Origin: Gardnerella massiliensis | GTDB lineage: Bacteria; Actinomycetota; Actinomycetes; Actinomycetales; Bifidobacteriaceae | NCBI RefSeq assembly: GCF_003408845.1 | Contig: NZ_LRTV01000011.1 | Span: forward strand, 1 to 64,000 | Reading direction: 5' to 3' | Length of the DNA: 64,000 nucleotides | In this document: positions 1-64,000 of the stretch, piece after piece | Numbering within the stretch: the stretch's first letter is position 1 | Layout: each line of letters begins with the position of its first letter | Made by a program: the position numbers and the translations under genes | Notes under the pieces: model-generated | What the model saw: only the letters and a program-made list of their open reading frames with translations | Databases searched by the model: none | Told to the model about the DNA's origin: nothing

Positions 1-10
1 CCCCCCCCCT
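1..10. repeat. Poly-C tract at the window edge
   Basis: The window opens with an uninterrupted run of at least nine C, followed directly by TAA on the plus strand. It is cut by the window edge, so its true length is unknown. Such tracts are common phase-variation sites, but here the upstream gene cannot be seen. From here to about 205 there is no gene, only AT-rich leader sequence. Confidence 0.4.
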
Positions 11-205
11 AAGACAAAGTATTAGTATAGTTGATGCAATTTTTTTACCATATATGAGACCATCGAATTGCTGTGTTTATTAACAAAGAATATTTTACGT
101 TAATTAGATAAATAAATACATAAATTACAATTGAACTAGTATAGAAATATTCTATTTTCCATATAATATAGTAAAAGTAGTGAATAAAGTACGAGGAGGT
201 ATTTT

Positions 206-1023
206 GTGAAGAAAAGATATATGTTGAGAAATATTTTTAAAACCAAATATAATTTCCATAATATTGTTTTAATCGTTTTCATTGGACTATTAGCAGGTTT
301 CTTATCAGGATTGTTCGGTGTAGGTGGAGGAATGGTGATAGTTCCTGCATTAACTGTTTTTATGAAATTTGATCAGCGTCATGCTGTTGCTACTTCTCTT
401 GTTGCCATAATCATAACATCGCTTTGTGGAAGCATTGTTTACGGTTTAAACGGCAAAGTGTCATTTTTATCAGCATTTTTCTAATAATAGGTTCAGTTTT
501 CGGATCACAAATTGGGGTATATTTTTCACATATTTTGCCTAAAAAAATATTTCCTTGGTGTTTTACACTTTTTGTATTACTAGTTATATGTTCTAGTCAA
601 GTTTGGATTCCGTTAAGAAATGTAGATTTTAATGTTAGTTTTTTAAAAGCTATATGTCTTATATTTATAGGCGTTGTTTCTGGTATTTTTTCAGGTATTT
701 TAGGCGTTGGTGGCGGAGGAATTATAGTGCCATGCGTGCAACTTTTGCTCGGCATGGGAGACCTTATGGCAAGAGGAACTGCTTTGCTTGTCACGCTTCC
801 TACAGTTATAAGTGGTAGTATTGCTAATGCTCGTTACCATTATACTCATTTTACTGAAGGAATTATTATCGGTATTTTTGCGACATTTACTGTAAACTTA
901 GGAGCAATAATTGTGCGCAGTATTTCACCTTTTATATGCAATATATTGTTTTGTATTTTTTTGTTCAGTGTATGCTTACAAATGATATTAAAAACAGGTA
1001 TTTTAGCTAAGAATAAGCGTTAA
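206..1023 (+). pseudogene. TauE/SafE-family sulfite/anion exporter, frameshifted
   Basis: This would encode a polytopic membrane protein of about 270 residues of the TauE/SafE family (DUF81), which exports sulfite or organosulfur anions. It starts with GTG at 206 behind GAGGAGG. Both family half-repeats are visible: LSGLFGVGGGMVIVP in the first half and FSGILGVGGGGIIVP in the second. The reading frame is lost at the T run at 477-481, where the first half ends in a stop at 482-484. Restoring one T joins it in frame to the second half, which reads on to 1023. Either the gene is recently inactivated or there is a homopolymer sequencing error. I am sure of the family and of the frame break, not of whether it is real in vivo. 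Confidence 0.8.
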
Positions 1024-1073
1024 ATATGTAAAGTCTTTGACTTTTATTTATTTGAAAAAATAGTTTTGAATAT

Positions 1074-1102
1074 AAAAAGTGGGGCTTAGATTTAAGCCCC
1101 AC
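1074..1102 (-). terminator. Intrinsic terminator downstream of cadD
   Basis: A perfect 10-bp stem (GTGGGGCTTA with its complement TAAGCCCCAC, 4-nt loop) is followed by TTTTTATA when read on the minus strand. It lies about 170 bp beyond the stop of the CadD-like gene and is correctly oriented for it. The plus side has no T run. Confidence 0.75.
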
Positions 1103-1271
1103 GATATAGGAGAATGTTATAAAGTAACTTTTTACAATTATGCCATTTGAGTAACATCTCTTTTTGCTTGTATAAATTTTATTATCATGTTTTTTGCGTG
1201 ATAAATAATTACGCAAACTATACTGTATATCCTCACTTCACAAGGCGGGTGCAAAAGGGAAGGAAATGAAT

Positions 1272-1904
<633 letters not shown>

Positions 1905-1920
1905 AAATTTTTTAGACAAG

Positions 1921-2135
1921 GGTGTGCAAAGTGGGTGCACTTTTTAACGTTAACATCCTGTGCACTCTACCCTAAAGCGTTGATATCTTCCCTCATACAG
2001 AAAAATCGCACTCAAAAATCACGAGAACACAGCTTAAAGCCGCTTCGCATTAAACCTTTTAACGATAGCCCTCGCTAACCCCTGCTACACAAGGGCAAAT
2101 TTGCACCCACCTATTAAGCCTTTGACATCAACACG
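1921..2135 (-). repeat. Intergenic repeat family, copy R1
   Basis: A non-coding block of about 200 bp beginning GTGGGTGCACTTTTTAACG and closing with TTGCACCCACCT, so its ends form a short inverted repeat. The central part carries TTTTAACGATAGCCCTCGCT. Near-identical blocks occur at 13.8 and 16.9 kb, with partial or inverted copies at 9.8, 10.5 and 17.2 kb. It fills the gap between cadD and the sensor kinase. Confidence 0.8.
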
Positions 2136-2184
2136 ACACTCTCCACAATTAAGTGGAAAGATGTCATCCATCTACTGCCCATAT

Positions 2185-3582
2185 TCAATTAAGCGGTATC
2201 GTTAGAGATACCTTAAACCCACCGTATTTGCTTCTACTTATATCAACTGTTCCATTATGAGCGCCAATAATCTGCTGAACAATCAGCAAACCCAAACCAT
2301 GCCGTTGCTCTGCAGTACTTGTATCACAAATCATATAGTGCGGTTCATGATTAAGCTTTTCGATTTTTTCATCTGAAACACCTATACCGTTATCTTCAAC
2401 ACAAATAATACAATTATTATTATTTGCAGCAACGGATACATAAATCGTACACCCATTTTCATTATGAGATATGCTGTTCTGAATAAGATTAGATATTGCT
2501 CGTTTTAATAAATCTTTGTCTACATTAATATTGCAAACAGTCAATTCTGCGTCCGTTTCCCATTTAATCGAAAACTCATCTTGCATACCCATATTCATAA
2601 AATCCACAACAACTTGCCTAACAACAGCAACAACATTTTCTTCTTTTTTCATAATTGGTTGCATATTGTATTCAAGTTTTGAAGCCAAATTAAGGTCATT
2701 AATCAAATTCTTCATTCTTGCACTTTGCTTAATAATCATCGTCGCTTTTTTACGATCTTCTTGCGAAATATGTAGAGAATTTTCTAACTGTCCCGCATAT
2801 CCCATAACCATAGATAACGGCGTACGAATATCATGCGAAACCCCAGCTATCCAATTTGCTCTTGCAGTCTCCCTTTTTCTCAATTGTTCTTTTTGTATTT
2901 GCAAAATATCGGAGGCAGAATTTATGTTAGATGAAATTTCTGAAAGCGCTCCTGTTTCTGGAATATGCACGCTTTCTCCACTAGATAAACGTTGTATCCC
3001 TTTTGTAATCGGATTAATTGATTTTAGTAGTTTTATATTAGCTATTAAATAAATTCCAAGAATCAGCAAAATGTTGATAAATAATACGCTTAAAACAATC
3101 TGCGGAAAATTTGAGATTAAACTGTAGTTCCAACTTGGTCGCGTATGTTTCCAAAAGCTGTTGTGCGGAAATCCGACTACAACAACTCCATCCTTATTTT
3201 TGCCAGTGTAAGTTGGATAACCATCAATGTAACCAACGCTCAAATTAGCTATATCAGACAAAGTATAGTTATTTGGAATACCCGCAGGGACATTTTCTGT
3301 TTTCCATACGACTTTCAACGTATTATTATCAATCAGAATTGCCCATGCGCCAGAATTTGTCAATTTGGAAGACATATTTTTGGATAATGCATAATCCCCA
3401 CTTGCGGATAATTGTAATGCTTCTCCCGTCTCTTTTGCTATGCTATAAGGAGACATCTCTTCATCGGGAGCGTAAGTTCCTATAAGTACAATAAACGCAA
3501 TAATATTCATTAATACTATAAGCACAGAGCTTAGTAGAAAAATACTTATGAAGCGTCGTATTAGTTTTGGTATGCTTTTCAT
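2185..3582 (-). CDS. Sensor histidine kinase (lantibiotic-sensing type)
   Basis: A 465-residue membrane sensor kinase. TM1 lies near residues 10-35, an extracellular sensor domain spans about 36-160 and TM2 about 160-185. The HisKA H-box SHDIRTPL is near residue 250 and the ATPase has an N-box (NLIQNSISHN), G1 (DNGIG) and G2 (HGLGLLI). All catalytic motifs are present. It ends the regulator-kinase operon, 6 bp after the response regulator. The neighbouring divergent ABC genes suggest it senses an antimicrobial peptide, as CprK or NisK-like kinases do, but the ligand cannot be read from sequence. Confidence 0.9.
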   Translation of the reverse strand: MKSIPKLIRRFISIFLLSSVLIVLMNIIAFIVLIGTYAPDEEMSPYSIAKETGEALQLSASGDYALSKNMSSKLTNSGAWAILIDNNTLKVVWKTENVPAGIPNNYTLSDIANLSVGYIDGYPTYTGKNKDGVVVVGFPHNSFWKHTRPSWNYSLISNFPQIVLSVLFINILLILGIYLIANIKLLKSINPITKGIQRLSSGESVHIPETGALSEISSNINSASDILQIQKEQLRKRETARANWIAGVSHDIRTPLSMVMGYAGQLENSLHISQEDRKKATMIIKQSARMKNLINDLNLASKLEYNMQPIMKKEENVVAVVRQVVVDFMNMGMQDEFSIKWETDAELTVCNINVDKDLLKRAISNLIQNSISHNENGCTIYVSVAANNNNCIICVEDNGIGVSDEKIEKLNHEPHYMICDTSTAEQRHGLGLLIVQQIIGAHNGTVDISRSKYGGFKVSLTIPLN

Positions 3583-3588
3583 TCTGCT

Positions 3589-4290
3589 TTACTCCACAAT
3601 CAGCTTATATCCTAAGCCTTTAACTGTTATTAAAGAAACAGGCTGCGATGGATTGAGTTCTATTTTTTCTCTGATACGACGTATATGTGCCATTAAAGCA
3701 TTTTCATATCCAAAAGGATTAGCTCCCCATGTAGCTTCACATAACGCGTCAATTGTTACAATGCATCCAGCATTTCTATAAAGTGCAGAAAGTAAATCAT
3801 ATTCTTTGGCTGTGAGTGGAATATGTTCGTTATTTTTTATTACTTGGGCAGAAGAAAAATCAATCTGACTATTTTTCAGTTTAACAATGGGATTTTCGCT
3901 CTTGTAGCTTCGTCTTAAAATTGCCATAATGCGAAACGTTAGCTCTTTTGGAAGAAACGGCTTTACAATATAATCGTCTGCTCCTAAGTCAAATCCCTTA
4001 AACTTATCTTCATCTTCACCGCAAGCAGTAAGGAATAAAATAGGACAATCACTATATTGTTTTATCTGCTTCATTAGCTCAAACCCATTACCGTCGGGGA
4101 GCATAACATCAAGGATTGCTAATTCTGGACGCAATTTTTGTGTTGCCTCTACTGCATCTTTTATACTTTTTGCAGTCGTTATATTATAAAAACCGTATTC
4201 GTTTAATATGGATACAACCATATCTAGAAGTTCCTGCTCATCATCAACAAGTAGCAGATGCTTGTTCAATAAATAATCATTCCGATTCAT
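3589..4290 (-). CDS. OmpR-family response regulator
   Basis: A 233-residue response regulator with an N-terminal receiver domain (acidic pocket DDE, phospho-acceptor Asp in AILDVMLPDG, Lys in IVKPF) and a C-terminal winged helix (LTAKEYDLLSAL...GLGYKL). I start it at 4290, giving the usual length of about 230 residues. The longer frame to 4437 overlaps the divergent promoter region. It is the first gene of the operon with the kinase and is divergent from the ABC exporter, with 139 bp between them. It probably binds the paired repeats in that gap. Confidence 0.9.
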   Translation of the reverse strand: MNRNDYLLNKHLLLVDDEQELLDMVVSILNEYGFYNITTAKSIKDAVEATQKLRPELAILDVMLPDGNGFELMKQIKQYSDCPILFLTACGEDEDKFKGFDLGADDYIVKPFLPKELTFRIMAILRRSYKSENPIVKLKNSQIDFSSAQVIKNNEHIPLTAKEYDLLSALYRNAGCIVTIDALCEATWGANPFGYENALMAHIRRIREKIELNPSQPVSLITVKGLGYKLIVE

Positions 4291-4350
4291 GGAGAACCCC
4301 CTAACATATATTATGCCATGTGAATGTTCATTTTTTGACCTCGCATAAAA

Positions 4351-4370
4351 ATGTAAGGTAGATGTAAGGT
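4351..4370 (+). promoter_or_regulatory. Paired response-regulator operator, 11-bp period
   Basis: ATGTAAGGT occurs twice, at 4351-4359 and 4362-4370, one helical turn apart. Direct repeats with 11-bp centre spacing are the usual binding site of OmpR-family dimers controlling lantibiotic resistance genes. They lie in the divergent gap, about 60 bp before the ABC ATPase start. That the adjacent regulator binds here is an inference. Confidence 0.6.
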
Positions 4371-4429
4371 GAAGAGAATGTTGTAGAAAGGTTGACGCAA
4401 TATCGTAAATCCTGAAAGGAGATATTGCC

Positions 4430-5194
4430 ATGAACAATATTGTTACAACAGAACATTTAACAAAAAAATATAAGTCATTTATTGCTGTTAATGATGTTTC
4501 ACTTCATATTCGCAAAGGTAGCATTTACGGCTTTCTTGGGCCAAATGGAGCTGGAAAATCTACAACAATGAAAATGCTCCTAGGGCTTACGGCTCCAACA
4601 AAAGGTGTATTTACAATAGACGGAAAGCAGTTTCCTGCCGATCGCATACCTATTTTGAAAGAAATAGGCTCATTTATTGAATCACCATCTTTCTATGCAA
4701 ATCTAACAGGTAGAGAAAATCTTGACATTATACGTCGCATTTTAGAACTACCTAAGAGTGCAGTTGATGACGCATTAGAATTAGTGGGTCTTTCTGAGTT
4801 TGCAGACCGTCTTGCAAAAAAATATTCGCTTGGCATGAAGCAAAGGCTTGGTCTTGCTGGAGCATTGCTTGGTAGACCACCTATTTTGATTTTAGATGAG
4901 CCAACAAATGGACTCGATCCATCTGGCATACATGAAATCCGAAATCTGATTAAGTCACTGCCAGATCTTTACGATTGCACGATTCTTATTTCTTCTCATA
5001 TGCTATCCGAAATTGAGCTTATTGCAGATGATATTGGAATACTTAATCACGGACACTTGTTATTTGAAGGTAGTTTAGATGAACTACGACAGCATGCATT
5101 ACGATCTGGTTTTGCTTCCGACAATTTGGAAGATATGTTCCTATCCATGATTGATGAAGACAATAAGATCAGGAAGCAGAGTGCAAGACTATGA
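4430..5194 (+). CDS. ABC exporter ATPase, lantibiotic-protection type (LanF-like)
   Basis: A 254-residue ATP-binding subunit. It has Walker A GPNGAGKST (near residue 40), a Q-loop region, signature YSLGMKQRLG, Walker B LILDEPTNGLD and a switch His in ISSHMLSE. The sequence style (FIESPSFYANLTGRENL, then GLDPSGIHEIR) matches the LanF/MutF/CprA group, which expels lantibiotics from the membrane. The start follows GAAAGGAG. Its stop overlaps the next start by 4 bp (ATGA), so the three exporter genes are translationally coupled. Confidence 0.9.
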   Translation: MNNIVTTEHLTKKYKSFIAVNDVSLHIRKGSIYGFLGPNGAGKSTTMKMLLGLTAPTKGVFTIDGKQFPADRIPILKEIGSFIESPSFYANLTGRENLDIIRRILELPKSAVDDALELVGLSEFADRLAKKYSLGMKQRLGLAGALLGRPPILILDEPTNGLDPSGIHEIRNLIKSLPDLYDCTILISSHMLSEIELIADDIGILNHGHLLFEGSLDELRQHALRSGFASDNLEDMFLSMIDEDNKIRKQSARL

Positions 5195-5916
5195 AAACGC
5201 TTGTAATCGAACTAAAAAAATGCAAGAGAACTGGCTTTATAGCTCTTATGATTGCTATTGGAGTTATGGGAGCAGCATACGCTTTTGTGAATTTTATTGT
5301 ACGAAAAAATACATTATTAAACCTGCCTTTAGCTCCTATGGATATTCTTCTCACACAGCTTTACGGCATGATTATGGTGTTAAACATGTTCGGCATAATA
5401 GTCGCAGCATGCATTATCTACAACATGGAATTTAAGGGAAATGCAGTAAAAAGGATGCATATGCTGCCTATGAGCGTTCCTGCTATGTACCTATGCAAAT
5501 TTATGCTGCTGACTGTTCTATTACTAATCGTTATTTGCATACAAAATTTAGCACTTGCAAAAATCGGTGTAACAGATTTGCCACAAGGCACGTTTAATGT
5601 AAGTACTCTTATATCTTTTGCTGCATATTCATTTATTACGTCAATGCCTGTATTGTCCTTTATGATTTTTGTATCATCACGATTTGAAAACATGTGGGTA
5701 ACGCTTGGAATTGGTGTAGCAGGATTTTTAAGCGGCATGGCATTGGCTTCTTCAGACATTGTGCTTTTTATGGCATCACCTTTTATAGTTATGCTAAAAC
5801 CAGCAGTTGCCATGAGCGCGCAACCTAATACTACGGTCGTAATCGTATCCATAGTTGAAACACTTCTGTTTTTATGTTCTGGATTGTGGGCGGCTAAGAA
5901 CCTGCACTATGAATAA
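5191..5916 (+). CDS. ABC exporter permease, LanE-like
   Basis: A 241-residue permease with about six hydrophobic segments and no enzymatic motifs. It resembles LanE/MutE-type subunits of lantibiotic-immunity exporters in length, topology and operon position. It overlaps the ATPase gene by 4 bp and is followed within 10 bp by a second permease. Assignment rests on context and topology more than on conserved residues. Confidence 0.8.
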   Translation: MKTLVIELKKCKRTGFIALMIAIGVMGAAYAFVNFIVRKNTLLNLPLAPMDILLTQLYGMIMVLNMFGIIVAACIIYNMEFKGNAVKRMHMLPMSVPAMYLCKFMLLTVLLLIVICIQNLALAKIGVTDLPQGTFNVSTLISFAAYSFITSMPVLSFMIFVSSRFENMWVTLGIGVAGFLSGMALASSDIVLFMASPFIVMLKPAVAMSAQPNTTVVIVSIVETLLFLCSGLWAAKNLHYE

Positions 5917-5923
5917 GGAAATT

Positions 5924-6694
5924 ATGAAAATGAGATTTTTTGAACTTTTTAGAATCGAATTTAAGAAAGTAAAGCGTAGTAAAATTATTCCTTTGATTTT
6001 TATTGCGCCATTACTTGTGGTTGGATCTGGTGTAGCAAGCCTTCATAGCTACTTCACTCCAGAATATACACACGCATGGGCTGCTATGTTTATTCAAAGC
6101 GCATTAGTCTACTCATATTATCTGCTTCCGCTTAGTATGATTGTTATTTGCGTGATGATTGCAGGACGAGAAACAAGCAATAACGGAATACTAAAAATGC
6201 TGGCACTGCCTGTTAGCAGATACGCGATTTCTGCTGCAAAATTTTGCGTACTGCTATTTTATTTGCTTATGGAAATGGTCGTATTTTTTGCTGTTTTCGT
6301 TATAGCAGGATTGTTTGCAACCAGTAGCACAGGAGTTACAGAAACGCTCCCAATTATGTATCTGCTAAAATGGTGTTTAGATCTGTTTTTGACTATGATT
6401 CCAAGCGTAATAGTCATGTGGGCGATTACTGTGCTTTTTGAAAAGTCAATGTTATCCATTGGATTAAATATACTTCTTGTAATTCCTGGCGTATTAATAG
6501 CAAATACTCCACTTTGGATAGTTTATCCTTATTGTTACAGCGGATATATGGTTTCCCGCTCTCTACATGCAGTTACATCAACAGGATTAGGAAACGGCTT
6601 TAATCTTATACCATTTTTGCCATGTGCAATTGCAATATCTGTGTTTGTATTTTTGATTACAATAACACAATTTGGTAAAAAAGAAATGAGATAA
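5924..6694 (+). CDS. ABC exporter permease, LanG-like
   Basis: A 256-residue second permease, with an amphipathic start (RFFELFRIEFKKVKRSK) followed by about six membrane segments, like LanG/MutG proteins. I start it at 5924, just after the previous stop and behind AAGGA. A frame extending to 5855 lies inside the first permease and is not family-like. It completes a kinase-regulator plus three-gene exporter module organised like cprABC-cprKR of Clostridioides difficile. The peptide it acts on is unknown. Confidence 0.8.
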   Translation: MKMRFFELFRIEFKKVKRSKIIPLIFIAPLLVVGSGVASLHSYFTPEYTHAWAAMFIQSALVYSYYLLPLSMIVICVMIAGRETSNNGILKMLALPVSRYAISAAKFCVLLFYLLMEMVVFFAVFVIAGLFATSSTGVTETLPIMYLLKWCLDLFLTMIPSVIVMWAITVLFEKSMLSIGLNILLVIPGVLIANTPLWIVYPYCYSGYMVSRSLHAVTSTGLGNGFNLIPFLPCAIAISVFVFLITITQFGKKEMR

Positions 6695-6835
6695 CAAAAG
6701 ATACTAAATAACAATGCAGAGAAATAACAAATGCAGACGTGAACCTAAAAACCCGTCTAACACAACACTGTTTGTTTGCATGCTTTGTTTAATAAGATAA
6801 GCAATCAGTAAAACAAACACACACCCTTGTCTAAA

Positions 6836-7050
6836 TTGATATGCACCCTCTTTACTGAACAAGACCAGTAAGGAGGGTATTTTTATGCGCTATAGTTTTA
6901 AATTCAAATTGGAAAGTGAATATATAGATTACTACAACAATTGCAGGATCCAGAAGAAAACAAAATGGATGCATCCCGTAAGGTACAGGATGGCATCCAT
7001 TTGTTAACCCCGTGTCAAAACATGTGTCCAGTTTTCTGGGTACATATCAA
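6836..7050 (+). mobile_element. IS3-family remnant reduced to its two ends
   Basis: The left end TTGATATGCACCC at 6836 is matched in inverted orientation at the right end (7050, reading TTGATATGTACCC). Between them an ORF (6885-7007, 40 codons, preceded by AAGGAGG) starts like IS150-type OrfA (MRYSFKFKLES). It then switches in frame to an OrfB C-terminus (EYIDYYNNCRIQKKTKW). All of the catalytic core is missing. It is a non-autonomous internal deletion derivative of 215 bp. The rest of the 6695-7185 gap holds nothing else I recognise. Confidence 0.75.
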
Positions 7051-7185
7051 CCCAAGCAACTAGAGCACGCAAATATGGATTCTACTATCTGGCAATCACT
7101 ATCTGGCAATCTTCAGATACTCTTCGATTTTGGCATCCAACGATTCTGACATACAACCAATCTGCCCTACTACCAATCAACCCTA

Positions 7186-8469
7186 CTACCAATATGCCAT
7201 ACTGCTCTTTGCAATTAGTCCAGTGCTATATTCATAAGTATAGGTGTTCTGCATATGAGCATCACTCGGTGACCAGCTTCCGTTTGAAGATTTTGAAGCC
7301 TTAAACAGAATATAAAGACCACATTTTCCATCCTGAGAGTCCCTGTTATACTGCAGATAAGTAATGTCCGAACGGCTTTCACTCAGAACAAAATACATAT
7401 CCCCCTTGGCGGTATAGTTCTCCTTGAACGCAAAGCCTTTCGCCGCAAAATACTTATCAAATATCTTAATCGCTGCATTTCTTTCCCTCTTTGATTCTAA
7501 ATCACGCTCAGCGGCATCATGCAAATCGTAATTTTTATCTGGCTCTTCAGCCTTTAATCTTGTATCTTTTAATCTTGTATCTTTCCTGTTATTGCAATCT
7601 ATTCTGCTATACCACTCAGATTCACTTATTTTTGGATCAGTATCACTTGAATCTTTCATTGGCCGAAGATACTTAAGGAAAAATGGGCCTTCAGACTTAT
7701 AAAGATAATACTCAAAAGGAGCATACATATCATCCACGTGCTCTGTGTATGTACCATTATCATTTTGTTTCACAGAATATCTGCCAACAATAAACAAAAC
7801 GTCAAAAAATCCAAGACCTAAGATAATCAGCACACAAAGCAGAACATGTAGACAACGAAGTACAATTCTTATACCTATCTTCCGTACGAGTGAGATAAGA
7901 TAGAGATTATAGAAGACACATACAAGAGCAATCGTAATCATCCAAACAACTGGCATTGCCGCGCATATAACATACGCCCAAGTCTGCAAAAGCCACTGAT
8001 TTGGAAGACGTACCGCAGTTATTCCAAAGAATGCAGTTAGAATACCACTTAACACAAAAAAGCAACAAAGAATCAGCGAGATTCTACCCTTCCACCGTTG
8101 CTTGCCATAGCTAAGAAAAGATTTATTACGCTCTACATTTGCACTCCTAAAACGACTATGTATATTGCGCTGCCAAATAACACAAATAACCCAAATAAGA
8201 GAAACTCCAACAAGAAACAGAATTGCAAAACAATAGGTGATCCATCCAAAAAGCTGTAGCTTATTGGACGCCATAAAAGCAGTTCCAACAATAATTAAGA
8301 TGGAAAAGATTTCCGCGCTCAGCCGCAAAACCTTATACTTTGGCAATTCCTTATTTGCACTGTTAAGGTTCTCACATATTTGCTCATGTGATTCACAATA
8401 TAGTGGATTTTTCTCCTCTCTGGGAGTATGTTCCTGCTTTTCCTTCTCTTTAATCGATGAATCTGACAT
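7186..8469 (-). CDS. Membrane protein with C-terminal soluble domain, unknown function
   Basis: A 427-residue protein I do not recognise. It has a charged N-terminus (residues 1-50), then four or five hydrophobic segments between about 55 and 250. A mainly soluble acidic/basic region of about 170 residues follows, in which KDTRLKDTRLK reflects a short DNA repeat. The ATG at 8469 follows AGGAA and lies 14 bp beyond the stop of the antitoxin gene, so the two are probably co-transcribed. It occupies the place where a toxin partner of that antitoxin would be expected, but it has no RelE-like features. Confidence 0.7.
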   Translation of the reverse strand: MSDSSIKEKEKQEHTPREEKNPLYCESHEQICENLNSANKELPKYKVLRLSAEIFSILIIVGTAFMASNKLQLFGWITYCFAILFLVGVSLIWVICVIWQRNIHSRFRSANVERNKSFLSYGKQRWKGRISLILCCFFVLSGILTAFFGITAVRLPNQWLLQTWAYVICAAMPVVWMITIALVCVFYNLYLISLVRKIGIRIVLRCLHVLLCVLIILGLGFFDVLFIVGRYSVKQNDNGTYTEHVDDMYAPFEYYLYKSEGPFFLKYLRPMKDSSDTDPKISESEWYSRIDCNNRKDTRLKDTRLKAEEPDKNYDLHDAAERDLESKRERNAAIKIFDKYFAAKGFAFKENYTAKGDMYFVLSESRSDITYLQYNRDSQDGKCGLYILFKASKSSNGSWSPSDAHMQNTYTYEYSTGLIAKSSMAYW

Positions 8470-8482
8470 TTTTCTGTTCCTA

Positions 8483-8779
8483 TCATCGTTCAAGCTCTTC
8501 AAAAACATCATCTATCGGATAACTATCACCTTGAACCGCCTGATCATAGCCTTTATCCATCAACGCGTTAAACGTTTTCTCATCCATATCATCTTGTGCT
8601 GGAAGCGACTTTGGAATAGTAAGCGAAAACGGAATACCGTTATTAAGAATGATTTGACGATAAAACATGTCAATAGCAGTAGCCCTAGTAATTCCAATAG
8701 TTTCCAGAATCTGCTCCGCCTGCTGCTTAATATTTTCTTGTATTCTCACATTAACATTCGCTGTTTTAGTAACTGCCAT
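8483..8779 (-). CDS. RelB/DinJ-family antitoxin, apparently orphan
   Basis: A 98-residue protein with the ribbon-helix-helix start of RelB/DinJ antitoxins (NVNVRIQENIKQQAEQIL...GITRATAIDMFYRQI) and an acidic C-terminal tail that would wrap a toxin. Such antitoxins neutralise RelE/YafQ RNases and repress their own promoter. No toxin gene lies downstream: the next gene encodes a membrane protein. The start at 8779 is chosen over 8830 because family similarity begins at MAVTKTANVNVRI. Confidence 0.8.
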   Translation of the reverse strand: MAVTKTANVNVRIQENIKQQAEQILETIGITRATAIDMFYRQIILNNGIPFSLTIPKSLPAQDDMDEKTFNALMDKGYDQAVQGDSYPIDDVFEELER

Positions 8780-8909
8780 ATCAACCAATCTCCATGCACA
8801 CATCGTAAAATACTGTATCGCATATTGCAATACAATTTACATGAATAGGATGTCTCGACTGATATATACGCTTTCAACATTCTCACTAATAATTTAGTGC
8901 AAAATACCA

Positions 8910-9344
8910 CTATTTCTTCTTATACCCTACAGCAACATTACCTGTTTTATTAAGTCCTGGTACTTTAAGAACATTAGAGCTTGGCTTGTCTTTTAAATCA
9001 AATTTACCAACTAAAAATAAAGCTTTAAGCCCTGAACTAGGCAAATTAAACTGTGAGTCAACTAATTTGATGGGCTTATCTCCAAGAGTGACTTTAGACA
9101 AATCATAATGAGAATCAAGAATATCTCGTGACACAAAGAGATACAATTCACCTTTATTCATGTAATCGTCTGGTAGGCGATATTCTTTCTGAGATACCTC
9201 TACCGTTTCCCAATGATACGACGCAAGCTCCGCCTTCTCCTCATCATCAGCACATGCAGAAAGAGAAAAGAGAGAACCTAGCAGCAGAAGCATAACAAGA
9301 CAACTTTGAAAAATGTTTTTACAAAAAATAGTTTTACTCCTCAT
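8910..9344 (-). CDS. Small lipoprotein, unknown function
   Basis: A 144-residue lipoprotein. It has a basic N-terminus, a hydrophobic core and a lipobox ending LSAC near residue 32, then a mature domain of about 110 residues rich in beta-type segments (ELYLFVSRDIL, KLVDSQFNLP). AAAAGGAGG precedes the start at 9344. The mature part is duplicated almost verbatim in the broken copy at 10599-10920. Function unknown; it is probably anchored to the outer face of the membrane. Confidence 0.75.
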   Translation of the reverse strand: MRSKTIFCKNIFQSCLVMLLLLGSLFSLSACADDEEKAELASYHWETVEVSQKEYRLPDDYMNKGELYLFVSRDILDSHYDLSKVTLGDKPIKLVDSQFNLPSSGLKALFLVGKFDLKDKPSSNVLKVPGLNKTGNVAVGYKKK

Positions 9345-9592
9345 AACACCACTAGCCTCCTTTTCGTTAACACGACTCTGTATCAAATGATTATAAAACA
9401 GACTATTAAGTAAACAAAATCTACCATTCGCTCTGATTACTTTAATAATCTTAATAAATATCCTATTTTTTTATTAATTTGTCTAGACTATCGACACTAA
9501 TTTCTTCATTTACTAGCAAACTATACTCTTTCATAAACAGCAAAATTCGAAGAAACAGAAGAACCAACATAATCACGCGCGTTTAACGCCTC

Positions 9593-9740
9593 CAACAATA
9601 TTCCCTCATAAACGAAGCAATCACCTGCAAATCTTCACCCTCATAATACTCAACAAGCAACTTCTTAAACTCAGGAACCTTATTTTCTGGAATAACCAAC
9701 AAGCCTTTACAGTGAGAAATCAAATAATGTAGGGAACTTT
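9593..9740 (-). pseudogene. C-terminal gene fragment, unknown family
   Basis: The minus strand reads HYLISHCKGLLVIPENK and continues for 31 more codons to a stop at 9593, with good codon quality but no start codon and no upstream partner. It looks like the tail of a deleted gene. The rest of the 9345-10106 gap holds a partial repeat copy (9808-9905) and the promoter of the next gene. I see no intact gene in it. Confidence 0.35.
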
Positions 9741-9807
9741 TTTACGATTATTCCACCGATTTGTTCCCCAAAACATAAGCAACTAAATCGCACAACTACT
9801 CGACAGC

Positions 9808-9905
9808 AAGATCACGCTCAAAAACCACAAGAACCCAGCTTAAAGCCGCTTCGCATTAAACCTTTTAACGATAGCCCTCGCTAAGCTTTGCTACACAAAG
9901 CCTAA
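9808..9905 (-). repeat. Intergenic repeat family, partial copy R2
   Basis: This matches the central and right portions of copy R1: ACGCTCAAAAACCAC, then AAGCCGCTTCGCATTAAACC, then TTTTAACGATAGCCCTCGCT. The GTGGGTGCAC left end is missing. Confidence 0.7.
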
Positions 9906-10106
9906 AACGCAGCAACTAGACTGTACGCAAATAGGTATCATCAAAACGATATCTTGATTCAGTGCGATTTGTAAAGGAGCGCCACTGATTCTGTATGGAT
10001 TGAGTGAACGGGTAGTATATTTACACTTTTTTGAGTGCCAAGCCACTGATATAATTGTAATCTTGATAAGATTATGATACTTTTTTGATAAAAGGAGGTT
10101 AATAAA

Positions 10107-10364
10107 ATGATTAATATTCGCCCAGTTTCCGATTTAAGAAATAAATTCCCAGAAGTAGAAGAAACAGTTATAAATTCAAATACACCAGTATTCCTTACAA
10201 AAAATGGTTATGGGACTATGGTTCTCATGAGCATCAAACAATACTCCACTCTCACTGACGACACCGAAAGAAAACTCGACGAAGCAGATACTTTTGCCGC
10301 AAACACTTCTACGCGTCTTTCTAAAGCTGACGTCTTTGATAGCGTAAGGAGAAGGATTAATTAA
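10107..10364 (+). CDS. Phd/YefM-family antitoxin
   Basis: An 85-residue antitoxin of the Phd/YefM fold: N-terminal DNA-binding domain (IRPVSDLRNKFPEVE...PVFLTKNGYGTMVLMS) and a disordered acidic tail. It has its own AAAGGAGG site. Family members repress their operon and neutralise a RelE/ParE or Doc toxin encoded just downstream. Here only the C-terminal third of such a toxin remains (next feature), so the antitoxin is left without its target in this locus. Confidence 0.85.
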   Translation: MINIRPVSDLRNKFPEVEETVINSNTPVFLTKNGYGTMVLMSIKQYSTLTDDTERKLDEADTFAANTSTRLSKADVFDSVRRRIN

Positions 10365-10378
10365 CACGAGAACACCCC

Positions 10379-10492
10379 TACTACAGGATTAGCGTACGCA
10401 ACTTTTCTGTTTTTTACGTTGTCTTGGGCGACACTATGGAAGTGCGCAGACTTCTATATTCAAAACGAAATATTGACGCACTACTGGAATAA
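10379..10492 (+). pseudogene. RelE/ParE-family toxin, C-terminal remnant
   Basis: The plus strand directly after the antitoxin reads YRISVRNFSVFYVVLGDTM followed by EVRRLLYSKRNIDALLE and a stop. This is the characteristic final beta-hairpin and helix of RelE/ParE toxins. The N-terminal two thirds, including the start, are absent. The deletion brought the remnant to within 15 bp of the antitoxin stop. Confidence 0.7.
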
Positions 10493-10529
10493 CTATTCCT
10501 AATAACTATCATTATTTTATGTTAACGAT

Positions 10530-10590
10530 TATTAAAAAAGCTATCGTTAAAAGGTTTAAGATTGGCTTAATAGCTTGATTCTTGAGTGCA
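10530..10590 (+). repeat. Intergenic repeat family, inverted partial copy
   Basis: GCTATCGTTAAAAGGTTTAA is the reverse complement of the core of the R1-type repeat. It is followed by TTGGCTTAATAGCTTGATTC, as in the inverted copy at 17.2 kb. It lies between the toxin remnant and the broken lipoprotein copy. Confidence 0.65.
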
Positions 10591-10598
10591 AAATACTA

Positions 10599-10920
10599 CT
10601 ATTTCTTCTTATAACCTACAGCAACATTACCTGTTTTATTAATCCCTGGTACTTTAAGAACATCAGAACTTGACTTATCTTTTAAATCAAATTTTCCAAC
10701 TAAAAATAAAGCTTTAAGTCCTGGACCAGGTAAATTGAACGATGAGTCAACTAATTTGATTGGCTTATCTCCAAGAGTGACTTTAGACAAATCATAATTA
10801 GAATCAAGAATGTCTCGTGACACAAAGAGATACAACTTATCTTTATTCATATAGTTTTCTGGTATACGAAACTCTTCTTGAGATGCCGCTACTGTTTCCC
10901 AATGATACGACGCAAGCTTA
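10599..10920 (-). pseudogene. Truncated duplicate of the 8.9-kb lipoprotein
   Basis: The last 100 or so residues of the lipoprotein at 8910-9344 recur here with scattered substitutions (for example SSFNLPGPG for SQFNLPSSG). The signal peptide and lipobox are gone. Similarity stops exactly at the sequence for KLASYHWETV, where it joins the 3' end of the KilA-N gene. The open frame to 10943 begins inside that gene. A duplication followed by deletion is the simplest reading, and the product would not be exported. Confidence 0.75.
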
Positions 10921-11462
10921 TTGCAATTTTTTAATTGATTCACTTTCAGATAGTATCCTCATTTGTTCAATAGCTATTGCATTTAATTTCTCCAATCTTT
11001 CAGATTGACTCATACCTTCATTTATAAATACCGCATTAAGATTCTCAAGATTAGAAAGGCAAACAAGCTGAGATATATCTGCATAATCTCTAATATTGCC
11101 TTTTAAATCCGGATTTTCATCACGCCACTCTTTAGCTGTTATTCCAAATAAAGAAACATTAAGAATATCCGCTTCATTTGCATAAATAAAATTGATTTCC
11201 CCACCCATTGCTTAACAGATAATATAAAACGGTTAAGTCCTGCTTCATTTTTAATTCCCTCGAATTCGGTGGAATTAAAATTCGTGTTATACATTTCTTC
11301 CCACATACCTAAAAACTCTATCGTATTCTTATTCCTAAGCCACTTTTCAATCAAAGCAGAACCGTTATCAATATTTCTAACCATATCCGTTAAAGAAATA
11401 TAATCTCTATTGTCAATGGCAATAATACTGATTTCTGAACCTTCAACATTTATTTTAGACAC
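10918..11462 (-). pseudogene. KilA-N domain protein, deleted and frameshifted
   Basis: KilA-N proteins are DNA-binding proteins of phages and mobile elements. The N-terminal part is clear (INVEGSEISIIAIDNRDYISL, then WLRNKNTIEFLG, then LNRFILSVKQWV), starting at GTG 11462 after GAGAGGTG. About 60-80 residues are then missing. The C-terminal part (NFIYANEADILNVSLFG, TAKEWRDENPDLKGNIRDYA) follows in another frame down to 10918. Full-length relatives are about 270 residues, so this is a pseudogene. Confidence 0.8.
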
Positions 11463-11487
11463 GTAATCACCTCTCAATCATCCAATT

Positions 11488-12393
11488 TCACACATTTAGC
11501 AAATCATAGAAAGTACGCTCATCAATAATTTCTATATCTTGCCCCTCAAGTTTAAGCTTTTCTGCTTTCTTATGCTTTGAAGACTTCTCACCTTTAAGAA
11601 TTGCATTGTAATCATTGTCACCAAGTATCAGATAGTTCGTCTGCTTAGTCACACTATTATCTAAAACACCGCCGAGATTCACTACAATCTGCTGAGCATC
11701 TTTGCGAAGCATTTTCTCAAGCTTACCGGTGAAAACCACGTGCCGATTATAGAAAAATCCATCTTTATCAACAACCACTTCATCAGGCTTAATTGCTTTG
11801 ATATCTATCCCTTTACCACCGTGACTTCCGCTAACAGGCCATAAATCTTCAATTACTAGATTCTTCTCAGCCATGCGTGTTTTAACAGCATCATATAATT
11901 CTTTCGTTGATGTGCAGTCTGATAAAGCACGGTGTTCATTATTGTGTAAACCTAAGTAGTCAGTTAAATCGGAGAGTCTGTGATGTTGCAGCTCAGGATA
12001 CAGTTTACGAGCAAATTGCATCGTATCCATATACCGGTTAGTCAGTTGTTCCTTAAATCCTTCATTCAAAAAGCGCATATCAAAAGAAGTCCTATGACCA
12101 AGGATAATGTCATCACCTATGAACGAAAGCACAGACGTTTTCACACTGCCTATAGATGGCATGCCTTCCAGCATGTCATTAGTTATTCCTGTTAATGCTG
12201 TAATAAAACCGTCTACTTCTATACTCGGTTTAATCAGCTGATCATAACGGTCTACTATCTCATTATTTCTAACTTTTAAGATACCAATCTCAATAATCTC
12301 ATTATAATACGCAGAAAAGCCGGTCGTTTCGGTATCTAGCACACAGTAATCATCAATGAGTTGCTTAGTGTAATTTGAGTTTGAATTGGACAT
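11488..12393 (-). CDS. DEDDh 3'-5' exonuclease with BRCT domain
   Basis: A 301-residue protein. The N-terminal half is a DnaQ-type exonuclease with ExoI VLDTETTGF (residues 18-26), ExoII GHRTSFDMRFL near residue 100 and ExoIII HRALSDCTST near 155, so the DEDDh set is intact. The C-terminal 80 residues form a BRCT domain (RHVVFTGKLEKMLRKDAQQ...GGVLDNSVTKQTNYLILG). This architecture is common in Firmicutes and bifidobacteria and suggests DNA repair or proofreading of nicked DNA. The start follows AAGGAGGTG. Confidence 0.9.
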   Translation of the reverse strand: MSNSNSNYTKQLIDDYCVLDTETTGFSAYYNEIIEIGILKVRNNEIVDRYDQLIKPSIEVDGFITALTGITNDMLEGMPSIGSVKTSVLSFIGDDIILGHRTSFDMRFLNEGFKEQLTNRYMDTMQFARKLYPELQHHRLSDLTDYLGLHNNEHRALSDCTSTKELYDAVKTRMAEKNLVIEDLWPVSGSHGGKGIDIKAIKPDEVVVDKDGFFYNRHVVFTGKLEKMLRKDAQQIVVNLGGVLDNSVTKQTNYLILGDNDYNAILKGEKSSKHKKAEKLKLEGQDIEIIDERTFYDLLNV

Positions 12394-12487
12394 GAAAGCA
12401 CCTCCTTCATCTATTGAAATGAGCTTTTACAAATTTATCTTCTAATACTCATTATATCTTGAAAGCTAAGTGCCTTAAACATAAAAA

Positions 12488-12512
12488 CAGGTCGATTTTA
12501 ATCCTCGACCTG
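12488..12512 (-). terminator. Intrinsic terminator
   Basis: CAGGTCGA pairs with TCGACCTG across a 9-nt loop and is followed by TTTTTATG on the minus strand. It ends the zinc-ribbon gene transcript. Confidence 0.7.
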
Positions 12513-12556
12513 CTGTTTTAACTATTATCCCACCCTCATATAAAAGTAACTCTCAT

Positions 12557-12778
12557 TTAAATCTCATCATATTTCTTTTTTAATTTATCCATATTATCAA
12601 GGTCAATCCACTCCTCGCTAAAACCACAGGCAGTGCAAATATACCTATCAATAGGTACTGCCGACATAATTGTATGGCCAGTCATAATATTATTTCCAGT
12701 CCCATAAACCCCAGCAGATCCAGGCACAAATATAATTTCACTTCCCCCACACTTTGGGCATTTTTTCGTATTTTTCAT
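12557..12778 (-). CDS. Small zinc-ribbon protein
   Basis: A 73-residue protein with two zinc knuckles, CPKCG near the start and CTACG near residue 52, separated by a glycine-rich stretch. Many such proteins are annotated only as zinc ribbon. They may bind nucleic acid or other proteins. AAAGGAGG precedes the start and a terminator follows. Function unknown. Confidence 0.7.
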   Translation of the reverse strand: MKNTKKCPKCGGSEIIFVPGSAGVYGTGNNIMTGHTIMSAVPIDRYICTACGFSEEWIDLDNMDKLKKKYDEI

Positions 12779-13043
12779 AAATCCTCCTTTTTAATCTAAT
12801 AATGTTCTTTTATTGTTTTGAAAAATTTCATAAAGATAGGAAGGAACGCATACCTATACATCAGGTATATATTTCTGCCAATTAAAAATTCTACGTGAAA
12901 AGAGACAGAACTACGCTGTCTGTCTGTCAAGGATTTTGTCAGTTTTTTCATGGCTTGCCAACCTTTTATGCTAACTTTTCTTGAGTTAATCATACAAGAA
13001 AAAATCTATATTGACTTGCCTTCATATATTGTATATTTGTTAT

Positions 13044-13322
13044 TTACTCGTCTACTTTCATTACACTCCCATCAAGGAAGATAATATCAACCTTTCCATC
13101 TTGATGCACGATTAGATAGTAAACCATGCTAAGCCAGACGTTTTCATCGAACACTGTTAACAAGTCCTGTTTTTTCAAGTCCTCGATAAAATATTCAACT
13201 TCATCATGCCTCATTTGCTTGTCAACAATGCGAGCTTTTACTTCCTTAAGCCTTGATTCTACAGTATTAAACCTGTTCACTAGACTCGTATATTTTTTCT
13301 CATACTCATCCTGGTTCTGCAA
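13044..13322 (-). pseudogene. Large serine recombinase, C-terminal fragment
   Basis: The 92 codons match the coiled-coil and terminal beta domain of large serine recombinases: YEKKYTSLVNRFNTVESRLK, then FIEDLKKQDLLTVFDENVW, then a short basic or acidic strand ending in DGSVMKVDE. The catalytic and zinc domains are absent, and upstream there is only repeat-like sequence. It marks an earlier integrated element that was lost. The frame upstream at 12796-12993 shows no family features. Confidence 0.65.
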
Positions 13323-13432
13323 TTTCCGTGCATTTTCATTGATACAGTTGTTAATCTTTTAACGATTACCCTAACTAATCACCGGCTAAACAGGACGGAC
13401 ATTGAGCCTGACTTTAAGATTCATAAAAAGAA

Positions 13433-13466
13433 GTGACTATTACTGACAGAGATCAGTAATAGTCAC
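13433..13466 (-). terminator. Intrinsic terminator with 14-bp stem
   Basis: GTGACTATTACTGA pairs perfectly with TCAGTAATAGTCAC around a 6-nt loop and is followed by TTCTTTTT on the minus strand. It closes the 59-residue membrane protein gene upstream of it. Confidence 0.8.
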
Positions 13467-13508
13467 CCAACGTGAGATATTCAACTATTGACTTGAACCA
13501 AACAAAAT

Positions 13509-13688
13509 TCAATCAGTCTTTCGAAGGACAGTCTTAAGCGAGATCACTGTGACACCAATAGCAAAAGAGGTAAAACCAATTCTAATAGCAAGTGTGCCAT
13601 CCCATATTAAGGCAACCAGCATCGCGATTAAGGCAACCGTCAAGCCGAATGTCGCTACTTCACGGCAAAAACGAACGAGCTTGTCCAT
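13509..13688 (-). CDS. 59-residue two-helix membrane protein
   Basis: A short gene encoding MDKLVRFCREVATFGLTVAL and onward, with two hydrophobic helices and a basic C-terminal end (LKTVLRKTD). GAGGAGG and AAGGA lie before the ATG. Its leader of about 75 bp, from GTGGTAAAATATAGC to the start codon, is nearly identical to that of the DUF4097 gene at 16.1-16.7 kb, so both probably answer to the same promoter type. A strong terminator follows. Function unknown. Confidence 0.6.
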   Translation of the reverse strand: MDKLVRFCREVATFGLTVALIAMLVALIWDGTLAIRIGFTSFAIGVTVISLKTVLRKTD

Positions 13689-13780
13689 TCCTTAAATACC
13701 TCCTCGTTCACATACTAATAATCAGGTTTCATTTTAACTTTTGAGCTATATTTTACCACTCAACAAAGTGGGTGCAGGGT

Positions 13781-14005
13781 GGGTGCAAAGTGTGTGCACT
13801 TTTTAACGTTAACATCCTGTGCACTCGACCCTAGAGCGTCGATATCTTACCTCATACAGAAAAATAGCACTCAAAAATCACGCCAAGCCAGCCTAAAGCC
13901 GCCACTCACTAAACCTTTTAACGATAGCCCTCGCTAAACCCTGCTATACAAGGGCAAAATGCACCCACCTATTAAGCCCTTGACATCAATACGACAGTCT
14001 CACGT
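13781..14005 (-). repeat. Intergenic repeat family, copy R3
   Basis: Full-length copy: GTGTGTGCACTTTTTAACG at the left, TTTTAACGATAGCCCTCGCT in the core and TGCACCCACCTATTAAGCCC at the right. It fills most of the gap between the 59-residue protein and the ABC-F gene. The remainder (14006-14140) shows nothing I recognise. Confidence 0.8.
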
Positions 14006-14140
14006 GTATCAAGACTACCCTGATGATAACCATGCATCAAAAAAAGAGCCTTAACGTTCGTTGCAGGAAAGAAGCTGACAAGGGGAATGTCGTATGATGA
14101 TAAAAGTCTAAGACACTACAAACTGGGATTTGGATTTTAC

Positions 14141-15619
14141 TTAAAATTGTATTATTTTATTAGCGATATCTTCTACAAATCGCTTATCGTGTTCCACAAA
14201 TATGAGTGTAGGCTTTGCTTCTTTTATAATTTCCTCAATCTGTATTCTTGATATTACATCTATATAATTCAGTGGTTCGTCCCAAACAAACATATGAGCT
14301 GGCTTTGAGAAACTTACAGCAATTAAAACTTTCTTTTTTTGTCCATCACTATAATTCTTCATATCCATTTCAAATAATTCTCTTGAAAAATCTAATTTTC
14401 TTAGAATTGTTTTACACAATGTTTCATCAACATCTTGCTTGTGAATATATTCATTTAGGCTACCTGTTAAATTAGATGTGTCTTGAGGAATATACGAGAT
14501 TTTTAAATTACCTGCTAATTTTATCTCACCTGTATACTCGTGATTTATACCTAATAAAATTTTAATCAAGGTTGATTTTCCGCTACCATTACCCCCATAT
14601 ATAGCCACTATATCGCCTTGCTTTATCTCAAAACTTACATTACTTAATATCTGTCTCTCTCCATAGCATGATGATAAATTGCTAACCGATATTAGAGGAT
14701 TTTTATGATGATGTAGCGGATGCAGTAATAGGCTTTCCTTTATTTCGATATCTTTTAGTAAACTCTGTTTTTCTTCTATTGCCTTGTTTTGTCTATTCTC
14801 CAAATTCTTAGATTTTTTCATCATCTTGGCTGATTGATGACCTATACGTCCTTTGTCTGGTTTTACACCTGATACTTTCACACCATTTTTAGTATTCTCA
14901 ATTTTATCAGACCAAATTTGACTTTGTCTTGCAGCCTCTTTTAATCGTTTAATATCTTTTCTTAATCTCTCATTTTGACTAATTTCAAATTGGTCTTTCA
15001 TCACTTTGTTTGCATACCATGATGTAAAATTTCCCGATTGGACATCAATAGAATTCCTGTTAATAGAAATAACATGATTGATACAACCATCTAAAAAATC
15101 TCTATCATGAGATATAAGCAAAAATCCTTTTTTACTTTTCAGATATTCACTTACAATTTTTCTTCCGTCCATATCTAAATGGTTTGTTGGTTCATCAATA
15201 AGTAAAAAGCCATCTTCTCTTGTAAACAAAATAGCTAAAAGGATTTTTGTTTGTTCCCCTTTAGAAAGCGTTTCAAACTCTCTGTAAACAAGGTTCTCAT
15301 CTACATTTAGCAAACTGAGTTCTCTAAATAACTTCCATTCTTCATCATCTGATATTAGTTCTTTATATAACTCAATTCCTAATTTTGAAGTATCGCTTAT
15401 ATTTGGTGGAAATTTAATAAATTCAACATCCTTGCTTATTTTACCTTGATAAGTTTCTTGATTTAAAAGTAACTTAAATAGAGTTGATTTACCGATTCCA
15501 TTTCTTCCTATCAATCCCGTTTTCCAGTTTGTATCAAAGGAAAACGATACATTTTTAAATATGGGTTTTACATATCCATAATATGAGAAAGTGAGGTTTT
15601 CAATTTTAATTACTGACAT
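14141..15619 (-). CDS. lsa(C): ABC-F ribosomal protection protein, Lsa(C)-like
   Basis: A 492-residue soluble tandem ABC protein without membrane segments. Cassette 1 has Walker A GRNGIGKST, signature LSKGEQ and Walker B LIDEPTNHLD. Cassette 2 has GGNGSGKST, YSDGQKKK and FVWDEPLNYID. A basic linker of about 80 residues separates them. ABC-F proteins of the Lsa group displace lincosamides, pleuromutilins and streptogramin A from the ribosome. Length and opening (TFSYYGYVKPIF) fit Lsa(C), but the allele needs alignment. The start at 15619 excludes 17 codons that run into the repeat. It is flanked by repeat ends, consistent with acquisition. Confidence 0.75.
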   Translation of the reverse strand: MSVIKIENLTFSYYGYVKPIFKNVSFSFDTNWKTGLIGRNGIGKSTLFKLLLNQETYQGKISKDVEFIKFPPNISDTSKLGIELYKELISDDEEWKLFRELSLLNVDENLVYREFETLSKGEQTKILLAILFTREDGFLLIDEPTNHLDMDGRKIVSEYLKSKKGFLLISHDRDFLDGCINHVISINRNSIDVQSGNFTSWYANKVMKDQFEISQNERLRKDIKRLKEAARQSQIWSDKIENTKNGVKVSGVKPDKGRIGHQSAKMMKKSKNLENRQNKAIEEKQSLLKDIEIKESLLLHPLHHHKNPLISVSNLSSCYGERQILSNVSFEIKQGDIVAIYGGNGSGKSTLIKILLGINHEYTGEIKLAGNLKISYIPQDTSNLTGSLNEYIHKQDVDETLCKTILRKLDFSRELFEMDMKNYSDGQKKKVLIAVSFSKPAHMFVWDEPLNYIDVISRIQIEEIIKEAKPTLIFVEHDKRFVEDIANKIIQF

Positions 15620-15726
15620 AAAACGCCTCCCTAAATTATCATTTACCGCCCGGGTGCAAAGTGTGTGCACCTTTTAACGTTTAGTTTTTCATGTATTACT
15701 ACGGTTATCACTGCTTTGCTTTTCAG

Positions 15727-16011
15727 TCATTTCAATTCTCGATTAGGTAATTTTCCAGTTCTCAAAGCGACAGTAACAAACTCAACCTCTTGCAAGCACT
15801 TCTCGCAAAGTTCATAACCTTCATTGAAGTTCACTCTTGACCTAAATGTGCTAGCAATGAATTCGCATGGTGAGGTGATCCTTTCAACTACACCGCACCG
15901 TTCGCACTCAGCATACACATTCCCATCCTTAATCGGAATAAACATTCCATGATCTTTCTCATTTCCCATGACGCTAACATCTTCGAAATCATCAAATTTT
16001 ACATAGAGCAT
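15727..16011 (-). CDS. Hypothetical protein with four-cysteine cluster
   Basis: A 94-residue protein with CERCG near residue 37 and CEKCL near residue 72, a likely zinc site. It also contains mostly hydrophilic sequence. The ATG follows AAAGGAGG. I do not recognise the family. It stands between the ABC-F gene and the DUF4097 gene, in the same direction but with gaps of about 90 bp each side. Confidence 0.6.
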   Translation of the reverse strand: MLYVKFDDFEDVSVMGNEKDHGMFIPIKDGNVYAECERCGVVERITSPCEFIASTFRSRVNFNEGYELCEKCLQEVEFVTVALRTGKLPNRELK

Positions 16012-16102
16012 ATACGGCTTCCTCCTTTATCGGTATGTCTATATACGCTCTAATTCCAACTTATATCAAGTTTTATTGCTTCTTTTTTGATCTATATGTC
16101 TG

Positions 16103-16696
16103 CTACTTCGCAATAGCTTTCCCATTAAGACAGTGCACCATGTAATGCGCAAATCCATCGTTTTTACAATTTACCTTCTTCTTATCTGAAACCTCGGTGA
16201 CACCATTCTCACAATCTACTTCAAGGCTTGCATCCTTGGTGATTGTTCCTTCTAAAATACTCATGCCATTTAACGTATCAAGCGTACAAACATGAGTTAC
16301 TTCTACGTTTGTTGCTGAAGCCAACCCATTATAACATTTAAGAAAGACATCATCCGCCTTCAAATTAACAACTTCTACCTTGCCATTGTTCACTTCTACA
16401 TAAAGCTTACCAATCTCAATATCCGTGATGAGCACTTGATTAGAATCAGATTCAACCTCACAAACTTCCACATCATGTGGCAAACTCACAAGAATTTCAG
16501 GCATACCCTGAGTAAACCACCTCAGCCAATTCGAAGCTGAAACTTTTTTAGTTTGAATAAGCCTTATAACATTTTGCGCATCCTCAACCCTCAATATATC
16601 TTGTTCACAGTTAACAAAGCTCACGCCAAAGGTATCAGCACGTTTCACCGTTAAACGAACATCTTTCGTCTCTGCGATAAACTTCTTATTATCCAT
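16103..16696 (-). CDS. DUF4097-like beta-helix protein
   Basis: A 197-residue protein built of short beta repeats (LYVEVNNGKVEVVNLKADDV, then LDTLNGMSILEG and VDCENGVTEVSD). This is the pattern of DUF4097 proteins, which are often encoded near small membrane regulators. No signal peptide is visible, so it is probably cytoplasmic or membrane-attached through a partner. Its leader duplicates that of the 59-residue membrane protein 3 kb away. Biochemical function unknown. Confidence 0.65.
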   Translation of the reverse strand: MDNKKFIAETKDVRLTVKRADTFGVSFVNCEQDILRVEDAQNVIRLIQTKKVSASNWLRWFTQGMPEILVSLPHDVEVCEVESDSNQVLITDIEIGKLYVEVNNGKVEVVNLKADDVFLKCYNGLASATNVEVTHVCTLDTLNGMSILEGTITKDASLEVDCENGVTEVSDKKKVNCKNDGFAHYMVHCLNGKAIAK

Positions 16697-16763
16697 TCCT
16701 TAAGCACCTCCTCGTGCACATACTAATAATCAGGTTTCATTTTACCTTTTGAGCTATATTTTC

Positions 16764-17100
16764 CCACTTCACAGCCTGGGTGCAAAGTGGCGAATCGACT
16801 TGCATGAGCGATTAAATATAATTCGCGAATGCACTTCGATTCGCTGAGCTTGCTCAGAGTTGAAAGCACAGTGTGCTTTCAACGCAAGCGAAGTACGTTA
16901 ACATCCTGTGCACTCGACCCTATAGTGTAGACATGTTTACTCAAACAGCCAAACTGCGCTCAAAAACCGCGAGAACCCAGCTTAAAGCCGCTTCGCATTA
17001 AACCTTTTAACGATAGCCCTCGCTAACCCCTGCTACACAAGGGCAAACTTGCACCCACCTAATCAGCCTTTGACATCAATACAACACTCTCGACGTGGAT
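16764..17100 (-). repeat. Intergenic repeat family, copy R4 split by a palindrome-rich insert
   Basis: The left end (GGGTGCAAAGTGG at about 16774) is separated from the rest (from ACGTTAACATCC at about 16894 onward) by about 105 bp not present in R1 or R3. That insert holds two perfect hairpins, 16844-16857 (CTGAGC/GCTCAG) and 16859-16883 (GTTGAAAGCAC/GTGCTTTCAAC, 3-nt loop), and an inverted GCGAATCGA pair. It looks like a small repeat inserted in a repeat. Confidence 0.65.
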
Positions 17101-17156
17101 TGAGAGAACTCCAAGTATAGCTACACTTTTTTGAGTGCACACTCTTGATAGTGGGT

Positions 17157-17226
17157 GCACTTTTTAACGATAGGGAAAGCTATCGTTAAAAGGTTTAAGA
17201 TTGGCTTAATAGCTTGATTTTTGAGC
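17157..17226 (+). repeat. Intergenic repeat family, inverted copy with hairpin
   Basis: CTTTTTAACGATAG and CTATCGTTAAAAGG form a near-perfect hairpin with a 6-nt loop. The following TTTAAGATTGGCTTAATAGC repeats what is seen at 10.55 kb. This is the last flank sequence before the prophage recombinase operon terminator. Confidence 0.6.
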
Positions 17227-17234
17227 ATAAAAAA

Positions 17235-17262
17235 CAGCCTAGAAAGGATTCCCCCTAGGCTG
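17235..17262 (-). terminator. Terminator of the recombinase operon
   Basis: CAGCCTAG pairs with CTAGGCTG around a 12-nt loop, with TTTTTTATG following on the minus strand, 40 bp beyond the last recombinase stop. Confidence 0.75.
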
Positions 17263-17301
17263 ACTTTTGTAACATTTCAAACACTCACAGTCTTTTGACT
17301 T

Positions 17302-18879
17302 TTACGATGCCCTTTCAACATCAACACTAATCTCTGATTTAAAAGTTACGCTGAACCTATCCTCGTAAACTTTTATTTTCTTGATGTACTTTCTTACCAG
17401 CTTCTCATCATACTCACTAATATCGTGACGCTCACTTTTCAGAAAATCTTCCATTTCTCTGATTCGTCTTTTAGCATCTTCTTGACCTGCTTCTTCTATA
17501 AGAAGCTGCTGTTTCTTACCTTTAAGCTCATCAATCTCATCAGCTATTTTCGTGTAGTCTTTTTTAGCTTTAAGCAAGGTTAGTAGTATCGCTTGTTTGT
17601 CCGCGATTTTTTTATCAACCGTTTCAAGCTCACTTAAGTTATTGCCCGCGATAATTTCTCTAATATTATTCTTCAACGTATCCAATACTTCATCCGATAT
17701 ACTAAACACCTTGTTTATGGCTTTCACTGTAGCAGACTGCAGTTCTTCCTCTTTTACTGTCGGAGCATCACAAGCACTAGGACCATTTTCCCATCTGGTA
17801 CAACAACGCCAAACAACAGAACGTACTCCTCGATTGTTCCAAGCAATTCTTCTATAAACATCCCCGCATTTAGCACAAACACATAAGCTGGATAAAGCGT
17901 ACTTACTGGAATAAACTCTCCTTTTTTTATTCTCCTCACCACTAAACATGTTGGCTCGTCTTACCATTTCTTCTTGAACTTTAAAGAAAATATCTCTTGA
18001 AATAATAGACGCGTGGCTATCTTTTACATAATACTGTGGTTCTGTTCCATCATTTTTTATACGAACATGATTAATAAAATCTGTCGTGATGGTTTTTTGT
18101 AAAAGAGCATCACCAATATATTTTTCGTTTTGCAAAATGGTTTTAATATTAGACAAGTGCCATTTTAAATGTCCCGCACCGTTTTTAACACCGTCTTTTT
18201 CAAGACCCTCCGCTATATCTCTAAGACTTGCTCCTTCTAAATATTCTCTATAAATCCTTCTTACGACTTTTGCTTCCTTTTCAAGAATTACAAGATTCCC
18301 TTCATCATCTTTTGTGTATCCTAAAAACCAGTTATGGTTGATTTGCACTTTGCCTTCCTGGTAGCGAAACTTAAGTCCAAGCTTCACATTCTGAGAAAGC
18401 GATGCGGATTCCTGTTGAGCTAAAGAAGCCATGATAGTAAGCAATAGTTCTCCACTTGCTTCCATGGTGTTGATGTTTTCTTTTTCAAAAATGATCGGAA
18501 TGTTTTTGTCTTTCAACTGCCTAACAAACTTTAAACAGTCGATAGTGTTTCTCGCAAAACGGCTAATCGACTTAGTGATAACCATGTCTACTTTGCCACT
18601 CATGCAATCGTGGATCATGTCGTTGAAACCGACACGTTTTTTCGTGCTAGTTCCTGAAATACCGTCATCAGCGTAAATGCCAGCAAACTCCCAGAGAGGA
18701 TTTCTTGAAATATAATCCGTATAATGCTGAACTTGCGTGTCATAACTTGTTGCCTGTTCTTCACTGTCAGTACTAACACGACAATACGCTACTACTCTTA
18801 ACTTCGGCTTATCTTTATGCTTATCTACCGTATTCCCCGCTATTTTTCTTGGTGGAATAATTGTAACGTTGGCACTCAT
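17302..18879 (-). CDS. Large serine recombinase A (integrase)
   Basis: A 525-residue large serine recombinase. The N-terminal catalytic domain has [15 protein letters not shown] (catalytic Ser in RVST, near residue 37), a helix E region and the [10 protein letters not shown] motif. The recombinase domain follows with a zinc ribbon ([10 protein letters not shown]...[12 protein letters not shown]), then a coiled coil (about residues 410-480). All family features are intact. It is the last gene of a three-ORF operon and overlaps the middle ORF by 4 bp. It probably integrates and/or excises the phage, perhaps jointly with recombinase B. Confidence 0.9.
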
Positions 18880-19286
18880 TTCACACCTCCCTTGATTTGA
18901 CTGTACGCGTATACTGCTTGCCGATAAGGATCATCATATTTCTTTTCTATAACACCTATTTCGTACGTAACATTTGTTGTAATTAAAGGTTTTAGCTCTG
19001 TTGTACGAGGTCTTTTTCTAAAATTGTTCGCTCTTAACTGCTGAACTTTATAAAAAGTTTCTTCATCTAAAAGACTCGGGTAAAGCGATGTTCCTAAGTA
19101 CGTTTTATTTTTCAAAATATTACTAATTACAGAATGTGTTTTATCAATGTTCACCGCTCGAGCCGTTTCAGAAATCGTTCCAATTTCTAAGAATTTACTG
19201 AAAAGCTCTATCACTTTCAGAGCTTCTTTTTCGTCTATAACCGCTTTACCGTCTACTATTCGGTAACCATATGGGATGTGTGCCAT
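18876..19286 (-). CDS. Recombinase-domain protein lacking the catalytic domain
   Basis: A 136-residue protein resembling only the DNA-binding 'recombinase' domain of large serine recombinases ([50 protein letters not shown]). There is no catalytic serine domain, zinc ribbon or coiled coil. The start at 19286 follows AGAGGTG and lies inside the end of recombinase B. Small partners of this kind sit between paired recombinases in several Firmicutes elements. It may act as a directionality or DNA-binding factor, but that is inference. Confidence 0.7.
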
Positions 19287-20848
19287 GTTTCTTTCACCTC
19301 TTCTTCTAATTCCAATCCGCATTTCAAATGAAAAATGAATTCTTTTCTGCTTTTAACTACGACATTGTCTACAAAATCTAGAAAATCCTCGTCCTTAAAC
19401 TCGCTAAATACTTCTGTGACGCTTACGAACCGTTGAAGTTTTTGCGCCTCGTTTAAGTGCGTTAAGTTACCGTTTAAACTGTTGGAAAGCTGAAGTTTTT
19501 CCTTAAGACAAGTATCTATTTCCGTTTTAAGCTGATTGCTTTCCAGATAGTAGGAATCCATCTCAATGTAGCCACCGGCTAAAAGCTTACTGAGTACTTG
19601 CTCCTGTTCTTGCAATTTAGCTATTTTTTCTTCAAGTTCAATAACCTTGTTCAATCCGTCTTTACTATTCACGTTTCTTAAGCTTTTTATGAAAGGCGTT
19701 AATATTTGAGCGTATGTTGCTTTGAGCTTGTTAAGCATTTGAAGAAAAGCTAATTTAACATACTCCTCTTTTACAGCTTTCATAGGGCAGCATTTAGCAT
19801 CATGTATATGCTTGGTACAACACCAAACAACATAGGCTCCATCTTTTTTATGCCGGTCGTGTTTCTTTAACCGACTATGGCAATTACCGCAGTAAAGTTT
19901 CCCTGAAAACACATATCTAGCAAGGTATTTATTACTACCGCTGGTGATATTTAGTTTTAATTTTCTCTTCTGTCTAAGCTCATGCACAAGATTAAAAGTT
20001 TCATGACTGATGATAGCCTCGTGATGGTTTTCAATAACATACTGTTTTTTCTCGCCACAGTTTTTATGGCGGTTAAAACTATCATCCGTAAATGTCTTTT
20101 GAAAAATCACATCCCCTGTGTATGTTTTATTAGTCAGAACAGCGTTCACGGTAGTCGAAGACCATTTAGCTCCTCTTTTCGCAGGAATCTTTTTATCGGT
20201 CAATACTCGTGCTATTGCTTTTCCGCCCATGCCGGAAAGAGCCATGTTGAAAATTTCTTTTACTACCTTGGCTTGCTCTGGAACTATAATCATTTTCTTA
20301 TTCTCGTTTTTATACCCATACGCAGGGCAGGGAATGACGAAGCTTCCGTTTTCGAACCTTTTTTGGATTGACCACGTGTTGTTTTCCGAGATGGATTTTG
20401 ATTCGCTTTGTGCAATAGAACTCAGGATAGATAGCATGAGCTCTGAACTCATATGCTCGGTATCAATGTTTTCTTTCTCAAAATACAAATAAATACCGAG
20501 ACCGGTAAGTTTTCTAACTATTTCAAGACAGTCAACCGTGTTTCTTGCAAGCCTACTAATAGACTTTGTAATAATCCTGTCTATTTGACCGCTCTGACAG
20601 TCTTTAAGCAGTTGTTTAAGACTTTCACGTTTATCGATTTTCGTGCCGCTAATACCCTCGTCAAAGTAAAGTCCCGCATACTCCCAGCAGGGATTAGACT
20701 TAATATAGTTTTCGTAATGCTCCTTTTGCACTTCTAGACTGAGAAGCTGCTCATCACTATCACTAGAAACTCTCGCATACGCTGCAACCCGTATTTTTCT
20801 AAGAGAATTATCCGGCTGTTTGGCTTCCAGTTTTGTTATCATTTTCAT
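19256..20848 (-). CDS. Large serine recombinase B
   Basis: A 530-residue large serine recombinase with catalytic RVAAYARVSSDSDEQ, KSISRLARNT and a zinc ribbon (CGNCHSRLKKHDRHKK...CTKHIHDAKCCPM). A C-terminal coiled coil spans about residues 400-470. Three ATGs lie close together (20851, 20848, 20842); 20848 is best spaced from GAGGTG. The first gene of the recombinase operon, it is preceded by one of the four conserved 39-bp promoter-like elements. Having two complete recombinases suggests a division of labour, or heterodimer formation, in integration and excision. Confidence 0.9.
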   Translation of the reverse strand: MKMITKLEAKQPDNSLRKIRVAAYARVSSDSDEQLLSLEVQKEHYENYIKSNPCWEYAGLYFDEGISGTKIDKRESLKQLLKDCQSGQIDRIITKSISRLARNTVDCLEIVRKLTGLGIYLYFEKENIDTEHMSSELMLSILSSIAQSESKSISENNTWSIQKRFENGSFVIPCPAYGYKNENKKMIIVPEQAKVVKEIFNMALSGMGGKAIARVLTDKKIPAKRGAKWSSTTVNAVLTNKTYTGDVIFQKTFTDDSFNRHKNCGEKKQYVIENHHEAIISHETFNLVHELRQKRKLKLNITSGSNKYLARYVFSGKLYCGNCHSRLKKHDRHKKDGAYVVWCCTKHIHDAKCCPMKAVKEEYVKLAFLQMLNKLKATYAQILTPFIKSLRNVNSKDGLNKVIELEEKIAKLQEQEQVLSKLLAGGYIEMDSYYLESNQLKTEIDTCLKEKLQLSNSLNGNLTHLNEAQKLQRFVSVTEVFSEFKDEDFLDFVDNVVVKSRKEFIFHLKCGLELEEEVKETWHTSHMVTE

Positions 20849-20866
20849 CATCTCACCTCACTTTCA

Positions 20867-20905
20867 GCTAATACTATTCATCACTCTAAAAGCAGTGTTT
20901 ATCAA
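20867..20905 (-). promoter_or_regulatory. Conserved 39-bp phage element, copy 1
   Basis: On the minus strand: TTGATA, eight variable bases, TTTTAGAGTGAT, two bases, ATAGTA. It aligns without gaps to copies at 37.5, 37.9 and 38.9 kb. It stands 19 bp upstream of recombinase B. The spacing between TTGATA and ATAGTA is too long for a plain sigma-70 promoter. Confidence 0.7.
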
Positions 20906-20909
20906 GCTT

Positions 20910-21122
20910 TTAACCCAATAATTCCTTGTAAAACGGGTGAAATTTTTCCCTGTTAAGACGGCTTATTTTTTCTTTTTCTTGCTCGCTGATAAGCCCTTTT
21001 TTAAAGAGTGAAACGGTAAGTTTTTCGGCTATTTCAAAACGAAAATCCGCCTGCATACTCTCTTTTGTCCAAGCCCTCGCTTTAACATCCGTTAGCCCGT
21101 GAGCATCATTACTTATTTGCAT
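20910..21122 (-). CDS. SHOCT-like small protein
   Basis: A 70-residue protein with a C-terminal SHOCT-type helical hairpin (KKGLISEQEKEKISRLNRE). Such short domains occur near recombinases and other mobile-element genes and probably mediate protein contacts. The start at 21122 follows AAGGTGG and overlaps the end of the HTH gene by 14 bp, indicating coupling. Its stop lies 5 bp before the promoter-like element of the recombinases. Confidence 0.6.
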   Translation of the reverse strand: MQISNDAHGLTDVKARAWTKESMQADFRFEIAEKLTVSLFKKGLISEQEKEKISRLNREKFHPFYKELLG

Positions 21123-21516
21123 GACGTCCACCTTCAAAACGATGTTCTATATAGCAGGCGTGGCAGCAGTATTTTCTGGTTTTATTACCGTAAGAGATAA
21201 AAGAATTTTTGCAGTTAAGACAAGCACACTCATAGTTTGCCTGTCTTTTTACCAACTGTGTATGCTTGTTCCACCACGTGTTTCTACACGCGTCAGAACA
21301 GAAACGTTTAACTTTACGACCAGCATTCTGTTTAACAGGCTTAGCGCATAAATCACATAATTGAACGCTATTGCCAACATTTACGCCGCCAAGATTGTTG
21401 CGCTTACAGTAGCTTTTAACCGTATCAACTGAAAGATTTAACTGTTTAGCTATTTTCGTATAGCCAAACCCTTCACTACGAAGTTGTATGACTTGCTGTT
21501 TTTCTTCCATATTCAT
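21109..21516 (-). CDS. Helix-turn-helix and zinc-finger regulator
   Basis: A 135-residue protein. The N-terminal helix-turn-helix (KQQVIQLRSEGFGYTKIAKQ, LNLSVDTVKSYCKR) is of the sigma-region-4 or resolvase type. It is followed by two treble-clef-like cysteine clusters (CDLCAKPV...RFCSDACRNTWW and CLNCKNSF...YCCHACYIEH). The start at 21516 lies at the base of a hairpin that holds the ribosome site in its loop. It is co-transcribed with the SHOCT-like gene and lies upstream of the recombinases, so it may control integration or excision. In cassettes of this kind it is often annotated as an HTH protein of unknown function. Confidence 0.7.
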   Translation of the reverse strand: MNMEEKQQVIQLRSEGFGYTKIAKQLNLSVDTVKSYCKRNNLGGVNVGNSVQLCDLCAKPVKQNAGRKVKRFCSDACRNTWWNKHTQLVKRQANYECACLNCKNSFISYGNKTRKYCCHACYIEHRFEGGRHANK

Positions 21517-21562
21517 TTGCCTGTGCCTCCTTACATCACAGGCAAAGAAAAAACAGTGTTTT
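21514..21562 (-). promoter_or_regulatory. Leader element T1 with ribosome site in a hairpin loop
   Basis: The minus strand reads TTTTTTCTTTGCCTGTGATG, then TAAGGAGG, then CACAGGCAAATG. TTTGCCTGTG (21546-21537) pairs perfectly with CACAGGCAAA (21525-21516), leaving the ribosome site in an 11-nt loop and the first base of the ATG at the stem base. The same 13 bases CTTTGCCTGTGAT occur after terminators at 50.77 and 56.16 kb. Confidence 0.65.
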
Positions 21563-21603
21563 TTAACCTCTTGACTTGATAATTTAACCTTAAAAAATAA
21601 AAA

Positions 21604-21647
21604 AAAGCCCGAGGATTGCTCCAATGTAGGAACAAGCCTCGGGCTTT
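21604..21647 (-). terminator. Terminator of the lysis module
   Basis: An 11-bp GC-rich stem (AAAGCCCGAGG with its complement) with a 22-nt loop and a run of eight T on the minus strand, directly downstream of the lysin. Confidence 0.85.
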
Positions 21648-21664
21648 ACATGTTTCAAACTGTT

Positions 21665-22585
21665 TTACAAGAGTTCGTTTACTCGTTTTTGTACCGTAGC
21701 ATAATCGTATCCGGCTTGAGTTAGACGCTGTTTACGCTCATTTCCGTTACCCCACGTGCCTCGGATTACTTCACGTGCAAGCTCATCAACTGACTTTCTA
21801 TAAGCTTTAACACCGAGAAGCTCATTAACCTTATTTTGCACGCTCGCATAATCGTATCCGGCTGAAGTTAAACGCTGTTTACGCTCATTTCCGTTACCCC
21901 AAGCGCCGTTAATAACTTCTCGCGCCACCTCATCAATACTTGACGTGCGCGCAGCTTGGTCAGAGCCGCCGTTTTTATATCCGTTTAGGCCAGCGTTTTT
22001 AATAATGCTCGGATAATCCTTGTAAGCATAGTCCATGTCAACTCTGCCGGCTACTCCAGGAACGCTGCCGTTTGACGAGTATTGCCAAAGACCATATGAG
22101 CCTTGATAATTGCAGTGCGTGTTCCACTGTGCTATCCACAAAGCGTAACGGTTTCTAACATGAGAGGACACAAGATTATTAGCAGTTGAAAGCGAAGTGT
22201 AAAAGCCTGCATAATACCCGTAAGTTTCCAGTTTGCTGCAAAAACTTGTAATCAGCGAATCGCAGAAAGCTCGCCCACGGTTAAGCTGGCTTTTTTCTTC
22301 TAAATCAAAGTAAATAGGATACTCAAAACTCTTACCTGAAAGCATGTTCACGCAGCTTTGAGCTTCCTCAGACGCTTCGCCTGCAGAGCTTGCGTACGAA
22401 TACCAGTAGGCTCCCACGTCAAGACCGACTGTTTTTGCTTTACGATAGTTCTGTTCAAACCACTTGTCTTTGCATCCAGTACCGTATCCTGCTCGAATGA
22501 TCACAAACTCAACACCGGATGCTTTTACCGCGTTGAAATCAATGTCACCCTGCCACTCTGACACGTCTATTCCTTTTTTACTCAT
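21665..22585 (-). CDS. Endolysin: GH25 muramidase with two CW_7-like repeats
   Basis: A 306-residue lysin. Residues 1-190 form a GH25 lysozyme barrel with the catalytic DVSEWQG at the start, RAGYGTG and YFDLEE (second acid). This domain cuts the beta-1,4 bond of peptidoglycan. The C-terminus has two near-identical repeats of about 45 residues (VAREVINGAWGNGNERKQRL and LAREVIRGTWGNGNERKQRL) like the CW_7 wall-binding repeats of Cpl-7. There is no signal peptide, as expected for holin-dependent release. The start overlaps the holin stop by 8 bp. Confidence 0.9.
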   Translation of the reverse strand: MSKKGIDVSEWQGDIDFNAVKASGVEFVIIRAGYGTGCKDKWFEQNYRKAKTVGLDVGAYWYSYASSAGEASEEAQSCVNMLSGKSFEYPIYFDLEEKSQLNRGRAFCDSLITSFCSKLETYGYYAGFYTSLSTANNLVSSHVRNRYALWIAQWNTHCNYQGSYGLWQYSSNGSVPGVAGRVDMDYAYKDYPSIIKNAGLNGYKNGGSDQAARTSSIDEVAREVINGAWGNGNERKQRLTSAGYDYASVQNKVNELLGVKAYRKSVDELAREVIRGTWGNGNERKQRLTQAGYDYATVQKRVNELL

Positions 22586-22997
22586 GAGTATTGTCCTTTC
22601 TGTTCTTGTCGTGTAATTGTTCTAAAACGTTTTTTAATTTCTCAGGCACGGGAAGCCCCAGGTGAGCCGCGTTTTCGGTTAAAGATAATCCTTCGTTAGA
22701 TAGGTAGAAGAAAATTACTGCGGTTCTAATCACGCTTCCTTGTTTCAAAACATGAAAATCTATAATGTTTGCTATGCCAACAAGCATAAAAATGAGCACC
22801 TTTCTAAAAATGCCCTTAAAACCAATGCTGCTAGACAGTTTCTTATCCGTGACCGCACACATCACGCCTGTAATATAATCCGCAGCCACAAATAAAACGA
22901 GTGCGAGGATAAGCCCGTCGCACCCGCCTAAAAAGTATCCCAGCCAGCCGCCTACTAGTGTGAAAGCCAGCTGTAGTGTATTCCAAAATCCTCTCAT
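22578..22997 (-). CDS. Holin, TcdE/phage lysis family
   Basis: A 139-residue membrane protein with three hydrophobic segments (GGWLGYFLGGCDGLILAL, a central VLIFMLVGIANIIDF and a shorter one). It carries the DYITGVMCAV signature of the toxin-secretion/phage-lysis holin family and a charged tail (DKNRKDN). The start at 22997 follows AAGGAG. It forms a two-gene lysis module with the lysin and is separated from the tail genes by a terminator, so it is probably transcribed from its own promoter in the AT-rich stretch near 23.03-23.07 kb. Confidence 0.85.
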   Translation of the reverse strand: MRGFWNTLQLAFTLVGGWLGYFLGGCDGLILALVLFVAADYITGVMCAVTDKKLSSSIGFKGIFRKVLIFMLVGIANIIDFHVLKQGSVIRTAVIFFYLSNEGLSLTENAAHLGLPVPEKLKNVLEQLHDKNRKDNTHE

Positions 22998-23076
22998 AAT
23001 TCTCCTTACAAGTTTTCCTAACATTTGCTAGTACTCTTATAAAAACAAAAAGTAAAAAGTAAAAAGTAATAAAAAA

Positions 23077-23106
23077 GGGCAGGCATGGTTTAACCCACAC
23101 CTGCCC
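23077..23106 (-). terminator. Terminator of the structural operon
   Basis: GGGCAGG pairs with CCTGCCC and is followed by TTTTTTATT on the minus strand. It separates tail genes from the lysis pair. Confidence 0.8.
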
Positions 23107-23160
23107 TAACATTTCAGCATTTCAGTATTTCAACTGATATTATTTTTCAACACATGACTA

Positions 23161-23475
23161 CTACTTAACACATTCTTCAGCATCTTCACCTTTCCCAGCC
23201 GTTTCATCTTTTTCGGCTTTTATTTTCAAAATCTCGTCGTTAAGTTCGCGTTCTCTAGAGTTAAAATAGTCTTCTAACTGTTTCACATACGCTTCATATT
23301 CCATCGAGTTTTCCGCGATCACCGCAGAACGCATATCAGATAATACGCTTGCAACAATGCCTTCTATCATGTAAGTAGGTATTGGTATTTGCTTATTCAA
23401 CTCGACTATTTTTTCGTTTAACTCAGCCTTATATTTTTGCACAGCTACCGCGTAGCTAATTGTCGGTTTTACCAC
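23161..23475 (-). CDS. Hypothetical phage protein, coiled coil
   Basis: A 104-residue hydrophilic protein with a likely coiled coil (YFNSRERELNDEILKIKAEK). It is the last gene of the structural operon and overlaps the preceding short gene by 20 bp. Proteins of this position and size in related phages are uncharacterised. No function can be assigned. Confidence 0.6.
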   Translation of the reverse strand: MVKPTISYAVAVQKYKAELNEKIVELNKQIPIPTYMIEGIVASVLSDMRSAVIAENSMEYEAYVKQLEDYFNSRERELNDEILKIKAEKDETAGKGEDAEECVK

Positions 23476-23638
23476 TACTCTCCTCCAATCTTTTTAGAAT
23501 AATATCCAGCTTGTGGCTGATTTCGCATAAAATTTTCGTATTATCAACTACAGGTGTTGTAATACTTTCTGTCACGTCTTTTAAGCGCGTGCCTTTATTA
23601 GCCACTATTTTGTTTGTGTGAATAATTAGTTTCTCCAT
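23456..23638 (-). CDS. Hypothetical phage protein, 60 residues
   Basis: A 60-residue hydrophilic protein (MEKLIIHTNKIVANKGTRLK and onward) with a predicted amphipathic C-terminal helix. Its position, between the tail tip gene and the holin module, is where small tail-associated proteins of unknown role are found. It overlaps the next gene. Gene reality rests on position, codon quality and overlap only. Confidence 0.5.
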   Translation of the reverse strand: MEKLIIHTNKIVANKGTRLKDVTESITTPVVDNTKILCEISHKLDIILKRLEESSGKTDN

Positions 23639-23722
23639 AACAAATTCTCCCTTTATTCTCCCTATAACAAATTCTCCTCAACGCTTCACTTAACGCTTCC
23701 ACCCGCGTTCACTTCCGCGTTT

Positions 23723-26542
23723 TTAATAGTATTTAACTTTCATGAGTATCCCGTTTTTAAACACCATGTGAGCGTTAGAACCCCATTTTGAAGCTTTCCC
23801 ATCCTGGTTCATTTCAATAATCTGCACATAGTTAATATCCGCGTCTACTCCTGCACCGTCTTGCCAAACAGGATCTATAATCTTGTTACCATGCATGTAA
23901 AAGTTGCATCCAGCGTGAATACCATACTCTTTATAAATGCTTTGTGAACGTGAAAAACACAGCATAGTCGCGTATGTTTCTTCATCAGCTGATTTACGTT
24001 GCGCGAAAGCCATATACTTTCCGTCGTTAGTAAGATGAAAAACTAGACCCTTGTGAGAATTATCTTCTTCCCACTCGCCGGTTCCAACATAGCCAATATA
24101 CACGCCGTTACGGTAGAAGTTGTTTCCGTTTTTATCAAAAACAGCTCTTTTATGATCCTCATCAACTTCACCATCGTAAAGTTCTATCTGCCCGGGTGTT
24201 ATTTGCACGTATTTACTCGAATGGTTAAACCCGAGAAGGAAACTGTTATAGTTTTGCTGCATGAAACTACCAAAATCACCTTTTTTAACCATTGAAGATA
24301 TGGAATCTTCTACTATGGTTAGTTTAGAAATAGCCTTATCAGCCGTGGATTTAGCAGCCTCAATGTCTTTATCTTTAACTCTTGCCCAAGCGAACGTTCT
24401 AAAACTACTTATACTGTCAGCTGAAACGTAATGCCATAGTTTGCTTGTTCCAGCTTTATACGGGTGTTCAGACTCAGGATAATTTTCACCTTTAACCTCA
24501 ATAATGTTAATATCTTCAGGCAGTTTAGACACGTATCCTGAAATTTCTCCTGAATACTCTTTTTTAATGCTATCAATCTTAAAACCATAATTGTCAAACG
24601 GAGACCAGTTAGTTCTAAAATGTAGCCAAAACTCGTTTGATGGAACAAACACTGTTGCGCCAGAAATTTTTTCACCAGTTAAACCCGGTATAGCGTAAAT
24701 TTTATCCTGATACTTGTAAAAAATGTCTACAAAATCGTCAAAAGCTGATTCCGTATGCGACTTCTCATTAAATTTTACGGCTAAACTTTCCTGCTTAACA
24801 ATAAGCCTGTAAGCGTAGCCGGTTGACGTGTCGTAGAAAAAATCACCAACATGCTGCATTTTTTCACTATCAGTCAGCCACAAGCTCATAGGAGCGTTAA
24901 AATGGCTTGGAGTATACGAACCGTAATAGTTACCGTTTTTCTGTTTAAGACTATGGTTAACGCTTTCAACACCAGCCTCAATCTTACCGTCTGTAACATT
25001 TAGTTTCGTGTTGATTTCACTTATCGTGTAATAGTTTTCAAGCCGCCTACCAGTGTCTTTTATAGCCTCGTTTTTTGCTTTACTAATCTGCTTTTCTACC
25101 TGGGAAGTGTAAGAAACTGAAAGTTTTTCCGCGTCAATCGAATGTCCGATAATCCTGTCACCATACACCATGCCGTCAAGAGTCATCGCAGTACTGTAAG
25201 GGCCTGAAAAACCGTTATGGCTTCCAGCAATACCATTCATGTTAACCTGTAAAACTTTTGTAGCAGTGTTCTTATCAGGCGTATCCATGTAAAGGTCACG
25301 AACCCACATGCCTTTACTATCGTATTCGCTTATCTTATAGCCGCTTTGAGAATTACCCATTTGCGCTTTAATATTATCGATCGCAGCTTTAACACGCTCG
25401 TTGTCTATTTTTCTAGCTTCAACCGCTTCTTCTTTTAACGTTTGAACAGCATGCGACACGTTTTGCACATACCCTTTAGAAATCCTGCTCGCAAGCACGA
25501 TTCTAACTTCGCCTGGTTTTTGAATCGGTATAGTCTGTTTTACTACAGGAAACACTCGGTCCATGCCAAATTGTGGAGCGAGGCAACGAACCCTATCCCC
25601 ACACTTAATCGTCGCATAATGTAAACCTAACTCGGATAAGTCAACCGCGCTAAGGCTTATTTCTACATGCTCAAACTGGTTATCCTGTAACCATTTAGTA
25701 GCTTTGCGCATAAGATTAGTTGGGACTGTCACATTATTGAAATTAACAACTTTACAAACCCAGCCGAATGTTTTTTGCGCTTCGCGAGATACTATATAGT
25801 TTTTCCCATTGTTTATTGAAGTAATATCAACATGCTTTTTAAGAACCTCGTTTTCACTATTCTCGTTTTCCAACTCTTTGCCGAGAGGAATAACCGCTGT
25901 AGTAACATCCTCTGCTGAAAGGTTTTCCGCGTATTCAAGCAGGTTTAAGCCGAAACTAATATGCTGGCTTGTAGCTTTACCTATTTCCTCCAAATGCAGG
26001 TAGTCTAAGTAAAGTTTCCCGTCTTCTTTTCTAAGACGTAAATATCCGCCAAGTTTTTCAACCATTTTTCCCATGATCGCTTCAAGCGTGGTTTCAAAAT
26101 TAGTAAACCTGTAGAGTGAATCATTCGAGTCAGATACTGTGACGAAACCAATTCTTATTTTCTTATAATCATCTACTTGACTGTTATGAGCTTGTAAAAG
26201 TTTTTCTAAAAGCTGGTAGGAACTCTGATCATGGTATTCTTTCTGAGGTTGAATACTATCAGCTAAGTAAGTTAACAACCCTACGCAAGTTACTTTCTTA
26301 CTACCATACAAGTTTTTTACTTGTTCTCTAACCTCGCCGAAGAAAATCTCCTCATCGTCACGCCACACGCTTACTATTGATTTCCGGTTTTTAATAAGCT
26401 CATAGCAAGGGTTTTGACTCGGGCAAGTAAACGTTAACGTTCCTGCAGTATTAAGCTCCAAGTTTAACGTGATATCATCAAGTACCGCTTTGTCATCATT
26501 TGGATAGTAAATCGTATTATTATCAAGCATGATCCTGTACAC
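23723..26542 (-). CDS. Tail tip/endopeptidase-like protein (Tal)
   Basis: A 939-residue structural protein. The N-terminal 350 residues resemble the prophage tail-endopeptidase (gp18/Tal) hub fold (LTFTCPSQNPCYELI, then EEIFFGEVREQ and LHLEEIGKA). The middle part has a helical linker and the C-terminus probably forms the receptor-binding trimer (VFDKNGNNFYRNGVYIGYVG). It follows the distal tail gene with no gap and precedes two small genes. It is likely to determine host attachment; the exact domain boundaries are estimated. Confidence 0.8.
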   Translation of the reverse strand: MYRIMLDNNTIYYPNDDKAVLDDITLNLELNTAGTLTFTCPSQNPCYELIKNRKSIVSVWRDDEEIFFGEVREQVKNLYGSKKVTCVGLLTYLADSIQPQKEYHDQSSYQLLEKLLQAHNSQVDDYKKIRIGFVTVSDSNDSLYRFTNFETTLEAIMGKMVEKLGGYLRLRKEDGKLYLDYLHLEEIGKATSQHISFGLNLLEYAENLSAEDVTTAVIPLGKELENENSENEVLKKHVDITSINNGKNYIVSREAQKTFGWVCKVVNFNNVTVPTNLMRKATKWLQDNQFEHVEISLSAVDLSELGLHYATIKCGDRVRCLAPQFGMDRVFPVVKQTIPIQKPGEVRIVLASRISKGYVQNVSHAVQTLKEEAVEARKIDNERVKAAIDNIKAQMGNSQSGYKISEYDSKGMWVRDLYMDTPDKNTATKVLQVNMNGIAGSHNGFSGPYSTAMTLDGMVYGDRIIGHSIDAEKLSVSYTSQVEKQISKAKNEAIKDTGRRLENYYTISEINTKLNVTDGKIEAGVESVNHSLKQKNGNYYGSYTPSHFNAPMSLWLTDSEKMQHVGDFFYDTSTGYAYRLIVKQESLAVKFNEKSHTESAFDDFVDIFYKYQDKIYAIPGLTGEKISGATVFVPSNEFWLHFRTNWSPFDNYGFKIDSIKKEYSGEISGYVSKLPEDINIIEVKGENYPESEHPYKAGTSKLWHYVSADSISSFRTFAWARVKDKDIEAAKSTADKAISKLTIVEDSISSMVKKGDFGSFMQQNYNSFLLGFNHSSKYVQITPGQIELYDGEVDEDHKRAVFDKNGNNFYRNGVYIGYVGTGEWEEDNSHKGLVFHLTNDGKYMAFAQRKSADEETYATMLCFSRSQSIYKEYGIHAGCNFYMHGNKIIDPVWQDGAGVDADINYVQIIEMNQDGKASKWGSNAHMVFKNGILMKVKYY

Positions 26543-27214
26543 TCACAACCACCCCCTTTTATAGGAAATATTTACCATCCCGTTTCCAACGAATGTTAAA
26601 CTCATGTTTGTTTTTGAACGAAGCTGTGGGAAACGGTTAACGCCTGTTTTAATCTCATAGTTTTTACCATTAGAATCCAGTAGCATACTGTTAGATGACA
26701 GGTTGTTAAATTCTGGGATCAGTGTCATGTCAAAATCGTGAACGAGTGTTATTTCACGCTTATCATCTACTTGCATACCCCATATTGTGTGAACCCCATC
26801 CGAATCATCTACACTATACTTATATGGCTGCAGCTTATAGTTGAGTGTGAGAGTTGAATAGTTTTTATCCGATTTAAAATCACTAACCCACATTCGACCC
26901 TGATAGTAGAACAATGGTTCATCATCAAGAGACAGTTTCACACTCTTGCCGTGGATTAACGTTTTAACACTATGGCATGTTTCACTCCACTTGTTTTTGT
27001 TTGCAACAATGAATTCAAAACAGCCTTCACGCATCTCGTATAACACTTCACCGGCAAGACTTTCACTAATATCAATACTTTCCTGCCTGCCTGGTATTTG
27101 CAAATACTCTAATTTGGGTTCTGGAAGTTGAACGCGTGGACGGCTTGTAGCAACAAGCCCTAGATCGTTAAAACTATGCAACCCGTTTATTAGCATCCCA
27201 TACACTTTTACCAC
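26543..27214 (-). CDS. Distal tail protein (Dit)
   Basis: A 223-residue protein of the Dit/phage-tail-component family: an N-terminal half with LPEPKLEYLQIPGRQESIDI and a core beta-barrel (VKLSLDDEPLFYYQGRMWV). It forms the ring between tail tube and tip. It overlaps the tape measure gene by 7 bp and abuts the tail tip gene, the normal order. Confidence 0.85.
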   Translation of the reverse strand: MVKVYGMLINGLHSFNDLGLVATSRPRVQLPEPKLEYLQIPGRQESIDISESLAGEVLYEMREGCFEFIVANKNKWSETCHSVKTLIHGKSVKLSLDDEPLFYYQGRMWVSDFKSDKNYSTLTLNYKLQPYKYSVDDSDGVHTIWGMQVDDKREITLVHDFDMTLIPEFNNLSSNSMLLDSNGKNYEIKTGVNRFPQLRSKTNMSLTFVGNGMVNISYKRGWL

Positions 27215-29775
27215 CCCCTTGTTTTTCTTGTTTGAAGCTTGAAAAGCTCACTGTCCATCCTGTGCGCGATACCACCCACTAGTTCGCCAGTGTCGAGCAC
27301 AATACTCTGGTTGGAAAACTGTGGGAAATACGCGTCCATAATCGCTAGAATCTGGTTCATAACACTAAGCATTTGCGTGTTCGCTCCCGCGCTCATATTC
27401 TGCAAAGTATCAAGCCCCATGATCACTTCGGGACCTTTTTCACCGCCGCCAAGCATACGCCCGTTTTTCTCACCGAAAATAGTCGCCCCGTTTAACAGCA
27501 TTGGCTTGTTCATTGCTTTCTTATACCAGTCGATAGCAAGATACGGTACAGACGGTGGCGTAAGAGAGAATTGTCCTTTAATACTAAAATGCGGCAGTTT
27601 AATATGAGGAAGACTGAGTTTTATGTTAGAGAAAAACCCTGTTATAGCGTCGATTACTGCTTTAACCTTGTTTTTCGCAGCTTCTATTGGAGTGATGATA
27701 GCGTTTTTAATACCATTCCAAACTGACACAACCGTGTTTTTAATACCGTTAAACACAGACTTAACCATGTTTGCTACTGAATTAAACACTGTTGAAATGC
27801 TTGTTTTAATACCGTTTACCACGCTCATGATCGCGGTTTTAATACCATTCCAAACGCTTGTTGCCGTGTTTTTAATACCGTTTAAAACGTTAGTGAAAAA
27901 CGATACGATACTATTCCAAACGTTCATGAAAAAGTTTTTCACACTCGACCACAGTTTGTTCCAACTAGTGCCAAAGAAAGACAAAAACACGTTAAAAACG
28001 TTTTTTAACGTGTTCAATACTGTTATGAACGTGTTTTTAACCGCGTTCCAAACAGCAGTAAAAATTTCTTTTACGCCATTCCAAAGCTGAGACCAGTTAC
28101 CGGTAAACAAGCCTATAAAAACGTCTAAAACGCCTGTGATTAAATCAAGAACGGTTTTGAAACTAGTAAAACTTAAATTTAAAGCGCCTTCAAACAGTGG
28201 AGCTAGAATAGCACACAAACCATTCCACACTGTTTTAAGCCCTTCAACAATACTCGTGAAATCAATACCAAGGCTTGACAGTTTTTCTTTAACACCATTA
28301 ACAAAACCGGTGAAAGTTTCCTTGATTTTCTCCCAAACAGCAATAACACTGTTTCTAAACTCTTCGTTAGTGTTCCATAAGGTTACAAAAGCTGCTACCA
28401 GAACACCAATAACCGCAACAACCGCGAGTATTGGCGCGGATACTCCACCTAAAACAGCGCCTAACCCTTCAAGAATGCTAGAGCCGGAAGTAAAACTTGC
28501 GAACATTTTACCTATAAACAAAGCTAGTTTAGAAAACCCTTGTATAGCAACACCTATTTTAGAAATACACGTTCCAAGAACCACTAAAAAAGGGCCGACT
28601 GCCGCAGCAATCAGCCCAAGTGTCACTATAAGTTTTTGGCTTTCTGGAGAAAGCTGTTTAAATTTAGAAAGCCATGCTGATATTTTCTGCATTAATGGTG
28701 TTATGACGGGAAGTAAAACATTACCAATAGTCGCAGCAATATTCTGCAACTCTGTTTTTAGAATCTTCATAGAACCCGAAGCGCCCGCGGCTTCACGCCC
28801 AGCCTGCCCTTGAGCGTCAGCAGTCTGCTCCATAATAAGAGCCAAAGTAGCAGCCTGTTTCGCTTGCAAGCTCATCGCGCCTCTACCATCATGCAAACCC
28901 ATGGCAAGAGCTTTAGCTTTAATAGTCGCCTCGTTAACACCCATACCATAATTGTCAAGCATCGCATTATTACCTTTAAGCGCGCCTGTTAAAGCAAGAA
29001 CAGCAGACTCGGTTGTGCCACCAAACATAGCAGACAAGTCGCCTGCAAGAGCAACCAGCTTCTGACTCATCTCGGCTGCTTCAGCATCACTTTTCCCACC
29101 AATATTTTTCAACATCGCGCCCATAGTATTCGCATACTCTAAAGCTTGACCTTGAGCAATACCATAATAGGATTTCAAACTTCCTGACCATTTAAGCATC
29201 TTGTTAGCAGACTTACCGTAAATCTGCTCTGTCGCACCCATAGCATCCTGTAAGTCTGCTGCAGCAGTAAAACCAGCAGTACCAATAGCAGCAATCGGCA
29301 GCGTAACTTTCGTGCTTAAACTTTGACCAAGAGATGACATACCATCTCCTAGTTTCTTTATCTTTTTACTCGTACTATCAAACTGGCTACTAAGCTTGGT
29401 TAAACTAACACTACCTACCTGTTTTAATTTTTCTTTTAAACTATCAAGATTATTTTCTGTTTCAACAATCTCACGCTGCAACGCATCATACTTGTCTTTA
29501 CCAAGCTCCCCGTTTTCCAACTGTACTTTAGCCTGCTTATCCGCCTGTTTCAAAACGTTAAGCTTATTAGACGTTTCTTGGATTTCTTTCTGCAAAAAAG
29601 CCTGTTTTTGGCTTAGAAGCTGCGTGCTTGTCGGATCAAGTTTCAAAAGCCTATTAACATCACGAAGCGACTGTTCGGTTGAGCGAATAGTCGAATTCAC
29701 CTGTTGTAAAGACTTATCTAAGCCTGTAGTATCCCCACCAATTTCAACAGTAATACCTTTAATCCTGTTTGCCAT
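27208..29775 (-). CDS. Tail tape measure protein
   Basis: An 855-residue tape measure protein. The N-terminal coiled coil (GGDTTGLDKSLQQVNSTI, SQKQAFLQKEIQET) is followed by a TP901-type core (AAADLQDAMGATEQIYG). A hydrophobic central part (about residues 390-470) and a repeat-rich region (about 500-700) of WNGIKN-type units follow. It sets tail length and probably aids DNA entry. The start follows GGGAGGTGAAG. The gene product of the -1 frameshift chaperone lies just upstream, as usual. Confidence 0.9.
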   Translation of the reverse strand: MANRIKGITVEIGGDTTGLDKSLQQVNSTIRSTEQSLRDVNRLLKLDPTSTQLLSQKQAFLQKEIQETSNKLNVLKQADKQAKVQLENGELGKDKYDALQREIVETENNLDSLKEKLKQVGSVSLTKLSSQFDSTSKKIKKLGDGMSSLGQSLSTKVTLPIAAIGTAGFTAAADLQDAMGATEQIYGKSANKMLKWSGSLKSYYGIAQGQALEYANTMGAMLKNIGGKSDAEAAEMSQKLVALAGDLSAMFGGTTESAVLALTGALKGNNAMLDNYGMGVNEATIKAKALAMGLHDGRGAMSLQAKQAATLALIMEQTADAQGQAGREAAGASGSMKILKTELQNIAATIGNVLLPVITPLMQKISAWLSKFKQLSPESQKLIVTLGLIAAAVGPFLVVLGTCISKIGVAIQGFSKLALFIGKMFASFTSGSSILEGLGAVLGGVSAPILAVVAVIGVLVAAFVTLWNTNEEFRNSVIAVWEKIKETFTGFVNGVKEKLSSLGIDFTSIVEGLKTVWNGLCAILAPLFEGALNLSFTSFKTVLDLITGVLDVFIGLFTGNWSQLWNGVKEIFTAVWNAVKNTFITVLNTLKNVFNVFLSFFGTSWNKLWSSVKNFFMNVWNSIVSFFTNVLNGIKNTATSVWNGIKTAIMSVVNGIKTSISTVFNSVANMVKSVFNGIKNTVVSVWNGIKNAIITPIEAAKNKVKAVIDAITGFFSNIKLSLPHIKLPHFSIKGQFSLTPPSVPYLAIDWYKKAMNKPMLLNGATIFGEKNGRMLGGGEKGPEVIMGLDTLQNMSAGANTQMLSVMNQILAIMDAYFPQFSNQSIVLDTGELVGGIAHRMDSELFKLQTRKTRGW
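27640..28130 (-). repeat. Short internal repeats in the tape measure gene
   Basis: Repeating units of about 11 codons (VWNGIKN, VFNGIKN, VWNAVKN) recur many times, seen as repeated ACCATTCCAAAC-like sequence on the plus strand. Such units change in copy number among related phages and alter tail length. Confidence 0.6.
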
Positions 29776-29865
29776 AACTTCACCTCCCTTTTCTTTCTTA
29801 ATTTACGCGTGAAAAAATTCAGATTTTCTGTTTAATACCGCATTGTGAGAATGTTTGGTTCTCGT

Positions 29866-30392
29866 TTAGAACCTGTCAAATTCTGTTTGGCTTGCGAGCT
29901 TATCGTATTTCACACTATCGTTTGCTTTCTCCGTCCACATGTCTAAAACCATGCCGATGGTTAAAAGATCCAGTTCGCAAATACTAATCCCGATTTCTGT
30001 GCATCTAAGAAGAAACAACGCGGTTGTCATTTGCCGTGTTGTTGTTTTAAATTTTTTTTAGATTTTACTTCAGTTTCCAAGTTTGCTCCCCAAAGTTCTA
30101 GAATTTCAGGAAGAATCTCGTAGATAGAAAACATTTCAAACTCGTCAAGCCACTCATCAATACTCGCTGGAATACTATTATCCGCGTGATAAGCCATGAT
30201 ATAAGCCACGTTTTCAAAAATTTCAAGATCTGCTATTTCAAAAACACCCTCGTTGATTTTAAACGACTGCTCTAATTTTGACAGGTCTTTGAAAATATCA
30301 CGCTTGAATTTAATACGATACAATCTTGGAATAGTGGCTGAAGAACGAAACTTCACGTCTTTACCATTTACTTTTACTGTTTTTTCTAACAC
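29866..30392 (-). CDS. Tail assembly chaperone G and its -1 frameshift product GT
   Basis: The G protein is 121 residues (30027-30392). Its end carries a run of eight A on the minus strand, with codons AAA AAA AAT in frame, a good -1 slippery site. After a -1 shift the frame reads through KTTTRQMTTALFLLRC and LDLLTIGMVLDMWTEKA to a stop at 29866, adding about 60 residues. That extension is the typical T domain of these chaperones. G and GT coat the tape measure during tail assembly. The position between major tail protein and tape measure is canonical. Confidence 0.85.
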
Positions 30393-30409
30393 GTTTACCC
30401 CTTTAAAAC

Positions 30410-30982
30410 TTATTTGATTTCCGCGTTAGCCTGCGGAACATACACGCTCTTATACCAGTTCTCATAGGTTTCTTTTGAAGTAGTGTCACCGCTACGGGAT
30501 TTCACCAAACCATCTTCTCTAGGATCAGCCGTAAGCGACAAAGTTTCCGTACCCGGTTCTATAGTGTCTTCCTTAGTTTCTGACTCAATAGACGGTCGTG
30601 TTGCTGAACAGTTATATAAAACGTGTCTGATCGCGTTCACGTCACCATCAAACTCAAACAGGAGCGCGAATTTTTCTGTTTCACTAATCTTCGCGTTCTC
30701 AACCAGCACACCATTTTTATCTAGTTCTTCTCTCAGTATTTCCGTCCTAAACCATTCAGGTATAAGAGCAATTTCCAAGTCGCCACTGTAACCGTTGTTC
30801 GCAGTCGACCTGAAGTAAACAATCCCGTCAGCGTAAAACGGTGAGGATTCACCCTCAGCCTCAAGGCTTATACTCACCGCCCCCGGAATCGGCTTAGGCT
30901 CACCGTAGGAGAAACCACTCGAATCTTTTTTAAGTTTTGCCGCATACACGTTTTTCAGATTGTATTTAACCTTGTTTCCCAT
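30410..30982 (-). CDS. Major tail protein (phi13 family)
   Basis: A 190-residue tail tube protein of the phi13-type family: AEGESSPFYADGIVYF, a strongly conserved YSGDLEIALIPEWF and the C-terminal SLTADPREDG. It polymerises into the tail tube. It overlaps the preceding connector gene by 17 bp and lies upstream of the chaperone gene. Confidence 0.85.
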   Translation of the reverse strand: MGNKVKYNLKNVYAAKLKKDSSGFSYGEPKPIPGAVSISLEAEGESSPFYADGIVYFRSTANNGYSGDLEIALIPEWFRTEILREELDKNGVLVENAKISETEKFALLFEFDGDVNAIRHVLYNCSATRPSIESETKEDTIEPGTETLSLTADPREDGLVKSRSGDTTSKETYENWYKSVYVPQANAEIK

Positions 30983-31304
30983 TTATTGTTACCTCCATTT
31001 CAAAAATGTAGAGTGTTTCATAAAGCTGTTCCGACTCTATGAACGCTTCTGTTTTGTTATAAAAAATGCCGTGCCTATCAAGCACGGCCTCAACTTGTTC
31101 TTCCAGCACGGGGTTCTTATAGTCCGCGTATAGTTCAATATGAACTTCGTTTGCTTTAAAATACGTTTTCCCGTCTGCCGCAAAATTACTGCTCGCAGGC
31201 GTTAAAAACAGAAGAAAAGGCGGATTAGGTGATTCTCCCTCAGCAAAATGGTGATAGGCGAAAGGAAAACCTATCTCCCTCATAATGTTTAAAAGATTAC
31301 CCAT
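30966..31304 (-). CDS. Tail completion/terminator-like protein
   Basis: A 112-residue protein with features of tail-terminator proteins of HK97-type phages (FPFAYHHFAEGESPNPPFL, YFKANEVHIELYADYKNP). It caps the tail tube and joins it to the head. It overlaps both neighbours (8 and 17 bp). Family call is moderately confident. Confidence 0.7.
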   Translation of the reverse strand: MGNLLNIMREIGFPFAYHHFAEGESPNPPFLLFLTPASSNFAADGKTYFKANEVHIELYADYKNPVLEEQVEAVLDRHGIFYNKTEAFIESEQLYETLYIFEMEVTINGKQG

Positions 31305-31677
31305 TTTTAACCGCCTCCTCTATTTCTTTTTCAAAACTTCGTACCGCTTTACTTTCAGCCTCAGCAATGTGTGCTCTAGCTTCCACGCGTCCGCCGCCTC
31401 GTTTAGCATGCCCGTACTCTAACAAGTGTGTAAGCTGATACTTGTTTCTAGAATGCACTACGAGAACTAGCCTGCTGCCTGTTTCGCTTAATGTTTTAAC
31501 AGCCCAACTTTTCGCATACGCTCCAGTTCGTTTAGGAGCTGTCATGTTAATTTCTTCTTTTGCTGTTCTACCAGCGTTTTTTACTGCTTCTTTTACTTTC
31601 CCGGTCGTAACTTTCGCGTAAGTTTTAAGCTCTCTAATAACTTCTTTAGAGAGGCTGCCAATACTTACTTTGCTCAC
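31297..31677 (-). CDS. HK97 gp10-like head-tail joining protein
   Basis: A 126-residue basic protein with the HK97-gp10-type core (TAPKRTGAYAKSWAVKTL, then THLLEYGHAKRGGG). It is thought to act at the head-tail interface. It overlaps the next gene by 8 bp and the previous by 4 bp. Confidence 0.8.
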   Translation of the reverse strand: MSKVSIGSLSKEVIRELKTYAKVTTGKVKEAVKNAGRTAKEEINMTAPKRTGAYAKSWAVKTLSETGSRLVLVVHSRNKYQLTHLLEYGHAKRGGGRVEARAHIAEAESKAVRSFEKEIEEAVKNG

Positions 31678-32006
31678 TTTTTACACCTCTTACAATGAAG
31701 TTTCAGGCTTTTCTTCTTATAATTCATGTGGTCAACACCTAAAATCTCATAAAACGTATCATGGAAAATAATCCTGTAACCAAGCGATGAGACTACAGCT
31801 GTTTCTTTCGAATAGCGGATAGTAAAATCTATTTTTGACTCATCCCACACGTTTCCTGCATTAGTCTGCTCAGATGGGCTTTCAGCACTTACCGTCGCGT
31901 AACACTCGTAATATTTACTCCACTTAATCTTATGGTTACCAATATCATCAATTTCAACACTGTTTTTAAGCAGCACAATACGCTCGTTTAATAAGCCTAT
32001 TCTCAT
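31674..32006 (-). CDS. Phage head closure protein
   Basis: A 110-residue protein of the head-closure/head-tail adaptor family (SPP1 gp16-like). It opens LNERIVLLKNSVEIDDIGNH and has FTIRYSKETAVVSS and a C-terminal ILGVDHMNYKKKSL. It seals the portal after packaging. It starts directly at the stop of the connector gene. Confidence 0.8.
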   Translation of the reverse strand: MRIGLLNERIVLLKNSVEIDDIGNHKIKWSKYYECYATVSAESPSEQTNAGNVWDESKIDFTIRYSKETAVVSSLGYRIIFHDTFYEILGVDHMNYKKKSLKLHCKRCKK

Positions 32007-32285
32007 TTAAAACCCCGTTTTTCTAACAGTAAAAAGCATCGAACGTAAAGTGAGCATAAGCGCGTGGTGGTCTGCTTCTTCCCGATGCTCATACAAGTAG
32101 CCTGTAGCGTATAAGACTGCGAGCCGATACTCGTCAAAGTTTTCACTAATCAAACTAGTATCGTTTTTACGAGCTACTCCCTGGCAGAGTTTTTCAGCAG
32201 AATGAATAAGGGTGTTGATAAGCTCATCATCTTCTCTACTATCCACCCTAAGATAGTTTTTTGCTTCCTCAACTGTAACTATCAT
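32007..32285 (-). CDS. Head-tail connector (gp6-like)
   Basis: A 92-residue all-helical adaptor (VTVEEAKNYLRVDSREDDEL, IHSAEKLCQGVARK, then a helix bundle). Proteins of this type form a dodecameric ring under the portal. The ATG at 32285 sits 5 bp after GGAGGGG. It lies between the capsid and head closure genes. Confidence 0.8.
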   Translation of the reverse strand: MIVTVEEAKNYLRVDSREDDELINTLIHSAEKLCQGVARKNDTSLISENFDEYRLAVLYATGYLYEHREEADHHALMLTLRSMLFTVRKTGF

Positions 32286-32313
32286 CAACACCCCTCCTTA
32301 AACCATCTTTTTT

Positions 32314-33498
32314 TTAGGCTGCTACGCTTGTTTTAACCGGCAGAATCTGCACTGCTTCTTTAAGCACGAGTTTGCCGTCTACACGCTCTTTAGCAACGAA
32401 ACCTATCATGCCGTTTCCAGCGAAAAGCTCGGTAAGCTCTTTAAACGAGCGTGAACCACGGTCGCCAATGTTGTAGTACGAGTAGTCGCCAAAAGCTACC
32501 ATGTTTTCAGGCGCGTAAGCAGACGTGTATACCGGGTATCCGAGAATCCTGTTCGGCTCATCATCCTGGTATGAAGGCTGCCAAACGTACGCACCGTTAT
32601 TGTCTTTAAGTTTTCGTATGCTCGCGACTGTTTTATCGTTCATAATAAAACTCGCGTTTTTACGGTATGGTCGCCTCAAAGCGTGAATAAGATCAATCAG
32701 ATCATCAGTTTTAATACCGGCAGTTTCTTTAAGGAACGTGCCGCCGTCTTTCTTGTTGAAAATACCAGTCGGTTTTCCCACGCCATCCCCGTTAAGAAAA
32801 GCGTCTTCCTCAGCGTTAGCTAACGCCATACCGAAGGATGTGAGAAGATGATTCTCGAGGTTAAACGCATTATCATACAAGAGTTCTTCAGTAACTTTTA
32901 CCGCAACGTGAAGCTTATGAGCGTCAAGCAGGATTTGAGCAAACTTGGAATCACCAAAGTTAAGGCTTGCGCCTTCTTCAATCCAAGCCGCCGCAGGATC
33001 ACTCATCGCAACATTAATCTTACGCTCGCCACTAGTAGTAATCGTGGTAGCAAGAGAGCGAATAATGTTTTCTTCTTTCAACGTTTCAATCAGACGATTA
33101 TCATACTCTTCCGGCACAAGATACCCACCATCAGCGTCCACGCCTTCCTGCAACACGTTATCGACTCGTTTAAAATTACTTCTAAGAGCTGTAAGCATCG
33201 CCTGCTTATACTCGTCACGCGCACGACCTTGTTTTTCAAGGTTAACACCTGTTTTCATAGGTTTTGCAACAATCGCTTCAGATGTTGGTTTTGAAAGCTC
33301 CTTATCCATCACTTCCATCTGCTCCAAGCGTTCAATTTCCTTACTGTAAGCTTTCACTTTCGCTTCCATCTCATCGTAAGTTTTCGCGTCTTCTTCTGAA
33401 ATAAGCCCGTCCTTGTCACGCTTAGACTCAAGGAAAGCTTTCGCACCCTGCCAAGCCTTATTACGTTTCTCAACCATGTTTGAAATACTGTTCATCAT
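32314..33498 (-). CDS. Major capsid protein, HK97 fold
   Basis: A 394-residue capsid protein. The first 100 or so residues are charged and helical (a scaffold-like delta domain, KVKAYSKEIERLEQMEVMDK). The fold begins near GYLVPEEYDNRLIETLKEEN. Also visible are WIEEGASLNF, FLNGDGVGKPTGIF and the C-terminal FAGNGMIGFVAKERVDGKL. The delta domain is probably removed by the ClpP-like protease encoded next to it. The ATG at 33498 overlaps nothing and follows GGAGG; a terminator-like stem lies just upstream. Confidence 0.9.
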   Translation of the reverse strand: MMNSISNMVEKRNKAWQGAKAFLESKRDKDGLISEEDAKTYDEMEAKVKAYSKEIERLEQMEVMDKELSKPTSEAIVAKPMKTGVNLEKQGRARDEYKQAMLTALRSNFKRVDNVLQEGVDADGGYLVPEEYDNRLIETLKEENIIRSLATTITTSGERKINVAMSDPAAAWIEEGASLNFGDSKFAQILLDAHKLHVAVKVTEELLYDNAFNLENHLLTSFGMALANAEEDAFLNGDGVGKPTGIFNKKDGGTFLKETAGIKTDDLIDLIHALRRPYRKNASFIMNDKTVASIRKLKDNNGAYVWQPSYQDDEPNRILGYPVYTSAYAPENMVAFGDYSYYNIGDRGSRSFKELTELFAGNGMIGFVAKERVDGKLVLKEAVQILPVKTSVAA

Positions 33499-33500
33499 AT

Positions 33501-34247
33501 TTACCTCCAATTTTTGATTAAAAAAAGACGATCCATAAGATCGTCTGCACTAATATTGTTTGTTTCCTTACCGCTTATCCGGCAGGCTTTACATATTTTT
33601 TCCAATAACGTGTTTTGCACGCTTAATTTTGAATACAATGTTGAAACCTGTGGTATGCCAATATCAGTGGTTTCACCTCTAGTTAAAACACCGTCCGCGA
33701 ACCCGAGTTCTACCGCCTTGTTAGCATCCATCCACGTTTCCGAATCCATTAAATGCGAGAGTTTCACACGGTTAAGCCCTGTTTTAATCTCGTAAGCGTT
33801 AATAATGGACTCTTTGACCTCATCAAGCATTGATATTGCTTTTTCCATTTCGCTTCTGTTTCCAAAAGCAACAGTCATAGGATTATGAATCATAAGCATT
33901 GACACCGGGCTCATATAAACCTTTGTCCCAGCCATCGCAATAACCGATGCAGCACTTGCTGCAATCCCATCAATCTTGACCGTCACACAACCCTTGTAAT
34001 CCATCAGCATGTTATAGATTTGTGCCGCAGCCACACAATCCCCGCCAGGTGAGTTAATCCACACGGTAATATTCCCACTACCAGCGTTTAACTCGTCTTT
34101 AAAAAGTTGTGGTGTAATATCATCATCAAACCATGATTCTTCAGCAATCGTACCGTTAAGAAACAGTGTCCTCTCAAAAATCTCATTATTCTCATTAGTC
34201 TCATTGTTTTCCTTTTGGTTTTTCCACTGCCAAAACTTCCTCACCAC
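33501..34247 (-). CDS. ClpP-like prohead protease
   Basis: A protein of about 248 residues of the ClpP/S14 family. VWINSPGGDC is followed by IAASAASVIAMAG (catalytic Ser) and MLMIHNPM (catalytic His). It would process the capsid delta domain. GTG at 34247 follows AAAGGAGG with a 6-nt spacer; the longer frame to 34289 lies inside the portal gene and lacks such a site. It overlaps the portal gene by about 47 bp. Confidence 0.85.
   Translation of the reverse strand: MVRKFWQWKNQKENNETNENNEIFERTLFLNGTIAEESWFDDDITPQLFKDELNAGSGNITVWINSPGGDCVAAAQIYNMLMDYKGCVTVKIDGIAASAASVIAMAGTKVYMSPVSMLMIHNPMTVAFGNRSEMEKAISMLDEVKESIINAYEIKTGLNRVKLSHLMDSETWMDANKAVELGFADGVLTRGETTDIGIPQVSTLYSKLSVQNTLLEKICKACRISGKETNNISADDLMDRLFLIKNWR
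33526..33546 (-). terminator. Terminator-like hairpin before the capsid gene
   Basis: AGACGAT pairs with ATCGTCT across a 7-nt loop and is followed by TTTTTTTAATC on the minus strand. It lies inside the last codons of the protease gene, 28 bp before the capsid start. It may reduce read-through or stabilise mRNA ends. Confidence 0.6.
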
Positions 34248-35490
34248 CTTTTTCCTCCTTTCCGCTACTGTTTGCGAACGCTCCCGCACGGTTAAGCGGG
34301 AGCATGTTACCGTTAATCAAATACAAGTCACCACCCTCACAGGCGGGAATCTTATCCAAGTTTTCTAACTGTCTAATATCGTTCGCGCTCATCCAACCGT
34401 TTTGACGAGCGGTAGCATAACCATTCATACGACTCTGATAGTCTCCTCGAAGAAGACCATCCACGTTAAACTTCACATAATAAGTTTCTTTCTCCTTATC
34501 AGTAAAAAGCCGCCTCGTAATAGACTGTTCAAAACGCGCCACCCAAGGATCAAGCGTGTATTTCACAAACTCCAACGACTGCTGCTCAATATTAGAAAAA
34601 CTCGACTTTTCTAAATCACCAACCATGTGTGGTGGGACTCTAAAAATACGAGCAATCTCGTTAATCTGAAACTTACGAGTTTCAAGAAACTGTGCTTCGT
34701 TAGGCGAAATAGAAATAGGCGTATACTTCATGCCTTCCTCTAAAATCGCTATCTTATGCGAGTTAGAACCCGAGAACCCCTTATTCCAACTATCCCTCAT
34801 ACCAGACGGATCTTTTACTGTTCCGGGGTATTCCAAGATTCCGCTTGGTGTAGCACCGTTAGCGAAAAACGATGCACCATACTCTTCCGTAGCTATCGCC
34901 ATACCGATAGCGTTTTTTGCCATCGCAATAGGCGAATAGCCAACAAGCCCGTCAAAACCAAGACCGGGAATATGAAGCACGTCAAAGGGTTTAAGTTTCA
35001 CACTCGTTTCTTTACCCGCTAAAACATCACTATCATTTAACGTATACTCGTAAAAAATTTGGCCACTCTCATCACGGTCAACTCTCATACGATCAGGCAT
35101 TAAAGGGTATAAGCCTAAAACCTCGCCTTTACCGTTTCGAATAATCTGCGCGTAAGCATTACCCCATAACAGTAGATGCGTCATCAAAGTTTCTCTAAAC
35201 ACGAAGCTTGTCATTTCAAGATTCGGCTCATCATGAAGCACCTTATATAAAGGATGTTTAATCGCTTTAGCCGTACCCGTACTCGTCCGCTCATACACGT
35301 GAAGCGGCAGACTCGCCACCGCCTCAGACAGGATACGCACACACGAGTAAACTGCCGTCATCTGCATCGCCGAACGCTCATTCACCCTCTTACCCGACGA
35401 GGACGTACCCATTAAGAAACGATAACCGCCGCCTGCTATCTTGTTTTCAGGCTTATCTCTTGATTTAAATAGTCTGCTAAAAATGTTCAT
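34201..35490 (-). CDS. Portal protein, HK97 family
   Basis: A 429-residue portal protein (SVCVRILSEAVASLPLHVYE is too long to be chance: the CVRILSEAVASLPL motif is family-defining). LLWGNAYAQIIRN, GLVGYSPI and the core PPHMVGDLEKSSFSN follow. It forms the dodecameric DNA gate of the head. It is 9 bp downstream of the terminase and overlaps the protease gene. Confidence 0.9.
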   Translation of the reverse strand: MNIFSRLFKSRDKPENKIAGGGYRFLMGTSSSGKRVNERSAMQMTAVYSCVRILSEAVASLPLHVYERTSTGTAKAIKHPLYKVLHDEPNLEMTSFVFRETLMTHLLLWGNAYAQIIRNGKGEVLGLYPLMPDRMRVDRDESGQIFYEYTLNDSDVLAGKETSVKLKPFDVLHIPGLGFDGLVGYSPIAMAKNAIGMAIATEEYGASFFANGATPSGILEYPGTVKDPSGMRDSWNKGFSGSNSHKIAILEEGMKYTPISISPNEAQFLETRKFQINEIARIFRVPPHMVGDLEKSSFSNIEQQSLEFVKYTLDPWVARFEQSITRRLFTDKEKETYYVKFNVDGLLRGDYQSRMNGYATARQNGWMSANDIRQLENLDKIPACEGGDLYLINGNMLPLNRAGAFANSSGKEEKGGEEVLAVEKPKGKQ

Positions 35491-35499
35491 TGTCGCCTC

Positions 35500-37092
35500 C
35501 TACATAAACAAAATCCCGCGATTGTCATACACGCTTTGAGTGTTCGCGTTACCGCATCTGATAGCACGGTCAAGTGCCATAATGGTTGCGATAGCACCAT
35601 CGATTTTCTCGGTTGATTTTTCCTTATCGCATTTAATGTTTCCTGCAGGATCAGTGCGGATGAAAATGTTATCCATGTTCCAGCGAAGCACCGGATGCCC
35701 TGCGTGTGCGATTTTCTGCTCGAGTGTAAGCTTCATAAGCTCCTTGGTAGGCGGACTCATATCCTTGAACCCTTGTCCGAACGGAACCACGGTAAACCCC
35801 ATGTTTTCAAGGTTTTGCACCATTTGCACCGCACCCCAACGGTCGAAAGCAATCTCACGAATATTGAAACGTTCACCTAAAGTTTCGATGAATTTTTCAA
35901 TAAACCCGTAGTGAACAACGTTTCCTTCCGTAGTCTTAATAAACCCTTGTTTTCCCCACACGTCATAAGGCACGTGATCTCGTTTCACACGCAAACTCAA
36001 GGTTTCTTCAGGCACCCAAAAATAAGGTAGGACACGAAACTTATCCGACTCATCTAAAGGCGGAAACACAAGTGAAAAAGCCGTAAGATCGGTAGTGCTT
36101 GAAAGGTCAAGACCCCCATAGCAGACCCTGCCCTCGAGTTCTTCTTCGTTCACCTGAAAAGCACAAGCATCCCATTTTTCCATAGGCATCCAACGAATAG
36201 ACTGTTTCACCCACTGGTTAAGACGAAGCTGACGGAAAGCATTCTCTTCACCAGGATTTTGCCGAGCGGACTCGAAAGCAGCCTTAACTTTCTCCATTTG
36301 AACCGTCACCCCAAGAGAAGGATTAGCTTTCTTCCACACCTTAGGATCAGTCCAATCATCCGAATCTTTTGCACCATAAATCACGGGGTAAAAAGTTGGA
36401 TCAATTTTCCTACCCTCGAGAATATCCACTGCTTTCTGATGCGTCTCATAGCAGATCGAATGCGTATCCGTACCAGCCGTGGTAATCAGAAAATATAGTG
36501 GCTGCATGCGAGCGTCCCCGGAGCCTTTAGTCATCACGTCAAAAAGTTTACGGTTTGGCTGCGTGTGAAGCTCATCAAACACGACACCGTGAATGTTAAA
36601 CCCGTGTTTAGAGTACGCTTCAGCCGACAAGACCTGGTAGAAACTGTTAGTTGGTAGGAAAATAATACGTTTTTGCGAAGCTAAAATTTTAACCCTACGA
36701 TTAAGAGCCGGACACATTCTAACCATGTCCGCCGCCACATCAAACACGATTGTTGCCTGCTGACGGTCCGCCGCACAACCATAAACCTCGGCTCGCTCCT
36801 CATTATCCCCACAGCATAAAAGCAGTGCCACTGCCGCGGCAAGCTCACTTTTACCCATCTTCTTAGGTATTTCAATATACGCGGTATTAAACTGACGGTA
36901 ACCATTCGGTTTCACCACGCCAAACAAGTCCCTGATAATCTGCTCCTGCCAGTCAAGGAGCTTAAAAGGCTTACCCGCCCACGTTCCCTTCGTGTGTGTT
37001 AAACATTCGATAAAACTTACAGCATAATCCGCTAAATCCTTACTATACGTTGAATCTTCTTTTTTAAACTTAGTAACCTCGTATTTTTCCAA
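35500..37092 (-). CDS. Terminase large subunit
   Basis: A 530-residue packaging motor of the Terminase_1 type. The N-terminal ATPase has Walker A-like EIPKKMGKSELAAA (near residue 75) and Walker B GVVFDELH. The C-terminal nuclease has YGGLDLSSTTDLTAF and a final acid in DGAIATIMALDRA. It translates from TTG at 37092, nine bases after AGGAGG. In contrast to many phages, it is separated from the small subunit by about 4 kb of methylation and unknown genes. Confidence 0.9.
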   Translation of the reverse strand: MEKYEVTKFKKEDSTYSKDLADYAVSFIECLTHTKGTWAGKPFKLLDWQEQIIRDLFGVVKPNGYRQFNTAYIEIPKKMGKSELAAAVALLLCCGDNEERAEVYGCAADRQQATIVFDVAADMVRMCPALNRRVKILASQKRIIFLPTNSFYQVLSAEAYSKHGFNIHGVVFDELHTQPNRKLFDVMTKGSGDARMQPLYFLITTAGTDTHSICYETHQKAVDILEGRKIDPTFYPVIYGAKDSDDWTDPKVWKKANPSLGVTVQMEKVKAAFESARQNPGEENAFRQLRLNQWVKQSIRWMPMEKWDACAFQVNEEELEGRVCYGGLDLSSTTDLTAFSLVFPPLDESDKFRVLPYFWVPEETLSLRVKRDHVPYDVWGKQGFIKTTEGNVVHYGFIEKFIETLGERFNIREIAFDRWGAVQMVQNLENMGFTVVPFGQGFKDMSPPTKELMKLTLEQKIAHAGHPVLRWNMDNIFIRTDPAGNIKCDKEKSTEKIDGAIATIMALDRAIRCGNANTQSVYDNRGILFM

Positions 37093-37126
37093 CTTAAGCT
37101 CCTCCTTTCTTTAGGCATAAAAAAAA

Positions 37127-37141
37127 GACGCCTTCAGCGTC
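37127..37141 (-). terminator. Terminator-like hairpin upstream of TerL
   Basis: GACGC pairs with GCGTC around a 5-nt loop, followed by eight T on the minus strand. A second GC stem (AGGGC/GCCCT, near 37171) lies 30 bp upstream. These probably end the 37272-37496 transcript. The 37093-37271 gap otherwise holds only low-complexity TTTAGTTTCTAG runs. Confidence 0.6.
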
Positions 37142-37271
37142 CACATCATTTCTTATCTTTCCTACGAGAAACAGGGCCTTAAAAGCCCTGCTACTCTTAA
37201 CTCAACCTCAATCTTCAATTTTATTATTCAGTTTCAGTCTTTTAGTCTTTCAGTTTTTAGTTTCTAGTTCT

Positions 37272-37496
37272 TTAGTTTCTAGCGTCTAGGATCATTTCTA
37301 AAGCCTCGTTTGCAAGCTTGCTTGTTGGCATCATGTCCCAGCCTCTATCGTAGTTTGCGATAACCTTGTTATTGTTTTTCAAAGTAAGCTTGGAAATTCT
37401 TCCCTGGTTAATCCCGTATTCGCTTGGCTCTTCAAAAACCTTCATACTGTAGCTTACAACCTGATTTTCTACTTTAAGCGTATCTTGTTCCCACAT
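37272..37496 (-). CDS. Small hypothetical phage protein
   Basis: A 74-residue protein (opening MWEQDTLKVENQVVSYSMK) with a beta-rich pattern and a C-terminal helix. Similar small proteins are widespread in Clostridia phages without known function. Its own 39-bp promoter-like element lies just upstream (37525-37563), so it is probably expressed separately. AAAGGAG precedes the ATG. Confidence 0.6.
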   Translation of the reverse strand: MWEQDTLKVENQVVSYSMKVFEEPSEYGINQGRISKLTLKNNNKVIANYDRGWDMMPTSKLANEALEMILDARN

Positions 37497-37524
37497 GATT
37501 TTTTCTCCTTTTTCTGTGTTTTTT

Positions 37525-37563
37525 GTTAGTACTATATATCACTCTAAAAGCGCATAATAGCAA
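37525..37563 (-). promoter_or_regulatory. Conserved 39-bp phage element, copy 2
   Basis: Minus strand: TTGCTA, eight bases, TTTTAGAGTGAT, AT, ATAGTA, then CTAAC and an A-rich leader before the ribosome site of the 74-residue gene 28 bp on. Confidence 0.75.
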
Positions 37564-37645
37564 GTCATAAATGAGAAAAAATCGCGGATAATTCCACGAT
37601 TTTTCTCCAGCCTTCCAACCCTATGGCTGACTATCCCCCTTTCTT

Positions 37646-37930
37646 TTAGCTTCTTTCTTGTTGAATCGCTTGATAAGCTTTTTGAATATCCTTGTCCAAG
37701 GTTTCAGCATCCGCAAACAGTTCAAACTCTGTATCGTTTAGTTTTCCTCCGCTTACCTTCCAAAGCTCCTCGTGAGCTTTACTGGCGCAGGTTTTTGCTG
37801 TTTGCGCAATGTCGAGCATGCTGATAGCTGAACTAATTTTCCCTTCTTCAGCTTTTTTGATTGCGTTTAATGTGTAGCGTCTGCATGTTTTAACTTCGTT
37901 TGCGAGGTTTTGTAAAATTTCTTTTTTCAT
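37646..37930 (-). CDS. Small helical hypothetical phage protein
   Basis: A 94-residue, mostly helical protein (QNLANEVKTCRRYTLNAIKK, ISSAISMLDIAQTA). The ATG at 37930 follows AAAGGAG and is preceded by the third copy of the 39-bp element. Function unknown. Confidence 0.6.
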   Translation of the reverse strand: MKKEILQNLANEVKTCRRYTLNAIKKAEEGKISSAISMLDIAQTAKTCASKAHEELWKVSGGKLNDTEFELFADAETLDKDIQKAYQAIQQERS

Positions 37931-37957
37931 AAGTTTCTCCTTTGCGCACGTGTTTTT

Positions 37958-37996
37958 GCTGATACTATATATCACTCTAAAAGCGCGCAATAGCAA
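37958..37996 (-). promoter_or_regulatory. Conserved 39-bp phage element, copy 3
   Basis: TTGCTA, eight bases, TTTTAGAGTGAT, AT, ATAGTA on the minus strand. It is 27 bp upstream of the start of the 94-residue gene and differs from copy 2 mostly in the eight-base spacer. Confidence 0.75.
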
Positions 37997-38092
37997 GCTT
38001 TTAAGCCAAGAAACACCGGGTATTTACACGTTTTTCCCCACCAGTTTTCGCTAATTTTTTTACTCTTAAAAACCGTTAAAATGTTTCTAAAA

Positions 38093-38257
38093 TCATGCTG
38101 AAATAATAATCACCCAAAAATCATCTACTACAGTAAAACATACTTTTACAAAAACCTCGTTCTCTTGCTCTAAATTCGCGAAAATTTCTTCAACCAAAGA
38201 GCCTGTAGTACAGTCTTCACTCAACACGTACGCCTGGTCTTCACTCGCATACAGCAT
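38093..38257 (-). CDS. Very small hypothetical phage protein
   Basis: A 54-residue acidic protein (MLYASEDQAYVLSEDC, ending VDDFWVIIISA). The start at 38257 follows GGGGGTGA and overlaps the stop of the previous gene by 17 bp, so translation is probably coupled. Unknown function. Confidence 0.5.
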   Translation of the reverse strand: MLYASEDQAYVLSEDCTTGSLVEEIFANLEQENEVFVKVCFTVVDDFWVIIISA

Positions 38258-38891
38258 TACGCTCACCCCCGTTTCTAAAAGCACAGGACCCTTCTAAACG
38301 GGAAAGCATAATTTTCCTGTCTTGTTTAAACTCGTCTCCTATAAACCCGAGTCTAAGAAGGAAACATCTGAAAGCATACTTATCGTTAACCTGCTTATGC
38401 TTACTATTATTAACGCGTTTAATTTCCACGCTCATTTTACAAAGACTGTTTATAAACTTCGCATAGGATGCCAAGCCTGGTTGGTTAGCCTGCTCAAACC
38501 AAGGAAAAATAAGCTTATCATCTTCTTCCTTAATATTAAGACTGTTCACTGCTAACGCTTTTTTAATAAGATCACCCTTATTATCAAGAATTTTCCTAAG
38601 CTTTACCACATCAGCCTTATCTTTAGGAAACTCAACACTAAAACATTGCGTACCATCACACGCGCAGACTGGAAGACTTATACCATAGTCAGCATCTAAC
38701 ATGTTTTTTAAATCATCTAAATTTTCTTCACTACTACACGTGACCGTACCATCTTTACTAATGTTGAAAACACCTACCTTGTAAGACATACTTGGAGTTT
38801 TTAAGTAAACAGCCTTTACTCCCGTAGAATCCTCTATAGCTTTAATAAGCGGCTGCCTATCTTTTCCTTTTAACCCGTATTTTAATTCCAT
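38241..38891 (-). CDS. Hypothetical phage protein, 216 residues
   Basis: The N-terminus (GLKGKDRQPLIKAIEDSTGV...YLKTPSMSYKVGVFNISK) looks like a small alpha/beta module, followed by a helical C-terminal region (KYAFRCFLLRLGFIGDEFK). Relatives occur in Clostridia phages and are unnamed. It has its own 39-bp promoter-like element and GGAGG site. It is possibly involved in DNA metabolism, but no motif proves it. Confidence 0.65.
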   Translation of the reverse strand: MELKYGLKGKDRQPLIKAIEDSTGVKAVYLKTPSMSYKVGVFNISKDGTVTCSSEENLDDLKNMLDADYGISLPVCACDGTQCFSVEFPKDKADVVKLRKILDNKGDLIKKALAVNSLNIKEEDDKLIFPWFEQANQPGLASYAKFINSLCKMSVEIKRVNNSKHKQVNDKYAFRCFLLRLGFIGDEFKQDRKIMLSRLEGSCAFRNGGERNAVCE

Positions 38892-38914
38892 TTTGCCTCC
38901 TTTAGGTTTTTTCG

Positions 38915-38953
38915 GGTACATATATAAATCACTCTAAAGAAGGTTTTTATCAA
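38915..38953 (-). promoter_or_regulatory. Conserved 39-bp phage element, copy 4
   Basis: TTGATA, eight bases, CTTTAGAGTGAT, TT, ATATAT on the minus strand, 23 bp upstream of the 216-residue gene start. This is the most divergent copy at its right end. Confidence 0.7.
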
Positions 38954-38989
38954 GCGGTCGCAAACTATTTTTCATATAAAATACGAGTC

Positions 38990-40225
38990 TTACTTGTTAG
39001 TAAATACTTCAGTAAACGAGTATTCTTTACCGCCTCTTAAAACTTTCACACTCTTATCATTTCCAACCTGCTCAATATAACGTTTCACAATCACGTCACA
39101 ATATTTCTCGTCAAGCTCGATAGCGTAGCAGATTCTACCCGTCTGCTCGCAGGCTATAAGCGTGCTACCACTTCCAGCAAACGGATCTAACACAAGCGAA
39201 TTCGTCATACTCGAGTTTTTAATCGGATACGCTAAAAGAGCTATTGGTTTCATGGTTGGATGATCAGCGTTTTTCTTAGACTTTTCAAACTCCCAAACTG
39301 AAGTTTCTTTCCTACCCGCATACCACTTGTGTTTACCTTTTTTCTTCCACCCATACAAACACGGCTCATGCTGCCACTGGTAAGGGCTTCTACCCAACAC
39401 CAGAGACGGTTTCTTCCAAATACAACAACCTGAAAGATAAAACCCCGCGTCCTGGAATGCTTTTCTAAAATTCAAACCCTCCGTGTCAGCATGAAACACG
39501 TAGATAGACGCATCATCTGCCATCGCCTGCTCCATGTTCACGAACGAGTTGAAAAGAAACTGGTAAAACTTATCATCCTCCATATTATCGTTTTTAATTT
39601 TCCCAGCAGCACCCTCATAGTTCACGTTATAAGGCGGATCAGTAACCACCAGATTCACTTTAGTATCCTCAAGAAGCGTCTTAAATGTTTCTAACTTAGT
39701 AGCATCACCGCAAATAACACGATGCTTACCAAGCGTCCACATGTCACCCGTTTTAGAAAAACACGGTTCTTCCAGCTCTTTTTCAACATCAAAATCGTCT
39801 TCGTTTACGTCTTTATCAGCATCAAAAATACTGGAAAGCTCCGCCTCGTCAAACCCGAGAAGATCAAGGTTAAAATCAGCTCCTTCAAGCTCCGACAACT
39901 CGACTGCTAATAGTTCATTGTCCCATCCTGCGTTAAGTGAAAGCTTATTATCCGCAATAATATAAGCACGCTTTTGTGTTTCAGTTAAATGATTTTCCTT
40001 CACACACGGAACTTTTTTAAGACCCAATTTTTGCGCCGCGGCAAGCCTGCCATGCCCCGCGAGAATCGTATTATCCTCCGCCACTAGAATCGGGGAAAGA
40101 AAACCAAACTCGCGAATACTTGCCGCTATCTGAGATACTTGCGCCTCAGAGTGCGTGCGAGCGTTTCTCACATACGGGATAAGCTCACTTACGTCAGCCA
40201 GATAATACTGCATTTCTTTTTCCAT
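38990..40225 (-). CDS. ParB-domain DNA methyltransferase (N4/N6-type)
   Basis: A protein of about 411 residues with an N-terminal ParB/Spo0J-like domain (VSELIPYVRNARTHSEAQ, ILAGHGRLAAAQKLG). A beta-class amino-methyltransferase follows: motif IV DPPYNVNYEG near residue 200 and motif I DPFAGSGSTL near residue 365. It transfers a methyl group from SAM to A or C in DNA. This fusion is common in phages and probably protects the genome from restriction or marks packaging sites. The SAM synthetase gene lies directly upstream. The ATG at 40225 follows GGGAGGAAAG. Confidence 0.9.
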   Translation of the reverse strand: MEKEMQYYLADVSELIPYVRNARTHSEAQVSQIAASIREFGFLSPILVAEDNTILAGHGRLAAAQKLGLKKVPCVKENHLTETQKRAYIIADNKLSLNAGWDNELLAVELSELEGADFNLDLLGFDEAELSSIFDADKDVNEDDFDVEKELEEPCFSKTGDMWTLGKHRVICGDATKLETFKTLLEDTKVNLVVTDPPYNVNYEGAAGKIKNDNMEDDKFYQFLFNSFVNMEQAMADDASIYVFHADTEGLNFRKAFQDAGFYLSGCCIWKKPSLVLGRSPYQWQHEPCLYGWKKKGKHKWYAGRKETSVWEFEKSKKNADHPTMKPIALLAYPIKNSSMTNSLVLDPFAGSGSTLIACEQTGRICYAIELDEKYCDVIVKRYIEQVGNDKSVKVLRGGKEYSFTEVFTNK

Positions 40226-40239
40226 AATCTTTCCTCCCG

Positions 40240-41025
40240 TTAGAAAAGACCCCAGCAAGCCAGCTTTTCAAAACCACCCACCGAGTCAATATAATCTTTC
40301 GCAATTTTCACAATCTGCGAATACGGTTTACCATCAACCATTTCATCCCCGATAGCACAAGAAAACTCAACCACCCGGCCGGTTTCCTGCGCTTTCAAAA
40401 ACGCGTAAATATTAACCGACACGTCAGCTTTCGTAAGATCTTTACCATGAAGGCCGCCGCCTGTAACAGCATCAGCCATGTCTGACCCGAGTTTTCGGTT
40501 AACCGCTCCCGTATCCACGTTGATACCACCCGTCCAGTCGCCTAAAGGATTAACAAACGCTGTCGGATAGTCTTTCAATAAGTCTTCTCGTTTAGCGTGA
40601 GACTGGCAGATGATAAGCTTTTCACCATCAAGAACATACTTGCCGTCATACGGATACTTTTCATAAACCTTTCGAGCAATAGTAGAAAGCTTCTTCTGCT
40701 CGCCTGTTAGTGGTACGCCTTTAAAAATCCCATTATCAGCGCAACGAACCATACCATCCTGGTTTCGGCTTAAATGCTTATCCTGCGGCACAACCGTAAT
40801 ATCAATCTTTACTTTCCCAGGGCTTAAACGGTGGATAATATTTTTAATATCCTTAAACTTAAACATCACCGTGCTTTCAATAAACACGGCACACTTACCA
40901 TGCCCAAGCATCACCTCAACAGCAATCTTCGGATTCTCATCAATCTTGTAAGCCAGATCAACAATTGCTCCAGCAATACGATCCGCAATCTTGTCAACAT
41001 GCGACGGGTTTACTTTTTCTATCAT
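40240..41025 (-). CDS. metK: Phage S-adenosylmethionine synthetase, short form
   Basis: A 261-residue MetK homologue. It has HVDKIADRIAGAIVD (start domain), a short nucleotide region, NPLGDWTGGINVDTGAVNRK and GGGLHGKDLTKADVSV, matching the Gly-rich and metal-binding loops of MetK. Cellular MetK is about 390 residues, so about a third is missing or compacted. It could make SAM for the adjacent methyltransferase. Whether the short form is active cannot be told here. The gene ends 14 bp before the methyltransferase start. Confidence 0.75.
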   Translation of the reverse strand: MIEKVNPSHVDKIADRIAGAIVDLAYKIDENPKIAVEVMLGHGKCAVFIESTVMFKFKDIKNIIHRLSPGKVKIDITVVPQDKHLSRNQDGMVRCADNGIFKGVPLTGEQKKLSTIARKVYEKYPYDGKYVLDGEKLIICQSHAKREDLLKDYPTAFVNPLGDWTGGINVDTGAVNRKLGSDMADAVTGGGLHGKDLTKADVSVNIYAFLKAQETGRVVEFSCAIGDEMVDGKPYSQIVKIAKDYIDSVGGFEKLACWGLF

Positions 41026-41036
41026 AATTTTTTCTC

Positions 41037-41588
41037 CTAAATGTTTTTACGTGTAATAAGCAGGCGTTCCATTAAATCGTTTTGAGGTGAAACACCATCA
41101 AATTCAGTCGAACAGTTTTCTTTCACAATCTGGAAAATCTCATTCCAAAGCCTGACCGCTTGATTCATGTAGTTAATACCAATATTTATAAAAGGCGATG
41201 GTATCGGTTTACCTGTGGTCGGATGCTTGGAAAGAAACCCGAGTTTACTGGTTACTTCCTCGCATTGAATCCAACGAGCACAGCTCATCGCATACCGTTC
41301 AATAAGAGGAGATGGCACTTTACTGCTAACACCAATGTCTTTTAGCCACTTCCATGTTTCTTCAAAAATTTCTTTAGCCTGAAGCTGCGTACCGTCTTTT
41401 TGCGTGGCGGATAAAAACTCGTGAGGCTGAGGCATTTCAGCACCTTCAAGCTCCGGAATATCAAGAACGCTTAAAGGCCTACCACCGGGGTTTCCTTCAC
41501 TAGCTTTTTCAACAACCGCTTTCTTTTTACGCCCGGCACCTACGCGTCTGCCGCCACGACCGCCGATATTATTTGATTTTGTAGGCAA
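41037..41588 (-). CDS. Terminase small subunit (P27-like)
   Basis: A 183-residue protein with a basic glycine-rich N-terminus (NIGGRGGRRVGAGRKKK) and a helical core (LIERYAMSCARWIQCEEV). It fits P27/small-terminase proteins that recognise the packaging site. TTG at 41588 follows GAAGGAGG. HNH lies upstream, the usual cos-type arrangement. Confidence 0.75.
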   Translation of the reverse strand: MPTKSNNIGGRGGRRVGAGRKKKAVVEKASEGNPGGRPLSVLDIPELEGAEMPQPHEFLSATQKDGTQLQAKEIFEETWKWLKDIGVSSKVPSPLIERYAMSCARWIQCEEVTSKLGFLSKHPTTGKPIPSPFINIGINYMNQAVRLWNEIFQIVKENCSTEFDGVSPQNDLMERLLITRKNI

Positions 41589-41679
41589 ACTTTCCGCCTC
41601 CTTCCCACGTGAGTTTTAACTATTAAAAAATTTTTGTGTCTGATTTTGCCTATTACCCTTTTGAATACGCTGTTTTTAC

Positions 41680-41760
41680 GCAAAATACCCTGCGCCCGTT
41701 CCCCAGGGAATAGGTTTTTAGAGATTTTGACCGCCCCTGGGGTGGTTTTTATTTGTTATG
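41680..41760. other. Candidate cos/packaging region
   Basis: The 41589-41748 gap is AT-rich except for an abrupt GC-rich patch with CCCCAGGGAA and GCCCCTGGGGTGG as imperfect inverted sequences. HNH-TerS phages often have their cohesive end site here. This is inference from position and base composition. Confidence 0.4.
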
Positions 41761-42108
41761 CCAGCGATCTCCACGCTTAGCGTGAATTTTAGAATGACAG
41801 CTTTTGCATAGAGAAATAAGATTATTCCTCTCATGCGTTCCGCCTTCAGCAATCGGTTTAATATGATGAACCTGCTCAACAGGCACAAGCATATGGTTCT
41901 TCAAACAAAGCTCACAGAAAGGATGCTCTTTCACATAAGAATCCCGCACTTTCTGCCATGCTCTGCCGTAACGCTTGTGAGCATCATAAGGACGCTCGTA
42001 TTTTTCGTATCGTCTGTTCTCTTGTTTTAAGTGTTCCTCACAAAACCTGCCGTCAGTTAGGTTCGGACAGCCTTGATAAGAACACGGTCTTTTAGGTTTT
42101 CTTGGCAA
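41749..42108 (-). CDS. HNH endonuclease (packaging-associated)
   Basis: A 119-residue HNH nuclease. The core has CELCLKNH, VEQVHHIKPI (first His pair), HERNNLISLCKSCHSKIH, with a zinc finger-like C-x2-C at both ends. The N-terminus has CSYQGCPNLT. Beside TerS it is the phage HNH that helps DNA cleavage by terminase. TTG at 42108 follows GGGAGG. Confidence 0.9.
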   Translation of the reverse strand: MPRKPKRPCSYQGCPNLTDGRFCEEHLKQENRRYEKYERPYDAHKRYGRAWQKVRDSYVKEHPFCELCLKNHMLVPVEQVHHIKPIAEGGTHERNNLISLCKSCHSKIHAKRGDRWHNK

Positions 42109-42216
42109 GACTCATCCTCCCTTTTCAAGTAAGATAAATTAACGTAAAATAAGTGAAAATAGTCCGTCTACGACAGTAGTCATCTGCTTGGCTATATAAA
42201 TTTAAGGAGGTTAGTT

Positions 42217-42630
42217 ATGAAGAAATCTATGTATCAAGCTATACGATTATTCCTTTTTTCATTATTACTCCCTCTTTTAGGACTTATTATCAATTCTCTT
42301 AAATCACTCGATTGGGAAATTGTTTATGACTCACCCTTTTTACTCATTGTTATAGCTCATGCACTTGGTTTAACAAAAATTCTTCTTTACTCGATTGTTG
42401 TCAATCAAAAAACACTCGAAAACTTAGGAGTTTGTAAAACCATCGCTATCGCGCTTATCGCCCCTGCTATTGATTTATTGATATTACAAGAGTCTCCTCG
42501 GCAATTGGGTAGTAGCTGGACTTGCACGTACATTACATTTTTTATTACTCTTGAATGTATCCCAACTATAATTCCAATCATTGTTAAAGAGTTTTTACGA
42601 AGAAGAAACCAAAAGCACAAAGGTGATTGA
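42217..42630 (+). CDS. Small polytopic membrane protein, plus-strand moron
   Basis: A 137-residue protein with about four hydrophobic segments (LFLFSLLLPLLGLIINSL, a second at LLIVIAHALGL, and two more) and a basic tail (RRRNQKHKGD). It is one of the very few plus-strand genes in the prophage, has its own AAGGAGG and is convergent with the large hydrolase. It could be an immunity, superinfection-exclusion or holin-like protein. Sequence gives no proof of any. Confidence 0.6.
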   Translation: MKKSMYQAIRLFLFSLLLPLLGLIINSLKSLDWEIVYDSPFLLIVIAHALGLTKILLYSIVVNQKTLENLGVCKTIAIALIAPAIDLLILQESPRQLGSSWTCTYITFFITLECIPTIIPIIVKEFLRRRNQKHKGD

Positions 42631-42653
42631 GAATAAAGACACCCTCAATCACC
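42622..42653. terminator. Hairpin between convergent moron genes
   Basis: GGTGATTGAG pairs perfectly with CTCAATCACC across 12 nt, at the end of the plus-strand gene and before the hydrolase stop. No long T run follows, so it may be a weak or bidirectional terminator. Confidence 0.5.
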
Positions 42654-42689
42654 TCCGTGACCTGTTATCTCAATAATTTAACTCTATGA

Positions 42690-45128
42690 TTATTTTGATT
42701 TTGCCAGCAAATAATGAGCCATAGCAATACAGCATGCATCTCGTTCTTCATCAGTTGATTCGCCAGCAAGCCGTGCCAGCAATCCAAATCCTAGAATTTT
42801 TTCCAGACATCCATACATTTTTGCCTTAATAGAATTTTCCAGTGCTTTAAATGAACTGAAATCTAACCCATCTTGAGCATAAGCAGTATATCTCTTTTGA
42901 GCAGTAATACTACTATAATAAGTTGTCATCATATCGCTTAAAGTATGCAAATTTTCATCACTAGCATTACGTAGATTCATTCCTAAATAGATAGCGTCTG
43001 CATCATCACAAAAATCTGTAAAATTGCAGCGAATACCAAGTTTATTACTGACATGATTTGCTTTAAAATACTCCGACTGTGCACTACTGTCTGAACCAAT
43101 AAGAGCATATGCTGTTTTCATACGATCAAGAGATGGATACTTTTGCAGGTACTTATGTAAGTCATCCATGCCTGTTGCAAGATCTCCTGCCCAACCAGTC
43201 CAATGATCTGGAGCTAAATTAGAATAAGCATAACAATAAAGCGTATAAGCAAAGTGTGCTATATCGTTTTTACCACCACTTATATCAGCAACTTCGTCAC
43301 GCTTATTACCAATATAAGTATCCAGCTTATCTTTTAATGCAGGATATTCTTTTTCCATGAATATTATGAAAAATGGGTCTGCAAACGCGCCAGCAATAGC
43401 AAATTTCCAATTCGTCATATATGCCTTAGCTAGATAATTAATCACACCTTGAGTCACGCTTAAAGGATGATACTCTAGAACCACCGCATACTTTTGATAT
43501 ACTTTTCGCCATTTATCATACACGCTTTCTAATTGTTGAATGAGGTCTATCACTTTTTCAATTTTTGTTAAACGAGACGTATCTGGATTAGGTGGAGCGA
43601 CATAAGTAATCTTTGATTGTGGATTGCCAGTTGAATGATTTACACTTCCAACCGCTCCAAAACGTCCAGAATATGCTACTCTGTCAAGATCCCATTTACC
43701 TTTATAGCCAGGGATTTCATGGAACTGATCAAACGCCCAATTACTTGGAATAGAAAAGCCTAGATTTCCACTAAAACCTGTAGACATATCAGACACAAAT
43801 GATGCTACCGCATATCCTGCTTTACTAACACGAGTACAAATATTTCTAGATGCATAAATTCCAATCCGATAACCACCATGCATATTTTCTTTAACAGCTT
43901 TGAAGTACGGCAAAATATTGCTACTAATTTCCGGATTCGTTGCATCATAATCAACCGCAAAATAGATTACTGTTGGCGGAACTCCAAGACGTTTAGCTGA
44001 AGCAACCGCTTCTTTTGCATGACGAGCTCCATTTTCTGCTGTAAAATGACGTAATTCAGTTGAATACTCTTGAAAAATAGGGAAATATTGAAGACCGTGG
44101 CTCACAATTCTTTCCAATTCTCCAGTACGCAATGCCTTAAAATAGTCCTTTTCAGCAGTGTTTTTTTGATCAGGTTCACTCAAATAACGACCAACAATCC
44201 TATAACCATCAGCCTTCAAACACTCAGCAAACTCGTCAGTAATCTCAAAACGTGTATCACACGCTACACAAGAACGATTAGGATCACCTTTCGAAGTTAA
44301 AAGGCTCATCCATGTTGTTGGATCAACCTTACCTGTAACAGGAATAACATGCTCTGCTTGGAACTTATACAATGCCGACACTATTGCATTATTCCATGTT
44401 GAAGTTGGCGTAAGCGAATACCCATTACATGTGAGCGCTACGCTTGCCAACCAAACCCACTCACTCGTTCCCTCACTAATTGTCTTTAAACGTGATCGTG
44501 TGCCATTACCAAAATTGCCAGTAGCCTCAGCTGGAGTAAACCCTTCAACAGCTTGTAACACTTGAATCAATGCTGTATTCATCTCACGACCATACAGACC
44601 GTCTGTTGGAATAATTCCAGTATAATTCTTATATTTACTGTTAACAGCCTGCTGTGTTACACGAATGTCTTCTTTGCCTCCATACAACGATAACAATTTG
44701 AATTGTTTCATTGATAAAAGAACCATCATTAGTTCTAGATCCACAGTAGATGAAATATCTGAAAGACCAATATCACTTTTAAGATCAGAAATAGAGTTTG
44801 CTACATTATATGTAAATTCTTCTGTTATGCCTCCATATTCAGCCTCATACCCTTTGCACCAAAGAGCACCCTGAATAATTCCATGAATATTATTACTTTC
44901 ATCTGTCTGATCAATACCATTTGGCCAGCGCTTCTTAAATCGTGACTGAGTACCTTTCCCAAAATTATTTGCCGTTTCTGTTATACCAAGCTCAATCTGC
45001 AAAGCACGAATAAGCCCATTAATTGTATCCCAACCAGTATTCCCATCAGTAATAACTGAACCAAACCCAGGCTTATCACCATAGGTTTTGTTTAACCATT
45101 GCTGTGTTAGTAATACCATCTGATCCAT
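42690..45128 (-). CDS. DUF1906 glycoside-hydrolase-like protein with peptidoglycan-binding repeats
   Basis: An 812-residue protein. The first 290 residues contain peptidoglycan-binding-like repeats (LTQQWLNKTYGDKPG..., VTQQAVNSKYKNYTG...). Residues of about 300-500 form a GH25-like TIM barrel of the DUF1906 type (RIVGRYLSEPDQKNTAEKDY, PTVIYFAVDYDATNP). The last 280 residues are an uncharacterised helical region. It has no signal peptide or membrane segment. It would act on cell wall after release or export. It is placed with its own terminators in the middle of the packaging/replication genes, so it is probably a lysogenic-conversion cargo. Confidence 0.8.
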   Translation of the reverse strand: MDQMVLLTQQWLNKTYGDKPGFGSVITDGNTGWDTINGLIRALQIELGITETANNFGKGTQSRFKKRWPNGIDQTDESNNIHGIIQGALWCKGYEAEYGGITEEFTYNVANSISDLKSDIGLSDISSTVDLELMMVLLSMKQFKLLSLYGGKEDIRVTQQAVNSKYKNYTGIIPTDGLYGREMNTALIQVLQAVEGFTPAEATGNFGNGTRSRLKTISEGTSEWVWLASVALTCNGYSLTPTSTWNNAIVSALYKFQAEHVIPVTGKVDPTTWMSLLTSKGDPNRSCVACDTRFEITDEFAECLKADGYRIVGRYLSEPDQKNTAEKDYFKALRTGELERIVSHGLQYFPIFQEYSTELRHFTAENGARHAKEAVASAKRLGVPPTVIYFAVDYDATNPEISSNILPYFKAVKENMHGGYRIGIYASRNICTRVSKAGYAVASFVSDMSTGFSGNLGFSIPSNWAFDQFHEIPGYKGKWDLDRVAYSGRFGAVGSVNHSTGNPQSKITYVAPPNPDTSRLTKIEKVIDLIQQLESVYDKWRKVYQKYAVVLEYHPLSVTQGVINYLAKAYMTNWKFAIAGAFADPFFIIFMEKEYPALKDKLDTYIGNKRDEVADISGGKNDIAHFAYTLYCYAYSNLAPDHWTGWAGDLATGMDDLHKYLQKYPSLDRMKTAYALIGSDSSAQSEYFKANHVSNKLGIRCNFTDFCDDADAIYLGMNLRNASDENLHTLSDMMTTYYSSITAQKRYTAYAQDGLDFSSFKALENSIKAKMYGCLEKILGFGLLARLAGESTDEERDACCIAMAHYLLAKSK

Positions 45129-45155
45129 GTTGTGCCCTCCTTTTAGGCATGAAAA

Positions 45156-45185
45156 AAGCCCTGAAAGATTACTCTTTCAAGGCTT
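45156..45185 (-). terminator. Terminator of the early operon
   Basis: AAGCCTTGAAAG pairs with CTTTCAGGGCTT (one G-U) and is followed by TTTTTTC on the minus strand, after the DUF1492 regulator. It isolates the moron hydrolase from the upstream operon. Confidence 0.75.
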
Positions 45186-45270
45186 AGTATTTATAATTTT
45201 TGCTAAGTTTATAATACCATATAGAAGGCTGTAACGTCTCGTATCAGAGCGTACCAAACCGTACCATTTT

Positions 45271-45699
45271 TCAGATTTGGATTAGATTATCTGGTAAAAC
45301 CATGTGCTCTAACGCTTTACCATGCCACCTGATAATCGTCATTCTGCTAGCATGGAGTTCTTTACCAATATCCTCCCACGTCATGTTACTCATGTAACGG
45401 TAGCGTAAAATCATCTGCTCATCCACGCTTTCAAGCTTTGAAATCACATCCAAAATCTGCTCTTTCAAACTGATAAGCAGCGTGATCTCCATGTTAATCT
45501 TCGCTTCTAAATCCATAACCCTTATAAGAGCTTTCACAAACGGAGCTTCTATACTTCGAGTCGTCTGCACATACTCTCGGTCGTATCTTAATGAAGAAAC
45601 ACTTGTAGCAAGCTCACGCAGTCTTACTACCTCATCCATGTCAGCCTTAATCCGTTTATCAAGAAGATAGGCTTGCCGTAAGTATTCTTTTTTGTTCAT
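45271..45699 (-). CDS. DUF1492/RinA-like late transcription regulator
   Basis: A 142-residue protein with a charged helical N-terminus (LRQAYLLDKRIKADMDEVV) and a sigma-region-4-like helix-turn-helix near the end (MILRYRYMSNMTWEDIGKEL, MTIIRWHGKALEHM). DUF1492/RinA/ArpU proteins activate late phage operons. It is the last gene of the replication operon, as usual. The start at 45699 follows GGAGG and overlaps the helicase gene by 41 bp. Confidence 0.8.
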   Translation of the reverse strand: MNKKEYLRQAYLLDKRIKADMDEVVRLRELATSVSSLRYDREYVQTTRSIEAPFVKALIRVMDLEAKINMEITLLISLKEQILDVISKLESVDEQMILRYRYMSNMTWEDIGKELHASRMTIIRWHGKALEHMVLPDNLIQI

Positions 45700-47098
45700 T
45701 CTTACCTCCATTTTGAGGTAAGTTCTCTCTAGAACCCCTTTCCCTCACTTCATTAATTGATAGTCTTGCTTTAACCGACTCGATTAAAGCATCCTGCACT
45801 TTAGCCTTCATGCTTAAAGCCCTCATCACATCCTCATCAATCGTGTCCTTAGTGATGATGTGATGGATTACAACCGTGTCGGTTTGCCCTTGACGGTTAA
45901 GCCTGGCGTTTGTTTGTTGGTAAAGTTCCAAATTCCAAGTCAGGGAAAACCAGATAAGAGTTGAACCGCCAGCCTGTAGGTTAAGACCATGACCTGCAGA
46001 AGCCGGGTGAATCAACGCTACAGGAATCATGCCGGCATTCCAGTCAGCAATATCAGCACTCGTTTTAATCTCACGCACGTTAAAACGATTCTTAATCCGC
46101 TCAAGATCATGCTTAAACCAGTAAGCTACAAGCACCGGTTTACCGTTAGCAGCCTCGATTAAATCCTCTAAAGCATCAAGCTTACGATCATGAATATGAA
46201 CGCTTTCTTTTTTCTCGTTATAAACCGCGCCGCCTGCCATTTGAAGAAGCTTATTTGAAAGAGACGCTGCGTTAATCGCATCAATCTCTTTACCCTCCAA
46301 CGACACCACCATATCCTGTTTCAGCTCATCATAGAGTTTTCGCTCCTTACCGGATAACTCTACTTTCACCTCGTTTATCACACACGCAGGCATTTTCAAA
46401 TAGTCTTTCGACTTCATCGAAATCGTAATATCAGCTATCTGCTTATAGATTAAACTCTCAGCACCATCTTTAGGCTTATAGGAAAAAATCATGTGCTGGT
46501 TACGCTTATCAGGATTAAAAAAGTTCTGCCGATAATACGTAATATAACGGCCTAGTCTTTCACCCATATCAAGCAGTCTAAACTCAGCCCACAAATCCAT
46601 AAGCCCGTTAGAAGAAGGAGTTCCTGTAAGACCTACAATCCTTTTAACTTTCGGCCTAGCCTTCAGTAATGCTTTAAAACGTTTCGCCTGATACGATTTA
46701 AAACTTGAAAGCTCATCTATCACAACCATGTCAAAATTAAACGGCAGGCCGCTTTTCATTATCAGCCACTCCACGTTTTCACGGTTAATAATATAAACGT
46801 GAGCAGGCGTTTTTAGTGATTGAATCCGCTCCTTCTCAGTGCCCGTTACCACAGAATAAGTCAAGTGTTTTAAATGCTCCCACTTTTCTAACTCTAAAGG
46901 CCACGTAGTGTTTGCGACCCTAAGAGGAGCGATAACAAGAGTCCTGGAAACATCAAACGAGTCAAGCATAAGGTCGTTAATCGCTGTAAGACTTATAACA
47001 CTCTTACCAAGTCCCATTTCAAGCAAAACCGCTGACACCGGGTGTGTGATAATAAAATCAGTCGCATACTTTTGATACTCATGTGGCTCGTATCGCAT
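45659..47098 (-). CDS. SNF2-type DEAD/H helicase
   Basis: A 479-residue phage SNF2 ATPase. Motif I EMGLGKSV near residue 28 and motif II VVIDELSSF with Ser in place of the usual His. Motif III LTGTPSSNG, then motif V GHGLNLQAG and VI QTNARLNRQGQTD follow. It is a translocase on double-stranded DNA used in phage replication. It overlaps the VRR-NUC gene (20 bp) and the regulator gene. Confidence 0.9.
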   Translation of the reverse strand: MRYEPHEYQKYATDFIITHPVSAVLLEMGLGKSVISLTAINDLMLDSFDVSRTLVIAPLRVANTTWPLELEKWEHLKHLTYSVVTGTEKERIQSLKTPAHVYIINRENVEWLIMKSGLPFNFDMVVIDELSSFKSYQAKRFKALLKARPKVKRIVGLTGTPSSNGLMDLWAEFRLLDMGERLGRYITYYRQNFFNPDKRNQHMIFSYKPKDGAESLIYKQIADITISMKSKDYLKMPACVINEVKVELSGKERKLYDELKQDMVVSLEGKEIDAINAASLSNKLLQMAGGAVYNEKKESVHIHDRKLDALEDLIEAANGKPVLVAYWFKHDLERIKNRFNVREIKTSADIADWNAGMIPVALIHPASAGHGLNLQAGGSTLIWFSLTWNLELYQQTNARLNRQGQTDTVVIHHIITKDTIDEDVMRALSMKAKVQDALIESVKARLSINEVRERGSRENLPQNGGKNEQKRILTASLSS

Positions 47099-47369
47099 CA
47101 ATCACACCTCCAATCTGACTCTTCTCATCAACCACGAAAACCTTAAAACCTAAAGCCTGTAAATTCTTCATACGTTTCACCTGTAAGACTCTAGGCTTTT
47201 TACCTGGTGCTTTAAGCTCGACAAAACCAATCTTGCCGCCGTTAAGTAAAACCAGCCTGTCAGGAAGCCCGTCAACGGAAGGACTCGTAAGCTTTAAACA
47301 AAGTCCTCCCACAGCTTTAACATCACGGACGAGTTTTCGCTCAGTTTCCTTTTCTCTTAAAAAGCCCAT
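47079..47369 (-). CDS. VRR-NUC domain nuclease
   Basis: A 96-residue minimal PD-(D/E)xK nuclease: KLTSPSVDGLPDRLVLL followed by GFVELKAPGKKPRVLQ gives the catalytic D and ExK pair. These single-domain phage nucleases probably resolve branched DNA. The start at 47369 was chosen to exclude 28 codons overlapping the upstream gene. Confidence 0.85.
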   Translation of the reverse strand: MGFLREKETERKLVRDVKAVGGLCLKLTSPSVDGLPDRLVLLNGGKIGFVELKAPGKKPRVLQVKRMKNLQALGFKVFVVDEKSQIGGVIDAIRAT

Positions 47370-47676
47370 CAGATACCTCTTTTGCCATTTCAATGATTTT
47401 CTTATCAACTTCGTTTCTCGGCTCATCGGAAACATCGCCGTAAAACACGTCAATATAGTGATTGTTTAACTGTGGGTGATCTTTGAACATGTTGTCCTCA
47501 GCGTGTGAGGATACTTCATCAATCATGTTCATGGCTTTTAACAGTCTGTCTTGATCTTTCGCTAAAAGCACCGGGCTAATATCAACCACTAATTGGTTAA
47601 TCAGACTCTTAGTCAGTCGCATTGTTGCTCCTGCTTGCTTGTAGGTTTCTACTGTTCTCTCTTGTTTGTTAATCAT
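47341..47676 (-). CDS. Hypothetical phage protein, 111 residues
   Basis: A mostly helical protein (LTKSLINQLVVDISPVLLA, FKDHPQLNNHYIDVFYG). It overlaps the VRR-NUC start by 29 bp and is the first gene after a 400-bp non-coding region, so it is probably the first of its operon. I cannot assign a function. Confidence 0.6.
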   Translation of the reverse strand: MINKQERTVETYKQAGATMRLTKSLINQLVVDISPVLLAKDQDRLLKAMNMIDEVSSHAEDNMFKDHPQLNNHYIDVFYGDVSDEPRNEVDKKIIEMAKEVSDGLFKRKGN

Positions 47677-48075
47677 GGTTTATTCCACCTTTCTCAAATC
47701 TTATTTTTTATCTATTGAATAGAGTTGTTTCATTCGTTGGTTTTGCCCGTTTACATCAGGCGAATGTTATTTGTGTAGCCATGTATGCTTTAGACCCATC
47801 TTTTACTTTTCTCTATATATATACTTATATTTCTTTTATTTTTTTCTCTTATATAAAAAGTAAAGAAAAAGGGTACACTACAATACAAAACCCCTATTTA
47901 TAAGGCTTTTCTTTCTTGAAAACGTGCATGGTAGCGTGTAGGCAAAGACTATTTTCGTGTATGAAAAAATCCCATAGAACATTTTTCTCTGAACCCGGTT
48001 TTTACCATACGAAACATTTGCCTACACGCCAATACATTTTTCAGGAAGTATCTTTCAGTTTTACCGTGCTTTACA
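47677..48075. other. Non-coding region with nested inverted repeats, possible replication origin
   Basis: There is no credible gene here. A very AT-rich stretch (47.80-47.88 kb, with TATATATATAC and TTTTATTTTTTTC) is followed by a long inverted repeat. GCGTGTAGGCAAA at 47934 matches TTTGCCTACACGC at 48017, and a nested TTTCGTGTATG/CATACGAAA pair lies inside. The location between helicase and primase genes suits an origin or a regulatory RNA. Confidence 0.45.
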
Positions 48076-50289
48076 TCAAAGAAAATCCTCCTGTGCCTGC
48101 AAATTGGGATTAATGGAAAGCCCACACCACTGATAGCCTTTACCCGTCCGTTTTTTGCTATAACCCGCTAACAGTAAAGCCTTAGAAAAATCCCTATCGT
48201 TTCTAACATATTCACCGTTAAGGTTTGCCCACTGGCGGTAAGACAAGTAAAGACTCCTACTCATCTCCGTTTCATTCACGCCCTTAATGCAATAATCAGT
48301 AATGAAATGGCCTATCCAGTCGTTTTCAGCCCGATAAGCGTCCTTAGCCTGCTCTACCACCTTACAAGTAGGGAATTTATAACTGTTTTGGATATAAATC
48401 TTGGCTCCTTCAATCATCCATTGAAGTATTGCACCACCTGCTTTTCGCAAAAGTTCATCAACATAGTCTGTTTTCGGATTCTTGATTTCTTTCGTAAACG
48501 GTGCAACAAAGATTCTCCGCCACGTTCCCTTATCGTTCGAACCGACTTTCGGCAGATGGTTCGTGTAGAGAATAGTTGAGTGGCTTGGTGTAAACGTAAA
48601 AGGAGCATAATATTTCCTCTCAGCTGAAATATCATCCACGCTTGCTATCTGTTTCAGCATGGAAATAGAAAGCCTTTGTCCTTCCTCAGTTTCCGAGGCA
48701 AGAATAAACCTTTTACCGCAAAGCTCCGCTAAATCCACTTTCACGTTTTTAGCCCGAGTGGTTAAAGACTCCGCAGGTATTTTCCCCGCATAATCTCCAA
48801 GCACGTGTGCTTCCGCATTAAACACGGTCGACTTACCGTTACCGCCTGACCCGTACACTAGCAAAAGCGATTCTTCAAACACTTGACCTATAAGCGTACT
48901 ACCCGCATGGCTTTGAAGAAATGTTTGAAACTCTTTATCGCCTGCGGTAACCATATCAAGCGTTGTCTGCCACAATCCCATGTTCTCCTGTGAAGGGCAA
49001 ACAGCGGTCATTTTCGTGCAGTACGAACACGGATCATGTGCTTTTAGCATGCCTGTCTTTAAATCCACGATTCCGCAAGGCGTGTTTAGAATGAAAGCAT
49101 CACGGTCCAGTTCTTCGTTTGCAACTTCTAGCATGGATTTAGCAAGTTTCAATATTCCGGACACTTTGCTGTGATCATTCATCTTCTTAGCAAACGAAAG
49201 ATACTGTTTTGCCTGATTCACTTCACTCTTTGCTTTATCCGCCTGCTCTTTATCACCCGATGATTCAGCTTGAATGAACTGTTCGTAAGCTGTCTTAAAC
49301 TCAACACCGGCATTCTTCAAAACCTTTTTAGCAATAAGCATGTAAAGTTTCATAACTTTAAGCTCAGACGCTTCCCACTTCTTGCCCGTCCAGTAAAGCC
49401 AGCCGGCAGACATCGTATAAACAGCCTTATTCTTGTTATGTTTGGCAAAAACCTCAGCCATCGCAATATCTGTTAAATCATCCGGCTTATACTCCTCATA
49501 TCTTTTGCCATACTCGCTAGGCGGAATATAACCTTCTTGACTTGCTACTTTAAGCCCGAACTTTTTAGCCGAATACCAGATTTTAGATAATTCTGCGTCA
49601 GGCAAAGGAGGATTACACCGTTCTGCTTCACTCAAAAACTTCTCATGAGTTTCATCTGTCGCCCCATAACGTTTGATGAGTTTTCCTGCAATATGACTAA
49701 GCCTAGAGTTTCTCTGCCCTGATGGTATTTCTTCTGTTCCTGCATCAAATTCACCAAAAGCTTCTTCCGAGAGAAAATCAGTAATTGTTTTTTCACCCTC
49801 ATAAAGTTCTACCAGCGGAGTTTTAACACCGTAGAGAAAACGTGCCGCATCAAGAGCGTTACTGTCAAAATACGGGAATACTGATTGAATCCTTGTTTTA
49901 AGCTCCACATAAGCTTTAGCATCGCTTACTTCTTCAATTGGAAAATACACGTGAAAACGTGGTCTTGCGCATTTCCCATGCTTGTCTTTCATGTGGTTTC
50001 TACTATAAGACGCGTAAAAGCACACGTTCGGAAACGCTAAAGCAACATCAAAAGGTGTCACCCAGTCTTTACTAACATCAGAATGGTCGTTATCACAGTC
50101 CATCGGAATACAGGTAGATGAAATGAAATTATCTTTAGACCTATAACTGTTAGTAAATTGTGCTGTGACATGGTCAAAAGAGATAGCCTTATTAAAACTA
50201 TCTCGATCACAGACTTTTATTTCGTTAGGATACAAGCAGTTGCTACTGTTTCCTACACAGGAAGCTGTATAAATTTTGCATTCAAGCAT
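48076..50289 (-). CDS. Phage primase-helicase (VapE/P4-type)
   Basis: A 737-residue protein. The N-terminal part resembles archaeo-eukaryotic primases (PMDCDNDHS, RPRFHVYFPI). A D5_N-like linker (about residues 280-430) follows, then a superfamily 3 helicase with Walker A LVYGSGGNGKSTVFN, LCGKRFILASETEEG and YTNHLPKVGSND. It primes and unwinds phage DNA. ATG at 50289 overlaps the end of the DUF4406 gene. Confidence 0.9.
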   Translation of the reverse strand: MLECKIYTASCVGNSSNCLYPNEIKVCDRDSFNKAISFDHVTAQFTNSYRSKDNFISSTCIPMDCDNDHSDVSKDWVTPFDVALAFPNVCFYASYSRNHMKDKHGKCARPRFHVYFPIEEVSDAKAYVELKTRIQSVFPYFDSNALDAARFLYGVKTPLVELYEGEKTITDFLSEEAFGEFDAGTEEIPSGQRNSRLSHIAGKLIKRYGATDETHEKFLSEAERCNPPLPDAELSKIWYSAKKFGLKVASQEGYIPPSEYGKRYEEYKPDDLTDIAMAEVFAKHNKNKAVYTMSAGWLYWTGKKWEASELKVMKLYMLIAKKVLKNAGVEFKTAYEQFIQAESSGDKEQADKAKSEVNQAKQYLSFAKKMNDHSKVSGILKLAKSMLEVANEELDRDAFILNTPCGIVDLKTGMLKAHDPCSYCTKMTAVCPSQENMGLWQTTLDMVTAGDKEFQTFLQSHAGSTLIGQVFEESLLLVYGSGGNGKSTVFNAEAHVLGDYAGKIPAESLTTRAKNVKVDLAELCGKRFILASETEEGQRLSISMLKQIASVDDISAERKYYAPFTFTPSHSTILYTNHLPKVGSNDKGTWRRIFVAPFTKEIKNPKTDYVDELLRKAGGAILQWMIEGAKIYIQNSYKFPTCKVVEQAKDAYRAENDWIGHFITDYCIKGVNETEMSRSLYLSYRQWANLNGEYVRNDRDFSKALLLAGYSKKRTGKGYQWCGLSINPNLQAQEDFL

Positions 50290-50657
50290 CAATATTCACC
50301 CCCTAAATCCTTATCTGTAAAATACTTAATCGGCTGTTTTCGTTTTTCTGCCAGATTGATTTCTACTTGCATGCCGCCTGTGATTTTTTCTCCGAACACC
50401 CATAGTTCGTTGCACTTGCCTAAGAGGATAATGTCCATAAACATCGCATCCCCTCTATGCTTTTGATTCTCATCATCCATGAATGGGAAAAGCAGGTGTG
50501 GTGTTACTGGGATTGCTCCGCGTGAATACGCGTAAGCCGCACACCGAATAGCATGTTGCACGTTTTTCTCCTTATCTCCACGGTAGGGAGCACAGATGTA
50601 GACGATAGGCTTAAAGTTCGGTGTCGTTTCTAAATGTTTTTTATAAGTCTTACTCAC
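50289..50657 (-). CDS. DUF4406 deoxyribosyltransferase-like protein
   Basis: A 122-residue protein of the DUF4406 family, related to nucleoside 2-deoxyribosyltransferases: IVYICAPYRGDKEKNVQ, AIPVTPHLLFPF, LWVFGEKITGGMQVEI. It may act in nucleotide salvage during phage growth. GTG at 50657 follows AAAGGAG. Terminator-leader T2 lies upstream. Confidence 0.8.
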   Translation of the reverse strand: MSKTYKKHLETTPNFKPIVYICAPYRGDKEKNVQHAIRCAAYAYSRGAIPVTPHLLFPFMDDENQKHRGDAMFMDIILLGKCNELWVFGEKITGGMQVEINLAEKRKQPIKYFTDKDLGGEY

Positions 50658-50738
50658 TTTTAGTCTCCTTTAACACCACGTTTTTGCTTACTAATATTGT
50701 TTTTAATAGTCATTCGCGTATCCTTTTACGTTCTTTCT

Positions 50739-50802
50739 GAAGGCGGTATTACCTTCTAAATCACAGGCAAAGAAAAAGAGCAGGTTTTTAACCCTGCTCC
50801 TA
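50739..50802 (-). promoter_or_regulatory. Terminator-leader element T2
   Basis: After the polymerase stop, GAGCAGG pairs with CCTGCTC and is followed by TTTTT. CTTTGCCTGTGAT then follows, as in T1 and T3, and then a short stem GAAGG/CCTTC. It separates the polymerase transcript from the DUF4406 operon. Confidence 0.65.
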
Positions 50803-50810
50803 AATTTTTT

Positions 50811-53714
50811 TTAATCTTTTTTGTAAAACTCGCACTCGTAGCCGTCAGCTCGTAAAAGAAGCCCTTCTGCCCAAGGTGGTGTTCTTCCCATTAGCTCACA
50901 CACGCTTTGAACACTCACGCTTTTATCAGTTTCGATAATGGCTTCATCATGCACGTGAGCAACGATGCGATATTCTTTCAACGTTTGCATGGCGTAAAGT
51001 AGAATGTCACGAGCTATAGCTTGCGTAATATTTTCCACAAATTTAGGCCCATAACTTTCCAGCCGCTCCCATTTTTTAGTAGACCCCACACCCTCATAGG
51101 TGACTGATTCGCCACCATACTTGTTTTCTTCCACGCGTGGCTTCACATAGTAAAGGCATCTTTTCGAAGGCAGTTTGATGATAAGAAACCCACTCTTGTA
51201 AGTGAACACTATATTGTGTGTTCGAACAGAAATGCGTTCGTGTACACACTGTTTTACAGCTCTGTCCACATCCCACCACAATGAAACAATATGTGGATTA
51301 GCAGATCTCCAATCATTAACTAACTGTTGCAAATCATCTTCATGTAAACCCATATCAAGAGCACCCATTGCCTTTAATGCTCCTACTGCACCACCGTAGC
51401 CACAGTTATGCACGAGCTTTCCCGATACGGTAAAACGATGATTTGGTCCGGCATTTCGTATGTCATAAACTCGAGCCTTGCTTCGATTAAACGCCAGTTT
51501 TTTCTGTGTTGCACTACAGCTGTATTTGCTCTTGATATGATTTCTTCTCTGCCCATTCCTTTCGATAGCATTCTTGTAACTACCGATCTTGCGTATGGCC
51601 AATATTGTTGCTCCCACCGTGTTAGGATAGCGTTCTGCTTGTTGTTTTGATTGACTATTCTTGGAACAAAGCGGATATTTCCTTTTTCGTAGTTGCCGTT
51701 TGTATTTATCCGATCTAATTCCCAGTCTTTTTGCACATTGTCTACCTCTTGTAAAATCCACAAGCCTGCTTCTAAAACAGAATGGAAGCACCACTTTATC
51801 CCTCTTGCACCATAGTTTTTGTAATTTGGATCTCTTGGATTGATGCATCGCTGTTTTGCAGCACTTAGCCGCTTTTCTAACCATATTGGTATTTGTTTCG
51901 GCTGTGAGCAAGCTTGACACCCTTTTGATTTGCCCGACTTTAGACTGTTTAAGTCCTGCCATTGGACACTTCCGCACCCTACGCATTGTGTCAGTACATA
52001 ACAGTGGTTTTGCTTTTGATTCCAGTGTTTCTCTGCACTTATGATTTTCACCCAGCCGTATTGTTCTCCGACCATCTCCGGTTTGTATGAGATGTGTTTT
52101 GCAGATGGCGGATTCAATAAACCGTATTGGCTTCGGTTTCCCTTTAACCCAGACGAGATGGTCTGGTGTTGCTCTAAGTCCTTCATACTCGATTACCTCC
52201 TTTACACCCTTAAAAACAACTCCGTTATGGTTGACCCAGTTTTCTCCGTCCCACACTTTTTGTTTTGTAGTGACTTCTTCAATTGGAACAAGCCCTTCAT
52301 CTGTGAGTACAAGTTCACCTTCAGCAATACAAGCGAGTTCCGCGATCTTACCTTTCTGCCGCAGGTGCCCGTTTACTCCGTGTTTTTCAACAGGCACGCT
52401 AAACATTTGAGATGCTGACGAGCAGTAAATGTCTTTACCCTCCGCGAATACTCGCATACGCCATTTTTCACCCGCAAGCCAAGCCAAGACTCTCGCTTCG
52501 ATTGCTGAAAAGTCTGCGACAATAAACTTAAATCCCGTGCGTGGAATAAAAGCAGTGCGGATAAGCTGGGATAAAGTATCCGGAATATCCTCATAAAGCA
52601 TTTCCAACGCTTCAACGTTTCCTTGTTTAACAAGACTTCTAGCCTCAGCTAGATCAGACAGATGGTTTTGTGGTAGGTTTTGTAATTGCACGAGCCTTCC
52701 TGCGAATCTTCCTGTACGGTTTGCACCATAGAAGCGAAACATGCCACGCTCCCGATAATCCATGCAAGCAGCGTTTTTCATCGCCGTATACTTTTTCACC
52801 GAAGATTTAGCAAGCTGCTGGCGAAGCCGTAAAACTTCAGCCAACTCTTTACCCACTGTTTTAAGCTCTTTAGCGACTTCTTTTTTACCAAGCGACTCCA
52901 TTTCAAGCCCATGCTCTTTAAGCCAAGAGCGCATTTGTAACACGGAGTTCGGGTTTTCTAAACCTGTAACATGCTTAAGCTCATCCACGAGATGAGTTTT
53001 CACCTCTTGGTCGAGTTTTATGGCTGATTCAACGAAAAGAGGATCTATTTCAATCCCACGGTCGTTTATCTGTTGGTCGAGATAAAACTCCTGCCATAAA
53101 AAGTCTGGCACGGGAAAGCGTGAGAGCTTTTCTTGAATACTCATTTCAACTTCCACATCACGCTTGTTATACGATTTAAACAGATCCCACTTTTCCTTAT
53201 CGTGAAAATACTTGTTTCTTGTTCTTCCACCGTTTACTTTCGTAGGATTACACGGCAGGCAGAAATATTTAATAAGATTCTTACCCTCAGTAAGTTTCTG
53301 CTTATCAAGACCCAATACTGCTCCCACGCTTTCCAAAGACATGGGTAGCCCCAGTGTGGCTGACCAGATCATTGTGCAATGCCAGGAGCTTGGGTTTAAA
53401 AACAAGCTTTCACTTTTCACTGTTTGACCAGGGTTAACATTGATGCCTTTATCTCGCAGGTAGCGTGATAAGCAGACTCTTTCAAACTGAGCGTTAAACG
53501 CCCACTTGGTCACTGTTTCATCTGTTAAAGCAGAAAGCACAACATCCGGTATGGTTTCACCTTGTGCTAAATCAACGACCTGAACTTCACTACCGTCCAC
53601 ACTGTAACCAAAGAGCAGTATCTCAAAATCATCCGATTCTGCGTACTTGTAAACACCACATTTACCAAGATTCACACTCGAAAACGTCTCCAAATCCACA
53701 CTCAAATTTTCCAA
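50811..53714 (-). CDS. DNA polymerase I (family A) with an in-frame intein
   Basis: A 967-residue precursor. Residues 1-461 and 771-967 form a 658-residue phage family A polymerase. The 3'-5' exonuclease region has DLETFSSV and KRDVEVEM. Motif A is DFSAIEARVLAWL. Motif B is GHLRQKGKIAELAC, broken at its last Cys by the intein (residues 462-770). It resumes CGYGGAVGALKAMG, and motif C is HVHDEAIIE. Excision must occur for activity because motif B carries the dNTP-binding Lys/Tyr face. It is the core of the replication operon. A shifted-frame gene for a homing endonuclease lies inside the intein. Confidence 0.9.
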   Translation of the reverse strand: MENLSVDLETFSSVNLGKCGVYKYAESDDFEILLFGYSVDGSEVQVVDLAQGETIPDVVLSALTDETVTKWAFNAQFERVCLSRYLRDKGINVNPGQTVKSESLFLNPSSWHCTMIWSATLGLPMSLESVGAVLGLDKQKLTEGKNLIKYFCLPCNPTKVNGGRTRNKYFHDKEKWDLFKSYNKRDVEVEMSIQEKLSRFPVPDFLWQEFYLDQQINDRGIEIDPLFVESAIKLDQEVKTHLVDELKHVTGLENPNSVLQMRSWLKEHGLEMESLGKKEVAKELKTVGKELAEVLRLRQQLAKSSVKKYTAMKNAACMDYRERGMFRFYGANRTGRFAGRLVQLQNLPQNHLSDLAEARSLVKQGNVEALEMLYEDIPDTLSQLIRTAFIPRTGFKFIVADFSAIEARVLAWLAGEKWRMRVFAEGKDIYCSSASQMFSVPVEKHGVNGHLRQKGKIAELACIAEGELVLTDEGLVPIEEVTTKQKVWDGENWVNHNGVVFKGVKEVIEYEGLRATPDHLVWVKGKPKPIRFIESAICKTHLIQTGDGRRTIRLGENHKCRETLESKAKPLLCTDTMRRVRKCPMAGLKQSKVGQIKRVSSLLTAETNTNMVRKAAKCCKTAMHQSKRSKLQKLWCKRDKVVLPFCFRSRLVDFTRGRQCAKRLGIRSDKYKRQLRKRKYPLCSKNSQSKQQAERYPNTVGATILAIRKIGSYKNAIERNGQRRNHIKSKYSCSATQKKLAFNRSKARVYDIRNAGPNHRFTVSGKLVHNCGYGGAVGALKAMGALDMGLHEDDLQQLVNDWRSANPHIVSLWWDVDRAVKQCVHERISVRTHNIVFTYKSGFLIIKLPSKRCLYYVKPRVEENKYGGESVTYEGVGSTKKWERLESYGPKFVENITQAIARDILLYAMQTLKEYRIVAHVHDEAIIETDKSVSVQSVCELMGRTPPWAEGLLLRADGYECEFYKKD
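51383..52186 (-). CDS. HNH/AP2-type homing endonuclease encoded out of frame inside the intein
   Basis: A 267-residue protein on the same strand as the polymerase but in the +1 frame. It has cysteine pairs (CVGCGSVQW, GCQACSQ) and the AP2/HNH-homing core: LSAAKQRCINPRDPNYKNYG, ARGIKWCF, ELDRINTNGNYEKGNIRFVP. AAAGGAGGTAATCGAGTATG gives a perfect ribosome site and start within intein block B. It ends 22 bp inside the polymerase C-terminal coding part. It would cleave intein-less polymerase genes to spread the intein. Expression from its own ribosome site is inference. Confidence 0.85.
   Translation of the reverse strand: MKDLEQHQTISSGLKGNRSQYGLLNPPSAKHISYKPEMVGEQYGWVKIISAEKHWNQKQNHCYVLTQCVGCGSVQWQDLNSLKSGKSKGCQACSQPKQIPIWLEKRLSAAKQRCINPRDPNYKNYGARGIKWCFHSVLEAGLWILQEVDNVQKDWELDRINTNGNYEKGNIRFVPRIVNQNNKQNAILTRWEQQYWPYARSVVTRMLSKGMGREEIISRANTAVVQHRKNWRLIEARLEFMTYEMPDQIIVLPYRESSCITVATVVQ
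51405..52331 (-). mobile_element. Intein in polymerase motif B (309 residues)
   Basis: The intein starts with Cys of CIAEGELVLTDEGLVPIEEV (block A) and has block B RATPDHLVWVKGKPKPI. It ends with block F-like ARVYDIRNAGPNHRFTVSG and block G KLVHN, followed by the +1 Cys. All required splice residues are present: Cys1, TxxH, His-Asn and Cys+1. Between them about 200 residues are Lys/Arg/Cys-rich and featureless in this frame, because that DNA encodes the homing endonuclease in the +1 frame. Confidence 0.9.
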
Positions 53715-53803
53715 ATTACATCACCTCCAAGCTTATAAAAGAGGTGACAGAAAACCTGCCACCCCACTTATAGAATCTTCTAAATCCTATTTTCAGGAAT
53801 CTT

Positions 53804-53923
53804 CTAATTCCTATTTAGAATGTGTTTAATATCAACGTAAAGACTCACGAGTTTCTTTACCGTGAAATCAAGAAGTAATACTCCTATAAACACTGAAATA
53901 AAAACCGCTATAACAATTTCCAT
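53804..53923 (-). CDS. 39-residue single-helix membrane protein
   Basis: A short ORF starting MEIVIAVFISVFIGVLLL, with one membrane helix and a basic tail. AAGGAG lies 12 bases upstream of the ATG, a little far. It sits between polymerase and DUF2815. Its reality rests on the hydrophobic pattern and ribosome site only. Confidence 0.45.
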   Translation of the reverse strand: MEIVIAVFISVFIGVLLLDFTVKKLVSLYVDIKHILNRN

Positions 53924-53939
53924 AATTAACTCACGCTCC

Positions 53940-54488
53940 TTATGCTAGAAAATCATCATCTTCTAAAGTCGTAAAATCATCGGTTGCGAGACTACGTCCG
54001 CCGAGTGGTTCACCGTCTCTAATCTTTTGAATATTGCCAAGACCGCAAGCAACTCCCTTATTACCGTTAGAGTTAAACGCGTAGAAGTTGATGGAAACCC
54101 TCGCATAGCAGCCTGAATACACTTCACTGCGATCCATGATTGGTTTTACCTGCTTGTCTACAATCTGCGGAGCCGTGGTTGAGTTCGCGTTAATGAAATA
54201 GTGTCCTTTATACGCTTCATCATCACGCTCAATATCCCCGTCCCTGAGTGGTGTTTTAAGAGCAGCCTTGTTTGGTTTTTTACCACCGAACTTGCCGACA
54301 CCTTCCTCAATCGCAGCATCAATAGCTTTCTCAATAGCGTTTACTGTTTCAACATCACTTTTAGGGATAAGCAATGAAACACTATATTTTTCAGGGCCGC
54401 CGTTAATAGATTTTGGCTCCCAACCGTTGAAATAGGAAAGACGCGTGTTCTTACCAGTGATAACCTTCGTGTTATTTAATTTAGACAT
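53940..54488 (-). CDS. DUF2815 single-strand-binding-like protein
   Basis: A 182-residue protein with KNTRLSYFNGWEPKS, KYSVSLLIPKSDVET and a C-terminal run of acidic residues (DDFTTLEDDDFLA). DUF2815 proteins pair with DUF2800 and PolA in phages and are thought to bind single-stranded DNA, the acidic tail being SSB-like. The start at 54488 excludes codons of the previous gene. Confidence 0.8.
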   Translation of the reverse strand: MSKLNNTKVITGKNTRLSYFNGWEPKSINGGPEKYSVSLLIPKSDVETVNAIEKAIDAAIEEGVGKFGGKKPNKAALKTPLRDGDIERDDEAYKGHYFINANSTTAPQIVDKQVKPIMDRSEVYSGCYARVSINFYAFNSNGNKGVACGLGNIQKIRDGEPLGGRSLATDDFTTLEDDDFLA

Positions 54489-54492
54489 AGTA

Positions 54493-55623
54493 CTAATTCT
54501 CCTTTTTGAATTCGTTATTTGCGTTTGAAACATTGACTTTTGCCCGCTTATCAGAGTCTGGTACGAGCGTAAGTTTTCCGGACGGTTTTATAATGAGGTC
54601 GCCCAGAATATCCTCAAATTTTTTCTTGCCCATCAGCTTTTGCATTTCCGTTAAACCGATAAGACTAGTTTTGAAAATGTCGGTAAAGCCTGCGGCTTTT
54701 GCTTTCTCAATAACAGCTGTCTCGTCCTTAAACTTGCGAACTGAACGTCCTTCCACGAGTTTGAAACCGCTCCACTCTTTCCCGTGGTTAATAGCGGAAT
54801 CTGTGGCGTACGCTAAAACATCATCAGCCCACTTAGTTAACCGTGGGATAAGCGTGAGTACTTCTTCAATTTCACTATCTGTTAAAACAGATGGCGGTTT
54901 GAACTCAAGTTCTGCAAGTTTAAGGTTTTCTTCCGCACGTTTACGGCACGTGGCTTTTGCCCTGCAAAACCTGCACCAGTCACCGGCTTCAAATTCGCCT
55001 TCGCCTTTAATAGCAAGCCCTGCTTTAGGTTTAAGCACACTTTCAGCCCAAGAGATAAGCTCTTCGACAGGTAGTGTGAAAGTTGATACGTTGTCACGAC
55101 GTGGCTGAAAAATACTCATCTCAACAGTTTGTATCTCATACAAGCTGTCGAAAAGCGTTAAAGCTCCAAGAGCGTAGCATTTCATCTGCGGATTCTCGTA
55201 AGCATCAACCAGCACGCCTTGACCGTACTTAAAGTCGATAACCTGCAGCGTTTTTTCGCCTACAATAATGCAGTCCGCTGTACCAAACCCATCAGGCACG
55301 TAAGCTGAAAAATCAACTTTCTGCTCGATGAGAATAATAGGATCTTGGCAGTTAAGTTTTGCCTGCTCGTATTTTTCCAACACGAAATCCACGTAAGCAT
55401 CCGAGCATTCCTGCATCTCACTTGAGTCATACTTTGTTGACGGTTTTTCACACGGACGGTTAAGAAGCTTATTCAGCTTGTACTCACACCACGCGTGTGC
55501 TGCCGTTCCTTCCTCAGCTGCCACAGAAGTAGTGTTTTCAAACTTTTCTTCTAAAACAGCACTCGGAGTACACTTAATCCACCTGTGAGCAGAAGAAGGG
55601 GAAAGTAAAGCATGCTTAGTCAC
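54493..55623 (-). CDS. DUF2800 Cas4-like nuclease
   Basis: A 376-residue phage protein of the DUF2800 family (PD-(D/E)xK/Cas4-like). ALLSPSSAHRWIKCTPSA is followed by DFKYGQGVLVDAYENPQM, giving the D-x-K nuclease pair. CRFCRAKATCRKRAEENL near residue 215 could hold an iron-sulfur or zinc cluster. It probably processes DNA ends for replication/recombination. GTG at 55623 overlaps the upstream stop. Confidence 0.8.
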   Translation of the reverse strand: MTKHALLSPSSAHRWIKCTPSAVLEEKFENTTSVAAEEGTAAHAWCEYKLNKLLNRPCEKPSTKYDSSEMQECSDAYVDFVLEKYEQAKLNCQDPIILIEQKVDFSAYVPDGFGTADCIIVGEKTLQVIDFKYGQGVLVDAYENPQMKCYALGALTLFDSLYEIQTVEMSIFQPRRDNVSTFTLPVEELISWAESVLKPKAGLAIKGEGEFEAGDWCRFCRAKATCRKRAEENLKLAELEFKPPSVLTDSEIEEVLTLIPRLTKWADDVLAYATDSAINHGKEWSGFKLVEGRSVRKFKDETAVIEKAKAAGFTDIFKTSLIGLTEMQKLMGKKKFEDILGDLIIKPSGKLTLVPDSDKRAKVNVSNANNEFKKEN

Positions 55624-55924
55624 TTGTCATACCTTTCGCCTCTTCAAGAAGCTCAGCGTACTTACTTTCATCAAGTTCTGAAAGCCTGTTAGCTCCGAAC
55701 TTGACGATAAGCGCTTTTACTTCCGCGGTTTTACCATGTTGGCTAAGTTTTGCTAAAACCGCTCGCACATCCTCTAAACTCACCTTTTTAACAGACTCCT
55801 TATTATTAGAAGCTGTTTCTTTACAACCGACACCAGAAGCACCGGCATCATCAAATAGTGTTTTAAGGTGAGCTGTTAAGTTTTCCAAGTCTTTGATGAC
55901 TTCTTTCATGATTTCGTTTTTCAC
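55616..55924 (-). CDS. Hypothetical phage protein with SAP-like C-terminus
   Basis: A 102-residue protein. Its second half (LEDVRAVLAKLSQHGKTAEV and KFGANRLSELDESKY) looks like a small helical DNA-binding module found in phage early operons. GTG start at 55924 after AAGGAGG. It overlaps the DUF2800 start by 8 bp. Function unknown. Confidence 0.6.
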   Translation of the reverse strand: MKNEIMKEVIKDLENLTAHLKTLFDDAGASGVGCKETASNNKESVKKVSLEDVRAVLAKLSQHGKTAEVKALIVKFGANRLSELDESKYAELLEEAKGMTSD

Positions 55925-55936
55925 GGTTTTTCCTCC

Positions 55937-56116
55937 TTAAATTTCTTTGACATCAACTGACTGAACACTTTTCCCGGGATCTAATAGGTAGACTTGCGAG
56001 TAATCACCAAACAGCCAGCGGATAAACCGTTGAGGTAATCGCATCACAGCTCCACGTAGAACCTGTTTCTTCTCACCGTTTTCACCGGTGACGTTAATAA
56101 CGATCTTGTGTTTCAC
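55937..56116 (-). CDS. Small hypothetical early protein
   Basis: A 59-residue basic protein (IVINVTGENGEKKQVLRG, then YSQVYLLDPGKS). It begins with GTG at 56116, eight bases after AAAGGAGG. The ribosome site is partly covered by the T3 hairpin. Unknown function; probably the first of the replication operon after T3. Confidence 0.6.
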   Translation of the reverse strand: MKHKIVINVTGENGEKKQVLRGAVMRLPQRFIRWLFGDYSQVYLLDPGKSVQSVDVKEI

Positions 56117-56120
56117 GAGT

Positions 56121-56200
56121 TTTGCCTCCTTTCTGTAAGGGGTTTCTTCCTTACACATCACAGGCAAAGAAAAAGGAGGAGTTTTTAACCTCCTCCAAGT
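56121..56200 (-). promoter_or_regulatory. Terminator-leader element T3
   Basis: GGAGGAG... pairs with ...CTCCTCC to end the sigma gene transcript with TTTTTC, then CTTTGCCTGTGAT follows. TTTGCCT (56168-56162) can pair with AGGCAAA (56127-56121), covering part of the AAAGGAGG site of the next gene. An inner stem GTAAGG/CCTTAC lies between them. Confidence 0.65.
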
Positions 56201-56217
56201 AAAATTTCTAGAATTTT

Positions 56218-56850
56218 TTAACGCGTTTTTCTAAGCTTTTCGAGAGCCTTATCCAGATGCTTTTTCACGCCAGCAGACGAGATACCAAGCATGCTTGCAA
56301 TCTCTGACTGAGTGTATCCTTCAATAAACATCAAACGAATAACCTGACGTTGCTTGTCTGTAAGCGTTGAAAACGCATGCTCCATTTCTTCTGACATTTC
56401 AAAACCATAATCGTTGGTAATAAAACCATAATCATCAGTAGTACTGAGAGCTTCAGCAAGATGACTTTTATCTACTTCAAGCTCGCCATCTGCATCAAAG
56501 TCAATCGAGGAATTATAGTTGGGTAGGAAATGCTTGTTAGCAGCGTAGTCAACGTCGTCTTTGTTGGGTTTGTAGCCGTGTCTTTCTTCGAAACGTTTGA
56601 CGTACTTCTCTTTCCACGCCTTACTTTCAGCTTTTTCTTCAGCAGTTCTAGTTGGACGCAGGTTCTTATTGTTGTAGTAAACCTCGCTGTCATCCATTGA
56701 GTGAAGCATCTTAATATCCGCAACGGTTACACCGTTTTCGCCTGGCTTGATTTCGATAGTTTCTTCACTATAACTACTATCTTCATTACGAACACAACTT
56801 GTATACTTATATGTTGCTCGATCGTTGCTATTAGTTTTGCGAGTCCTCAT
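56218..56850 (-). CDS. Phage sigma-70-like transcription factor
   Basis: A 210-residue protein with an unusual charged N-terminal half. Its C-terminal region-4-type helix-turn-helix reads FSTLTDKQRQVIRLMFIEGY, SEIASMLGISSAGVKKHL. No convincing region 2 is visible. It is the first coding gene after the attenuator leader, so it may direct the early phage regulon (perhaps the 39-bp elements). ATG at 56850 follows GGGAAGGGTG inside a GC hairpin. Confidence 0.75.
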   Translation of the reverse strand: MRTRKTNSNDRATYKYTSCVRNEDSSYSEETIEIKPGENGVTVADIKMLHSMDDSEVYYNNKNLRPTRTAEEKAESKAWKEKYVKRFEERHGYKPNKDDVDYAANKHFLPNYNSSIDFDADGELEVDKSHLAEALSTTDDYGFITNDYGFEMSEEMEHAFSTLTDKQRQVIRLMFIEGYTQSEIASMLGISSAGVKKHLDKALEKLRKTR

Positions 56851-56892
56851 GCTCACCCTTCCCGCCTGCAGCGGTAGGGTGAAGACACATAC

Positions 56893-57010
56893 AAAAAAGA
56901 GCCGATACTTTATGAAGTACCGACTCTAATACCTGAAAAACAGCCATAGTAGAATAGAGGTACTTCATAGGAGTCATGAAAAACCATGAGGATCCTATTG
57001 ACGTATCTCA
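56893..57010 (-). promoter_or_regulatory. Attenuator leader of the phage early operon
   Basis: Three mutually exclusive structures are visible. First, a hairpin covers the leader peptide start (56968-56997). Second, an antiterminator pairs AUGAAGUACC (56968-56959) perfectly with GGUACUUCAU (56921-56912). Third, a terminator at 56898-56927 has a 13-bp stem with two wobbles and a U run. A leader ORF runs from 56987 to 56910, its stop in the terminator loop. This is the layout of ribosome-controlled attenuation. Confidence 0.7.
56910..56987 (-). CDS. Leader peptide, 25 residues
   Basis: A short ORF (MVFHDSYEVPLF and onward, ending IRVGTS) with AGGA five bases before the ATG. Its stop overlaps the loop of the terminator stem. 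It is rich in Tyr, Phe and Val. Ribosome position on it would choose between antiterminator and terminator. Confidence 0.55.
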   Translation of the reverse strand: MVFHDSYEVPLFYYGCFSGIRVGTS

Positions 57011-57310
57011 TCGCCCTATAGCTAATCAGGCTTTAACTGTTTATTAGTAGTGTCTTATTGATTAATCATTAACCACAATCTTGTTAATTGTTCCAAAAAT
57101 TCTTATAACATTTACCCGCTCTTTCTTAAGACCCGTATCATGAGTGTAAAAAAGAGTGGAATAATCTCGTTTTTATAACAGTTTGACATGTAAAAACCAC
57201 ACTTGCCTTGAAAGCTACGTGCTTTGAGGTTTAAGCGTTAACAATGTTTTCACCCCCCTTCTCGTTAAACAACACTCGTTTTAGAAAACAAAACGAGCAT
57301 TAGCCACGCT

Positions 57311-57401
57311 CTAATAGAGTCCCAACCGTGGCTAATAAAGTCCAACTGTATTTAATAGAATCCCAACAAATCTAATATAATCCCAACCGTATTAATATCA
57401 G
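57311..57401. repeat. Iterons near the prophage right end
   Basis: Four consecutive copies, and part of a fifth, of a unit close to CTAATAGAGTCCCAACCGT start at 57311, 57332, 57352, 57372 and 57392, with periods of 21, 20, 20 and 20 bp. An inverted repeat ATTAGCCACG/CGTGGCTAAT (57299 and 57327) overlaps the first. Iterons of this type bind replication, partition or repressor proteins. The rest of the 57.0-57.58 kb gap holds AT-rich promoter sequence and a CTCGTTTT/AAAACGAG stem (57275-57297). Confidence 0.65.
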
Positions 57402-57583
57402 AAATCCTCACTCCGCAAAAAGTGTTATAGGCCTAACTACTTTTAGTGTTACCGTTAGAGCTTCTGATTAAAACACTTCAGATAAAACGTTCAAGTTATT
57501 ACTATGCTAAAAATGCTCTTCAAAAAACCTGACAAATACGCACATATACGGGGTTGCATACACGAGATTGCAGGGAAAGAGTA

Positions 57584-57612
57584 TTGCATATTTTTTCATA
57601 GAAGCGTACAAT
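57584..57612 (+). promoter_or_regulatory. Sigma-70-type promoter of the secreted hydrolase
   Basis: TTGCAT and TACAAT are separated by 17 bp, a good vegetative promoter, about 65 bp before the start codon at 57677. Confidence 0.65.
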
Positions 57613-57676
57613 AAGAGCAGGGTGTTTTACTATTGTAAAGATGCATAGTATGCCTTCTTATCGAGAAAGAGATATT

Positions 57677-58408
57677 ATGAAAAATATAATAATGCGAAGT
57701 CTATCTGTAGTTGTTTCTGCTGCTTGTTTATTTACTTTTTCCCCATTGGCATTTGGACAAGATAATAATGAGAATTATCAGCAAAGACTGGGGGATATAT
57801 CAACTTATCTGAATCACACACTCAGTGAAAAAGAAATTGATGAGCAGATAAAGGAGACCTCGCGTCGCACTGGTGAGAGCCCTGACTCGATTGCTAGTAG
57901 GGTGGAGAAATCGGTTCGTGATTCAGTGTTAGATACTGCGAGGTTCTCTGTAAGAAGTGGGAATACACAGTTACCAAGAGCTCGTCATACAGGAGATATT
58001 TTTGTTTCTAATAATTCATCATTTTTCGTTTGGAAGCATGGGCATACTGGAATTTATGTTAATCGTGATGATATTGTCGAAGCAGTAGGGATGTTCCAGA
58101 ATGCTCATCGAGTATCAAGGAAAAATAGTGTCGCAGCCGGCGGTGCCTCTATTCTTGAAGTAAAAACTTCCCAGGGAAACCGCGATAAAGCGGCGCGTCG
58201 GGCAATTGGTTATATTGGTAGGGGTTACAATCCAGATATTACTGATACTAATAGAAATGATTGGGGAGGTCTTAACTGTTCTCAATTAGTGTGGGCTGCA
58301 TATTATTATGGTGCTGGTATTGATTTGGATACTGGTAGTGGTGAATATGTGTGGCCATATGATATTAAAAATTCTGGATATGTTAGGGAATATCAATATG
58401 TTCAGTAG
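57677..58408 (+). CDS. Secreted permuted papain-like hydrolase (YiiX/YaeF type)
   Basis: A 243-residue protein with a signal peptide (MKNIIMRSLSVVVSAACL, cut after a site near FSPLAFG). The catalytic domain has His before Cys, the permuted order of NlpC/P60 relatives: RARHTGDIFV, KHGHTGIYV and, near the end, GLNCSQLVWAAYYYG. Members are amidases or hydrolases acting on lipid or peptide linkages at the cell surface. ATG at 57677 gives the signal peptide; an upstream ATG at 57641 lacks a ribosome site. It forms an operon with the next gene. Confidence 0.8.
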   Translation: MKNIIMRSLSVVVSAACLFTFSPLAFGQDNNENYQQRLGDISTYLNHTLSEKEIDEQIKETSRRTGESPDSIASRVEKSVRDSVLDTARFSVRSGNTQLPRARHTGDIFVSNNSSFFVWKHGHTGIYVNRDDIVEAVGMFQNAHRVSRKNSVAAGGASILEVKTSQGNRDKAARRAIGYIGRGYNPDITDTNRNDWGGLNCSQLVWAAYYYGAGIDLDTGSGEYVWPYDIKNSGYVREYQYVQ

Positions 58409-58424
58409 TTGAGGTGCGGTCATT

Positions 58425-59867
58425 ATGTGGAAAAAATTTATTCATGAATCTGAAGCTCACAAGAGAGTGAATGATGATTATGTGCGTAATGCTGCACCTC
58501 AATCTTCATTCACAACTGGGAATAAAACTCATAGAGTAGTAGTCTGGATTTTCGGGGTTATAGGTATAATTGCTGTAATTGCAGCCGTTACTGTAGGTGC
58601 CTTTCATTGGGTTTTATCGACAGAATATACAGTATCTGCTCATTCGGAGAAATTTGAAAATCTTCGGTTGCAGCATGCGGTTGTTGCAATCCCGCTGCAT
58701 AACCCTCAGACATCTCTTATTCCCAATGGCAACGCATTTATGTCAATTGTTTATGAAGATGGCAGTTTTAAGCTGCATAAGGTGAGCAATATAGAAGGCC
58801 AAACGCCAATTTGGAATACTGAGGCGCTTCACTATACAGATTCCCGTGATAGTTATTTCATACCAGTGAACGCTGGAAAACCTACGGTAAACTCTATAGA
58901 AAAGGTGCAACGTCAGAATTTTGCATTTTCTCTTGCTAATAGCGGTTTTGTTGATTTGTATGACGAAAGCATGATGAAGCATAGAGGTAAAACAACATAT
59001 AAGATTCTTTCTACGACTGCTAAAGGTGAGAGTAAGCAGCAAACAATACAATTTTCAGAGAGTCTGTTTATTAAAACTTGTTCTACCTGTGGTAATCAAG
59101 CGTATGCAATTGCTCAAACAGACAAGCATGAAGTTGTATTGTATCGTATGGTCAATGAAGCAAATGTTGGCCTAAATGAGGTATCGCGGCACCATGAAAA
59201 AGACATGGTGGGTGAGCAATTATATCAAGGAGAAAATGAATCTACAGGAGTAATTGATGCTGCTTATAGCCCACGATGCAACAATGGTGTGATTACTTTC
59301 TTATATTCGTATGGTCCATCATCTGCTCGCACAAAGGATATGGCAGTAGAACACAGCGATTCTGCTGATGATGTTAAAGCTATTCAGGAACATTTTCTTG
59401 TGCGATGGGATGTGAAAACTGGTAAAATAACAACAATTCCATTGAAGAACAGCAAAGGTCAAGTGTTGTATGGTCCGACCACAGTCTCTTATGAGATTGC
59501 TGGCTACATAAACGCACAGGCATACGATGAAAAGCTTCTTCATATTGTTGATACCGAGAATGGACGAGTGTTTACTCTTGATACGCAAACAGGTGTTCTT
59601 CGCCGATTGTTAGATAAAACTACGCGTCAAGAGTCGTCAGCGGGCGTCAACTATCGTTTGCTGGTAGGAAACCATGAAATAGTTCGTATACCATCGATTA
59701 TCGATACCTCTGATTTGAAAGATTTTGTTATCGAACGATTTGATAGGAAGACTGGAAAATTATTGAAAAAAATAAAAGTTAATAAAGATTTTCTCTATTT
59801 GACAGCTCAGAAAAATACGAATTTATATCCGGGAATTCCAGCTGTGAATCCAAAATGGTTGCAATGA
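58425..59867 (+). CDS. Single-pass membrane protein with extracellular beta-propeller-like domain
   Basis: A 480-residue protein. The cytoplasmic start (residues 1-45) is followed by one membrane helix (VVVWIFGVIGIIAVIAAVT) and a large outer region. There, short repeated strands such as FMSIVYEDGSFKLHKVS, FLVRWDVKTGKITTIPL, RVFTLDTQTGVLRRL and FVIERFDRKTGKLLK suggest a propeller fold. It follows the hydrolase by 17 bp with GAGGTG. Role unknown; possibly a surface partner of the hydrolase. Confidence 0.65.
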   Translation: MWKKFIHESEAHKRVNDDYVRNAAPQSSFTTGNKTHRVVVWIFGVIGIIAVIAAVTVGAFHWVLSTEYTVSAHSEKFENLRLQHAVVAIPLHNPQTSLIPNGNAFMSIVYEDGSFKLHKVSNIEGQTPIWNTEALHYTDSRDSYFIPVNAGKPTVNSIEKVQRQNFAFSLANSGFVDLYDESMMKHRGKTTYKILSTTAKGESKQQTIQFSESLFIKTCSTCGNQAYAIAQTDKHEVVLYRMVNEANVGLNEVSRHHEKDMVGEQLYQGENESTGVIDAAYSPRCNNGVITFLYSYGPSSARTKDMAVEHSDSADDVKAIQEHFLVRWDVKTGKITTIPLKNSKGQVLYGPTTVSYEIAGYINAQAYDEKLLHIVDTENGRVFTLDTQTGVLRRLLDKTTRQESSAGVNYRLLVGNHEIVRIPSIIDTSDLKDFVIERFDRKTGKLLKKIKVNKDFLYLTAQKNTNLYPGIPAVNPKWLQ

Positions 59868-59997
59868 TCGGAAATTGACGTATTGGGCTTGATGCTTGTG
59901 AATGATTTTGCAGTGTCAAGCCCGATTTATCCTGTCGTGCGTGTAGGGGGAAACTAAAGGTAAGCGGCAAAAAGTGTGTCTATTAGTCGGCGTGTCT

Positions 59998-60827
59998 TTA
60001 ACACATAGTCCCTTTTCTGATTGAAATATCTGGATGATAGTCAGCTTTACATAAGTTAAACCCAGTGTCTAAATGAGCTGGTCCAATTGGATTATCATCA
60101 ATAATAATTTTTTTAGTTTTTGGTTTAAAACATTCAGAAGTTATAAATTGTTTAGGATCTGAAGGATTTTCACTATTGAAGTAACACCACCACTCTATAG
60201 CTCTCCGCATGTGATCTTCAGATAATCCTTTATGAATACTTACCATTTCTTTATCTGTGAATTTATACCACCTTCTAAAGCATTAGTAGTACTAGGAATA
60301 GGAACGCTCGTTTTCTCTAATAGTAGAGGATCAAGAAAGGTAAATAGCGTACCATTTTTAACCTGTCTAGCAAGCAGATTATAAGCTTTTCTTGCTGTCT
60401 GATGCGTATACCACCATTGTTGATTACTTCTTACCCAAGAAGGAATATTTTCTTCAGAAACATTCTTACGGAACGTTTTTTGATTAAGCCAATCTTTCCA
60501 CTGGTTATAAGATTTCTGTAGTAAATTAACCCATAAATCAGATTCTTCTAATGTTCTGATTTTAACTAACTTTTTAGCTAAACCCCACAAAGCCTTATGT
60601 GATTGCAGCCTAGGCTTGCTTGTAGTTAATACGCGTATATTACGTTTAATATGTACTAAACAGCGTTGTACTCGAGTTTCTGGCCAAACTTGTTTAATAG
60701 CGCTCAATGCTCCAGCATTCCCATCAGTAATAACAACAGTAGGAGCTAATAAATTATTAAGTAAACTCTTATATGCTTCAGTATTTTCTCTAATGCAACA
60801 ACTGGCAAAATAATTCCACTTAAGCAA
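59998..60827 (-). pseudogene. IS1249/IS256-type transposase, frameshifted and truncated
   Basis: The first part (60240-60827) carries the conserved VVITDGNAGALSAIKQVWPE, RCLVHIKRNIR and WWYTHQTARKAYNL. The frame is lost near GGINSQIKKW at 60240. The C-terminal part follows in another frame (HKGLSEDHMRRAIEWWCYF). The N-terminal third, with the first catalytic Asp, is missing. It cannot be active. Confidence 0.8.
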
Positions 60828-60839
60828 CGTATTGGTCTT

Positions 60840-61103
60840 TTAGAGCGCAAGATTAGAGTAGTTAAAGAGAATAGTAATAATGAAACAGACTGGCTCAAAT
60901 GGTCTAAACATGCATTTTTGAATCTATTTATGGTTTTTAATATCAAGAAGATAGCCTGCTTCTGGCAAGAGAAAACCTTCTTGCAACATAGCTGGGATAA
61001 TACAGAAGAATTACGTCAAGCTATTCATACTTATATTGATTTTTACAACAACCACAGAATTAAAATGGGGCTTAAAAGACAATTAGGGAACATCATGCTA
61101 TGA
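60840..61103 (+). pseudogene. IS3-family OrfB C-terminal fragment
   Basis: On the plus strand, the end of an IS150-like OrfB can be read (HSWDNTEELRQAIHTYIDF, YNNHRIKMGLKRQL). No start, catalytic core or left end is present. It replaces the 5' part of the transposase pseudogene. The sequence immediately upstream (KQRIGLLERKIRVVKEN) is open but not recognisable. Confidence 0.6.
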
Positions 61104-61211
61104 TTGCACAAAATGTCTAAAAAATTGTCCTAAGCCCCTTTTGTTTTCAATGTCAAGTAATACTAAATGTTAAGCTTTTCAGCTTAATAACAGCGAGTTT
61201 TCCTTGGTATT

Positions 61212-61457
61212 TCAACGAAAACTCGGGTTTTTAGACACACTTTTTCCGCTTTTACCCTCAAAAATAGTTCCTTCATTAGGCAACGACATCGTTGTCATCA
61301 AAGCAAGCATAAACATAAGCGGACCGAGCGCATTTCCATACGTTTTGAACATCACACCAAAATCATGGCCATATACCACCATCGACAAGTAAAGGAACAT
61401 AAAATTCACAGCTGTAAACATAACCAACTTCAGCACGAACATAAGAACCTTGTACAT
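61212..61457 (-). CDS. Small membrane protein, possible immunity partner
   Basis: An 81-residue protein with two or three hydrophobic segments (LMFVLKLVMFTAVNFMFL, then PLMFMLALMTTM). The ATG at 61457 follows AGGAGG. The last residues (GKSGKSVSKNPSFR) are encoded by the IS end, so the C-terminus has been changed by that insertion. It is the last gene of a short operon with the secreted protein and could be its immunity factor. No motif confirms this. Confidence 0.55.
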   Translation of the reverse strand: MYKVLMFVLKLVMFTAVNFMFLYLSMVVYGHDFGVMFKTYGNALGPLMFMLALMTTMSLPNEGTIFEGKSGKSVSKNPSFR

Positions 61458-61470
61458 AAGAATATCCTCC

Positions 61471-62034
61471 TCACTTACTCCACGGAGTCGCACACCAAAT
61501 AGCAGAAGCTGCTAAGAATGCAGCTAGACCCACAGCTCCACCTCTAAATGCGGCTGGACCAACTGCCTTTAAAATATACATAGCAGCTTGCTTCCAAAGA
61601 TGATTTTCAAGTAACCTTGTTAAAGCACCACGAAATATTCCAGCAAGGGTGCCTAGCCCAGTAGCATCAATTATACATTTAGCATAATCCTTCGAACGCA
61701 CTGCATGATTATCATTAGACGAAATCTTATCAACAGATGCATTTGCATTGAGCTTATGAATTAAATTCTCAAGCACTTCTTTCGGAACATGAGAAAACTC
61801 CCCTGCTTGTGTTATAGTCCATTTTTTATTAATTTCATTAAACTTGAGATACCTTGAAAAAATAATTTCAAGACGCTTAGCATAATTATCTATATTCGCA
61901 TCACTGACATTACTTTCTACAACACTTGGTGCGTTATCCACTATCTCACTAGCTTGAGCAGTTGATACCAGAGAAATACAGGTTGATAATGCTACAACAA
62001 CTACAGCAATAGACTTAAAAATATGACATTTCAT
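61471..62034 (-). CDS. Secreted bacteriocin-like protein
   Basis: A 187-residue secreted protein with a signal peptide (IFKSIAVVVVALSTCISLV, cleaved near AQAS). It has an acidic middle and a hydrophobic Ala/Gly-rich C-terminus with two cysteines (AKCIIDATGLGTLAGIFRG, then LAAFLAASAIWCATPW). The pattern resembles precursor proteins of pore-forming toxins or bacteriocins. AAAGGAG precedes the ATG. The neighbouring tiny membrane genes support this, but the function is a hypothesis. Confidence 0.6.
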   Translation of the reverse strand: MKCHIFKSIAVVVVALSTCISLVSTAQASEIVDNAPSVVESNVSDANIDNYAKRLEIIFSRYLKFNEINKKWTITQAGEFSHVPKEVLENLIHKLNANASVDKISSNDNHAVRSKDYAKCIIDATGLGTLAGIFRGALTRLLENHLWKQAAMYILKAVGPAAFRGGAVGLAAFLAASAIWCATPWSK

Positions 62035-62254
62035 AGAAATTCTCCTTTGTAATTACAATATATAAAAGACCTATCATTAGGTTTAGCACTAATCCTATCC
62101 CATAATTTTTTGCCATACAATTGTTGTTGTTATTTTTGATAACATATAAAATGTATAAAGTGTTATAAGTTTTACTTGTAACAAATAGAAATAGGGTTAT
62201 TCCCCCAAATACTAAATTATGCAAATAGACTACAATTAGAATATTCAAAATCAC
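62015..62254 (-). CDS. Small membrane protein, uncertain start
   Basis: A frame of about 79 codons from GTG 62254 with two or three hydrophobic stretches (LNILIVVYLHNLVFGGITLF, LVLNLMIGLLYIVIT) and a run of Asn codons in the middle. It overlaps the secreted protein start by 20 bp. The ribosome site is weak. It may be an immunity or accessory gene, or not translated. Confidence 0.4.
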   Translation of the reverse strand: MILNILIVVYLHNLVFGGITLFLFVTSKTYNTLYILYVIKNNNNNCMAKNYGIGLVLNLMIGLLYIVITKENFYEMSYF

Positions 62255-62264
62255 AACTACATCC

Positions 62265-63905
62265 CTAGTCTGTAGCATAGCTAGTGTTTGGTAACTGTGG
62301 CAAAACAACAATCAAACCGGCAGTAAAAATCAGCGCGAGTATAGGCAAAAGTTGCCATTGAAGCAAAGATGAGAATGCAAATCCAATCCAAGAACCAGTA
62401 GTAGCACCAATCGCAAACGCAAGACGCGCCCAACCAGAAAACTTAGCGAGAGTACTCCCTTTAAACAGAATCTGACGCGCAACAATAATCGGCTCTACTA
62501 GTAGCATTCCACCAATCGCTTGAAGGAAGAATGCGAAGCACATCATCGGCAAAAGATTAATAAACATAAAGCAATAAGCAACCAAGCTCACAGCAATACC
62601 CAAAATCGCAACTTTTCTTAAACCGAGTTTTTGAGACGAATGCGCATACAAAACGGACGCGAGCACGCTTCCTACGCCAGTGAAAATATACAGCATTGTT
62701 AAAGATTGAGAGCCATATTGCTTACCGATACCAAGAAGAATATAAGAAACAGAGCATGCAGGAATAAAAGCAACCAAAAGAGATCCAGCAAGAAGCATGA
62801 TTTTACTCTTTAGTAACGGATTCGCAGATTGCTTGGCTGTGGATTTATTGGATGTAGATTTGGAATCAACGTCATTTTCTTGCGATACTTGCGATACTTG
62901 CGATACTTCTCCTTCTTCACTAATCGCTTGCGATTCATTCTCTACATCTTGCGACGCTTCCTCTACTTCGCAAGATGCTTGCGCAATGTCTTGTTTCATA
63001 ATAAATCGCGTAGCGCAAGCCGCAAAAGAAGTCACGGACGAGAAAATCAAAACCGCAGGAATCGACCAGCTTGCAATCCAAGATCCAAGCGGAGAGCCGA
63101 GCAAGGTTCCTGTAACACTCGCCAAAACGCTTACAATGCCACTGTAGTTTACAATCATGCCGTCATCGCCGCCGGCAGCATCAACCTCGAAAACTTCGCT
63201 AGCAATATCAATCACTTGACCTGTAATCAACAATGCGCAAGAAAGAGCCACAAGCGACCACTTCCACGCAGGAGAGCCAAACATAAGAAGCGGCAGCAAA
63301 CTGAGCACACCCTCCACACCCTCAGTCATAGCAAGAGCGCGAAAACCACCAAGCTTATCAACAATCCAACCAGAACATGGCGAAAGAAAATCGGCAACCG
63401 TCATAAAAGTCTTACGAAAACCAATCACCCACGCCGGCAAGCCAAAAATAATAATCGAAGGCAAAACCGAACCTTCATATGCCTGATTGCCGAGCATAGA
63501 AAAATTGTCTTTTACTGGAGCAAGCGCTTCCAAGACTTTACCTTGCTCTTTCAAAGTTTTTTCACGATTTAATCGTTCGCGTTCTTCTCGCTCTGCTCGC
63601 AATTGTTCTTCGCGATTCACTCGCAATTGCTCTGCTTGCTGCGCCTTAGCAAGTTCTGCTTCAACAAACTTTAATCGTTCAGCAAGCTGCTATGCTTGTG
63701 TGCGATACCGTATAGCCTGATTGCCATTTTCTTGAGCTTGAGCGCGCGCTTGTTCATACTGCGAGCGTAATTCGTTAAATTCGCGCTGGTTTACGCCATT
63801 AGCGCCTTGCGTTCCAGAGTTGTGCTTAACAATAGCCAACACAATAACAGCGGTTATTGCTACAGCAACCACCATTAAAACAAGCATCACAATATTATCG
63901 AACAT
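62265..63905 (-). pseudogene. MFS transporter with N-terminal coiled coil, split by an amber codon
   Basis: One frame of 546 codons. It reads MFDNIVMLVLMVVAVAIT, then a TM helix and Glu/Gln/Arg-rich coiled coil, then a TAG at 63690-63692. It goes on in the same frame (QLAERLKFVEAELAKAQQ) into an MFS permease with about 12 membrane segments (VGFRKTFMTVADFLSP, FRALAMTEGVEGVLSLLPLL). A second start at 63626 would still give a 453-residue MFS protein. It is therefore either a nonsense mutation, a read-through gene, or two proteins. MFS substrate unknown. The sequence from 63906 to the window end has no gene I can see. Confidence 0.7.
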
Positions 63906-64000
63906 ACGTTCTGTTAAACACTATTGAGTTGACTTTTGAAATATAATTAGACACGTCTTTTAAGCGCGTTCAAAATAAAGCAATCCACGTCCACACGTGC

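Follow-up and report, generated by a model that had tools for sequence, protein, structure and literature searches.

A homing endonuclease gene overlapping a DNA polymerase intein in a shifted reading frame in Gardnerella massiliensis

Ordinary full inteins carry an in-frame LAGLIDADG or HNH endonuclease as a domain of the spliced protein, and group I introns may hold a nested open reading frame (ORF) for a homing endonuclease gene (HEG). The helicase of Ent2, for example, is annotated with an ordinary full intein with the endonuclease in frame. In fractured genes, which Dassa et al. are said to have described in 2009, a free-standing endonuclease gene lies between the halves of a split intein. 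Actinobacteriophage inteins with a 'non-canonical architecture' are, according to its title, the subject of a bioRxiv preprint by Gosselin, Arsenault and Gogarten (10.1101/2025.01.02.630785). This preprint and a second reference are cited for overlapping reading frames in actinobacteriophages by Arsenault, Gosselin and Gogarten (2025, PMC11855218), so that the preprint may describe inteins related to the one reported here. The available parts of that article describe the ShiLan domain and the Pacc40 gp60 insertion as HNH sequences that entered a phage gene out of frame without closing the host frame; neither an intein or intron nor a ribosome-binding site was found there, and the added residues are thought to remain in the methylase as a loop. 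Among the titles and abstract openings examined, a nuclease in another frame appeared only in this article, which is a non-intein case.

In the window, a stretch of 64,000 nucleotides of G. massiliensis, an intein in a DNA polymerase gene carries an HNH-type HEG one base out of frame (Table 1). Like an ordinary full intein, the element unites a splicing domain and a mobility nuclease, with the nuclease between the splicing halves, but the nuclease is a separate ORF in the shifted frame rather than a domain of the spliced protein. As in fractured genes, the nuclease is set apart from the splicing halves, and one relative (L131) has the fractured layout, whereas the host ORF of the window is unbroken between the halves, so that cis-splicing is possible. 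With group I introns the locus shares a HEG that forms an ORF of its own inside an element that splices; here, however, splicing is at the level of protein, and both frames therefore have to be readable by the ribosome. The ShiLan case, as far as the available text describes it, is alike in its out-of-frame HNH gene, open host frame and homing-like distribution. It differs in that the HNH gene of the window is surrounded by intein motifs and is equipped with a Shine-Dalgarno (SD) sequence and an ATG.

The locus is interpreted here, with a probability of roughly 0.87, as a mobile intein whose splicing and homing jobs lie in two overlapping reading frames. The polymerase frame would encode the splicing domain in two halves with a long linker, probably disordered, between them, and excision of this domain would leave an intact polymerase. 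The frame one base over, with its own ribosome-binding site and ATG in the N-terminal half, would yield a separate HNH-type homing endonuclease of 267 residues. Its expected target is the motif B region of polymerase genes that lack the intein; repair of the cut would transfer the intein together with the nuclease gene and a short stretch of 3' flank.

Anatomy of the intein and the nested nuclease gene

Table 1. Features of the polymerase locus, in coordinates of the window.
Feature	Position	Strand	Remarks
Family A DNA polymerase precursor ORF, including intein	50811..53714	(-)	967 codons, TTG start
Polymerase N-extein	52332..53714	(-)	Ends ...LRQKGKIAELA at the insertion point; empty alleles L218, L219, L224
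Intein	51405..52331	(-)	309 aa, polymerase aa 462-770; Cys1, ATPDH, terminal HN, +1 Cys
Intein N-terminal splicing half, residues 1-96	52044..52331	(-)	Cys1, block A, block B ATPDH; conserved in alignment A3
HEG Shine-Dalgarno AAAGGAGGT	52195..52203	(-)	9 nt from GGAGG to ATG; within intein coding sequence
HNH-type homing endonuclease gene (HEG)	51383..52186	(-)	267 codons, ATG, frame +1 relative to polymerase
Intein residues 97-279, unconserved filler in the intein frame	51495..52043	(-)	HEG core in +1 frame; pLDDT <50
HEG four-cysteine putative zinc knuckle (C68, C71, C90, C93)	51908..51985	(-)	Invariant in 38/38 sequences of alignment A2
HEG HNH-type core (YGARGI ... ELDRINTNGNYEKGNIRF ... 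N)	51632..51814	(-)	Invariant A2 columns; phrog_3377 and phrog_8790 matches
Intein C-terminal splicing half, residues 280-309 (VYDIRNAGPNHRFTVSGKLVHN, +1 Cys)	51405..51494	(-)	Conserved in A3; pLDDT block means 84-93
Polymerase C-extein	50811..51404	(-)	phrog_10285 DNA polymerase match, residues 770-967
Divergent C-extein tract, probable co-conversion	51285..51404	(-)	First ~120 nt of C-extein versus the empty allele

The polymerase is a prophage gene and matches DNA_pol_A in Pfam (E 1.1e-16) and the DNA polymerase family phrog_17 in PHROGs (1.8e-132). Several related loci (e.g. L016, L017, L028, L068) have a polymerase ORF of just 652-670 codons with a break on the N-extein side.

Judged by its motifs, namely Cys1, a block B TxxH, a terminal His-Asn and a Cys at the +1 position, where Cys, Ser or Thr is expected, the element is a class 1 intein with predicted splicing. 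The AF2 model shows two confident Hint-like halves (pLDDT block means of 79-95 for the N-terminal half as far as residue 90) with 183 low-confidence residues between them, and its top Foldseek matches in the PDB are inteins with a probability of 1.00 but an E-value of only 3.7e-3. In relatives with the empty alleles L218, L219 and L224, the extein is continuous at the insertion point. No Pfam match was obtained for the intein of the window and no intein family for any of 46 members, and the intein profile found no match among PDB sequences; matches in PHROGs were weak and confined to the N-terminal half (phrog_26005, 2.4e-11; phrog_93 endonuclease, 2.6e-4). Since sequence profiles are an aid and not a definition, membership was based on motifs, fold and empty sites. 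Between the splicing halves, the intein frame has no Pfam match and holds no in-frame endonuclease, as the nuclease sits in the +1 frame. The 183-residue filler is, according to the model, probably disordered.

The HEG starts 145 nt inside the intein. The preliminary description, which had been made from the sequence alone, correctly placed the 309-residue intein and the 267-codon ORF on the same strand, and the motif strings that it quoted for the nuclease core are present. Its statement that the HEG lies entirely within the intein is nearly right: the last codons and the stop extend 22 nt beyond the intein end into the C-extein. Of its AP2/HNH-type assignment, the HNH part was retained. The HNH label is based on PHROGs (phrog_374 HNH, 5.2e-24; phrog_3377, 4.1e-16), on weak matches of Pfam HNH_3 in 6 of 38 HEG relatives (best E 0.0026) and on viral structure neighbours in BFVD, of which the family-named ones are mostly HNH and a few AP2. 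The AP2 label was dropped, as the HEG of the window matches no Pfam model, AP2 or other, and only those few neighbours carry this name. Searches of the HEG against NCBIfam and of its profile against PDB sequences gave no match, and no PDB fold was matched (best E 0.88) with an AF2 model of pTM 0.53. The zinc role of the four-cysteine cluster is putative.

At the HEG start, codon choice in the relatives favours an SD sequence and an ATG beyond what codon usage explains. The mean SD match is 5.47 compared to a synonymous expectation of 4.61 (0 of 500 simulations as high), and the ATG is kept in 40/47 compared to a simulated mean of 22 and maximum of 32, both figures being without correction for relatedness. 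The usual ATG is absent in 8 of 49 lineages (6 ACG, 1 ATC and 1 GGA, the latter in a 5'-aberrant locus), and therefore some HEGs are either in decay or begin elsewhere. These absences would suit a nuclease that is fused by frameshifting to the N-terminal part of polymerase and intein instead of starting at its own ATG, and since the polymerase frame enters the HEG region without stops in 93/94 loci, a ribosome could shift there. The excess of SD-like sequence and ATG argues against such a fusion, which is considered improbable.

Selection on the two overlapping frames

Across the HEG, the intein frame is free of stops in 93 of 94 loci including the window, and both frames are open in 79, while in 14 the HEG frame is interrupted by a stop once or twice. 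These counts cover up to 255 HEG codons per locus, and the near-identical viral group L009-L015 (seven loci) is represented in them and in the codon-position analysis by L009 alone. Locus L040 has an intein-frame stop just upstream of the HEG. In the core of 49 distinct lineages, 0 intein-frame stops were observed compared to 463.9 expected from synonymous shuffling, whereas the third frame contains 583 compared to 556.3 expected. Similarly, T precedes AA, AG or GA in 0 of 2770 cases where an intein-frame stop would result and in 1809 of 6546 elsewhere. In the window, synonymous shuffling of 191 core HEG codons yielded on average 7.1 stops in the intein frame, and not one of 2000 shuffles was stop-free; the third frame has 23 stops. 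Non-nested relatives showed no such avoidance (556 stops compared to 585 expected, n = 36 including the split locus L131), and because openness itself was used for the label 'nested', only this group is an independent control. The open intein frame across the HEG is thus more than chance.

The two frames are under selection of different kinds, as is characteristic of an overlapping, dual-coding gene pair. Purifying selection acts on the HEG, with an omega of 0.16-0.19 (about 0.16 in 23 matched close pairs, which are not fully independent, since several sets of near-identical loci and some loci with stops in the HEG are among them), and its Cys and HNH-type columns are invariant across 38 sequences. 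The core of the intein frame is neutral with an omega of 1.17-1.38, yet it has no stops, and stop-creating changes occur at 0.056 times the rate of comparable changes that create no stop. The three stop-creating differences counted are attributed to one-at-a-time scoring because the intein frame of the core is stop-free in every representative. The codon position that is freest to vary changes frame between the intein ends and the core. The HEG is therefore constrained by residue, and the intein frame is kept open and constrained by residue at its two ends only; in the core, it needs only to remain open. For this reason, the dual constraint proposed earlier applies at the residue level to the ends but not to the core.

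Stops in the HEG frame (14/94 loci) and the deletion of most of the HEG in several relatives could suggest that the HEG is a dead passenger whose open frames are a relic or due to chance. This was rejected on the basis of the low omega and the 0 compared to 463.9 stops, and it also disagrees with the invariant columns and with the presence or absence of the intein at this site among closely related prophages, leaving it very improbable. Even less credible is a sequencing or assembly frameshift that moved an ordinary in-frame nuclease to another frame. Nothing in the window points to such an error; one old record, SS3e (L121), has the polymerase annotated as three ORFs with intein start and HEG in one frame. 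The error is refuted by the relatives, as 49 distinct lineages, known from isolates, MAGs or viral contigs, share an identical offset and the length of 309 aa is constant in 65 of the 80 loci with a matched N junction (24 of 104 loci without an N-junction pattern match were left out). The doubts raised in the preliminary description, that the shifted ORF might lack conserved homologues or purifying selection, that its openness might be accidental or that a frameshift error might have created it, were thus dispelled; conserved homologues were found.

Recurrence, empty sites and possible origin

The nested layout is a real, recurrent and little-described intein architecture. Further examples lie at different sites of the polymerase and in a helicase gene, and the nuclease may occupy either of the shifted frames. 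The earlier remark that no well-described case was known must therefore be narrowed, given this recurrence in other phages, sites and genes and the related out-of-frame HNH without an intein in the available parts of PMC11855218. A jerseyvirus record annotates such an intein as 'splicing domains' only. Relatives beside other genes (L116, L119 and L122) were rejected as nested, since annotation or frames show just short overlaps. Partial matches (L006, L022, L023, L025, L074-L080, L111-L114) lie outside the 91-locus alignment, and some contigs bear two labels (L127/L200, L108/L214, L138/L245 and L139/L250).

A relative whose upstream flank is 94.5 % identical over 1300 nt has an empty site. Compared to this empty allele, identity in the divergent C-extein tract falls to 57-73 % per 30-nt bin, with about 94 % in the flanks beyond. 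This tract probably results from co-conversion, although ordinary recombination could also have produced it. In the empty-site check, Corynebacterium phage Troy and Acutalibacter phage Fontainebleau (L220, L221) gave no junction-pattern match. It is also conceivable, though rather unlikely, that the intein was removed from the prophage with the empty site when it recombined with a phage lacking the element, and that the tract marks this exchange instead of homing into the window. The tract is one-sided, lying downstream of the insertion only, and two alleles do not give a direction, which is compatible with loss. Within the genus, 2 of the 61 genomes have the HEG, while its relatives at 51-66 % identity are scattered over mostly Firmicutes genomes, which better suits spread; the +1 residue, Cys with the intein and Leu without it, also speaks against loss.

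Under the interpretation as a mobile two-frame intein, a free-standing nuclease gene likely entered the loop of a mini-intein out of frame, and only insertions or variants without intein-frame stops would have survived. Such survival would explain the absence from the nuclease gene of any codon pair that stops the polymerase. Relatives without the HEG are mini-inteins of 124-168 aa that keep the polymerase frame, and their deletions fall mainly in the filler (intein residues 97-279). In L131, the host ORF is broken between the intein halves, with a free-standing nuclease gene between them, and its HEG is placed among nested relatives in a rough tree whose bootstrap is not settled and which covers 17 of 49 site-1 lineages, with free-standing rows mainly from one query. 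With translation of the nuclease started independently, stops in the filler would be cheap if the halves still associate, and a fractured layout as in L131 could follow. The wider proposal that nested-frame inteins are a distinct, widespread class, repeatedly born by out-of-frame entry of free-standing HNH genes into mini-intein loops, and the missing step to natural split inteins is offered tentatively and appears somewhat more doubtful than probable.

These results indicate that overlapping frames can encode an intein and its homing nuclease as two distinct proteins, and they suggest a way to carry a nuclease without a load on the splicing protein. The annotation of inteins should change accordingly, for example in the jerseyvirus record, which names only the splicing part. 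The locus points to a testable path by which cis-splicing inteins could turn into split ones, and it provides a natural experiment on overlapping genes, in which one frame is held for its sequence and the other for openness alone.

Anatomy of the element

The minus strand of the window carries a phage replication module in which a family A DNA polymerase gene is interrupted by an intein, and within this intein a homing endonuclease gene (HEG) is read in a shifted frame (table). The intein has Cys1, ATPDH and terminal His-Asn motifs followed by a +1 Cys. The HEG starts 145 nt inside the intein and ends 22 nt inside the C-extein. It is preceded by AAAGGAGGT, with 9 nt between GGAGG and the ATG. 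Its product was assigned to HNH endonucleases by PHROGs (phrog_374, 5.2e-24). Since the closest named HEG records are from Gardnerella phage vB_Gva_AB1 (99.3 %) and Gardnerella vaginalis KA00225 (99 %), the element appears to be part of a Gardnerella prophage.

Coordinates of the element, neighboring features and compared loci
Feature	Sequence	Coordinates	Strand	Description
Family A DNA polymerase ORF	window	50811-53714	minus	967 codons
Intein	window	51405-52331	minus	309 residues; inserted after ...GKIAELA
HEG	window	51383-52186	minus	ATG ORF, 267 codons; one base off the polymerase frame
ORF	window	38990-40258		ParB N-terminal domain and N6/N4 DNA methylase
ORF	window	42690-45128		812 aa, Rv2525c-like glycoside hydrolase and peptidoglycan-binding domains; probably the prophage endolysin
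ORF adjoining the replication module	window	57641-58408	plus	255 aa; no Pfam match
ORF adjoining the replication module	window	58425-59867	plus	480 aa; no Pfam match
Three-cistron polymerase	L131	1884-4857
Polymerase-IntN ORF	L131			stop at 3938
HEG	L131			GTG at 3920; stop at 4556-4558
IntC and polymerase C-terminus ORF	L131			ATG at 4555
Ent2 helicase intein	L115	5125-6507		annotated with in-frame LAGLIDADG nuclease

The AF2 model of the HEG product (mean pLDDT 78, pTM 0.53) had 35 matches among viral models at E <= 0.001, several of them called HNH endonuclease. A sequence search of the PDB returned zero matches, and no meaningful PDB fold was found (best E 0.88). The window intein matched neither Pfam nor PDB sequences, and its N half had weak PHROGs matches; the top PDB folds for its model were inteins (E 3.7e-3 or weaker). 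Residues 1-96 and 280-309 were modeled confidently by AF2 and residues 97-279 scored below 50, a pattern which agrees with the alignment of intein sequences, where conservation is seen in both splicing halves and is missing from the middle. The element classifies as a class-1 intein with predicted splicing on the basis of its motifs, its predicted fold and empty sites, and by family it carries an HNH-type nuclease with predicted activity. It was not placed among the standard full inteins because the nuclease does not share their single frame.

Two open frames under different constraint

Relatives were gathered by the HEG protein, and openness of the polymerase frame played no part in their selection, although in two of the searches one of the two search peptides sits where the HEG overlaps the C-terminal splicing motif. 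Counting the window, the polymerase frame is free of stops across the HEG in 93 of 94 loci, the sole exception (L094) having an aberrant 5' side. The HEG frame has no stop in 80 loci and one or two in 14, both frames are open in 79, and the third frame contains 5-27 stops per locus. The 91 loci that were aligned by HEG codons were reduced to 49 representatives below 92 % nucleotide identity. In the HEG core of 191 codons, these contain no polymerase-frame stop against 463.9 expected from shuffling synonymous HEG codons inside each gene, and 583 third-frame stops against 556.3 expected. Before AA, AG or GA, the preceding HEG codon ends in T at 0 of 2770 places, compared to 1809 of 6546 other places.

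The preliminary description had proposed an endonuclease encoded out of frame within a polymerase intein, and this main reading holds. The dN/dS estimates in both frames that it had suggested were obtained by counting changes, with the weight of transitions fixed and no likelihood model. For 23 matched close pairs, the core HEG omega was 0.16 when the changes counted affect the polymerase frame as well and 0.19 when they do not, and the intein-frame values were 1.17 and 1.38. Compared with other changes of this kind, those creating an intein-frame stop had a relative rate of 0.056. In the N overlap, constraint is moderate on both frames (omega 0.56 HEG, 0.41 intein), and in the C overlap it is strong (0.16 and 0.27). 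The confident and low-scoring parts of the intein model agree with these estimates. The most variable position is the polymerase wobble position in HEG codons 1-30 and the HEG wobble position in codons 31-230, and all three positions are restrained at the HEG end.

In five loci, the open polymerase frame covers 465-670 codons, yet no stop interrupts the intein frame across the HEG. In L040 an intein stop lies directly upstream of the HEG, while in L016, L017, L028 and L068 the polymerase ORF (652-670 codons) is broken on the N-extein side; these breaks may be errors or real fission. In genome G044 (L027/L242/L244), the HEG frame loses its usual stop and extends to 691-693 codons, and the alignment through the polymerase shows no indel.

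The HEG product could be made by internal initiation or as a frameshift fusion. Among the 49 representatives, the start position is ATG in 41, ACG in 6, ATC in 1 and GGA in 1 (L094). Fisher tests compared the codon providing the AT of this ATG (TAT 42, TAC 6) and the Glu codon within the SD (GAG 33, GAA 9) with upstream polymerase codons (298 vs 319 and 585 vs 759, respectively). Synonymous codons were also resampled from the same genes for 47 loci, omitting L072 and L094. Both kinds of test treat the loci as independent despite their kinship. The mean SD match was 5.47 compared to 4.61 resampled, with 0 of 500 resamplings as high, and 40 ATGs were observed against a mean of 22 and a maximum of 32. 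This sequence evidence favors internal initiation over a frameshift fusion.

Mobility and decay

The HEG is present in 2 of 61 genomes of the genus, and the polymerase N-extein occurs at >= 98 % identity in three: the window, G044, which has the HEG, and G031, whose junction GKIAELA-LGYGG is an empty site. Streptococcus phages phiNJ3 and Javan40 have empty sites too. Window and G031 are 94.5 % identical across 1300 nt upstream, up to the junction itself, 57-73 % per 30-nt bin in the first 120 nt downstream, and 94.1 % at 180-590 nt downstream. The divergent tract covers the +1 residue, which is Cys with the intein and Leu without. A one-sided tract of this kind would be expected after co-conversion during homing, with the two alleles giving no direction.

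Among 80 loci whose N junction was matched, the intein has exactly 309 residues in 65. Mini-inteins of 124-168 residues, found in eight partly redundant loci (L006, L023, L075, L076, L077, L079, L080, L114; L006 and L080 are by title one Streptococcus porci strain and L023 looks the same), have lost most of the HEG and kept the polymerase frame, with deletions mainly, though not exactly, within the unconserved stretch. In further loci, such as L004, L033 and L194, the HEG is stopped and the intein open. Such an asymmetry would be expected for a required host gene and a dispensable nuclease.

Recurrence in phages and the split form

In the polymerases of jerseyviruses (L008, L115) and EP23-like phages (L007, L120), the intein lies at RQIGKA-C and its HEG is read in the other shifted frame; the L008 HEG is 34 % identical to that of the window over 168 aligned positions. 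Caulobacter phage RLK and APSE-2 have an intein at a third polymerase site with the HEG in the +1 frame (RLK 29 % identity, 115 positions). Searches with the other-site HEGs gave 95 loci, 38 of them nested, with the host frame open and the HEG frame mostly open. Flanking motifs alone, a pattern missing seven nested RQIGKA-type loci, identified both intein motifs in 30 loci, 29 of which are open throughout. The same relative frame is open in none of the 36 non-nested relatives, which have 556 stops there where 585 are expected. Additional sites are two in polymerases (L211, L212) and one in a helicase (L138, L139; L138 phrog_62 DNA helicase, 5.7e-100). Another search yielded 39 loci, 14 of them on contigs already in the sample; helicase-site nesting was seen in 21 of the other 25, several near-identical. 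These phage helicase genes with inteins bearing an out-of-frame HNH gene are L138, L139 and L245-L265, with phrog_62 tested for L138. Phage Ent2 combines both architectures, as its helicase intein with the in-frame nuclease lies close to a polymerase intein with a hidden out-of-frame HNH gene.

Out-of-frame HNH insertions have been described in phage methylases, where intein or intron support was not found and a ribosome-binding site was undetectable (PMC11855218). Its conclusions credit overlapping frames in actinobacteriophages to a preprint on their inteins of 'non-canonical architecture', which may hold priority for the general idea. The consulted parts of PMC8425127 mention inteins and homing endonucleases in jerseyviruses and do not describe the shifted frame there, and those of PMC6293099 describe an intein of the ordinary type. 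In the record of jerseyvirus Ent2, the polymerase intein is labeled 'encoding splicing domains' and the nuclease is unannotated, and the SS3e record splits the polymerase gene into three.

In a tree of 84 HEGs, a 100/98 branch separates the window's site, the RQIGKA-C site and the two extra polymerase sites from the third site and the helicase, which group among free-standing genes. The tree includes 17 of 49 site-1 lineages, and its bootstrap is unsettled; with midpoint rooting and uneven free-standing sampling, it fits at least two entries of the HEG into inteins. L131, for which a search with its HEG found no other contig, resembles a fractured gene in which a nuclease is interposed between the parts of a split intein, which would imply trans-splicing. 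There, the HEG overlaps the end of the polymerase-IntN ORF, and an ATGA coupling opens the IntC ORF. This split layout, on a single contig and with the direction of change unrooted, sits inside the third-site nested group of the tree. It suggests that the nested state could be an intermediate towards a split intein. The nested-frame intein layout itself is recurrent in phages.
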